From: Bacteroidetes bacterium GWF2_35_48 | GTDB lineage: Bacteria > Bacteroidota > Bacteroidia > Bacteroidales > GWF2-35-48 | Reading direction: 5' to 3' | DNA length: 40,127 nucleotides | NCBI GenBank assembly: GCA_001769125.1 | Contig: MEOG01000037.1 | Location: 1-40,127 of the forward strand | Shown here: piece after piece, positions 1 to 40,127 of the stretch | Layout of the letters: each line of letters opens with the position of its first letter | Numbering within the stretch: position 1 is the stretch's first letter | Translations under genes and position numbers: made by a program | The notes under the pieces: model-generated | What the model saw: the letters and a program-made list of their open reading frames with translations, nothing else | What the model was told of the DNA's origin: nothing | Database searches by the model: none

Positions 1-67
1 ATAAATAAATTACATCGAAATATGCAACCTTTTTTTTAAGTATTTATTAACATTATGTTGTTAATAA

Positions 68-688
68 TCAGAATATTACGAAGTCCGAAACGTTAGTATA
101 GTTATAAATTAATTTTGCTTTTATTGCTGGGAATAAATTTAAAAACTGATTTAACGATTCCGTATTTACAAAAGTGCAAATACTTGCTAACTCAATTGAT
201 TTTATTAAATGGTTAAATTGTGAATGATAAATACGAACATTAAAATCGCTTCCTCTAAATGAGATAATATATGGAATGTTTAAATAATTTGCAGCTAACC
301 CACATGAAAAGGGCAGTAACTGATATGCTCCATAAATTTGAATTCCATCTATTTGCTCTATTTTAGCAATATCAATAAGGAAATGAGTAACACAACTATA
401 TAATAAATCATTTTTTTCACTTTGAAAATCATCTGATATTAAAATACTATAACCTCGTATTCCTTCTTTTGAATAATAATATAATTTACCCTGATAGTTA
501 TTATCATCTGTTTCTAAACAAACAGAAACTGGTATTACTTCAATAAAATCAATTAACAGCCGCACATGACGAATAAATGATATTTCCATTCCGCCAACTG
601 AATTTGAGGAATTATCTATAACCAATAATATTTTCGGTTTACTCTTTTGTGGTATTGATAAGTTCTTCGACAAATCTACTAATTCCAT
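68..688 (-). CDS. Family 4 glycosyltransferase, N-terminal domain only (truncated)
   Basis: The 206 residues match the N-terminal half of GT-B glycosyltransferases of family GT4: a first beta strand (KPKILLVID), a GGMEI loop that normally precedes the acceptor-site helix, and IPYIISFRGSDF, the usual strand before the inter-domain region. The protein stops just after IYNYTNVSDF, where the donor-binding C-terminal domain should begin, so it is about half the usual length of 350-400 residues. No frame across the remaining 67 bases of the window continues the domain convincingly. The ATG at 688 lies inside the preceding gene (50-base overlap). It is the last visible gene of the minus-strand run and follows another glycosyltransferase. 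Either a disabled gene or one split by a frameshift; alone it should not transfer sugar. Confidence 0.7.
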   Translation of the reverse strand: MELVDLSKNLSIPQKSKPKILLVIDNSSNSVGGMEISFIRHVRLLIDFIEVIPVSVCLETDDNNYQGKLYYYSKEGIRGYSILISDDFQSEKNDLLYSCVTHFLIDIAKIEQIDGIQIYGAYQLLPFSCGLAANYLNIPYIISFRGSDFNVRIYHSQFNHLIKSIELASICTFVNTESLNQFLNLFPAIKAKLIYNYTNVSDFVIF

Positions 689-1805
689 CTTTTTTAAAAT
701 TTATTTTATGAATAGGTTCATTATAATTTAAGCCTTCTGCAATAGTTTTTATTATTGTGGCAATATCGGAATTAAATGGTAAAAATTTATTTATTACGCC
801 TAAATCCAATAATCTTTCGCAATGTTTTTTTTGTTCAGATTCATCAACCTGAACAGGTATTATTATTGACCGCTTGGGATAACGGATTAACTCGGATAAT
901 GTATTATAACCACCTGCCCCAATAAATAAATAGCAATTACTTAATTCTTCCAAAATATTATTTGTAAACTTACATAAATTAATATTGTTACAATTTGCTA
1001 TGGCTGATTTATGCTCGTTAAATTCAGAATCAGGAAGATATTGACCTGTATATATTTTAAATTCAATATTGCATATATCCTTTGAGAGAAAACAGCAAGC
1101 CTTGATAATTTTTCTCATTAATAGAATTGATCGACCACCACCACCTGTTTGAATTAAGACTTTTTTAACTTGTGAAATATCTTGGTTGTATTCAACCAAA
1201 GGAGGACATAGATAACCAATATATTTTATTCTATCAGAAAATTTCTCTAATTCAGGATACTCATTGATAACATCAACAATTTCTTTTTGGTTATAGACAA
1301 AAATTTTATCAATACTCTGATCTAAAAAGTCCATTACATCTTTTTTACCAAATTCAAAATCCGCAGGATCAACAATACCATTTATACCCCAGACAACTTT
1401 ACCCCCTTGTTTTTTATGATTTTTTATGATCGAATACATTTCATTCCTTTTACCTAATGGGTTACATTCCATAAAAAGCGTGTATGGTTTATAATATTCA
1501 AAAAGCGCAGTTAGTAGCGCTTTTCTAACATCATAGAATTCCTCCTTTTTAAATTTAACAAAAAATTTCGTGTCAAAATTATTTGTTTCATGATTATAGA
1601 TTGTGTAATAAGATGGAAGTTTTAAATAATCTATTCGATTAAATGGTTTAATAAAGTTGGAGCCAAATGGAGAACTGGAAATGCAATAAACTGATAAATC
1701 GTCTTTTTCTTTTATTAATGCCTCTGAGAATTTACCTAATTTTGAAATATGACCGTAACTTCGTCCATCATGTGAATACAATACAATTCTTTTGTTATTC
1801 AGCAT
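639..1805 (-). CDS. MurG-like (GT28/COG4671-type) predicted glycosyltransferase
   Basis: A 388-residue GT-B protein. The N-terminus (RIVLYSHDGRSYGHISKLG) is the phosphate-loop-like SHdGrGyGH signature of COG4671 predicted glycosyltransferases. In the C-terminal half, VLIQTGGGG starts the nucleotide-sugar domain, and FIGAGGYNTLSELIRYPKRSIIIP is the GT28/MurG donor-site motif with its GGxNTxxE core. It therefore probably transfers a sugar from a nucleotide donor; the acceptor cannot be predicted. No signal peptide is present, so it should act in the cytoplasm. It starts 3 bases after the radical SAM gene, which indicates co-translation. The family is found in surface polysaccharide and modification clusters; here the neighbours are a SPASM enzyme and a STAND protein. 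Confidence 0.82.
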   Translation of the reverse strand: MLNNKRIVLYSHDGRSYGHISKLGKFSEALIKEKDDLSVYCISSSPFGSNFIKPFNRIDYLKLPSYYTIYNHETNNFDTKFFVKFKKEEFYDVRKALLTALFEYYKPYTLFMECNPLGKRNEMYSIIKNHKKQGGKVVWGINGIVDPADFEFGKKDVMDFLDQSIDKIFVYNQKEIVDVINEYPELEKFSDRIKYIGYLCPPLVEYNQDISQVKKVLIQTGGGGRSILLMRKIIKACCFLSKDICNIEFKIYTGQYLPDSEFNEHKSAIANCNNINLCKFTNNILEELSNCYLFIGAGGYNTLSELIRYPKRSIIIPVQVDESEQKKHCERLLDLGVINKFLPFNSDIATIIKTIAEGLNYNEPIHKINFKKDGISRFVEELINTTKE

Positions 1806-1808
1806 ATC

Positions 1809-2867
1809 TTATTTATTTAACATTTCATTAATTTTTAAATTGCTTTTTGCAAACATCAAACAACCTTTACATTGTTTTGATATAGGCATATTTTCATTAG
1901 TTCGTAATTTATTATAAGTTATCCCATTCCAAATATCAGTAAAAGATTCTTTCTTCAGGTTTCCTAAAATAGGCTCATTTATTTTACAGCATATTTTCAC
2001 ATTTCCTGAAAAATCAATTGTTGAATGTGTCCATGGTACGTAACAATTGTTTGTTTTATAGTAACCATGTGAGTAATTTCCCAATGAACTTTCTTCAACT
2101 TCTTTGGTTGTTGTACCAAAAATAAAAATCTCTGATTCGTTTTCAACTAAGTTGTATTCCAATGCCTTTTGTAACATTATGGGGGCTATATTTTTATTAT
2201 ACTCTTGTATTTGCTCAACTGTCAAACAACCAATATCTGGAGTATGTTCATAAATTGGGATTAAATTGATATTATTAACACCAAGCTGCATTGCAAAATC
2301 AGGGAGTGTAACCAGACTTTTATAATTAATAGAATTTATTACAACATTTAAATCTAAATGCTTTACATATGGACGAATATTTGATAAGCCATCAACTGCC
2401 TTTTCCCAATAACCTTTATTGCCCCTGATTTTATCATGTATTTCAGCAATTGGACTGTCAATAGAGATATTTATTTTTTTAAGCCCAGATTTTACAAGGG
2501 AAACTGCTTTCTCATTGTCAATCAATGTAGCATTTGATGTTAAAGTCGCTTTTATTCCCTTATTTTTTATATACTTTATTAATTTTTCTAATTTAGGATA
2601 TAATAATGGTTCGCCTCCTGTAAAATGAATCCGCTTGCAGCCAAGTAAAGCAAGTTCATCAACAACTGTTTTATAAAAATCAATGCTTAATAAAGGTTCA
2701 TTGGATTGTTGCCAATGATTACACATTTGACAGTGAAGGTTACAATTATTAATTAATTTAATCTTTATAAATAAAAATTTATTTTGAAAATTATGTATAA
2801 TACTGTTACTGAAATTATTGATGTTTTTATTTGTAGTTGAAAAAATCAAGGCATAATATTGTTTCAT
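1809..2867 (-). CDS. Radical SAM/SPASM domain protein
   Basis: A 352-residue radical SAM enzyme. After about 36 residues, the CNLHCQMC motif supplies the CxxxCxxC cysteines for the SAM-binding 4Fe-4S cluster, followed by FTGGEPLLYP (the GGE SAM-binding motif) and ATLTSNATLI. The C-terminus carries a SPASM-type auxiliary-cluster region: CYVPWTHSTIDFSGNVKICC, GNLKKESFTDIWNG, then QCKGC. SPASM enzymes modify ribosomal peptides or proteins (thioether, epimer or C-C bonds) or oxidise sulfatase residues; some act on sugars. The start codon overlaps the stop of the STAND gene as ATGA, so translation is probably coupled. No short precursor peptide is visible alongside, so the substrate is unknown. 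A glycosyltransferase follows 3 bases later. Confidence 0.9.
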   Translation of the reverse strand: MKQYYALIFSTTNKNINNFSNSIIHNFQNKFLFIKIKLINNCNLHCQMCNHWQQSNEPLLSIDFYKTVVDELALLGCKRIHFTGGEPLLYPKLEKLIKYIKNKGIKATLTSNATLIDNEKAVSLVKSGLKKINISIDSPIAEIHDKIRGNKGYWEKAVDGLSNIRPYVKHLDLNVVINSINYKSLVTLPDFAMQLGVNNINLIPIYEHTPDIGCLTVEQIQEYNKNIAPIMLQKALEYNLVENESEIFIFGTTTKEVEESSLGNYSHGYYKTNNCYVPWTHSTIDFSGNVKICCKINEPILGNLKKESFTDIWNGITYNKLRTNENMPISKQCKGCLMFAKSNLKINEMLNK

Positions 2868-5083
2868 AACGATTTATTCAGTATTGATCTATATTTATCT
2901 GAAATTTTATTATCCCATTTAATCGTTTTTAATAAATCAGGATGATTTTGGGGATATATTTTTTTACGTTGCTCAACAGCAGTTCTTATAAATTTCAATG
3001 CGTTTTTCATGTCACCATAATAAAAATAACTAATAGCTAAATTTTTATAACTTGACGTTAATAACGGATGCACCCTTTTATAAAATAATTCACCGTGCGT
3101 TATTCCCAATAAAAAATATTCTATGGATGTTTTATAATCTTTTTTGGTTTGATGAATATAACCTATTTCATGATATATAAGGTGCAAATAATAGTTTTGA
3201 AATTCGCTGGTATTATGAGCAATATCTAAAGCGTTTTGAGCAAATGTCAATGCGTCATCGAAAACCCCTATTGCTGTATTAACTTTTGATAAATTTATGA
3301 ATGATTCTAAAGTTTCCTTACTATTATCTCCTAATAGTTTTCTTCTAAGATTAAGTGACTTTTCCGCATAATCTTTAGCTTCTTTGAAGTTATTCATTCC
3401 TCTATAAGCACTAGAGAAATTTTTATATATCTGTGCCAAATGAGCCTCTTTGTTTTTGTGAGAGATTTTAATTAAGTAACTATAAGAAATTTTGGCATAC
3501 TTAATTGCATTATTATAATCCTTTAAATATCTATATATTTTAGAAATTCTATGGGCAAGCTTAAATTTAATATATTTTTTTTCAGTATCCAATTCCAATA
3601 AATTTACAGCTATGGGCAGAAAATCTATGTATTTGAACGCTTCTAATATTAATTTATTTAAAAGAAAATCAACAACTGGTTCGCAATTTTGCATATCTGG
3701 TTTTAATTTTTCTTTCAACACTTTATTTATCAATGGATGCATTTTATAAACACCTCTTGCTTCGATTAACCAACCTTTTTTTACCAAATCTTCAAGTGTT
3801 TCTACAAAAAGGAGTATTTCGATTGATTTTATTTCAAATAAATCTATTAATTGCTTTTCGGAAAGCTCAACTTGTGGTAATATTGAAAAATATCTTAAAT
3901 ATTCTTCTTCGGTTTCAGACAATTTTTCCAAATTAAATATTGATAAAATGTAATGATATAACCGATCTTCAAAAACGCTACCAATATTAGAGCCATGTTC
4001 TCCTAAATTTATTTTTCGTTGAAATTCATTAGCTTTTAAATCTTCTTTTTTCAATAATTTATACATTTTATTTATTGATAAATCTTGATTTTTATTCCCC
4101 GCTTTAGCAAGTAATTCAATTAAAAGTGTATGGTAGTTAATATGTCCTAAAAGTAATTCAAGTTTTTTATCATTGTTTTCCCTCGTATAATACTTATAAA
4201 ATACTTTTTTCGCTTGCTCCAAGGGCAATGTTTCTAAAACTTTCACATAAATATTCTCTGGTTTAGCTCTAGAAGTAATTAATATTTTCCATCTGATAGA
4301 TTTTATAATATTCAATAAATTTGATAATCCTTTTGGGTCATTTGCATTATCAATTACTATTAAATTATTACCTATTAATTGTCTTAAACAATCAAGTAAT
4401 AAAAGTAAATTTTCTTTTATATCAAGTTCCTCGAAAATTTTAAAGCCTATTCTTTTAACTTGAAGTTGAGTAACAAAATCATATATTGTATCATTAATAA
4501 TCGTAACCCATAGTATATTCTGATATTCTCCTGCATACTTTAAATTATTAACATACGCCTTTGCTATAGTAGTTTTACCAATACCGCCAATACTATTTAT
4601 TAAAAATATTGGTTGATTTTTTGTGAGTTCAGAATGAATCAAATTCAGATAATCATTTCTACCAATTAATTCTGATAAATTGTACAATGGAACATTATTT
4701 AAATATTTCTGATTTAAATTTAATTGAGATTTTTTACTGGTCTCTGAATTAATAATTTCTACCATTAAATCAGATTTCGCCTTTTCAGCAATCATCTTTC
4801 TCTTAGCAATAATTTTATAAAGTTCTTCTCTACAATCTTTTACTTCACTTAAAGTATAATTTTTAGATTGGCTTGTTTTTGAATCAAATGCATCGTGATG
4901 TTCTATGCATAACCAAGCTAAATTTTCAATTTTAATATTCTTTTTATTCTGGTCAAGGTGTGCAATCTGACCTTTTTTTTCTAATAAGTCTTTATTTAAT
5001 CTAAAACATAAACAACATCTTCTTGCTGATAACCGAAATAACATTGTTTCAGTATTTATTGGAATTCTAGGTCTATTGTTCAT
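2864..5083 (-). CDS. STAND NTPase: HNH nuclease-like domain + NB-ARC + TPR repeats
   Basis: A 739-residue protein of three parts. Residues 17-90 form an HNH-type domain: C23-x2-C26, H42 in IAHLD, N54, then C59 and H62/H63 (NLAWLCIEHHDAFD). Residues 135-455 are an NB-ARC module: Walker A GGIGKTT at 166-172, Walker B LIVIDN with D245, a sensor-like ILITSR at 267-272, and a winged-helix HPL at 449-451. Residues 500-720 are tetratricopeptide repeats (for example ALTFAQNALDIA). In STAND proteins the repeats usually sense a trigger, the NTPase oligomerises and the N-terminal effector is switched on, here presumably cutting nucleic acid. This architecture fits anti-phage immunity of the Avs type, but function is inferred. 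It heads a coupled set: the radical SAM start overlaps its stop (ATGA). The upstream WG-repeat gene lies 41 bases away. Confidence 0.88.
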   Translation of the reverse strand: MNNRPRIPINTETMLFRLSARRCCLCFRLNKDLLEKKGQIAHLDQNKKNIKIENLAWLCIEHHDAFDSKTSQSKNYTLSEVKDCREELYKIIAKRKMIAEKAKSDLMVEIINSETSKKSQLNLNQKYLNNVPLYNLSELIGRNDYLNLIHSELTKNQPIFLINSIGGIGKTTIAKAYVNNLKYAGEYQNILWVTIINDTIYDFVTQLQVKRIGFKIFEELDIKENLLLLLDCLRQLIGNNLIVIDNANDPKGLSNLLNIIKSIRWKILITSRAKPENIYVKVLETLPLEQAKKVFYKYYTRENNDKKLELLLGHINYHTLLIELLAKAGNKNQDLSINKMYKLLKKEDLKANEFQRKINLGEHGSNIGSVFEDRLYHYILSIFNLEKLSETEEEYLRYFSILPQVELSEKQLIDLFEIKSIEILLFVETLEDLVKKGWLIEARGVYKMHPLINKVLKEKLKPDMQNCEPVVDFLLNKLILEAFKYIDFLPIAVNLLELDTEKKYIKFKLAHRISKIYRYLKDYNNAIKYAKISYSYLIKISHKNKEAHLAQIYKNFSSAYRGMNNFKEAKDYAEKSLNLRRKLLGDNSKETLESFINLSKVNTAIGVFDDALTFAQNALDIAHNTSEFQNYYLHLIYHEIGYIHQTKKDYKTSIEYFLLGITHGELFYKRVHPLLTSSYKNLAISYFYYGDMKNALKFIRTAVEQRKKIYPQNHPDLLKTIKWDNKISDKYRSILNKSL

Positions 5084-5124
5084 TATCTTAATTATATTTT
5101 TTCATTATTTGCTATACCTATTTT

Positions 5125-5970
5125 TTATTTATTTATATTTTTTAAAATAAATTCTGTATTATTCTTACTAACATAAATTTCATTATTGTCTTTGGTTAAA
5201 ACCCGTGCATATTGACCATTAAAACTTATTATATTCTTGTATTTTGGAGTGATTATTTTATTCTCTTTATGAATGAAAATACCAACAAGATTATTTTGAT
5301 ATAATTTGTAACCGATATTGCGATTTGAATTAAAATCCCAACCTATTTGAATTATTGAATCGTAAATAATCGGAACTAATGTATCGCCCTTAAATGATAA
5401 AAAACCATATTTGTTATTTTGTTTCACTAAAAATAACCGATCGGTATATTGAAATTTTATTTCATCATAATTAGCTTTAATAATAGTATCAGTTTTAAAA
5501 TTAGCAGAGTCAATATAAATAGTCCCAATATAACCAATTTTACCATTTGAATTTTTGTAATAACCTGGGTTACCTTCTGAGATACTGGAATGCACACCAT
5601 CATCTATAGGAACAACACCGTTATATAAATTGCCTTTTTTATCAATCATAATCCAATCATTCTTCTTTTTGGCGGTTGCAATGCCCCATCCATCAAAATC
5701 TGTTGCATCATCGTAGATTGTCGGAATTTGAAATTTACCGGAATAATTTATAAACCCAAATTTATTTTTAAATTTCACACGAGCTAATTCGCCAGTAAAC
5801 ATATATGCATCTTGAAAACTTGGTTTAATTATTATTATCATTGAATCATCAGCATAGCCATAAATACCGTTAATTTTTATCGGGATTAAATTCGTTGTTT
5901 GACTATGAACAATTTTGATAAATAGGAACCAGACGAATAAACAGATTATTATTTTACTTACTAATTTCAA
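5125..5970 (-). CDS. Secreted WG-repeat protein
   Basis: The first 24 residues form a signal peptide (a hydrophobic run ending in HSQ). The mature part is built of WG repeats, each with the pattern KFGFINYSGK, then a proline and a YDDATDF-like end; further units include NKYGFLSFKGDTLVPIIYD and NLVGIFIHKENKIITPKY. WG repeats form a beta-rich scaffold common in Bacteroidota surface and periplasmic proteins; no catalytic motif is visible. The start lies 17 bases inside the preceding DsbA-like gene, so the two are probably co-translated. It may be a binding or structural partner of the other exported proteins of this run; this is inference. Confidence 0.8.
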   Translation of the reverse strand: MKLVSKIIICLFVWFLFIKIVHSQTTNLIPIKINGIYGYADDSMIIIIKPSFQDAYMFTGELARVKFKNKFGFINYSGKFQIPTIYDDATDFDGWGIATAKKKNDWIMIDKKGNLYNGVVPIDDGVHSSISEGNPGYYKNSNGKIGYIGTIYIDSANFKTDTIIKANYDEIKFQYTDRLFLVKQNNKYGFLSFKGDTLVPIIYDSIIQIGWDFNSNRNIGYKLYQNNLVGIFIHKENKIITPKYKNIISFNGQYARVLTKDNNEIYVSKNNTEFILKNINK

Positions 5971-6982
5971 GATTAATCATTTTTTCTATTTCATCAATAG
6001 ACGATGAATTAAAAACGGGTTTACCGTTTATTAAAACTGTTGGTGTAGCATATAAACCAATGGCTTTTAATATTCGGAAATTATACTCTAATGTATTTTG
6101 TATTTGCAAATCAGAAAAATCAGATTTAAAGCGGTTAATATCTAAATGTAGTTTTTCTGCTAACGAAAATATCTTATTTGAATCAGGTAATTGTTTTTGT
6201 TCAAATAATATATCTTTCATTGCCCAAAATTTATTTTGTTTTGCTGCACATTCAGCAGCTATTGCTGAAAGGGTCACATAAGATGCGAAATGTGTAAATC
6301 CGAATTTTACCTTATCAGAATATTTTTTTTCTAATTTCTGATAAATGGGTTCATATTCTCGGCATTTGTCACACTCAAGATCACTTACGATTAAAACTGT
6401 TATTTTTGATTTTGTGTTGCCCGTGTAATGGGCATAAATTTTTTCTATCGATATATCTGGGGGTAATGGTTGTTGAATGTGAATTTGAATTTTATGTTTT
6501 CTTTTTAATGAATCTATAAATTTATCTAGTAAATATTTTTTAAAACTATCTTTTGCAAGTTCTTTCCCTTTTTCGGTTTTTAAATCATAGTATTTTAAGG
6601 TTCTTGTTAATTCTGGAAAAAAACTAATATGCAGATTTAAAATAAAATTTTGTAAAGACCTTTCATTTATTTGATGGTTGTAATATCTGTTAATAAAAGT
6701 ATCTTTTGATAATTTGTAACGTTCAGCCTCTTTTGTGATAAGATAATTATTTATGGTTTGTTCTAAAGTGATTTTACGAATAGTGAAAATTCTATACAGC
6801 TCATCATAAATTTCTTGTTTTATCTGTAAATCAACATCTGTAAGTAAAATTTTATGTGTATCTATTTCAGCAGCAATTATCGAAGAATTAAATGGTTTCT
6901 GCTGATTGTCTTGCTGATTATTTCTGCATTGTGTAAATAATAAAAGGAGAAAAGAAAATAATAATAATTGAAGTCTGGACAT
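5954..6982 (-). CDS. Lipoprotein with SurA-like N-terminal part and DsbA-type thioredoxin domain
   Basis: A lipoprotein signal ends in LFTQC, putting the lipidated cysteine at residue 19. Residues 36-160 resemble the helical chaperone part of SurA/PpiC proteins (AAEIDTHKILLTDVDL and a long helical stretch). Residues 180-342 are a DsbA/Thioredoxin_4 fold with the redox pair CDKC (C204, C207) and the cis-proline loop ATPTVLING (P314). Such fusions oxidise or isomerise disulfides in exported proteins. The downstream genes of the run encode exported proteins, and the preceding secreted 281-residue protein is cysteine-containing, so a role in folding the run's products is reasonable. It overlaps the WG-repeat gene by 17 bases. 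Confidence 0.85.
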   Translation of the reverse strand: MSRLQLLLFSFLLLLFTQCRNNQQDNQQKPFNSSIIAAEIDTHKILLTDVDLQIKQEIYDELYRIFTIRKITLEQTINNYLITKEAERYKLSKDTFINRYYNHQINERSLQNFILNLHISFFPELTRTLKYYDLKTEKGKELAKDSFKKYLLDKFIDSLKRKHKIQIHIQQPLPPDISIEKIYAHYTGNTKSKITVLIVSDLECDKCREYEPIYQKLEKKYSDKVKFGFTHFASYVTLSAIAAECAAKQNKFWAMKDILFEQKQLPDSNKIFSLAEKLHLDINRFKSDFSDLQIQNTLEYNFRILKAIGLYATPTVLINGKPVFNSSSIDEIEKMINLEISK

Positions 6983-7008
6983 TGTATTATCTGAGTAAGA
7001 AAAAAAAA

Positions 7009-7737
7009 TTATTTTAGAGTTATGCCCGCTTTTAATTCTAAGGTAAAAGGGTTTGCATTTTCAGGACCATTCACTAAATTAAGAAAACCATAACTAATAA
7101 AGGGTTCAATATAAAAACCTATTTTATTAGAAAAGTCAAATTGAATAGGTGTTTGAAATGTTACAACAGGAATGTAACTACAAAAATTTTCGTTTGAAGT
7201 ATTTGATTTTTTTTGATAAATACTAAAAGAAGATGTTGCAAAATTATAGTTTCTAATATAAGAAATTTCATCATTTTTAAAAAGTTTAATATTTGAAATA
7301 ATCCCAATAGCATTATAAATATGAAGTTTGTGGAATACGAAGATTTCATAATCAAAAATCAAGGGAATATCAATATAAGAAAACGTATAATTCCTGTTTG
7401 CAATATTTTCATTATTATCAAGTGGAATATCGTTAGGACTATAACCAGATTTATATTGAAATGAAAATGAGCGTGAGTAAATGGAACTAGCACCAAAACG
7501 GATAAATATTTTTTCTAAAATAGGATACTTAAATTGGAGATTTAAATTATATTTTTTTGCAATGAAGGGAGACAGATTGTAATCCGTAATTAAGAATGTA
7601 CAATCATTGTTACCGTCATTATAATTTAAGCTTTCCCTGACTTTTCCGATATCGAATATTACAGTTAATTTTTTTTCTTGCGCTATAAGTTTTACGGAAA
7701 AAAGGATGACTATTAAAAAAAATATAATTTTTTTCAT
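7009..7737 (-). CDS. Outer-membrane beta-barrel protein (porin family)
   Basis: A 242-residue protein with a signal peptide (MKKIIFFLIVILFSVKLIAQ). The rest alternates hydrophobic and polar residues with many aromatics, as in a small outer-membrane barrel (FIRFGASSIYSRSF, NYTFSYIDIPLIFDYEI, KIGFYIEPFISYGF), and ends in ELKAGITLK, a final strand. Phrases such as YIDIPL and FYIEPFISYGF are characteristic of Bacteroidota 'porin family' barrels. The next upstream gene encodes a related barrel, 11 bases away, so this pair probably arose by duplication. The role could be anchoring or passage of the surface proteins encoded upstream; no specific function can be assigned. Confidence 0.75.
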   Translation of the reverse strand: MKKIIFFLIVILFSVKLIAQEKKLTVIFDIGKVRESLNYNDGNNDCTFLITDYNLSPFIAKKYNLNLQFKYPILEKIFIRFGASSIYSRSFSFQYKSGYSPNDIPLDNNENIANRNYTFSYIDIPLIFDYEIFVFHKLHIYNAIGIISNIKLFKNDEISYIRNYNFATSSFSIYQKKSNTSNENFCSYIPVVTFQTPIQFDFSNKIGFYIEPFISYGFLNLVNGPENANPFTLELKAGITLK

Positions 7738-7748
7738 TTTGTATAAAA

Positions 7749-8420
7749 TTATTGAAAAGCGACACTGATTTGTAACTTTATTTGTAATGCTCCGTTGTTA
7801 TTGCTTTCACCATAAAAACTGAGCGAATTATAACTTATTTGAGGTTCTGCGTATAGCCCAAAATGTTCTGAAAACTGGTATTTAATTATAGTTCCTAAGG
7901 TTGCATAAATATTAGCTGTTGGTTGTTTCGACTGAGGACACCAATCATCTCTAATAATTTGAACGTTATTGTTAGTAGAATATTCTTTCATATCTGAAGA
8001 ACCTGCTGCTAAATTGAGCAAACAACCTATTGAAAAACCAAAAGAAAATTTATTTTTTGACACTATGAAATAATGAGCGTTTATTGGCACATCTATATAA
8101 TACAAAATTATGCTTTGTTGTTTTACAGAATCAAAATGAAGGCTATTAGGTAATTTTGTGGGAACATTGTAATTAATTTCCACGTTAACTTTCTTGTAAA
8201 GAAAACCGCTACTTAAAATAAATTTACCAGATAAGGGATAATAAAAGTTTAGACCGTTGAAGAGAATCAAATTATCTTTAGTGTATTTTTCAGGATAATT
8301 ACTACTTATTGGTTTATATAAGCCTGTACTTAATGTAACATTAAGTTTTTGTTCCTGACAAAAAACTTTTGATGTCAGAAAGATTAGTAATAAAATAAAG
8401 ATATTAATTGGCTTCATCAT
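7749..8420 (-). CDS. Outer-membrane beta-barrel protein (porin family), paralogue of the next gene
   Basis: A 223-residue protein with a signal peptide ending in KVFCQ. Its layout matches the downstream barrel protein: an N-terminal NVTLSTGLYKPI strand, ILYYIDVPINAHYFIV, a glycine-rich FGFSIGCLL strand, then HFGLYAEPQISYNSL and a closing strand (LQIKLQISVAFQ, with terminal aromatic F). The shared YIDVP/YIDIP and LYAEP/FYIEP landmarks indicate that the two barrels are paralogues that have diverged widely. It lies 9 bases after the secreted 281-residue gene. Likely an outer-membrane partner of the surface proteins in the same run, with no function shown. Confidence 0.75.
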   Translation of the reverse strand: MMKPINIFILLLIFLTSKVFCQEQKLNVTLSTGLYKPISSNYPEKYTKDNLILFNGLNFYYPLSGKFILSSGFLYKKVNVEINYNVPTKLPNSLHFDSVKQQSIILYYIDVPINAHYFIVSKNKFSFGFSIGCLLNLAAGSSDMKEYSTNNNVQIIRDDWCPQSKQPTANIYATLGTIIKYQFSEHFGLYAEPQISYNSLSFYGESNNNGALQIKLQISVAFQ

Positions 8421-8429
8421 AAAAAGAAT

Positions 8430-9275
8430 TTACGGATAAGTACATTTACTGGCTTTACTAAAATACAGTCTTGTATTAATGCCATCTTCTAATATATGTT
8501 GTTCGTGATATGGTGATATAGAATAGCCATTAGCATTATTATTGTCTTCATCGTCAGAATAGATGAATCCTTGGTTACAACCGAACCTTCCAAGTACACC
8601 GTAACAAATACCAAGAGATGGAGGGAAATTGGTATAATTGTAAGCGTCGTCTTTAGGATAATAATACCAAACTAAACGAGTATCTATATCAAACGAACAC
8701 TCGTAATAAGAGCCATTAATTGGGACTCCATCAATATCTGCTGAATTGCTATTTGAACCGTCCTCATTATCAAAATCACGAATTATGGTATAATTATGAG
8801 CATAAGAACCCAACCATAAAACACCATAATCAACATTTGTTACATAAAAAGTATAAGCAGCATCTATAAGGCAAAAATAAAGATGTATATTTCCATAACC
8901 ATCAACGTAGCTATCACCAGTCCACCCAAATTTTTCAGACTCACAATCGCTACCATCTTCTGAATCCATAAAAACATGTAAGGTTTTGAAATTACCACAG
9001 CTTCCACCATCTCTAAATACGCCAATATAAGCTATACTTTTTTCACCTGATACAATTGTTTTGCTGTATAAATTAGAAAGAGTATTGTTAATTTCAGATT
9101 GCAAACCTGTATTATTTGAAATAATAGAATTTGTGGAGTTGTGAGAATAAATAAAATTTAAATTTTCAATTTCATTTGTCATGCTCGGCATCTCTTTAAC
9201 AGGTAAAACAATATTAAAACTTGTTGCTAATACTATTATTATTGCTGAGAATACAACTATAAATAATTTTATCAT
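8430..9275 (-). CDS. Secreted protein of unknown function
   Basis: The 281 residues begin with a hydrophobic segment (residues 3-24), either a signal peptide or a membrane anchor. The mature part is rich in Tyr, Asp, Asn and Gly, and holds about seven cysteines, for example in GGSCGNFKTLHVFMDSEDGSDC and YYECSFDIDTRL, which suggests disulfide bonds. Acidic runs (DSEDGSD, DFDNEDGSNSNSADID, SDDEDNNNANG) could bind calcium. I do not recognise the family. It starts 3 bases after the T9SS-exported NlpC/P60 protein, so it should be co-expressed with it. The DsbA-like lipoprotein three genes downstream is a natural candidate for forming its disulfides. Confidence 0.75.
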   Translation of the reverse strand: MIKLFIVVFSAIIIVLATSFNIVLPVKEMPSMTNEIENLNFIYSHNSTNSIISNNTGLQSEINNTLSNLYSKTIVSGEKSIAYIGVFRDGGSCGNFKTLHVFMDSEDGSDCESEKFGWTGDSYVDGYGNIHLYFCLIDAAYTFYVTNVDYGVLWLGSYAHNYTIIRDFDNEDGSNSNSADIDGVPINGSYYECSFDIDTRLVWYYYPKDDAYNYTNFPPSLGICYGVLGRFGCNQGFIYSDDEDNNNANGYSISPYHEQHILEDGINTRLYFSKASKCTYP

Positions 9276-9278
9276 AAA

Positions 9279-12056
9279 TTATTGAATAATTATTTTTAAG
9301 ACAGAAACTTTATCTATAAAGAAAATTTTTGCAAAATAGACACCTGGTGAATTATTTAAAACATTGATATCAATAATACTTTGAGAGCAATTTTTAATAT
9401 TTGAAATAAGCTCGCCAAGAGAATTATAAATTTCAATTTTGTCTGGTATTATTTCAGGATTTTTAATGAATATTTTGAACTTCCCTTTATTCGGATTTGG
9501 AATAGCAACAACGCTTACTTCTTCATTTTCTGATAAGAAATTTTCTTCATTATTATTGTTTTCATTATTATCGACTTCTTTTTTATTTACAAAAACACTA
9601 CAAATATTACTTGGGGCATCTTGTAAACAAGGATCTATATAAAATACTATAGAATGCCCTTGCGTAGGTTCATATACAGCACCGGGTTCAAGTATTATTT
9701 GAGAACATGCGCCAATATCCATATTCATATTATTATAAGAGGATGAAGGAAACCCTGTCAGATCATATTTGCCAGACCAATAGTGATTAATTCCACCCCA
9801 ATTATGATAATAAGACGAGGGGAAGCTGCTTGTGTTTGTGGTACTAGAACAATTAACGATATCGAAGCCCATACAGGAAGAACCAGTACTTGTGCCATTT
9901 TGATTAAAAGTTTCTGCACATACAGAATAATGACCTGATGAAGGAAAGTAGTGTTTAAAAAGACGACAATTTGCAGTGTAAGCAAAGTGAAAAGGACTAG
10001 AAGGGTAACTCATATCCCAAATTTCAGTTGATGACCCTTCCCACCAAACATGTAATGATGATAAACTACTAAATGGAGAAGACCTATCTTCAAATATTGC
10101 TGTTGAGCCTGTTTGCAAAGTTGAACAATCAGAAATATTCCTAATACTTGGAGTAATATTTGTACAGGGGAAAATTGTAATAGGCTTAGGATTTGCATAA
10201 AAAATCTCTCCTATATCTGTAACTACATATAATTGTACAGAGTAATTAATAGTGGCACCAGTTTCACATTCAAAAAAATAAGGAAGCCCATTACCATGAA
10301 ACCATTCGCTATATATATTAACCCCAGACTTAAGTATGGCCCAATGGTACTCTTGTGTACCTATCGGTGCACCATTAGCCACAAATTGATAATAAGTTCC
10401 CGTTGGGTTTCCTGAGGAAATAGAAAGGGTAACAGGAAAAAGTGTAAAATCTTGTATGGTATTGAATCTTTGATTGTAGAAATATGCTGTTACACTTGCA
10501 TATTGTTGACCACCCTCAGCTGTTATTGTGCCAGACCAGTCGTAAGGCAAATCAAGATTGTATTTGCCGTAAAAATTTGTAGAAGTGGTAGCAGACCCAT
10601 TTCCTGTTGCTGTTATTGTAAGCCCTGATAAATTTTGGAAGTTACTGTTTTGGACTGTGCCAGAAATTGAAATCCCAGGTTTTATAACGACTATTTGTTT
10701 AGATTGTGAACTACTCCCCGAAGTGTTGGAGGTTGTAAGAGTAATATTAAAAGTCTGTGAAGCTTGGCTATAAATATTGTATTGATGAGACGGGTTTGGT
10801 GAAGATGAATAAGAACCATCTCCAAAATTCCACTCCCAACTTGAAGGTTGATTAGTTGACTGGTCTGTAAATTGTACTGTTGCAAATTCCATTACAGGGC
10901 TTGTTGGAGAAAAAGAAAAATTTGTACTAGGAGTTTGGGGGTTAACCGTAATGTAATTGTATTTTGTTTCTGAAGTGCTTTGCACCCCATTGGAAATAGT
11001 GAGAGAAACATTATAATTCCCTTGTGTGTTGTAAGTGATTATAGGGGGTTGTTGTGATGACGAAGATGATGGAACGCCTCCAGGGAATGACCAATTCCAA
11101 GAAATAGGCGAACCTGTTGATTGATCAGTAAAAGAAACAAGACCGCCAGTAAGAATAGTTGTTGGAGATGCCGAAAAGTCAGCATTGGTATTAATAGTTC
11201 CAACAAAATTCTGGTTGGTAAAATCAGAATTTAAATTATTAAAACTTAACGATACTGGAGCAAACGTATAATTCTGTTTTGTTGGTGTAACTGTACCTGA
11301 CCAGCCTGAATTTACCACTAGAGAATAAAAACCTAAACTATTTGTTGAAGTTGTACCACAATTATTACTAAAGGTTACTGTAACACCGTCAATACCATTA
11401 CCAACATTATTGTTAATATATCCTGAAATTGTATATAGTTCAAGAATATTTATATATCGCCTTGGGACATAGCCTTGGGCAATCAATGTATTTAGATTGT
11501 AAGAACTTTGCCTAACCTTCCAGTATCCACCAACAGCCTCAATTACATAAACATTATTATCATCAATAAATGAATGAAATAACATTACATGCGAACCAGC
11601 ATTATTTAAAATATCACCAGGTTTTAAATCGCACCTATCTATTACATTACTTATTGTTGATAGCTGACCTGTACCTAAATGACCCTCTAGTCTTTCCCAT
11701 ACACGTGTTATAAAACCAGAACAATCAACACCATAAGTATTTTGTTGATAATTTGGCATAGTTGTACATTTATTTCCAGCTTTACCATTGCCTGCAATAC
11801 CATTTTGAAACTGTTGAATTGTATGCCCTCCACCCCAGCAATAAGCCATTCCTGTAGTTTGTTGACCAACATTGAAATACGTTTCAACATATATCGGATT
11901 ATAACAAGCATTTTGGACATTATTTGCACCCATTGTCCATTGCAAGTTTGCATAATTGGATGCGTTTTGCATTATTTGAGGTCTTGTAATTTGCGCCTGA
12001 CTGAAACTGTAGAAGCAATAACAAAAAAATAAAATTATTAATATAATATTTTTCAT
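9279..12056 (-). CDS. T9SS-exported NlpC/P60-type peptidase with two PKD domains
   Basis: A 925-residue exported protein. A signal peptide (1-20) is followed by an NlpC/P60-type cysteine-peptidase domain (about 30-205) with VDCSGF (C112), then KPGDIL and SHVMLF (H156), the usual Cys-His pair for cutting cell-wall peptides or similar amides. Next come a carboxypeptidase-regulatory-like fold (about 207-285), two PKD domains (about 288-460; WNWSFPGG and WEWNFGDGS motifs), and a second carboxypeptidase-like fold. The last 70 residues (PNPNKGKF, then GVYFAKIFF and a basic end) are a type A T9SS sorting domain, so the protein is secreted or attached to the surface. Its start overlaps the preceding stop (ATGA). 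It may process peptidoglycan or a partner protein on the cell surface. Confidence 0.88.
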   Translation of the reverse strand: MKNIILIILFFCYCFYSFSQAQITRPQIMQNASNYANLQWTMGANNVQNACYNPIYVETYFNVGQQTTGMAYCWGGGHTIQQFQNGIAGNGKAGNKCTTMPNYQQNTYGVDCSGFITRVWERLEGHLGTGQLSTISNVIDRCDLKPGDILNNAGSHVMLFHSFIDDNNVYVIEAVGGYWKVRQSSYNLNTLIAQGYVPRRYINILELYTISGYINNNVGNGIDGVTVTFSNNCGTTSTNSLGFYSLVVNSGWSGTVTPTKQNYTFAPVSLSFNNLNSDFTNQNFVGTINTNADFSASPTTILTGGLVSFTDQSTGSPISWNWSFPGGVPSSSSSQQPPIITYNTQGNYNVSLTISNGVQSTSETKYNYITVNPQTPSTNFSFSPTSPVMEFATVQFTDQSTNQPSSWEWNFGDGSYSSSPNPSHQYNIYSQASQTFNITLTTSNTSGSSSQSKQIVVIKPGISISGTVQNSNFQNLSGLTITATGNGSATTSTNFYGKYNLDLPYDWSGTITAEGGQQYASVTAYFYNQRFNTIQDFTLFPVTLSISSGNPTGTYYQFVANGAPIGTQEYHWAILKSGVNIYSEWFHGNGLPYFFECETGATINYSVQLYVVTDIGEIFYANPKPITIFPCTNITPSIRNISDCSTLQTGSTAIFEDRSSPFSSLSSLHVWWEGSSTEIWDMSYPSSPFHFAYTANCRLFKHYFPSSGHYSVCAETFNQNGTSTGSSCMGFDIVNCSSTTNTSSFPSSYYHNWGGINHYWSGKYDLTGFPSSSYNNMNMDIGACSQIILEPGAVYEPTQGHSIVFYIDPCLQDAPSNICSVFVNKKEVDNNENNNNEENFLSENEEVSVVAIPNPNKGKFKIFIKNPEIIPDKIEIYNSLGELISNIKNCSQSIIDINVLNNSPGVYFAKIFFIDKVSVLKIIIQ

Positions 12057-12958
12057 TTTGTAAGTATCTTCTCAATTACAAGTTTATCCATTGTTGCTCT
12101 CATAAAATAAATACTATTATCATTATTAATAATACTACTTCGTTTTATTATATAGGGAGAATCTGATTCATCAAGTAAATTAAAAGTACCTGTTAAATTC
12201 AAGCTACTGTTATATTTACGGATTTCACATTGTGTTAAAATTTTATCATTAATGACAGACCCGAAAAAATAAATACGATAGTATGAATTTAAGCTCATAT
12301 CTATTCCTAAAAAATCAATGCCAATTGTGAATTTATCTTTTTTTATTTCAATGCTCTGTTTTGTGCTATTTTTTAGAATAATGCCCTTTTCTCTTCTATT
12401 TACATAAGATATAGAATAATTTTCTATATCACTCTTTTTCTTACCTGAATTTACAATAGAATTATTTATAGGGAACACAACATATTGTTCTTGACCCAAA
12501 AAGAAAAAAACATTATTTTTAGAGTCAATTTTTAATTCTGAAATCAATCCACAATCAACAGACAATTTGATGCGATTTTTAAATTCAAAATTTGTTGAAT
12601 AAATATCAATAGAATTTTCTTTAATGTTAACTGTAAAAAGTTCATTATTTTGGTTAAGAAAAATATCATTTGCACTTATATTCTCAATGATTTTATATAA
12701 TACTTTATCCTTAAAGATTAAAATCCTTTCTTTGACATTATCTGTAACATAAACATAGTTTTCAAATATTGCAAAACTTGTTGGACCTACACCCCCAGCA
12801 ACTTTGATTAGACCTACTTTATTATTATCATCACCATATTGTATTTCTAAAATAGTCTCTGAAGGCATATTTTTAATATCATTATTGCTTGCAGTTTGAG
12901 CAATGGCATAGTTATAAAATAAAAGAATCGTAATTAAATTAAGAATATATGTTTTCAT
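12053..12958 (-). CDS. Secreted beta-propeller-like protein
   Basis: The 301 residues begin with a signal peptide ending in YAIAQ. The remainder shows repeating strand patterns of NHL/6-bladed propeller proteins: GPTSFAIFENYVYVTDNVKERILIF, ANDIFLNQNNELFTVN, ISELKIDSKNNVFFFLG. No enzymatic motif is visible, and the match to any one propeller family is weak. The gene overlaps the stop of the fibre gene and the start of the NlpC/P60 gene as ATGA at both ends, so it is tightly coupled between them. Likely a binding or scaffold protein of the same surface assembly. Confidence 0.7.
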   Translation of the reverse strand: MKTYILNLITILLFYNYAIAQTASNNDIKNMPSETILEIQYGDDNNKVGLIKVAGGVGPTSFAIFENYVYVTDNVKERILIFKDKVLYKIIENISANDIFLNQNNELFTVNIKENSIDIYSTNFEFKNRIKLSVDCGLISELKIDSKNNVFFFLGQEQYVVFPINNSIVNSGKKKSDIENYSISYVNRREKGIILKNSTKQSIEIKKDKFTIGIDFLGIDMSLNSYYRIYFFGSVINDKILTQCEIRKYNSSLNLTGTFNLLDESDSPYIIKRSSIINNDNSIYFMRATMDKLVIEKILTK

Positions 12959-15900
12959 TTAGTATTTTCTTTTAGCTGCTTAACTTCATTTTCAAGGTTA
13001 CTTATTTTTTTATTTTGTTCAATAACATATAAAGTAAGTTCCTCTATTTTTTGCAAAAATTTAGCATTAACATCGCCAACATCTAAGCCATTTTTTATTA
13101 TCTCTTTTTCTGTTGGGATATCTGGTAAATGTTTGTTTTCTTTAATAAAGGTTTCTACCTCTGATAGTGGTTTTAATTTATAAGAATCATCAAAAACAAA
13201 ATCGCTCCACCACTGATAATCTAAAATGACTTTTGATGTATGAATGTTGCCACATACAGTTAAAGTGTTTTGACCAGCATTGAAAGTAAAATTCATAGGA
13301 TACCAATAGGAGCCATCACCTTTTCGTAATATCCAGTACCAACCAGTTGCTGTCATTCCCTGCCCCATTGTTGCACCAGTTCCATCGTCTACAAACCAAG
13401 CACTGCCTACGGGACTTTTAATACTTAGCTGCCATGTATTAATTGAAACATTGCTTGTACCATCCAAAGTAAGATAGCCATCTTTTATATGAAGTTTCGA
13501 GTTTGGGGAATTTGTGCCGATTCCAATATTTCCGTCTAGTCTATATACATTGTTACCGTTTTTATTCCAGTAATTAATCATAGGATACCAAACACCATTT
13601 GAACAGCCCAGAAAATCACCATTTAAATATTTTATCGAACCATCATTATTTGTAGAAGTATTTCCGATGCGAATAGCGCCGCTAACTTCTAGTTTTTCAT
13701 TTGGGGATGTTGTTCCAATTCCAACATTGCCACTACCCATAGTTAAAAATGCTATGTGACCATCTTGTGCTTCGTTACGAATTAGAAAATTATTACTTTG
13801 TGCAAAACCAGTCCAAGCACCTCTTATTGCACTGCCATTTGGATACCAATTTATTAAAGCAGTGTTATTGGTGCCTTCAAGAAACAATAGGTTGTCATTT
13901 CCTTTAACATGTAAAGTATTTTGAGGAAAAGTTGTCCCAATACCGACATTCCCTGAATTATTCCAGAACAAGGCTATTTTTTCACTTCCAACATTGTTGT
14001 TAGTTTTTGTGCCAAGAATACCGCTGGAATAACCAAATAAAGCAGGACCATCCATTGTTTGACTTGCAAAAGAATTTGAGTATTTTAAACCATGAAAAAG
14101 ATCGCCATTCCAATGTAAATAAATAGTTTTGTCATTCATATTAACATTTGCAGAAGCAATATGATTCCCGAAGTTATCGCCCATTGTTGACAAATTTCTT
14201 TTTCCAATATTCCCACTGCCATCTTCAACAATTACATTTGTAGATTGTGAATATAGAGGCAATTGTGATATGTGAACATTTCCGTTAATATCAAGTTTTG
14301 CAGTAGGGTTAGTAGTAGTCCCAATTCCTACATTTCCATTTCCAAGTATTGACAACCTTTTTAGGCTAAATGTATAAAAATCCAAATTGGCATTTTCACA
14401 TTGCTTAATATAAGCACCTGTCATAAATGTACCAATAACTAACCCGTCAGTATTTGTAATCCCTGTTGATGGATTTGTTAATTGCAACGAACTTGCTGCG
14501 GCAACTGGGTTTGGAGGGGGATTAACAATTTTAGCATTTGAAGTACTCCCCGAACCACCACCATGTATATGTAAATTACTTTGTGGGTTTTGAATACCGA
14601 TACCAACATTTTGAGCATTGTTATTATAAATATTGTTTCCGATTTTTGTCCAAACACTATTTATCGTATTTCCTGATAAGCTAATACCCGTACCTGCTGA
14701 ATACGTTGAAACCGGGGTATTAATTGTAAAATTAGGATAAGTGCCAGACACAGATGTAGCACCGTTTCCGAGGATAGAAATAATTTGGTCTGGCTTAGTG
14801 TTTGTAATTGTAAAAGCAGGATATGAACCAGCAACATTTATTCCATTGCCATTTGCAATAGAAACTGTTTGGTCAGGAGCGGTATTTGTAATTGTAGTTC
14901 CCGATATACCAACACCTGTGCCAGCGGTATAGGTTGTATTATTATCTGTAGAATTAATTGTAAAATTTGGATACGTACCTGAAACGCTAGTTGCACCAGT
15001 TCCTGCAATTGTAATAGATTGGTCTGGTTGTGAATTATTAATAGTGAAATTTGGGTATGTGCCAGTAAAATTTATTCCAGTACCTGCGCTATAATAAGGC
15101 ACATCAATAGTGTTCCCATTATTTATTGATAAGTGGTTATCAATAATTGAAAGAGTTTGATTGTCTGTGTTGTCAAGATATGTTGATAAATCAACACTAT
15201 TGCCATTACTTATTGATAATTGATTACTGCTAAGAGATAAGGTTTGATTATCATTATCAGTTGACGTTATTGAAAAGTTTGGATAAGTACCAAGTATCGA
15301 AGTTCCACCATGTCCTGTAAGTGTTACTGTTTGATCGGGAGCTGTATTTGTAATTAAAAAACTTGGATAAGTTCCACTTGTTGAGATACCAGTACCAGCA
15401 GAAAGTATAACAGTTTGGTCGGGTGCCGTATTTGTAATTTGATTTGAACCATTTATGTTAATCCCCGTACCAGAGGTATAAATTGAATTATTATCCGTTG
15501 ATGGTTCCCATTGTGTTAATGAATTGTTCCATTTTAATATTTGCCCGTTGGCTGGTAACGTGCCTGATAAATTCCGTCCTTGTAGTTTAACAACGGTTAA
15601 GGCACTGCTACCAGTGGCATCACCAGTATGAGAGGTGTGTGAAAATGTATTTCCGGTTAATGTTAGCCCTGTCCCAGCATTATATAAAGCACCTAAATCT
15701 ATTGATGCGCCATGATTTGATAAGCTAAGCGTTGTTCCTGTTAAAGTAAAAAATAATTGTTTCCATAACCCTGTGCCATCAGCACTAGATGTTAATATGT
15801 AATTATTCGCCCCTCCAGTTCTTAGTCGTATTTGCCCTGCAACATCTAATGGTTGTGTTGGGTTATTAGTGCCAATTCCCAAAAATCCTGCTCTAGTAAG

Positions 15901-16098
15901 GCGCATCCTTGTTTGGTCAAACGTGATAAATTTTAAATCATAGTTTCCAATAGTCCCTAACCTCATTTTCATAGTATCGACATCGGTATTTCCGTTCATA
16001 ACCCAATTTCCTGTTTGAGATTTAACAGAGAGGAACGTAATTGAGAATATAAAAATAAGAAGGGTCAATTTAGAATTGACGAATTGTTTTTTTATCAT
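12955..16098 (-). CDS. Tail-fibre-like surface protein with repeated SGTYPNFTI units
   Basis: A 1047-residue secreted protein with a signal peptide ending in VKSQ. Residues about 60-110 and 490-900 hold several GIGTxxP units (FLGIGTNNPTQPLDVAGQI, NVGIGTTSPNEKLEV), a hallmark of tail-fibre-like proteins in Bacteroidota. Residues about 200-480 consist of some nine repeats built around PDQTV and SGTYPNFTI, predicting a long beta-helical, probably trimeric shaft. The C-terminus (YKLKPLSEVETFIKENKHLPDIPTE, then GDVNAKFLQKIEELT) is the head region next to S74-like chaperone domains and ends in a coiled coil. This is probably a surface adhesin or fibre. It is the first gene of the long run; a TATCTTTG promoter box lies just upstream. 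Confidence 0.85.
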   Translation of the reverse strand: MIKKQFVNSKLTLLIFIFSITFLSVKSQTGNWVMNGNTDVDTMKMRLGTIGNYDLKFITFDQTRMRLTRAGFLGIGTNNPTQPLDVAGQIRLRTGGANNYILTSSADGTGLWKQLFFTLTGTTLSLSNHGASIDLGALYNAGTGLTLTGNTFSHTSHTGDATGSSALTVVKLQGRNLSGTLPANGQILKWNNSLTQWEPSTDNNSIYTSGTGININGSNQITNTAPDQTVILSAGTGISTSGTYPSFLITNTAPDQTVTLTGHGGTSILGTYPNFSITSTDNDNQTLSLSSNQLSISNGNSVDLSTYLDNTDNQTLSIIDNHLSINNGNTIDVPYYSAGTGINFTGTYPNFTINNSQPDQSITIAGTGATSVSGTYPNFTINSTDNNTTYTAGTGVGISGTTITNTAPDQTVSIANGNGINVAGSYPAFTITNTKPDQIISILGNGATSVSGTYPNFTINTPVSTYSAGTGISLSGNTINSVWTKIGNNIYNNNAQNVGIGIQNPQSNLHIHGGGSGSTSNAKIVNPPPNPVAAASSLQLTNPSTGITNTDGLVIGTFMTGAYIKQCENANLDFYTFSLKRLSILGNGNVGIGTTTNPTAKLDINGNVHISQLPLYSQSTNVIVEDGSGNIGKRNLSTMGDNFGNHIASANVNMNDKTIYLHWNGDLFHGLKYSNSFASQTMDGPALFGYSSGILGTKTNNNVGSEKIALFWNNSGNVGIGTTFPQNTLHVKGNDNLLFLEGTNNTALINWYPNGSAIRGAWTGFAQSNNFLIRNEAQDGHIAFLTMGSGNVGIGTTSPNEKLEVSGAIRIGNTSTNNDGSIKYLNGDFLGCSNGVWYPMINYWNKNGNNVYRLDGNIGIGTNSPNSKLHIKDGYLTLDGTSNVSINTWQLSIKSPVGSAWFVDDGTGATMGQGMTATGWYWILRKGDGSYWYPMNFTFNAGQNTLTVCGNIHTSKVILDYQWWSDFVFDDSYKLKPLSEVETFIKENKHLPDIPTEKEIIKNGLDVGDVNAKFLQKIEELTLYVIEQNKKISNLENEVKQLKENTK

Positions 16099-16119
16099 AA
16101 GATTAATTTTTTAGCGAGA

Positions 16120-16127
16120 CAAAGATA
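16120..16127 (-). promoter_or_regulatory. Promoter -7 box for the fibre operon
   Basis: The minus strand reads TATCTTTG, a perfect match to the Bacteroidota -7 consensus TAnnTTTG, 21 bases before the fibre start codon. That leaves a leader of roughly 14 bases. No good TTG is visible at the usual -33 spacing, so the call rests on the -7 box. The same TATCTTTG box lies before the peptidase gene at 19090. The rest of the 258-base gap is AT-rich with no other structure I could find. Confidence 0.45.
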
Positions 16128-16356
16128 TATTTTTTTTATAAATAGTAGAAATCAATAAAAAACAAAGCAAACAAATGCACAAAACATGCATTGTTAACGT
16201 AATTGCCTTGAAAAGTTAGTTTTATATTTGTTTTCAGAATAACAATTTTCTAAACTTAGACTTAAAAACTTGAGTTATGATAAGCTATTGTTTTTTTATA
16301 TCTCTGTTGTTTTTATATTATCTGTGCAGTTTTAAATAAAATCTATTTTTATAATT

Positions 16357-18207
16357 CTATTCAATATCAATTATAGATATTATCCTTGTTTTATCTTCAT
16401 TAAAGTATAGTAAATATGTAGTGTTGAGGTTTTGCAGGATTTCAATAATTTTTTCATCTGAAATATCAGAGTATTTTTTCTTTAATGTATTCTGCAATTC
16501 TTCAAAAGAACATACTTTGTCATTAGTAATTTTTAAGACTTCTACATATTCTGGCTCGGTAAATTCAACACTAAATTTTTTTTCATTATTGACGTATTCA
16601 CTATAATATACTTTTTCTTCTGTTTTTATTACTTTGTATGTAAAAGGCCGCTCCCTGTATATATTTTCAATTGAAGAAAAAGAACTCCACTCACTTGCAT
16701 TATCAATAGTTTTTTTTAAATACCCAAATAAAATTGAAGGGGGTTTTATTAAAGATTCAGGGACGTAATATGATGTTGGGTTGCTGTCGTATTGTTTAAT
16801 TTCGCTTTCACTTATTGACTTGTAATATTTGGCTTCCCTGTATAAAGCAAAAGCCCCATGAATATGATATAAACTGAGAGGTTTTGCATTAAAATAAAAT
16901 CTCAGGTAATGAAGGTTATTAATGCTTTCCAAAACATCTTCTTTCGTCTCGTCTGGTATTCCTTTTATTAGATTTGTTTTTATATTCATCCCGTGTTTTA
17001 AAGCTGATTTTACTACTAAAATATTTAATGCAAAATCATTGCTTTTATTCATTTTTTTTAATAATGAATCTGATATGCTTTCGTAACCTACAAATATTTC
17101 TGTGAACCCAGCTATAGCCATCTTTTTTATAATTTCTTCATTCAAATGACTATGAGGTATCATTTCACACCAAAGAGTAATTACAGTTTCTCTAGTTGAA
17201 TTACTTTTTATCAGGAGATTTAAGAATTCATCAAACCTTTCAATTCCGGTGCCTATTATATCATTGTCAACAAACATAAATTTTTCTGCCTCATATGTTT
17301 TTGAGAGATATTCAATTTCTTCAATAATGTTTTGTGGCGTCCTCTCTCTATACTTATACCCTTCGCTGTAATTACAAAATTTACATTTTTTCCAGTGACA
17401 AGACCTGATAGAGTTAATTGGATAATGAATAGTTTTTTGGTTCTTTATTCCAGATTTAAGCAAGGCGAAATCATCGTAATTTGGGAAAATATAATTATCA
17501 AAATCAAGATATTTACTTTTATTAGTGAGTGAATCAACAATTTTATTATCCTTTCTGTAAATAAAACGTGCAATTTGTTCGTAGGATTCTTGATTATTTT
17601 TTAACTGTTCGCATAAGTCTAATAACGGGTATTCACCCTCTCCCCATATTGCAAAATCTAAATCGCTGCTTAAATTCATTAATTCTGTTGCCGTTTCTTT
17701 ACGCTCAAAACCACCCATTACAATTTTTGTTTCAGGTGACCTTTTTTTAACTTCTTTGGCTAAGATAATGCCCGGAATCCATTGATATAACTTGTAAGAA
17801 ATACCAAACAGCAATATGTTTTTAAAATCAATTTTATCTAGTTCGGTAGTAATAATTTCTAAAGCTTTATTTTTTATTTCTTCAATATATAATTTGTAAT
17901 CACTTCCTAAATCAAAGAAAATTTCAGGGTTTGATTTATGCAGGTATGCAAGTATTTTATTATATAACTCAATATCGTTGGTTTCTTCTGCCAGTATTGC
18001 ATTAAAAGGCATCAGCTTAATTTCAATATCTATTATATCTTCGTCTAGTTCTCCTGTGATGATTGAATTTAATAAAAAATTCCAGTATTTAATATCAACC
18101 TGAAAATTATTTAGCTGAAGGAAACTTTTTAATATAGAAAGACCTGAAGATGGGTAGTAGATTGTTGCTGGAGGTAAATAATTTAAGATTATCTTTTTCT
18201 CGTTCAT
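16357..18207 (-). CDS. B12-binding-type radical SAM enzyme related to RiPP maturation C-methyltransferases
   Basis: A 616-residue protein. The N-terminus (NYLPPATIYYPSSGLSILKSFLQLNNFQVD) and the region around KIVMGGFE match the cobalamin-binding Rossmann domain of this class. The radical SAM cysteines are in SIRSCHWKKCKFC (C-x4-C-x2-C), followed by YRERTPQNIIEEIEYL and FMFVDNDI. The last 80 residues (a winged-helix-like segment ending in YLLYFNEDKTRIISI) resemble the C-terminal domain of 'RiPP maturation radical SAM protein 1'. Members of that family methylate unactivated carbons in peptides or rearrange them. No precursor peptide gene is obvious here, so the substrate is open. It lies 25 bases after a secreted metallopeptidase, probably in one operon. 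Confidence 0.8.
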   Translation of the reverse strand: MNEKKIILNYLPPATIYYPSSGLSILKSFLQLNNFQVDIKYWNFLLNSIITGELDEDIIDIEIKLMPFNAILAEETNDIELYNKILAYLHKSNPEIFFDLGSDYKLYIEEIKNKALEIITTELDKIDFKNILLFGISYKLYQWIPGIILAKEVKKRSPETKIVMGGFERKETATELMNLSSDLDFAIWGEGEYPLLDLCEQLKNNQESYEQIARFIYRKDNKIVDSLTNKSKYLDFDNYIFPNYDDFALLKSGIKNQKTIHYPINSIRSCHWKKCKFCNYSEGYKYRERTPQNIIEEIEYLSKTYEAEKFMFVDNDIIGTGIERFDEFLNLLIKSNSTRETVITLWCEMIPHSHLNEEIIKKMAIAGFTEIFVGYESISDSLLKKMNKSNDFALNILVVKSALKHGMNIKTNLIKGIPDETKEDVLESINNLHYLRFYFNAKPLSLYHIHGAFALYREAKYYKSISESEIKQYDSNPTSYYVPESLIKPPSILFGYLKKTIDNASEWSSFSSIENIYRERPFTYKVIKTEEKVYYSEYVNNEKKFSVEFTEPEYVEVLKITNDKVCSFEELQNTLKKKYSDISDEKIIEILQNLNTTYLLYFNEDKTRIISIIDIE

Positions 18208-18232
18208 AATGCAATATTATTTTTTATTAAGA

Positions 18233-19090
18233 TTATAGCGAATTCCAGTAATTATCGTCCATTTCTTTACAATGTCTTAAAAGAAACTGCTTCATATAAT
18301 TTACTTTTTTTGCAATTACTTCATCGTTTTTTATACACCTTTTTACTTTCCGTATCTCACGTTTAATAAAAAGCGAGGTGAAAACCTCTGCTTTGTCTTC
18401 TTCCAATGCAGAACCTGAATATTTTGTTATTAAACCAGTACATGGATGGCTAACACTAAATAATCTTGACTTAAATAACTTTCTTCTTTTCAATTTTTTT
18501 AAGTCTGGGTATAAAGCTGCGCCACCTTTGCCATATTCAAAATTTGTAGGATTAAAGCTATTCCAAACACTGTCTTTATAATATAGATTTCCGTTTATTT
18601 CCTGCTCAACCATGTGATAAAACTCATGATGGAGGGTGTGCTTGATGTAATATTTAAATTTTCTACCTTCATATATTTTTCTGTTCCAACCCTGTAATAC
18701 ATCTAAAAATAGTATCTCTTTATAAGCATCTGGCAGGGCACTTCGGTGTTGTTCTCCATATCTCAAAATTCTTACAAATGCAACATATTTTAAATTCGAC
18801 CTTTTGACCAAAGAGGGTGGGTATTTATTAAATTCTTCGCTGAATATTTTTAAATAAGATAACAGTTCTTTGTACTCCCCTTTAGTTTTTGTTTTAGAAT
18901 AATTAACGTCCTTCCATGATGCTGTTGGTATGCTGTCGTAAACAAATGAAATTGCATATTTTTTTTGAAGCTGTGAAATAATTGAATTGATTTTTTCTTT
19001 AACTTTTATTTCACTGGCAGAGGTTGAAACAACAGCAACAAGCAGACTAAGGACAATAAAACCAAATATAATTCTCTTTGCCATTTTCAA
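18233..19090 (-). CDS. Secreted putative zinc metallopeptidase (HExxH, Peptidase_Mx-like)
   Basis: The 285 residues begin with a signal peptide (hydrophobic run ending in STSAS). Residues about 153-160 read HHEFYHMVE, an HExxH zinc motif, and a later ALEEDKAEVFTSLF supplies the glutamate expected as third zinc ligand. The arrangement (HExxH, then NPTNFEYG, then a loop, then EDxAE) fits the 'putative zinc-binding metallopeptidase' family PF15887, which is common in Bacteroidota. It precedes the radical SAM gene by 25 bases, so the pair may act together, for example by processing a modified peptide outside the cytoplasm; that link is inference. A -7 promoter box lies 26 bases upstream. Confidence 0.8.
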   Translation of the reverse strand: MKMAKRIIFGFIVLSLLVAVVSTSASEIKVKEKINSIISQLQKKYAISFVYDSIPTASWKDVNYSKTKTKGEYKELLSYLKIFSEEFNKYPPSLVKRSNLKYVAFVRILRYGEQHRSALPDAYKEILFLDVLQGWNRKIYEGRKFKYYIKHTLHHEFYHMVEQEINGNLYYKDSVWNSFNPTNFEYGKGGAALYPDLKKLKRRKLFKSRLFSVSHPCTGLITKYSGSALEEDKAEVFTSLFIKREIRKVKRCIKNDEVIAKKVNYMKQFLLRHCKEMDDNYWNSL

Positions 19091-19115
19091 ACATTAATTT
19101 TCTTTAGTTTCATTG

Positions 19116-19123
19116 CAAAGATA
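19116..19123 (-). promoter_or_regulatory. Promoter -7 box for the peptidase/radical SAM pair
   Basis: The minus strand reads TATCTTTG (TAnnTTTG consensus), 26 bases before the ATG at 19090, giving a leader near 19 bases. The box is identical to the one before the fibre gene. A convincing -33 TTG is not visible. Confidence 0.45.
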
Positions 19124-19304
19124 ACCTAAATTATTAAAATTATTGAAGCATATAAAAAGACAGTAGTAAATAAAGCAAATGAAAACCGGATAAGCAAAAA
19201 GAAAAAAAAGACTGAAAAATAATTAATACAGCGGAAGGAAAAAAAATTAGGTCAACGATGAAAAATATATAAAAAAATAAAATTTATTCCAAAATGCGTT
19301 TTCT

Positions 19305-19505
19305 CCTTACCACCTTACCCCTTTCCCAATTTTACAGGTGGTGTAATGTGGGGTAAGGTATTTTTAATGGTTACCACCTTTCCCCCATTTTACTGTTTTT
19401 GGGGGTAAGGTGGTAAGGATGGGGTAAGGATAAAAAAAGAACGTTACCCCCATTGAAGTATTGATTCTATAAGGTTTTCAGATATGTAGGGGTAAGGTGG
19501 TAAGG
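19305..19505. repeat. Iteron-like repeats downstream of the primase (17-mer x3)
   Basis: The 17-mer GGGGTAAGGTGGTAAGG occurs exactly at 19402-19418 and 19489-19505, and inverted (CCTTACCACCTTACCCC) at 19305-19321. Partial copies fill the spaces: GGGGTAAGGT near 19350, a GGTTACCACC unit near 19368, GGGGTAAGGA near 19421 and GTTACCCCC near 19443. The block sits between the 3' end of the primase-helicase gene and the unrelated cargo genes. Repeats of this kind beside a replication gene are typical of replication or transfer origins. The rest of the 427-base gap (19125-19300) is A-rich with nothing else seen. Confidence 0.6.
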
Positions 19506-19517
19506 TGTTTTTGAGTT

Positions 19518-21632
19518 TTACGATATTTTTTTGATAACGTAGTAACCATAGTTTTTTTCTGGGTATTTCTTCTCACGTGCAAATGAAAGCATTTTAAGTG
19601 CTTTGCCTACATTGTTTGTATTGAGTTTTATTTTATTTTCTGTTTGCTCTGCTATGTAAAGAAGTATGTCAGTAGCAGACATAAAACAATCGTTGTTCTC
19701 TTTGGTTGCTGGCATCAGATATTTATGTATTAATTCAAATTCCGATGTTGTTATATGAAATTGACGGTTGTATTCTTCATTTTCTTTTATTTCGTCACCA
19801 GTAAGATCGCAGATAAAATTTGTTTTAAATAAGTGGTAAGCTTGCGCCCAGACATTATCAATATTAATTTTTTCTTTATATGACCAGTCTATTTTTTCTA
19901 TAACAAAACACAACCAACGAACTGAGCCTGATTCATCATTTAAAAACTCTGCCTGATTTGTTGAACCGATAAATGATGCCCGACGTGGAATGATTGAATT
20001 TTTGCGGTCGTAGGGCAAACGGTCATTTATCTTGTCTTTTGAAAACAGCGATTTCAGCGAATTAATTTCAATTTTGGAGAGCGTTGAAAGTTCATCAAGA
20101 TTGATTAAAAGGTTTGTTGTTAGCAGAATCCGGCTGTCTTTATCAATACTTAAATTTTCTGCAATGTAATTTGAAAGCTTTGGAGGACACAAAAAACGGC
20201 AAAAAGTGGATTTACCTGAATTTTGTTTGTCGTGTACAAGGATGAAAGCCTGTTTATTAAAATAACTGTCAACCATTGCACATTTTACTGTACGAACTAA
20301 CCATTTTTTGAAATGATTATCGAACCTGTCGCAAATATCATGTTTTAAATTTACAAAAGAAGCTAACTTTTGAATAAAATCAGTTTTGCCATCCCACGCC
20401 GGAAGTGATTGAAAATATTGTGTAAAAGGGTTGTAAAACGGGACTAAGTCGGATTTAAGAAAAGCCATAAGGTTGTTGAGCGAAAAGGTTAAACCATCGA
20501 GACACATTTTTATAAAAATGTTGTTTTCGTTGAGCGGTTTGTAATCTTCCTGGTCTTTTTCTTTGTATTCAAATTCAGTAGAAACGCTGTTGTAGCGAAT
20601 ATCGAAGTGTTCAGCTAAATAATCCCTGACTAAATGAAATTTGTTAGTAGCGTGTTTCTTTTTGCGTGGTTTTTCTGGCGTGGTGGTGCCCGTGATTTCT
20701 TCGGTGGAGGGTGTAAGATTAGATGGCTCATTGAGACGTGCCAGTGGCACGTCTTTACATGGTTTAGGGGTTCTGTAAATGCTGTGATTTTCATAAGTAC
20801 CTTTGCCAATGTCAATGCCGTATGATTTTGCAATAAAGAAAAATGTTTTTGAGGTGATGCCTGAATTCTTTGATTTCAGGCAGTGGTCGAATTGTTTATC
20901 ACACTCGACAAAGTCGTATTTTACAAAGAATTTACTTATCCTGTGAAAATAATCACGGGCTGCTGAGCCGATGGCATCAATAAGGGCAAAACAGATTTTT
21001 ACCCAATCCTGATAAGAATTAGTTATGTCAAGTTGGTGTTGTTCGATTTGCTGAACTACTTTTTTTATATCGTCTTCTATCATGTGAGCATGAGTTTTAA
21101 AGGTTTCTGAATTTTCATTAATATAAATATCAGGGTCGTAAGAAAAAAAGCAAAGGCGTGTAATATCCTTGCCTGACGGGTCAACAGGTACACTTAAAAC
21201 AGATTCGTAAAATTCTTTAACCTGGTTATATGCTTCTAAATGGTGAAGTATTGAAGAATCCACACGAACAAGGATTTTTAGGCCACTACCGGAAGGGCTT
21301 GTAAAAGTGGTGTAAGTGTAAGGAATGTTTGAGGTTTGAAGTTTGATAGTTTGAAGAATGGAGGGTTCGAGCTTATCAATGTCAAGAATAATAAGGCTGC
21401 TGTAATCCTTTATTAAATGGAGCTTGCGACCACCTTCAAAAATACCGCATGGAGAAAAAGCAGGTAATGATTTTTTCTGCTTTTTGTATTCTTTTATTTT
21501 GCCTTCAGCAATAAGTTCACGCAATTGCAGTACTCGGCTTTTATACCTGCCATCCCTGATTTGTTCAAGGATAGCAGATATAGCCAGATTTTCGGTTACT
21601 TCATTGAAGTTTTTGAAAAGGGAGACTTGCAT
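19518..21632 (-). CDS. Primase-helicase of an integrative element (BT4734-like / PriCT / VirE)
   Basis: A 704-residue protein with three parts. Residues 50-175 are the BT4734-like primase domain: LIILDIDKL (D84, D86), the SPSGSGLKILV loop and KDITRLCFFSYDP. Residues about 195-275 are a PriCT-like helical domain. Residues about 400-640 are the VirE/DUF3874-type helicase: Walker A in LVHDKQNSGKST (G473, K474, S475) and Walker B in LLINLDEL. This protein class replicates Bacteroidota integrative and phage-like elements. The HTH gene lies 31 bases upstream on the same strand. Iteron-like repeats follow its stop codon, making this the likely replication module. Confidence 0.85.
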   Translation of the reverse strand: MQVSLFKNFNEVTENLAISAILEQIRDGRYKSRVLQLRELIAEGKIKEYKKQKKSLPAFSPCGIFEGGRKLHLIKDYSSLIILDIDKLEPSILQTIKLQTSNIPYTYTTFTSPSGSGLKILVRVDSSILHHLEAYNQVKEFYESVLSVPVDPSGKDITRLCFFSYDPDIYINENSETFKTHAHMIEDDIKKVVQQIEQHQLDITNSYQDWVKICFALIDAIGSAARDYFHRISKFFVKYDFVECDKQFDHCLKSKNSGITSKTFFFIAKSYGIDIGKGTYENHSIYRTPKPCKDVPLARLNEPSNLTPSTEEITGTTTPEKPRKKKHATNKFHLVRDYLAEHFDIRYNSVSTEFEYKEKDQEDYKPLNENNIFIKMCLDGLTFSLNNLMAFLKSDLVPFYNPFTQYFQSLPAWDGKTDFIQKLASFVNLKHDICDRFDNHFKKWLVRTVKCAMVDSYFNKQAFILVHDKQNSGKSTFCRFLCPPKLSNYIAENLSIDKDSRILLTTNLLINLDELSTLSKIEINSLKSLFSKDKINDRLPYDRKNSIIPRRASFIGSTNQAEFLNDESGSVRWLCFVIEKIDWSYKEKINIDNVWAQAYHLFKTNFICDLTGDEIKENEEYNRQFHITTSEFELIHKYLMPATKENNDCFMSATDILLYIAEQTENKIKLNTNNVGKALKMLSFAREKKYPEKNYGYYVIKKIS

Positions 21633-21663
21633 AATTTATTACACATTACAATTGATAAAAAAA

Positions 21664-21963
21664 TTAAATCATCGGATTGATTTTTTTGAAAGCTTTGCGT
21701 ACATGCTTACGCAAATGGTCTTCAATATCTGATGCGCAGAAATAAATTTTACCGCTTACCTGAGAAAAGCTTAATATGCCTTCATCACGATAAAACTGTA
21801 ATGTACGTTTAGATACTTTAAGAAGCGTGCAGGTTTCTTCTATGTCGAGCCATGCCTCAGATAAGGGTTGTTGTTTTGCAATGTGTTTTACACAATTTTC
21901 AAGACTATCAATTTTATTGATGATCTGCTGAAAAGCTTCGGATTGAATTGTTATTACTTCCAT
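21664..21963 (-). CDS. Helix-turn-helix protein (excisionase/MerR-like)
   Basis: A 99-residue protein. Residues about 38-85 form a helix-turn-helix of the HTH_17/excisionase type: WLDIEETCTLLKVSKRTLQFYRDEGILSF, then a wing (KIYFCASDIEDHL). The N-terminal part (MEVITIQSEAFQQIINKI, coiled) is the usual start of this small family in Bacteroidota mobile elements. It probably binds the element's ends or promoters, assisting excision or controlling the primase gene that begins 31 bases downstream. The 470-base space upstream, with its GTTCCCT repeats, is the obvious place for it to bind. Confidence 0.8.
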   Translation of the reverse strand: MEVITIQSEAFQQIINKIDSLENCVKHIAKQQPLSEAWLDIEETCTLLKVSKRTLQFYRDEGILSFSQVSGKIYFCASDIEDHLRKHVRKAFKKINPMI

Positions 21964-22130
21964 GATTTAAAACTTTTTTTAATAGTTAATATTCCGTTAT
22001 TGCCGTTCATCAGAACCTGACCCCTTCATACAAAAAAGGAAATCAGAAATTAGACAGCAGAAAAAAAAGTTTCGTGTTGCAACAGAAAACTATTTGCAAA
22101 GAAAAATCATGAAGCTGGGTGACCAATGAA

Positions 22131-22166
22131 AAAAAAAGTTCCCTGAGGGGTCAGGGAACTTTTTTT
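22131..22166. terminator. Perfect hairpin, terminator-like in both directions
   Basis: AAAAAAAGTTCCCTGA at 22131-22146 and its exact reverse complement at 22151-22166 enclose a GGGG loop: a 16-bp perfect stem flanked by A and T runs, as in a bidirectional intrinsic terminator. It lies downstream of the 383-residue gene and upstream of the HTH gene. The stem contains the GTTCCCT motif repeated elsewhere in this gap, so it might also be a protein-binding site. Confidence 0.6.
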
Positions 22167-22245
22167 CTGGGGAAAAAATTACGGAATTTTGTATATTATT
22201 ATTATTCAATAACATACAAAGCTTGCAGCAAATATTATGCCAACA

Positions 22246-22390
22246 GGAGTTCCCTGAAGGTACTAAAAAGTTCCCGGGAACTTTTTTTATGTTAATTGCC
22301 TGATAATAAAAAAATAAGCGTTTTGCCCCAAACCGAGTTCCCTCAAAACTTTACCGAGTTCCCTCAAAAATGAGACTGAGTTCCCTCAAA
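22246..22390. repeat. GAGTTCCCT repeats (iteron-like)
   Basis: Three tandem units ACCGAGTTCCCTCAAAA (third unit ACTGAG) start at 22332, 22353 and 22375, spaced 21 and 22 bases, two helical turns apart. A further GGAGTTCCCTGA lies near 22247, and a perfect 22-bp palindrome centred on GTTCCCGGGAAC spans 22265-22286. The same core is in the hairpin at 22131-22166 and, inverted (AAGGGAACTC), at 23868-23877. Regular phasing and the location inside an integrative element suggest iterons or operator sites. No gene occupies 21964-22434. Confidence 0.6.
22265..22286. terminator. 22-bp perfect palindrome, terminator or operator
   Basis: AAAAAGTTCCCGGGAACTTTTT is a perfect palindrome with the T run extended to seven bases. 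With no loop it is a poor RNA hairpin unless the central bases open, so it could equally be a dimer-binding site for an element regulator. Confidence 0.45.
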
Positions 22391-22434
22391 AAAATATATG
22401 CAAAATGGAGCAAAAAGATAAAAAAAACGAAGTG

Positions 22435-23586
22435 CTATTTTTTAATTTCCGCAGAATCACTAAAATTATTGATGTCAAATTTATTTGGATCATCTGGATG
22501 TGGACGTTTTTTAAAGTTGGAGGGTTTTAGAACTGTTCGTATTGATGAAGGATTTAGCGGATTTCCGTCTTTATCTGTAAAAAAATAATTAAGCAAAGCT
22601 GTTAACTCCGAATAATCGCAATTGAGCCACGGACTGCCGTTTTCAGCCTGTTTTCTTATAAATTGAAAAATTACATCAAGAAAAATATTTGAGTTACAAT
22701 TAAGTTGAAACTTGCCTTTGAGTTGCTGTAAAATTTTTATTTCCGGCGGAATTGATTCAGCTACAGGGATGCTTTCTTTTGATTGTTTTTGTGTGTATGG
22801 GGCAATAACATCATTAACGACAGTTCCAGCCATACAGGTATTTAAAAATTCATATAATAGTGGTCTTTGCTTATAAAGCAAAGGGTGTTTTAATAATGAT
22901 GGTGTTTCCTGATGAAGTTCTAAAAGAAGTTCTTCTTCTGACAACAGGGGTTCATCCAAAAAAGGTTTGAAAAATTCAGAATAAAAAATTATTGCCCGGA
23001 TAATGAAAAGATTCAAAATATAAATAATGTAAATATCTGATTGGTGAACTACATCGCTATTTTTACTACTGATTGAACGATATAATAAACGGGAGTCATG
23101 AAATAATTTACGGGCAAACTGTATATTTCGTAAAGCATTTATCTGAATTATCTCTTTATTTGAAGCAGCAGCAAGCATTTTTTCAGCCCGAATTTTGACC
23201 CTTTCAAATTCGTCTGCAAAAAAATCAAGAAAAAAACGTTCTCTGTCATCGGCTGGACTCGGGAGTAGCATTTCTTCATATAATTGATAAACCTTCAAAG
23301 GACAAATAACTGCTTGATGGGAGTTTGTTTCACTGTTATAGATAAATTTCAAGTCAATATCAGAAGTACTGTAATAGCCATAATCTGTAAGATCAATCAA
23401 AGATATTTTTCGAGAAACTTCCTCCTTTGTAGACTCTGAAATAATGATATGAGTATTTGCAGAACGAACAAGCTGTAGTGATGATTTTATGTTTTTATCA
23501 GCTAATGAAACCGGAAGAAAAGAACCTCTTACAAACTGTGAAAACACAGAAAAATTAACGGTCTTATGGACTTCAAAAGATGGCAT
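22435..23586 (-). CDS. Mobile-element protein of unknown function
   Basis: The 383 residues are mainly helical, with no signal peptide. A hydrophobic helix (SDIYIIYILNLFIIRAIIFYSEFF) lies in the middle. The C-terminal segment (LNCDYSELTALLNYFF, then NPLNPSSIRTVLKPSNFKKRPHP) resembles the end of proteins that often accompany integrases in Bacteroidota elements, distantly like RteC C-termini; I would not assign RteC function. It sits between the integrase and the HTH gene on the same strand. It may be a regulator or accessory factor for excision or transfer. The stop lies close to the GAGTTCCCT repeats. Confidence 0.7.
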   Translation of the reverse strand: MPSFEVHKTVNFSVFSQFVRGSFLPVSLADKNIKSSLQLVRSANTHIIISESTKEEVSRKISLIDLTDYGYYSTSDIDLKFIYNSETNSHQAVICPLKVYQLYEEMLLPSPADDRERFFLDFFADEFERVKIRAEKMLAAASNKEIIQINALRNIQFARKLFHDSRLLYRSISSKNSDVVHQSDIYIIYILNLFIIRAIIFYSEFFKPFLDEPLLSEEELLLELHQETPSLLKHPLLYKQRPLLYEFLNTCMAGTVVNDVIAPYTQKQSKESIPVAESIPPEIKILQQLKGKFQLNCNSNIFLDVIFQFIRKQAENGSPWLNCDYSELTALLNYFFTDKDGNPLNPSSIRTVLKPSNFKKRPHPDDPNKFDINNFSDSAEIKK

Positions 23587-23902
23587 ATACTTAAAAATAA
23601 TATCAAACTAAAATAAAACAGGCACAGACAACCAAGCAGTATAGCCAGATAATTTAAAGCAAACAAAAAGTATCATTAAACGTAATTGGTTTTATACCGT
23701 TTTTTTTCTAAAAAAAGCACATTAGAAGTAACGAAATGCAAGCAAAAAAAAGTTTATGAATGCGTAATAGTGAATAAAAATAAATTAATTAAAGTTTATC
23801 TGATTGATTATGAACAAAGAAAGAATCATCAATATATTGCATTGTTGAAAAACAAAATATATTCATTAAGGGAACTCTTTTATGAAGCATACATTAATAT
23901 AA
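23587..23902. other. Gap between integrase and element protein gene
   Basis: A 316-base A-rich stretch. It contains one inverted GAGTTCCCT copy (23868-23877). A plus-strand open frame runs through it into the integrase gene, but it has only a TTG start and no recognisable domain. I see no convincing gene, and no clear TAnnTTTG promoter for the 383-residue gene. Confidence 0.5.
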
Positions 23903-25108
23903 TTAATCAAAAACTTCCATTGCCTTATCTAAATCAGCATTCACAATTTTAGCATAAATTTGTGTGGTGCGGATTGAGTTATGCCCCATAAGCTTTGATA
24001 CATACTCAATTCTCATTCCTTTGCGAAGGGCACGGGTAGCCCAAGTATGGCGGCTTGTGTGAAAATGAATATGTTTTTCTATTTTTGCATCTTTAGCAAG
24101 GTCTTTTAAATCGGTGTTTGTGTAGGATGTTATTGAAGATATACGGGTATGAAGAATTTTAGGGTCTTTTAGGTTGTCCGACTTATCAAGAAAAGGAAAA
24201 ATAAAATCATCTTTCTTCGCATCTTTTGACTTATACAATTCAATAATTGCAAGTGCTTTTTGTGGAAGCTTTACAGAAATCATAGAGCCAGTTTTTTGAG
24301 TGCTTAACAAAATATGATTACCAGTGAAATTTTCCCATTTAAGCTGAATTAAATCAGATATACGAATACCTCCTGCATGACAGGCAAAAAGGTACATATT
24401 GCGGTGATGATATTTCATTGAGCCTATTTCTAAAGCAAGATTTTCAAGGGCTTCAATTTCTTCTTCAGTAAGAAAAACTTTTTCTGTTGATTGCCATTTG
24501 ATTTTATGTTTTAAAAATGGGTTCTTTTCTATTGCAATGACGTCATCCCTTACCGCTTCATGGATAATGCGCATAATTGCTTTTAAATTAGCATGAACTG
24601 TATTGTTTGCATTTTTGAGGACGTTGCGTAAATATTCTTCGTATTGTTTTAAGAAGTGAACAGTCATTTGATCAAAAGTAAAACTTTCTTCCTCTACAAA
24701 ATTTTTCATTTTTGCCAGTACAGCCTTGAATCTATTATATGTACCTATTTTTCCCTTTTCTTCGTAGTTTTTGATGAACTTGTCAGCGAATGCAAAGAAC
24801 TTAACCCCACTGGTTCCATTGATAGCGTGTTTTAATGTTTTTGGAGCAGAGTATTTAGATTCAACTTCTTTTTTTAAAACAACATCCTTGGCTTCCACTA
24901 ATTTATGCTCAAGAAAATTTTTTATTCTTTCAGAGTTAGGACATGAGGAACGAATTTCTTTTTTGTTTTCATTCCAGTGCTGAGGCTTAATATAAACGCC
25001 TGTAGATATAAATGATGAATGATCCCCTTTAGTAATTCTTATATAAATAGGTACTTCACCTTGTTTATTTTGCTTATTTTTACGCAGAATTAATTTTACT
25101 GTAGCCAT
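23903..25108 (-). CDS. Tyrosine recombinase (integrase)
   Basis: A 401-residue site-specific integrase of the Bacteroidetes type. The N-terminal arm-binding domain (VKLILRKNKQNKQGEVPIYIR) is followed by a SAM-like core-binding domain (about 105-190) and the catalytic domain. The catalytic residues are all present: R249 (GGIRISDL), K272 (TQKTGS), H350-x-x-R353 (HTSRHTW), H376 (GHNS) and Y385 (IYAKI). It should cut and rejoin attachment sites to insert or excise the element. The tRNA-like end and terminator lie about 170 bases beyond its start, the usual layout for an integrase at the edge of its element. A promoter box and paired GGTACATGT repeats precede it. Confidence 0.93.
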   Translation of the reverse strand: MATVKLILRKNKQNKQGEVPIYIRITKGDHSSFISTGVYIKPQHWNENKKEIRSSCPNSERIKNFLEHKLVEAKDVVLKKEVESKYSAPKTLKHAINGTSGVKFFAFADKFIKNYEEKGKIGTYNRFKAVLAKMKNFVEEESFTFDQMTVHFLKQYEEYLRNVLKNANNTVHANLKAIMRIIHEAVRDDVIAIEKNPFLKHKIKWQSTEKVFLTEEEIEALENLALEIGSMKYHHRNMYLFACHAGGIRISDLIQLKWENFTGNHILLSTQKTGSMISVKLPQKALAIIELYKSKDAKKDDFIFPFLDKSDNLKDPKILHTRISSITSYTNTDLKDLAKDAKIEKHIHFHTSRHTWATRALRKGMRIEYVSKLMGHNSIRTTQIYAKIVNADLDKAMEVFD

Positions 25109-25124
25109 TTGCTTTCCTTTTCTA

Positions 25125-25170
25125 CAAAGGTAAATATAAAATTAATATTGGTACATGTATGGGTACATGT
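25125..25170 (-). promoter_or_regulatory. Integrase promoter with two GGTACATGT operator-like repeats
   Basis: The minus strand reads TACCTTTG (TAnnTTTG) at 25132-25125, 17 bases before the integrase start. Two direct copies of GGTACATGT (25150-25158 and 25162-25170, 12 bases apart, each containing the palindrome ACATGT) cover the position where a -33 box would be. A protein bound there would block the promoter. The small HTH protein or the integrase itself could be the binder. Confidence 0.45.
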
Positions 25171-25278
25171 TTTTTGAAATTATTTATCAACAAAGTGCTT
25201 TTTATACTATTATTAAAAATTATAATATACTGATAAAGTTGCAATTAAAAAAAATAGAAAGCAAATTGAAGAATTTTG

Positions 25279-25299
25279 TCGAATCCCAGCGAGATCACA
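25279..25299 (+). other. tRNA 3'-end-like sequence, candidate right attachment site
   Basis: GTCGAATCCCAGCGAGATCA looks like the T-loop (TTCGAATCC) and acceptor end of a tRNA; the first T-loop base and the 5' half are missing. A terminator hairpin follows 12 bases later, as after a real tRNA gene, and an integrase starts 170 bases to the left. Tyrosine integrases often use tRNA 3' ends, rebuilding the tRNA at one junction and leaving a displaced 3' fragment at the other; here the displaced piece keeps the native terminator. An intact tRNA with the same 3' end should then lie beyond the left edge of the window. I did not find it inside. Confidence 0.45.
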
Positions 25300-25310
25300 G
25301 AGTAAAAAAG

Positions 25311-25345
25311 AAAACCCCCGAAAACAGTACGTTTTCGGGGGTTTT
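25311..25345 (+). terminator. Strong intrinsic terminator
   Basis: AAAACCCCCGAAAAC (25311-25325) pairs perfectly with GTTTTCGGGGGTTTT (25331-25345) around the loop AGTAC: a 15-bp stem ending in a T run, with A residues on the other side. It can stop transcription from both sides: the putative tRNA on the plus strand and the RhuM gene on the minus strand. Confidence 0.8.
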
Positions 25346-25435
25346 TAATTTCTTTAAAAACAGTTTTGTGTCCGGTTTCAATATTATATTAAGTTTTTTT
25401 AAAGTTTAACCTAACATATGAATCAGCATCTGCAG

Positions 25436-26491
25436 TTATTTTTCTTTAAGTATTTTGGAATCTTTGTTTTCACTTAGTCCTTTAAGTTCCTTATCGAAAT
25501 CAGATTCCATTAATTTAGCCTGAATTATCCGGTATTTTTTGAATTCTGCTTCTGCTAAAGCTGCTGCCACTTCATGGGAAACGGATTCCTGATGTTTTAA
25601 TATGGCTTCTTCATTGAATTTTAAGAATGCATCTAATTTTTTAACCCAGTCTTTCATATACATTACAACACCTTTTCGTGCCTGTATTTCTGCATAATCC
25701 AGATACATGGAAACAATCCGGTTTAACCCATCCAATTCTTTTTCATTGAGATAATTTTTTGCAATGCTGATATCCGTTTTCCGAATGCTTCCCTTTGGTG
25801 CATTTTTCCATGTTGCTAAGCCAATATTTTCTTTTGAACTATCTGCCCTTGCAGCAATTATCTCCGCTGCCGTATGACCTGTAATTGCCCAATGAAGCTT
25901 GTTTTGAACAGTTGCGAAAAAATCTTTTGTGATTTGAGTATTTATATCATAATCTGCACTACATTGTGAATAGATATCTGTGATTTTTTGATAAAAACGC
26001 CTTTCACTGGAACGGATATCACGAATACGTGCCAATTGTTCTTCGAAATAATCTTTTCCGAAAATGTTGTTTGGATTTTTCAGACGGTCATCATCCATTG
26101 TGAAACCCTTAATGATGTATTCTTTCAGACGCTCGGTTGCCCATATTCTGAAATGTGTTGCCTGAGTGCTGTTTACACGGTAACCCACAGAAATAATTGC
26201 ATCGAGATTATGATATTCGATTTGCCGGGAAACTGAACGAAAACCTTCATTTTGAACTTGTGCAATTTTTGCACAAGTTGCCTCCTTGTGCAATTCTCCT
26301 TCGTTATAAATATTTATCAAATGTTTTGTAATCACGCTTCGATCCACATCAAATAATTCAGCCATTTTTTGCTGTGTGAGCCAGATGGTTTCGTTTTGTA
26401 AATAAATTTCAACCTTTACTTTACCATTTGGTGTGGTATAAAGTAGTATTTCGTTGAAACCTTCTTTTGCTGGTGTTAGTTTCTTTTTCAT
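25436..26491 (-). CDS. RhuM family protein
   Basis: The 351 residues show the Virulence_RhuM pattern throughout: TIWLTQQKMAELFDVDRSVITKHLINIY (a helix-turn-helix near the N-terminus), YHNLDAIISVGYRVNSTQATHFRIWAT, ERLKEYIIKGFTMDDDRLK, and a C-terminal helical part (FFATVQNKLHWAITGHTAAEII, LDYAEIQARKG). It is close to full length. The family was named from a Salmonella pathogenicity island gene; its biochemical role is not established, though the HTH suggests DNA binding and members are common in mobile islands. It lies alone, with the terminator at 25311-25345 downstream. Confidence 0.9.
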   Translation of the reverse strand: MKKKLTPAKEGFNEILLYTTPNGKVKVEIYLQNETIWLTQQKMAELFDVDRSVITKHLINIYNEGELHKEATCAKIAQVQNEGFRSVSRQIEYHNLDAIISVGYRVNSTQATHFRIWATERLKEYIIKGFTMDDDRLKNPNNIFGKDYFEEQLARIRDIRSSERRFYQKITDIYSQCSADYDINTQITKDFFATVQNKLHWAITGHTAAEIIAARADSSKENIGLATWKNAPKGSIRKTDISIAKNYLNEKELDGLNRIVSMYLDYAEIQARKGVVMYMKDWVKKLDAFLKFNEEAILKHQESVSHEVAAALAEAEFKKYRIIQAKLMESDFDKELKGLSENKDSKILKEK

Positions 26492-26539
26492 AAGCTAAAA
26501 AATATCAAAAAATAAATTTAGATTGATTATAAATTTATC

Positions 26540-27139
26540 TTATTTACCCTCCCCTTCTTCCCTCTTCTTTTGGATATGATCCATAAGCCTTTTGAAATAA
26601 TCTTCGATTGTTTCTTCCTGTTTTTTTTCAAAGTGCTTAATCCCATAATAAACCATGTCCAGCATTTGATTGTAACGGGAGAATGTCTCAAGTAGAATTT
26701 TTTCATCGCCGGTTTCCCAGTATTCTCCTTCATCTATGACAGAAAAATCTAAAAGATATTTTTTTGAAATATAACGCAGCACCTGGATTACGAGTATATG
26801 CGCATCAGGACCTGCAAACTGTGTTTTTGTTGAAACTCCTTTAAGCATGGCTATTTCTTCTGGTTTGGTAGATTTACCAAAAGCGCTGAATGCAATCAGC
26901 CCGCATAATTTCCCTGTAGATAAAAAAGTGAAGCATACCGGCTCACATTTTGGCGGAGAAAAACACACACCGTATAATTTATCATCATGCTTCGTGTTAA
27001 AAGATATTTCAGCAAATTGAGTTTCAAAAATATGATAACTCCATTGATAAGTTTTCGCAATATCAACCGTTTCGTTAATCATTTCCTGTAATGAAGCGTT
27101 AGGATTAAAACTGCCGCTGTAGTGAATAGATAATCCCAT
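26540..27139 (-). CDS. Uncharacterised conserved protein
   Basis: The 199-residue protein starts MGLSIHYSGSFNPNASLQEMI, a start I associate with an uncharacterised family in Bacteroidota. No signal peptide or membrane segment is visible. The centre holds KLYGVCFSPPKCEPVCFTF and STKTQFAGPDAHILVIQVLRYI; the end is a charged helix (FEKKQEETIEDYFKRL). No catalytic motif is evident. It begins 15 bases after the broken metallophosphoesterase gene, so the two were probably one operon. Confidence 0.75.
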   Translation of the reverse strand: MGLSIHYSGSFNPNASLQEMINETVDIAKTYQWSYHIFETQFAEISFNTKHDDKLYGVCFSPPKCEPVCFTFLSTGKLCGLIAFSAFGKSTKPEEIAMLKGVSTKTQFAGPDAHILVIQVLRYISKKYLLDFSVIDEGEYWETGDEKILLETFSRYNQMLDMVYYGIKHFEKKQEETIEDYFKRLMDHIQKKREEGEGK

Positions 27140-27154
27140 AAAATTAATTTTTGT

Positions 27155-27751
27155 TTATTCGATTTCTTTTTCTTCCTGTCCCGAAAGTGCTACCGGAACA
27201 TTCTGCATTTCAATAATTATCTCTTGTGCGGCGTATGGATAAAAATTATTTGTATCTACTCCGACGTCTTTGCTACGACCCACACTGGGCAGATTGCCAT
27301 GTGAGTGACCGTACAAATGTATGCTGCCCTTAAACCAGCCATGTCATGTACGCATAGCATAATGGCAAAGGACAAAACGGATATCATTAACCAAAATTTC
27401 AGCGCCAAATTCAAAAACCTTTGTAAACATTGATTGAAGCTTTGCCCGTTTACGTATCTCTTTATCGTGGTTGCCAAGCGCAATATAAAGATTTTTGCAA
27501 TTAATCCTGTTTCGAAACCATTCTACATTCCTGTCGCCCCATGCAAAATCACCCAAATGAAACAGAATATCATTTTCTGAAACACGCTCATTGATATTGT
27601 TTACTAGTGTGTCATTCATTTGTTCGATGGTTTCAAAATTCCGATAGCCCTGTTTCCACTTCGATACAGAGGTGCCCACTATATTTGAGTGATGATAATG
27701 CGTATCGGCAGTAAAAAAAATATTCTGATCGGTGAATTTTAGGGTTTGCAT
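27155..27751 (-). pseudogene. Metallophosphoesterase with one in-frame TGA
   Basis: The frame from ATG 27751 encodes a calcineurin-like phosphoesterase: FFTADTHYHHSNI (D, H metal ligands), LFHLGDFAWG (GD motif), YIALGNHDKE (GNHD), VLCHYAMRT. A TGA then occurs at 27344-27346. In the same frame the protein continues as HGWFKGSIHLYGHSHGNL (the GHSH motif) and ends at a TAA at 27155. Relatives usually read RTWHG here, so one TGG-to-TGA change explains the stop; no frameshift is needed. Without the GHSH part the 135-residue product should be inactive. TGA is a true stop elsewhere in the window. Sequencing error is possible. Confidence 0.8.
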
Positions 27752-27933
27752 TGTGTATTTTATAATAGCATATTGATTTTGTTAAATGCTCTTTTATGAA
27801 AAAATATTAAAGAAAACAAGTTCAATTATTATCATTTGTTTGGAATTTCATTCCCAGTAACTTTACAAATATATTCAGAAATTTCCTTTTCACGACCACT
27901 GTATCTGGGTTAATTTTAAAGAGTGAAAAAAGA

Positions 27934-27967
27934 AAAACGCCGGAAACTCTTGTGTTTTCGGCGTTTT
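27934..27967 (-). terminator. Intrinsic terminator hairpin
   Basis: AAAACGCCGGAAAC (27934-27947) pairs with GTTTTCGGCGTTTT (27954-27967) around TCTTGT, with one G-T pair and T/A runs on both sides. It follows the small minus-strand frame ending at 27976 and precedes the metallophosphoesterase gene, so it separates two transcription units. Confidence 0.7.
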
Positions 27968-27975
27968 ACCTCTTT

Positions 27976-28098
27976 TTACATTTTATAAACATCATATTCA
28001 AATTTACTATTATAGAACAGTTTGCTGATTTCTATCAAAATCCCACTCATTCCAAAACCTGTGATGGTATGATAAGCTATACTTTTTTTAAACAGCAT
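27976..28098 (-). CDS. Possible 40-residue small protein or gene remnant
   Basis: A minus-strand frame starts with ATG at 28098 and ends at TAA 9 bases before the terminator hairpin. It encodes 40 residues with a short hydrophobic part (HTITGFGMSGILIEISKLFY). I do not recognise it. The position directly against a terminator is the main reason to list it. It could be the C-terminal remnant of a lost gene. The rest of the 27752-28162 gap holds the terminator and no other structure I can name. Confidence 0.25.
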   Translation of the reverse strand: MLFKKSIAYHTITGFGMSGILIEISKLFYNSKFEYDVYKM

Positions 28099-28162
28099 AT
28101 TTTTTATATATCAAATTGTTGTTTGTCTTCTTGTTTGTAACCGTTTTGGTAACCTTTCCTGT

Positions 28163-28501
28163 TCACATATAATTCCGGCTTCTTTTTGTCCCGAATGTTT
28201 TAAGCTGGTACTCTGCTTTCAGTTTAAAAGTGGGTAGTCTTTTTCCATTTATATATATGGCAGTATAAATATCCATCCAAACAATATGATAACCACAATG
28301 TTCCGTAAATACACACACTTCGTTAAATTCAGGTGCTGGTATTACAAATGCGTAATTGTACTCACATCTTGAGTCGTCCTCATATCTTACAATGACTTTG
28401 CTCGTGTCAAAATCACCGCATTCGAGGTAATCTCTTTTTTCGTGTTTCAGGTAAGCCTTCAGCTTTTTTTTCCAGCGTTCTGGTAAATCATCTTTTCTCA
28501 T
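28163..28501 (-). CDS. Uncharacterised small protein
   Basis: The 112 residues start MRKDDLPERWKKKLKAYL, a basic helix, followed by a compact aromatic and cysteine-containing middle (YNYAFVIPAPEFNEVCVFTEHCGYHIVWMDIYTAIYINGKRL). No signal peptide or known motif is visible; the pattern suggests a small soluble alpha/beta domain. It is divergent from the WYL regulator gene, whose promoter lies about 65-90 bases away, so the regulator may once have controlled it. Confidence 0.65.
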   Translation of the reverse strand: MRKDDLPERWKKKLKAYLKHEKRDYLECGDFDTSKVIVRYEDDSRCEYNYAFVIPAPEFNEVCVFTEHCGYHIVWMDIYTAIYINGKRLPTFKLKAEYQLKTFGTKRSRNYM

Positions 28502-28564
28502 ATTGTTAAAGTATATTATGTTTTATATTCATTCATCAAAAAAAGAATAGTAAACCGCAGTGAA

Positions 28565-28594
28565 TTTGCGTTTTCATTTTTTTTTTTAATTTTG
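28565..28594 (+). promoter_or_regulatory. Promoter of the WYL regulator gene
   Basis: TTTG at 28565-28568 and TAATTTTG at 28587-28594, separated by 18 bases, match the Bacteroidota -33/-7 promoter (TTTG, about 19 bases, TAnnTTTG) well. The start codon chosen at 28625 gives a leader near 24 bases. Confidence 0.6.
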
Positions 28595-28624
28595 CTTTAT
28601 TGTTCCAGTAAAATATGCTCATTT

Positions 28625-29668
28625 ATGCCTTTTAACAAAGAAGCTTCAATCCGGTACATGATAATAGACAGTTGTCTTACCGACCGCTACAAGCCTTTTC
28701 CTTCTATTTTTGATTTGATGGAAAAATGCGAAGTCAGGCTGGGGAAACAATTTTCTGTTTCCACAATACAGAAAGACATCAAAGCCATGAAAGAAGATGA
28801 GGAATTGGGATATATGGCTCCAATCCGTTATAGCCGCAGCGAAGATGGTTACTATTATGCAGATGAAAACTACACGATTAAAAAAGTTCCTTTGAACAGT
28901 GATGAGATTGAATCGTTGGAGTTTGCCGCCGGTATTCTATAGCAGTACAAAGGCATCAAGGTAAATGAAACATTCAATCAGGCTGTCAATAAAGTGTTGA
29001 CTTCTCTAAAACTGAAGCGTATGGAAAAAGAGAGTCAGTCGGTTCTTATTCCAGACCTGGCACCTGCATCAAAAGGCTTTGAACATATTGATACACTACT
29101 TCATTGTATTTGCAATGAAATTCCTGTTTCTTTTGCTCATTACTCATACAACGAACAGCGCTTTTGTGCTCATATAGTACATCCATATCTGCTAAAAGAG
29201 CATCGTAACAGGTGGTACGTATTTGGTTATTCGGAACTACATAAAGAAGTGCGGCAGTTTGGACTTGACAGGTTAAATGATATTATTTTAGTGGAAAGAA
29301 AATTTTATCGGCAACAGGGCATTGACACAGCAAAATTATACAACCATGCAATTGGTGTTTTCCTGAGTGATGAAAAAAAATTAACTACTGTTGAATTAAT
29401 AATTGATCCCCTTTATGCCAATTTTGTAAAAACGCAGCCACTCCATCCGAGTCAGGAAATCGTTAAGTACGGCGAGCGAGGCTCTGTTACTATTCGTATT
29501 AAAGTTTATCCTTCACGCGAACTTGTTTCTTTAATTTTATCTTTTGGCTCGGGTGTCATTATTAAATCTCCCGGTTGGTTGCGTAGCGATATCATGAAAG
29601 AGCTTAAAATAGCTTTCGAAATAAATAAACATTTAGAATCAGAAATGAAACAATTCTATGGCAAATAA
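28625..29668 (+). pseudogene. WYL-domain transcriptional regulator with one in-frame TAG
   Basis: The frame starting at ATG 28625 (MPFNKEASIRYMIIDSCL, preferred over an ATG at 28592 because homologues begin here) encodes a winged-helix domain, then LNSDEIESLEFAAGIL. A TAG at 28940-28942 interrupts it, after which the same frame continues QYKGIKVNETFNQAVNKVL into the WYL domain (PVSFAHYSYNEQRFCAHIVHPYLLKEHRNRWYVFGY) and the C-terminal extension (GSVTIRIKVYPSRELVSLILSFG). CAG-to-TAG explains the break, the usual text being LQQYKG. WYL regulators bind nucleic-acid ligands and often control defence or accessory genes. Split as it is, the regulator should be dead unless the stop is read through. 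Confidence 0.82.
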
Positions 29669-30089
29669 ATTGAAAAAAAACAAAGCTGTACTCATTAATA
29701 ATCCTGAATTTGAAACAGGTCACAACAAACTATTTTTGCTTAGGGTTATTCTGCACCCCGAATTTACTAAAGTAGATTTTGGTTATCAGGCACCTTATTA
29801 TTACGAACGTGGTGGGTGGGTTCGTATTTCTCCCGAAACATTTATTCGGGACAGGAAAAATGATAATTCCTATAAAATGACACGTGCTGAAGGGATTTGC
29901 CTTGCTCCTGAAAAATTTGAATTCAAAAGCAATCAGGACTTTTTATATTTTTCTATTTTTTTCGTGCCCATTCCTAATAATATTTCTCATATAGACTTCA
30001 TCGAAGAAGAGCCTGATAATGGTACAAATTTTAATTTTTATAACATTGTCCTTAATAATCCGGCAAGCAGGGTTACTATTTTATCCTGA
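29658..30089 (+). CDS. Uncharacterised protein co-transcribed with the WYL regulator
   Basis: The 143 residues overlap the end of the WYL frame by 11 bases, which indicates translational coupling. After a basic start (MANKLKKNKAVLIN), the sequence is rich in beta strands and aromatics (LFLLRVILHPEFTKVDFGYQAPYYYERGGWVRISPETFIRD, DFLYFSIFFVPIPNNI). No signal peptide or recognised motif is present. It is probably a cytoplasmic partner or target of the regulator; its function is unknown. Confidence 0.7.
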   Translation: MANKLKKNKAVLINNPEFETGHNKLFLLRVILHPEFTKVDFGYQAPYYYERGGWVRISPETFIRDRKNDNSYKMTRAEGICLAPEKFEFKSNQDFLYFSIFFVPIPNNISHIDFIEEEPDNGTNFNFYNIVLNNPASRVTILS

Positions 30090-30176
30090 TTTTATATTTT
30101 TATTAAACGCATATTCATTGCGTTTTGCTTTTTTTTGCTGTATTATAAATATTTCTGGGAAAAATAATTCAGATAA

Positions 30177-30574
30177 CTAACATTTCTCACTTGGTAATTA
30201 AGCTAGTAAAATAGGATTACTTACTGTTCTATATATTATATTTTGAAACTTTTTTCTTGATAAAAAAGTTACCAAACCAGCCTGCCCTTGTTGCAACTGC
30301 GGGGGCTGGCAGGAAATCAAGGCCAAACAATGCTCCTCCCCGCCCTTTAAAAACTCAAGGGACATTAGACAAAGAGAGCCTGAGACAAACATTGGGGTCT
30401 CTTATACACAAGCATCGGTTTAGTTTGTCTCAGCCAAATGTCAAGCCACTTTGTCATGTCCCTAATCGTTTTTAAATTCCCTCCATTTCATTGCCCGCTG
30501 TTTGGCCAACCCATCGCACAGGCATCTGTTTACAAAAATTCTATAATTCGATTATTTGAAGTGAGAAATGTTAG
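30177..30574. mobile_element. 398-bp MITE-like element with 16-bp terminal inverted repeats
   Basis: CTAACATTTCTCACTT at 30177-30192 is matched exactly by its reverse complement at 30559-30574. Both ends are flanked by the same 8 bases, TCAGATAA (30169-30176 and 30575-30582), a target-site duplication. The interior has no real gene; it is richer in G and C than its surroundings and holds a short hairpin (AACTTTTTT with AAAAAAGTT, 30247-30270) and CCCGCCCT-like text seen in dispersed Bacteroidota repeats. Size, ends and duplication fit a non-autonomous element moved by a transposase encoded elsewhere. Confidence 0.75.
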
Positions 30575-30730
30575 TCAGATAAGAAAAAGATTTTCCCTAA
30601 AATAAAAAAAACAGCAATTATGATGCCTACGAATGTTAAAAGCAAACCATTACGGCAAGATTGATGATTTGAAATAGAATTGGGCAGGGTGGATTTTCGA
30701 ATATTATTACCCGTGAAACACTTTTAAAGG

Positions 30731-31870
30731 CTATACCTTTAACAAAATTTCTGCTGCTTTTTTCAGAATACTATCGGGTCGTGCTAGGCAAAAACGTAAA
30801 AATTTATACTTAGTAATTTCATGAAAAAATGGCGAAACAGGAATACTCGACACTCCGTATTCTTTTGTTAATCTGATTGCAAAATCGGTATCTTTTTCTT
30901 TACTGATTGCGGAATAATCAAGCAATTGAAAAAATGAACCGCCACTAGGTAAAACCCGAAATTTAGAGTTTTCTACAATGTTTGTGAATATTTTTTTCTT
31001 TTTCAGATAAAATTCGCCGAGTGAAACAGGATTATAGTTTTTATAATATTCTGCCAATGCAAATTGTATCGGTGTATTTAATGATGTAACGATGAACTGG
31101 TGTAGTTTTCGTATCTCATCCATCAATTCTTTTTTTGCAAGAATATATCCCATTTCCCATCCTGACATACTATTTAATTCGCCAAAAGAAGAAATGATAA
31201 TGCTTCGGTCTAGCAAGTTTTTGTAATGAAGAATGCTTAACTGATTATTTTTGTCGAAAATAATGTGCCGCAGTGCTTCATCGCATAAAAGAATAATTTT
31301 CGTTCCCTTTGTAAGTTTGTATAGCTTTTCATAATCAGATGAAGTGAAAACAGCTCCCGAAGGGTTATTCGGTATATTTATAATGATGATTTTTGTTCTT
31401 GCATTAATAACTTTTTGAACTTCGTCCCAATCAATAGTAAAATCAGGCTGCTTAAGCTGTATAAATACAGGCTTTCCACCATTCAGCTTTACTAAAGGAG
31501 TATAATTACTGTATGCAGGTTCGAAAATAATTACTTCGTCTTCTTCATCAACAAGGGCTGCAATGCAGGAATAGATTGCTTCCGTAACTCCGGCAGAAAT
31601 TGTTATTTCATTTTCAGGATTATATTCTGCCTCATATTGCTTGAGAATATATTCATTAAGCGTATTTCTGAGAGGCAATATTCCTTCTGGCGGCGTATAT
31701 TGGTTGTAACCTTTTTTCATGTGAAAAGCAGCAATGTCAAAAAAATCAATCGCGCAATCGAAAAAAGGAAATCCTGTTGATAAATCTATAGCGTTCTCTT
31801 CATAGGCAATTTTTGACATTGCTGAAAAAATAGAGAGGTTGCTGTTTGAAAGTTTTGATTTGTATTGCAT
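30731..31870 (-). CDS. Class I/II aminotransferase-fold protein lacking the catalytic lysine
   Basis: A fold-type I PLP-enzyme-like protein. I choose the ATG at 31870 (MQYKSKLS) rather than 31915 because a promoter box lies at 31890-31897. It keeps [41 protein letters not shown] (NPSG), CDEA (the Asp that contacts the pyridine) and FLRFCLARP (substrate-binding Arg). At the Schiff-base site, where relatives read SFGKxxxxTGWxxGY, it reads [16 protein letters not shown]: the lysine is glutamate, and the tyrosine of DEVYEHI is leucine (DEALRHI). It should not be a working transaminase. It could be a pseudoenzyme or an enzyme with another chemistry. The nearest normal family is YbdL/methionine aminotransferase-like. 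Confidence 0.82.
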
Positions 31871-31889
31871 TTTTTTTATTTCAGGATGA

Positions 31890-31917
31890 CAAAAATATAA
31901 AATAATACATCCCACAA
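31890..31917 (-). promoter_or_regulatory. Promoter of the aminotransferase-like gene
   Basis: On the minus strand TTG (31917-31915) is followed after 17 bases by TATTTTTG (31897-31890), matching TTG/TAnnTTTG. It is 20 bases from the ATG at 31870, and the longer start at 31915 would lie inside it. Confidence 0.5.
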
Positions 31918-32079
31918 TGTAAAAATCAGGTTAAGATATATCAATTTTTTCAACATTTCTTATATTTAGCCTGATAATCAGATGAAAATATTCTTTAATT
32001 AACCCGTATGTTACGTAAAAATTTTATTTAATATCATTCGGAAGTCCGAAGTATAAAGTCGAAAGATGCTTTGCTGTCA

Positions 32080-32268
32080 AGTCCACAGTCTACAGTCTAC
32101 AGTCTACAGTCTAAAGTCTAAAGTCTACAGTCTAAAGTCTACAGTCTACAGTCTACAGTCTACAGTCTACAGTCTACAGTCTACAGTCTACAGTCTACAG
32201 TCTAAAGTCTACAGTCTACAGTCTACAGTCTACAGTCTAAAGTCTAAAGCCTAAAGTCTAAAGTCTAC
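32080..32268. repeat. Tandem heptamer array AGTCTAC/AGTCTAA, 27 units
   Basis: Exactly 27 consecutive 7-base units (189 bases) with the consensus AGTCTAC; variants are AGTCTAA, one AGTCCAC and one AGCCTAA. Seven is not a multiple of three, so an open frame passes through with a 7-residue period (VYSLQST); it is not a gene. Such heptamer arrays are common in Bacteroidota spacers and change length easily. Confidence 0.9.
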
Positions 32269-32277
32269 AGTATGACT

Positions 32278-32368
32278 GACTGCCGATTGCCGACTGCCGA
32301 TTGCCGACTGCCGATTGCCGACTACCGACTACCGACTGCCGACTGCCGACTGCCGACTTACGACTTCC
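32278..32368. repeat. Second tandem heptamer array GACTGCC/GATTGCC, 13 units
   Basis: Thirteen 7-base units directly after the first array, of a different family: GACTGCC alternating with GATTGCC, then GACTACC, GACTGCC and ending GACTTAC, GACTTCC. The alternation gives a 14-base higher-order period in the first half. It ends about 20 bases before the transporter gene's stop codon. Confidence 0.85.
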
Positions 32369-32389
32369 TTTTCCCCAATTTATGTAACA

Positions 32390-33271
32390 TCAATTAAATG
32401 TTTTTTTCCCTTTAACAATAAAGATAAAAAGAATTGCGGTAAAGAATGAAAACATGGCATAGACAATGGCGGGTTTTTCCATCTGTGATGAATTTAGAAT
32501 TGTTCCTGCAACAAGAAGCGCTAAAGCCGTATTTTGCAAGCCAACTTCTATTGCAAGTGTGTATTGTGTTCTGAAGTCAAGTTTGAATAATTTCGCAACG
32601 AAAAATCCCAGAACCATTCCTGATATATTTAAAAGCAGCAGATAGGGTATTATTTGAAAAATCTCTGAACTTGTTATACCTGTACCTCCTTTTTCTTCTC
32701 CGGCAAATATTTTTATGCTGAATACAATACCTAAAAGTAAAGGCAATATTATTTTCAGAGGTTTCTCCAAAGTATCAGCAATAATCTTTTTTTTCTCCCT
32801 TGCTATAACACCAATAGATGCAGGAACAATGGTTACTAAAAATATTTGAAGTACAGTTTGTAATACTGGAAGTGAAATATCTGAGTTCTTTCCAAGAAAA
32901 AATTTTAGGGCAAGATTCACAAAAAATGGAACCGTGAAAAGTGTGAGAATATTATTTACCGAGGTCATAGAAATAGCAAGCGCAACATTTCCTTTGACAA
33001 GATGTGTGATAAGATTTGAGGAAGCACCGCTTGCGCAAAGAGATACCAGTACTATTCCTACCTGAACTTCGCCGCTAAGCCCCGAAAAATAAGCTATTAA
33101 AAATGATAACAGGGGCAATCCAAGCATCTGAGTTGCCAATGCAATTGTCAGAGATTTAGGATGCAGAAGAATGTTTTTAAAGTCCTGAATTGTCAGCGAA
33201 AGACCAACGCCCAGCATAATTATTGCCAACACCCCGTTTATAAGAATATCAATATATGTTATAGAATCCAT
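32390..33271 (-). CDS. Bile acid:sodium symporter (BASS) family transporter
   Basis: A 293-residue, strongly hydrophobic protein with about nine to ten membrane helices. It carries the family signatures CASGASSNLITHLVKGNVALAISMTSVN (the sodium-site region; relatives read CPGGxxSN) and EVGLQNTALALLVAG near the end. BASS proteins import organic anions such as keto acids, bile acids or pantoate with sodium in the inner membrane; the substrate here is not predictable. It is divergent from the DAHP synthase gene, with 159 bases between the starts. The gene is complete, and the start agrees with the first membrane helix. Confidence 0.9.
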   Translation of the reverse strand: MDSITYIDILINGVLAIIMLGVGLSLTIQDFKNILLHPKSLTIALATQMLGLPLLSFLIAYFSGLSGEVQVGIVLVSLCASGASSNLITHLVKGNVALAISMTSVNNILTLFTVPFFVNLALKFFLGKNSDISLPVLQTVLQIFLVTIVPASIGVIAREKKKIIADTLEKPLKIILPLLLGIVFSIKIFAGEEKGGTGITSSEIFQIIPYLLLLNISGMVLGFFVAKLFKLDFRTQYTLAIEVGLQNTALALLVAGTILNSSQMEKPAIVYAMFSFFTAILFIFIVKGKKTFN

Positions 33272-33415
33272 TTATTTTTGTATATATTCACAAACCAAAA
33301 TCATGAAACATTTCGCAAACCCCTACAAACCTACAAAGAATATAACAATCCGCAAATTATCTTTTGTTTTCTGCATTTCAAATTCATATTGGCTTTTAAA
33401 ACAGCGTATATTTTT

Positions 33416-33423
33416 TAATTTTG
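33416..33423 (+). promoter_or_regulatory. -7 box before the DAHP synthase gene
   Basis: TAATTTTG matches TAnnTTTG, ending 7 bases before the ATG at 33431. Transcription would then start at or next to the start codon, suggesting a nearly leaderless mRNA. A TTG at 33389 is a little far for a -33 box (24-base spacing). Confidence 0.4.
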
Positions 33424-33430
33424 TGCAATA

Positions 33431-34531
33431 ATGAATATAGAATCAGACATATTACAAATTACAGATTGGTTTCCCGAAATCAAAACCTCGCATTTTATCA
33501 TAGCAGGACCATGTGCCGCAGAAAGCAGGGAACAGTTGCTGGAAACAGCAGAAAAAATAGCTGCACAAACATCAGTGAAATTTTTCAGAGCAGGACTCTG
33601 GAAACCGCGAACAAGACCTGATTCGTTTGAGGGAGTTGGAGAAAAAGCCTTGCCCTGGTTGCAGGAAGTGAAGCAGAAAACAGGCTTGTATACATGCGTT
33701 GAGGTAGCAATGCCCCAGCATGTTGAAGCTTGTTTGAAATATGGCATTGATGTTTTATGGCTTGGAGCAAGAACTACTGCAAATCCTTTTTCTGTTCAGG
33801 AAATAGCTGAAACCCTAAAAGGAACGGGTATTCCAGTGCTAATAAAAAATCCCGTAAATCCCGACATTGAATTGTGGATTGGGGCTGTGGAACGTCTTTA
33901 TAAATCCGGAATAAAAAAAATCGGTGCAGTACTTCGTGGTTTCTATCCTTATGAGCGCACTATTCTTAGGAATATTCCAAAATGGGAATTAGCTATTGAA
34001 ATGAAACATCGTATTCATTCGCTCCCCGTTTTATGTGATGCAAGCCATATCGCAGGCAATGTCTCTTATATTCCTGAAATATGTCAGAAAGCTCTGGATT
34101 TGAATTTTGATGGCTTAATGCTCGAAACACATATCAACCCAAAAGCCGCTCTGAGTGATGCGATGCAGCAACTGACACCCAATGAACTTGAATTATTAAT
34201 TTCTGGACTTTGTTTCCGCAAGCCCTCAGTTTCTGATCCGGTTTTTAATAATTTGCTGGAACAATATCGCGATCAGATTGATTCCATAGATTTGCAAATG
34301 CTCGATTTATTGGGAGAAAGAATGAAAATTGTTCGGGAAATCGGAAAATATAAATCAAAAAATAATGTAACAATTCTTCAGTTAAGACGCTGGGAAAAAA
34401 TAATTGCAACACGTTCGGAATATGGCAATAAAGCTGGACTTTCCTATGACTTTATCAAAAATCTTCTTGAACTTGTTCACAAAGAATCTATACAAATACA
34501 AACAAAAATAATGTCTAATCCGGGATTGTAA
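33431..34531 (+). CDS. Bifunctional DAHP synthase / chorismate mutase
   Basis: A 366-residue fusion. Residues about 1-260 are a DAHP synthase (KDSA-like class): HFIIAGPCAAESREQL, FFRAGLWKPRTRPDSFEGVGE, VLWLGARTTANPF, VLIKNPVNPD, LCDASHIAGN and GLMLETHINPKAALSDA. Residues about 275-360 are a type II chorismate mutase (YRDQIDSIDLQMLDLLGERMKIVREIGKYK). It makes 3-deoxy-arabino-heptulosonate 7-phosphate from PEP and erythrose 4-phosphate, and converts chorismate to prephenate, thus the first step of the shikimate route and the branch to Phe/Tyr; the fused domain probably also gives feedback control. This fusion is usual in Bacteroidota. metH follows after 144 bases. Confidence 0.93.
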   Translation: MNIESDILQITDWFPEIKTSHFIIAGPCAAESREQLLETAEKIAAQTSVKFFRAGLWKPRTRPDSFEGVGEKALPWLQEVKQKTGLYTCVEVAMPQHVEACLKYGIDVLWLGARTTANPFSVQEIAETLKGTGIPVLIKNPVNPDIELWIGAVERLYKSGIKKIGAVLRGFYPYERTILRNIPKWELAIEMKHRIHSLPVLCDASHIAGNVSYIPEICQKALDLNFDGLMLETHINPKAALSDAMQQLTPNELELLISGLCFRKPSVSDPVFNNLLEQYRDQIDSIDLQMLDLLGERMKIVREIGKYKSKNNVTILQLRRWEKIIATRSEYGNKAGLSYDFIKNLLELVHKESIQIQTKIMSNPGL

Positions 34532-34535
34532 AAAT

Positions 34536-34670
34536 TGGCATGTAAATACGTTGCATGCAACGTATCCACCATACCATACCCAAAATGTGGTTGGCATGTA
34601 AATACGGTATGGTTGGCATGTAAATACGATGCATGCATCGTATCTACCATACCATACCCAAAATATATAT
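34536..34670. repeat. Dispersed-repeat block with two perfect 20-bp palindromes
   Basis: TTGGCATGTAAATACG occurs three times in the 144-base gap before metH. Copies one and three run into ATACGTTGCATGCAACGTAT and ATACGATGCATGCATCGTAT, perfect 20-bp palindromes, each followed by an almost identical CCATACCATACCCAAAAT. The two palindromes differ at the paired positions yet both remain perfect, so pairing or symmetry is preserved. The middle copy has no palindrome. It may be a repetitive element, a transcript end or a regulatory site for metH. Confidence 0.65.
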
Positions 34671-34675
34671 AAAAT

Positions 34676-37600
34676 ATGAAAAAACAACTCGAAACCCGAA
34701 TCCTTGTACTCGATGGTGCAATGGGTACCATGATACAACGCTATAAACTTCAGGAAGCAGATTATCGCGGTAATCGTTTTCGGGATTTTAAATTCGACCT
34801 GAAAGGGAATAATGATCTTTTATCTTTAACCCGCCCTGATATTATCGAACAAATTCACAGAGATTATCTCGAAGCCGGCGCTGATATTATCGAAACCAAT
34901 ACCTTTAATTGCACTGCAGTTTCTCTTGCCGATTACCACATGGAGAGTTTAGTATACGAGTTAAATGTTGCTGCTGCAAAAATTGCGCGTAAGGCTGCGG
35001 ATGCTTATTCTTCGGATGATAAGCCCCGCTTTGTTGCCGGCTCTATCGGTCCGACAAATAAAACGGCAAGCATGTCTCCTGATGTGAATGACCCCGGGTT
35101 TCGCGCTGTTTCTTTTGACGACCTTGCGGATGCCTACTATGAACAAATGAGAGGCTTGTGTGATGGAGGCGTCGATCTGTTACTTATTGAAACCGTCTTC
35201 GATACTTTGAATTGCAAGGCTGCTCTATATGCTGCATCAAAATTTTTTAATGAAACAGGGAAAAAAATTCCCCTGATGGTTTCAGGGACTATTACAGATG
35301 CAAGCGGGAGAACCCTTTCCGGACAAACTGTAGAAGCTTTTTACAATTCCATCGCGCATGCAGATTTATTATGCGTGGGCTTTAATTGTGCGCTTGGAGC
35401 CAACCAGCTTGAAGTTCACATGAAAGAACTAAGCCGGATTGCTACCTGCTTCACAAGCGCATATCCCAATGCAGGACTACCAAACCAGTTTGGTGGCTAT
35501 GATGAAACTCCGCAGCAAATGGTTGATATCATTAAAAATTATTTGAAAAATGGTTTGGTAAATATCATCGGAGGTTGTTGTGGCACTACCCCTGAGCATA
35601 TTCGTCTGATGGCAGAAATCGTTAAAGATTATTCTCCGAGACCTTTACCAGAAATATCTCAACATACACGCCTGAGCGGTTTAGAAGCAGTAACAATTTT
35701 TCCCGGATGCAATTTTGTTAATATCGGAGAGCGTACAAATGTTTCGGGTTCTGCAAAATTTGCGCGGCTGATTCGTGAAAATAAATTTGAAGAAGCTTTG
35801 TCTGTTGCCCGTCAACAGGTGGAAGGCGGCGCGCAGGTTGTTGATGTTTGTATGGATGATGCAATGATTGATGCAGAGGTCGCAATGACACGCTTTTTAC
35901 GTTTGATTGCTTCTGAACCTGAAATTTCACGTGTTCCTTTGATGATAGATTCTTCAAAATGGAATGTGATTGTGGCAGGGCTGAAATGCTTACAGGGAAA
36001 GGGAATTGTAAACTCTATCAGCTTGAAGGAAGGAGAGGATATTTTTATTGAAAGAGCTGCTCTTGTGAAATCTTTTGGTGCTGCTGTTGTCGTTATGGCT
36101 TTTGATGAAAGAGGACAGGCAGATACTTTTGAACGCAAAACGAAAATATGCAAACGTGCTTATGATATTTTAGTACAGAAAGTAAATTTTCCTCCCCAGG
36201 ATATCATCTTCGATCCCAATATCCTTGCTATTGCTACAGGTATGGAAGAGCATAATAATTATGCCGTCAATTTTATTAATACTGTAAAATGGATTAAAGG
36301 AAATTTACCTTTTGCAAAAATCAGCGGTGGTGTGAGCAATCTTTCTTTCTCTTTCAGAGGCAATGACAAAGTTCGTGAGGCAATGCATTCAGCCTTTCTT
36401 TATCACGCAGTCAAAGCCGGAATGGATATGGGAATAGTGAATCCCGCCCAGCTTGAAGTGTATGACGCTATTCCTTCTGATTTACTTTTGCTTGTTGAGG
36501 ACGTTGTGTTGAATCGAAGAAAAGATGCGACTGAAAGGCTGATCGCCTATGCTGAAACAATAAAAAATACAGATAAAAAGGAAGAAAAAATTGATGCGTG
36601 GCGCAACGAATCTGTTGAAGAGAGGCTGTCGCATGCCTTGCTGAAAGGAATTACTGAATTTATTAAAGAAGATATTCATGAGGCAAGAAAAAAATATGAA
36701 AGAGCACTGCATATTATTGAAGGTCCTTTGATGAATGGGATGAATAAAGTGGGAGATTTATTCGGATCGGGAAAAATGTTTTTGCCTCAGGTTGTGAAAA
36801 GCGCCCGTGTGATGAAGCAGGCAGTGGCTTTTTTACTTCCGCATATTGAAGCAGAAAAAGATTTGAATGCACGTTCTACTGCTGGAAAAATTTTACTTGC
36901 TACTGTAAAAGGCGACGTGCATGATATTGGTAAAAATATCGTGAGCGTGGTTTTGTCGTGCAATAATTATGAAATCATTGACTTGGGCGTAATGGTGCAT
37001 ACGGATAAAATTATTCAGAAAGCGATTGAAGAAAATGTGGATTACGTAGGTTTAAGCGGATTGATAACTCCCTCACTTGAAGAAATGGTGCTTGTTGCCG
37101 ATGAAATGAAAAATGCCGGATTGAATATTCCTATTTTAATTGGCGGTGCAACAACTTCTGAAATACATACAGCAGTAAAAATTGCTCCTGCATATCAGGG
37201 TCCTGTTATTTATGTGAAAGACGCATCACGGGCAGTGGGTGTACTTGCTTCCCTGCAAAATACAATACAAAAAAAATCCTATGTAAGCAAGATACAGGAA
37301 CAACAGGAAGCCTTGCGAAATCAATACGAATCCCATAGTAATCCTCAGAATTATCTGAATATCGAAGAAGCGAGAAAAAATAAACCTCTTCTTAATTGGG
37401 AGCATCTTGCAGAGACGCCTCTGTTTACCGGAACAAAAATTTTTAAAGATTATTCCCTGCAAGAAATATCCGAATTCATTGACTGGACTTATTTCTTCCA
37501 TGCATGGAAATTGAATGGAAAATATCCTGACATTCTCAAAGACCCTGTTAAAGGTGCTGAGGCAGCTAAATTACTTGATGATGCGCAGGTTTTGCTTCAT

Positions 37601-38317
37601 AGAATAATTACAGAAAAAATTCTTTCTGCAAATGCTGTTTTTGGAATTTATCAAGCGCGCTCACAAGGCGATGATGTAGAAATTCAAAATGAAAAAGCAG
37701 AAATAACAAAGTTACATTTTCTACGCAATCAGCAGAAAAAAGAAAACAGGCATCCGAATTTTTGCCTTGCAGATTTTATTGCACAAGATTCTGGAATGAA
37801 AGATCACATCGGATTTTTTGCTGTTACAGCAGGAATCGGAATTGAAAAACAGGAAGAGATTTTTAGAAAAAACGGTGATGATTACTCCGCTATCATGTTA
37901 AAGATTTTAGCAGACAGACTTGCAGAAGCTTTTGCAGAACTTTTGCATTATAAAATCAGAACCGAGTATTGGGCGTATAGTAAAAATGAAGAAAAAAATA
38001 GTACAAATATTTTGCAAAATAAATACAGAGGCATAAGACCTGCTCCCGGTTATCCGGCCTGTCCCGATCATTCAGAAAAAAGAACAATTTTTGAACTTTT
38101 GCAGGTAGAAAAGAATGCGGGAATTACATTAACGGAAAATTATTCCATGTACCCTGCTGCTTCTGTTTGTGGCTACTATTTTGCGCATCCACAGTCTAAG
38201 TATTTTACAATAGATAAAATATCAAAAGACCAGCTTAATGATTATGCAAAACGAAAAAATACAAGTGTAGGAATTATAGAAAAAATGTTACAGAGTAATC
38301 ATTTAAACGGGTTTTGA
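34676..38317 (+). CDS. metH: Cobalamin-dependent methionine synthase
   Basis: A full-length MetH of 1213 residues (the E. coli protein is about 1227). In order: homocysteine-binding barrel ([14 protein letters not shown]; zinc cysteines in GFNCALG and [10 protein letters not shown]); folate-binding barrel ([30 protein letters not shown]); B12 cap helices and B12 domain with [11 protein letters not shown], where H749 is the cobalt ligand, and [13 protein letters not shown]; and the SAM-binding reactivation domain ([18 protein letters not shown]). It transfers the methyl group of methyl-tetrahydrofolate to homocysteine. A complete single-chain enzyme implies the host has, or imports, cobalamin. 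No cobalamin riboswitch is visible upstream, only the palindromic repeats. Confidence 0.97.
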
Positions 38318-38321
38318 ATTT

Positions 38322-38383
38322 CCCCCCCGTTCGCGCTCGTCTCCGGGTAATGCTTTGCGTGGATGGTGACGAGTGCGCTTGTT
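38322..38383. repeat. ~60-bp hairpin repeat, copy 1
   Basis: A GC-rich unit with arms GCGCTCGTC and GACGAGTGCGC around GGGTAATGCTTTG. Two further copies lie at 39625-39685 and 39737-39799. It directly follows the metH stop and faces the end of the aminotransferase gene, so it may act as a transcript end. Confidence 0.7.
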
Positions 38384-38399
38384 TTACAAAAAAATCAAA

Positions 38400-39587
38400 C
38401 TAACAACATTTTTCTATCCCATCATTTATTACTTTACACGAAAATGTAATTTCATCATCAGAAATAGTTAATGGGGGTGCTATTCTTAATGCAGAGTCGC
38501 AAAATAAAAACCAGTCTGTAATTACTCCCTGAATTTTGCAATAGGCAATAACGTCTGAAACCTGCTTGAATGTTTCTAATTGAACTGCCATCATTAAACC
38601 CTGTGAACGGATTTCTTTAATTTTTGAGGAAGATAATAATGAATGGAATATTTTTTCTTTTTCGCTGGCTTTTTCAAATAATTTTTCATCATTTATTATT
38701 TTAAGATTCGCCAATGCCGCAGCGCAACTTACAGGATGTCCCCCGAATGTTGTAATATGTCCTAATACCGGATTGCTGATGAATGCATCCATTATTTTTT
38801 TATTAGCAACGAAAGCGCCAAGGGGCATTCCACCGCCTATTCCTTTTGCAAGAAGTAAAATATCGGGGACAATTCCGCACTGTTCAAAATAAAACATAGA
38901 ACCTGTTCTGCCGCCTCCTGTCTGGATTTCATCAAAAATCAAAAGGACATTATTTTCATCGCATTTTTTTCTGAGAATGGTAAAAAATTTCTTATCTGCA
39001 ATGCGCACACCTGCTTCTCCCTGTATGGGTTCAATTAATACACAGGCTGTTTTCGATGAAACAGATTCAATGTCTTCAATATTGTTAAACCTGTTAAAGC
39101 GTACATCCGGCAATAAGGGCCTGAATGCAATTTTCATTTCTTCATTTCCCATAAAGCTTAACGCGCCTTGCGTGCTTCCATGATACGCATTTTTAAAAGA
39201 AATAATTTCTGTTTTTCCTGTGTAACGCTTTGCAAGTTTAACAGCACCTTCAACAGCTTCGCTTCCCGAGTTTACAAAATAAACAGAGTTTAATTTTTCA
39301 GGCAGTAATTCTGTCATAAATTTTGCAAGCAATACCTGAGGAGATAAAATATACTCTCCGTAAACCATCACGTGCAGATATTTTTCAAGCTGCTCTTTTA
39401 TTGCAGCTAATACGTCGGGATGCCTGTGCCCGGTGTTGCTAACAGAAATTCCTGATATCAGATCAATATATGTTTTACCTTGGGTATCGTATAGATAAGA
39501 ACCTTCGGCTTTCTCTATTTCCAAAGAAATCGGCGCATCAGAAGTTTGTGCAAGATGATTTAAAAATAAGGTACGTAATGAAAGCAT
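38400..39587 (-). CDS. Class III aminotransferase (acetylornithine/ornithine aminotransferase family)
   Basis: A 395-residue PLP enzyme of class III. Motifs: YLYDTQGKTYIDLISGISVSNTGH, VYFVNSGSEAVEGAVKLAKRYTGK (phosphate-binding loop), AYHGSTQGALSFMG, LIEPIQGEAGV, LLIFDEIQTGGGRTGSMF (the Asp contacting the cofactor), LLAKGIGGGMPLGA (catalytic lysine present) and HITTFGGHPVSCAAALA. These fit the acetylornithine/ornithine/4-aminobutyrate group; the sequence alone does not settle the substrate, and no arginine-pathway genes flank it. It faces metH tail to tail, and hairpin repeats lie at both ends of the gene. Confidence 0.88.
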   Translation of the reverse strand: MLSLRTLFLNHLAQTSDAPISLEIEKAEGSYLYDTQGKTYIDLISGISVSNTGHRHPDVLAAIKEQLEKYLHVMVYGEYILSPQVLLAKFMTELLPEKLNSVYFVNSGSEAVEGAVKLAKRYTGKTEIISFKNAYHGSTQGALSFMGNEEMKIAFRPLLPDVRFNRFNNIEDIESVSSKTACVLIEPIQGEAGVRIADKKFFTILRKKCDENNVLLIFDEIQTGGGRTGSMFYFEQCGIVPDILLLAKGIGGGMPLGAFVANKKIMDAFISNPVLGHITTFGGHPVSCAAALANLKIINDEKLFEKASEKEKIFHSLLSSSKIKEIRSQGLMMAVQLETFKQVSDVIAYCKIQGVITDWFLFCDSALRIAPPLTISDDEITFSCKVINDGIEKCC

Positions 39588-39624
39588 GTTGTTTTTTAAT
39601 TAAAATTTTAATGGAAGATGGAGT

Positions 39625-39685
39625 ACCCCGTTTGCGCTCGTCTCTAGGTAATGCATTGTAGGGAGGGGACGAGTGCGCTTATTGG
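39625..39685. repeat. ~60-bp hairpin repeat, copy 2
   Basis: Same family as at 38322, with arms GCGCTCGTC and GACGAGTGCGC and a centre GGTAATGCATTG. It lies in the leader region of the class III aminotransferase gene, 40 bases before its start. Confidence 0.7.
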
Positions 39686-39736
39686 TAATTAATTTTATGT
39701 TTTCAAAAAAAATCTATTCTCGCACTCCTATTTGCC

Positions 39737-39799
39737 CACCCCCCGTTCGCACTCGTCGCCGGGTAATGCTTTGTGGGGAGGGGACGAGTGTGCTGTTGG
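39737..39799. repeat. ~60-bp hairpin repeat, copy 3
   Basis: Same family, with arms GCACTCGTC and GACGAGTGTGC and a centre GGGTAATGCTTTG. Like copy 2 it is followed by TTGGTAAT, so the repeated unit is a little longer than the hairpin. It lies between the aminotransferase gene and the LytTR fragment. Confidence 0.7.
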
Positions 39800-39820
39800 T
39801 AATCAGTTAAACTATTTTTA

Positions 39821-40042
39821 TTATTTTGTCATTAAATTAATTTCGAGAAGAAGTTTTTCTTTATAAGACTTACCAATGGGAATAATCATTTTTTCTTCTT
39901 CGGTATACATCACAATATTGTTATCTTCAATAAAATTAATTTTGTGAATATTTACAATAAACGAACGATGAATTCTTTTAAAAATAGCTTCGGGTAATTT
40001 TTCGTAAATATTTTTTAATGTAAAATGAATCGTGTAGCTATA
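39821..40042 (-). pseudogene. C-terminal fragment of a LytTR DNA-binding protein
   Basis: The minus strand encodes 73 residues that end at a TAA at 39821 and match the second half of a LytTR domain: HFTLKNIYEKLPEAIFKRIHRSFIVNIHKINFIEDN (the F-x-R-x-HRS-x-x-VN motif) and IIPIGKSYKEKLLEEI. There is no start codon; a TAG at 40043-40045 interrupts the same frame, and the 27 codons beyond it to the window edge do not look like LytTR. So the gene has been broken, by a stop, deletion or insertion near 40043. Such domains normally sit at the end of response regulators. Confidence 0.7.
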
Positions 40043-40127
40043 CTACGCTCGGTTATAAATTGCGTTTTTATATAATTGAAAATTTAAAGTTAACAAACTA
40101 TTTAATTCCGTTTTTCCTGTTTCAGTT

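Follow-up and report, generated by a model that had tools for sequence, protein, structure and literature searches.

The gene studied here lies on the minus strand of a 40,127-nucleotide stretch of the genome of Bacteroidetes bacterium GWF2_35_48 (hereafter the window), and encodes an aminotransferase-fold protein in which the Schiff-base lysine, the cofactor tyrosine and the GW[KR] basic residue of YbdL-type enzymes are all three missing. We consider it probable that this protein is a maintained pseudoenzyme, drawn from a branch of YbdL-type proteins in which the lysine was lost repeatedly and a second, non-catalytic function had been gained earlier. A maintained pseudoenzyme had been proposed in the first-pass annotation of this DNA, and it is still the best reading, backed by the loss of the lysine, an intact fold and 28 further distinct lysine-less relatives, although the closest relatives read keep the lysine.

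Fold and cofactor pocket of the encoded protein

The minus-strand frame opens with ATG and has zero internal stops, in line with the complete frame described in the first-pass annotation, and the plus strand of the same interval is stop-rich (Table 1). The protein matches the Pfam family Aminotran_1_2 and narrowly passes the cut-off of the NCBIfam methionine aminotransferase model PRK09082 (424.2 bits vs 420), and its best solved relative is YbdL of E. coli (PDB 1u08). An AlphaFold model computed from 44 aligned sequences reached a high mean confidence, and superposed closely on 1u08 (Foldseek TM 0.96–0.97; VIA Z 53.1, rmsd 1.5 over 378 residues, with 37% identity by structure alignment). Both sequence and predicted fold thus place the protein among YbdL-type members, and the structure prediction agrees with the earlier claim that the remaining fold motifs are kept. 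A lysine-less relative encoded next to recO (L278) was modeled with similar confidence (pLDDT 93.6). According to these models the fold is intact, although a common fold says nothing of function.

Table 1. Positions of the gene and of its cofactor-site codons in the window
Feature	Position	Strand	Basis
Lysine-less YbdL-type methionine aminotransferase-fold protein, 379 aa	30731..31870, stop codon included	-	Translation; Pfam PF00155 2.3e-47; PRK09082; model pLDDT 91.3
Possible GTG-started N-terminal extension, 15 aa, probably unused	31871..31915	-	Inferred from where relatives align
Tyr58, kept	31697..31699	-	Alignment and codon read
Asn169 of NNPSG, kept	31364..31366	-	Alignment and codon read
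Asp197, kept	31280..31282	-	Alignment and codon read
Leu200, codon CTG, cofactor tyrosine position of DEVYE	31271..31273	-	Alignment and codon read
Glu231, codon GAA, Schiff-base lysine position	31178..31180	-	Alignment and codon read
Glu239, codon GAA, GW[KR] position	31154..31156	-	Alignment and codon read
Arg359, kept, substrate-carboxylate arginine position	30794..30796	-	Codon read; 26 of the 29 lysine-less rows have it

Alignment to YbdL places Glu231 at the Schiff-base lysine and Leu200 at the cofactor tyrosine, the site and its DEALRH motif pairing without a gap with SSFGKTYHMTGWKVGY and DEVYEH of 1u08. Together with 131 lysine-bearing relatives, this confirms both substitutions reported in the first-pass annotation, to which the alignment adds a third, namely Glu239 at the lysine of GWK. 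The same annotation had argued that several neighboring positions changed together and that a single sequencing error was not responsible, and this holds: sequencing error or frameshift is ruled out by the three separate codons that differ inside an open frame, as well as by lysine-less relatives that carry other residues in independent assemblies. In the canonical part of the family tree the lysine is present without exception (117 rows), so that its loss here goes beyond chance. A substitute lysine was sought by alignment, and none stands at the Schiff-base site; the nearest lysines on the C-terminal side of the chain are K246 and K247, and the position of K246 is occupied by proline in canonical copies.

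For the chemical roles of these positions (Tyr58, Asn169, Asp197, Leu200, Glu231, Glu239 and Arg359) we assume that those of aspartate aminotransferase carry over. We take the GW[KR] position to be on the phosphate side, that of Asp197 to pair with the pyridine nitrogen in active aminotransferases, and that of Arg359 to be the substrate-carboxylate arginine. Without the lysine, the protein should form no internal aldimine with pyridoxal phosphate (PLP) and would not complete an ordinary transaminase cycle, and a pocket with Leu200 and Glu239 should hold PLP poorly. Ordinary transamination is therefore very unlikely, and the protein is presumably without catalysis. Judging from the residues retained, weak or altered cofactor chemistry is possible, since Tyr58, Asn169, Asp197 and Arg359 are all kept, and a carboxylate ligand may still be bound through the kept arginine side of the pocket.

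Recurrent loss of the lysine among Bacteroidales relatives

An ordinary copy of the family (L002), with its lysine and 46% identical to the window protein, is encoded in the same genome, along with two more distant aminotransferases that both have the lysine. Across 12 other class-I aminotransferase frames (11 of them further paralogues, the other a repeat reading of family row L129), the lysine is present in all. In the one same-genus genome compared, which is 90% complete, the best match was a canonical copy at 45% identity with none closer, and no counterpart of the window copy was found there. Among the order and class matches listed, no relative exceeded 54% identity to the window protein. 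Whether homologues share the glutamate, a point raised in the first-pass annotation, receives a divided answer: the closest relatives read (52–54% identity) keep the lysine, and glutamate does recur in a group of Marinilabiliaceae, probably through a separate change on the tree. The combination of Glu231, Leu200 and Glu239 was seen in no homologue found, and single-sequence scans of genomic and viral contigs with six exact 8-residue patterns, whose reach is limited to close relatives, detected no close relative carrying it.

Loss of the lysine is not confined to the window protein. A survey of 393 Bacteroidales genomes, 142 of which had a family match at E 1e-60 and for each of which at most four candidates were scored, yielded 145 distinct family rows, and the lysine was missing in 14 of them (E in 5, I in 3, P in 3, R in 2 and V in 1), including one row (L029) that is only about 28% identical and hence unsurely aligned at the site. 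A second scan of named genomes covered 80 loci, a biased sample because the query was itself lysine-less and 80 of 114 relatives were kept; 61 of these loci had K, 18 did not (E in 10, P in 4, and H, A, D and T), and one ended before the site. As three of the 18 repeat survey rows, 15 are new, which brings the total to 29 distinct lysine-less rows, the window protein included, with E in 12, P in 7, I in 3, R in 2, and V, H, A, D and T in one each. Carriers include Labilibacter, Plebeiobacterium, Carboxylicivirga, Natronoflexus, Alkalitalea and Breznakibacter, two genomes named “Marinilabiliaceae bacterium”, one Prolixibacteraceae metagenome-assembled genome (MAG) and other Bacteroidia MAGs. 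No loss was found in a sample of 59 family members taken from other orders in the class, all aligning K; the sample covers 59 genomes out of 329 that had a match, 30 members were picked from low-scoring best hits, a second and weak match in one genome (G413) was left out, and one member (L272) is cut short or shifted right after the lysine site.

The number of changes at the lysine site was estimated from quick, unrooted tree searches in which changes were counted and the ancestral lysine was deduced from the family. In a tree of the 145 survey rows built without the catalytic columns (with a long-branch warning for L029, L166, L028 and L086), the 117 canonical rows all have K and the 14 losses all fall among the remaining 28 rows, with eight changes required and five of them forced by starred branches. 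A mixture-model tree of 64 rows (long-branch warning for L166 and L028) required six changes, five of them forced. It recovered a 10-row Marinilabiliaceae group that is all E (support 99, starred), a 9-row group with P, H, D or T (support 89), a two-row group with I and V (support 99, starred) and a lone R (L141), as well as a starred 7-row group comprising the window copy, L011 (I), L027 (R) and four lysine rows. The five rows nearest to the window copy by tree path all have the lysine, and its own end branch is long (0.82 and 0.78 in the two trees). On these sequence comparisons, the glutamate of the window protein and that of the Marinilabiliaceae look like separate events.

Lysine-less members also differ in how far the pocket has changed: when seven sites were scored, L011 had lost the lysine alone, the window protein three sites, and L028, L138 and others most of them. 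Across the 29 lysine-less rows the cofactor-pocket sites have been freed, with T96 kept in 5, Y200 in 5, Y58 in 13, D197 in 15, N169 in 20, and K or R at position 239 in 5. Other sites persist in the same rows, namely W148 in 29, G94 in 28, S228 in 28, R254 in 27 and R359 in 26. Separately, a glycine stands at the substrate-carboxylate arginine position in one group (L069, L139, L079 and L140), which includes copies with and without the lysine.

Gene neighborhoods in the family and in the window

Next to canonical copies there is often a carbon-nitrogen hydrolase gene (PF00795, interpreted here as omega-amidase-like) and a gene taken, by eye, to be pgk, and divergent copies often have rdgB-porZ-recO upstream and a GH3-family gene downstream. 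Within 1.3 kb, recO was found for 9 of 14 lysine-less rows vs 9 of 131 lysine rows (Fisher 1.2e-6, related rows being treated as independent), and the hydrolase for 0 of 14 vs 67 of 131 (Fisher 1.0e-4, kinship again ignored). Because the shorter flank is under 300 bases in 6 of the 145 rows and under 1000 in 19, neighbors are undercounted. The named set displayed the same trend, with recO in the available flank of 17 of 18 lysine-less loci vs 0 of 61 lysine loci, and the hydrolase in the flank of 38 of 61 lysine loci, although one lysine-less locus (L308) ran against it with a carbon-nitrogen hydrolase match in its flank. Neither neighbor is an absolute mark: L308 rules this out for the hydrolase, and recO adjoins nine lysine copies, of which L068, L087 and L126 lie in the canonical part of the tree, and does not adjoin the window copy. 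YbdL is a homologue of the KAT enzymes, which act together with omega-amidase according to the portion of the source consulted (PMC9309667), and the absence of a hydrolase neighbor would fit a departure from the KAT/omega-amidase reaction.

The window copy has no recO, GH3, porZ or hydrolase gene beside it, and comparison with 68 other loci revealed no neighbor family in common. Its genome has a single recO match, on another contig (C39, vs C37 for the lysine-less gene), so that the gene is not linked to recO. Its surroundings instead include a sodium/bile-acid symporter homologue, a DAHP synthase-chorismate mutase and MetH.

Several features of these loci were recorded in their own right. A GH3-family gene follows the divergent aminotransferase in L184, L185, L129, L163, L168 and L171, in three of them away from the recO locus, and the two genes could form a functional pair. 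Between the symporter gene and the lysine-less gene, positions 32080–32358 of the window hold two heptamer arrays (27.4 copies of AGTCTAC and 11.6 of GACTGCC); a DNA search with this region returned 52 matches in its own genome, itself included, and the other listed matches fall in and around the arrays. Just downstream of the gene (30176–30575) is an inverted repeat, resembling a small mobile element, whose 17-nt arms match perfectly and lie 366 nt apart. The adjoining region (19518–30089) encodes a WYL/WCX regulator together with mobile-element-like genes (VapE-like/primase domains, a tyrosine integrase and the RhuM family). A search of the window revealed no tRNA.

Probable maintenance of the gene and comparison with known systems

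Related lysine-less pairs are under purifying selection. Fifteen such pairs were compared, and the five with dS below 1.5 gave dN/dS of 0.030–0.065, three of these coming from the trio L343, L345 and L349; four others fell at 0.072–0.187 with dS of about 2, and six were saturated. For reference, six of 13 lysine pairs had dS below 1.5 and gave dN/dS of 0.037–0.116. The window copy itself keeps 78 of the 106 near-invariant sites, defined by conservation of 95% or more across the 67 lysine rows that have the hydrolase neighbor. In simulations of drift, the frame was still open in 8.4% of runs when 10% of codons had changed, in 0.65% at 20% and in 0.05% at 26%, figures that apply only if the changes at near-invariant sites arose by drift after inactivation. 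The kept sites and the simulation suggest that the window copy is probably under purifying selection as well.

These results bear directly on the reading of the gene as a recently inactivated duplicate that an ordinary copy has freed to decay, and that is drifting toward a pseudogene in which a stop codon has yet to arise. The presence of the canonical copy L002 in the same genome, the long end branch, the lack of conserved neighbors and the failure to find a counterpart in the one same-genus genome all point this way. On the other side stand the full-length frame, the confident fold model, the canonical sites kept, the small share of simulated frames that stay open at 10% or 20% changed codons, and purifying selection in the related lysine-less pairs, and on balance we regard such decay as unlikely. 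More specifically, the simulation and the site conservation disfavor an old pseudogene; a recent inactivation is possible if the changes at near-invariant sites came earlier, under selection.

Retained function could also take the form of catalysis. By analogy with the histidine of ColD and E1, Glu231 might act as an acid/base on non-covalently bound PMP or PLP, a prospect to which the kept Tyr58, Asn169, Asp197 and Arg359, the precedent of a lysine-to-histidine change in an aminotransferase-fold enzyme (described in the part of PMC8987622 available to us), and the status of Glu as the commonest replacement (12 of 29) lend some weight. Yet Tyr200 and the GW-K position are lost as well, the latter to a second Glu, the replacements in lysine-less relatives include P, I, V and A, and none of the nine neighbors scanned looked like a sugar-pathway gene, so that a cofactor-dependent enzyme of changed chemistry appears improbable. 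We give still less credence to an inactive subunit that would form a heterodimer with, or regulate, the intact paralogue, much as LCB1 does with LCB2. Both copies are present in the window genome, and LCB1, which lacks the PLP lysine, provides a precedent (PMC3794620, seen in part), but the paralogues are only 46% identical, and among 14 lysine-less genomes a second family member (E 1e-60, with at most four candidates scored per genome) was found only in the window genome. Scoring of all candidates in that genome and in four others (G011, G025, G030 and G056) agreed, the second member being again limited to the window genome. Since the 13 other lysine-less genomes display no second member at E 1e-60, a heterodimer role is unlikely to be general.

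For the maintained pseudoenzyme that we favor, the simplest account of repeated loss within one branch is that the YbdL branch would already have gained a second, non-catalytic function before the losses. This function was probably the binding of a partner, or of an amino- or keto-acid ligand held by the carboxylate-arginine side of the pocket, which is kept, and selection on the cofactor site would then have lapsed, lineage by lineage. A broader version can be put forward only tentatively: the Bacteroidales branch whose genes often sit just downstream of porZ-recO may have an older role that needs no catalysis, such as sensing a ligand or binding a partner in connection with genes of the envelope or of DNA repair, as a result of which catalysis was discarded at least five times, the window gene being one case outside the recO locus. 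If such an older function is real, these losses (at least five) amount to a natural replicate experiment in the conversion of enzymes to pseudoenzymes, and if the non-catalytic role is shared, the stages from L011 through the window protein to L028 and L138 make the order of the steps testable.

There are also consequences for annotation. Besides the window copy, two other lysine-less proteins pass the PRK09082 cut-off of 420 bits (L278, 451.5 bits; L011, 487.4 bits), out of seven examined, one of which was a partial sequence. Pipelines that transfer names may therefore call such proteins methionine aminotransferases, and, because the cut-off is passed without the lysine, metabolic models could credit them with a transaminase activity that is probably absent.

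Compared with a YbdL-type methionine aminotransferase (1u08, PRK09082), the window protein has the same whole fold and length, but the Schiff-base lysine is gone from it, as are the cofactor tyrosine and the lysine of GW-K. Among the open-access matches listed, we found no paper on lysine-less YbdL homologues; PLP-fold proteins without the lysine are already known, as far as the excerpts consulted describe them (LCB1, ColD and Rv3778c), and it is the recurrent YbdL-type set that was not found in the open-access literature searched. LCB1/SPTLC1 of serine palmitoyltransferase is a PLP-fold subunit without the PLP lysine that the cell needs (PMC3794620, in part); it belongs to a different family, and partners an active subunit that most lysine-less genomes here seem to lack. 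The sugar 3-dehydratases ColD and E1 have an aminotransferase fold and are catalytic with histidine in place of the lysine, as reported in the sections of PMC8987622 consulted; here the site holds Glu in the window protein and His in one of 29 lysine-less rows, with other cofactor contacts lost, and lysine-replaced catalysis of the ColD kind fits poorly because P, I, V and A occur at the site. Rv3778c of Mycobacterium tuberculosis, a PLP-fold protein without the lysine, was judged likely non-catalytic (PMC12910592, extract); unlike the set described here, it is distantly related to cysteine desulfurases and is one protein in one genome. For the evolutionary pattern only, the fungal Ssd1/Dis3L2 pseudonucleases offer a model despite their unrelated fold and kingdom: their active sites were lost repeatedly and independently, and an older second function has been proposed for them in the text available to us (PMC8097288).
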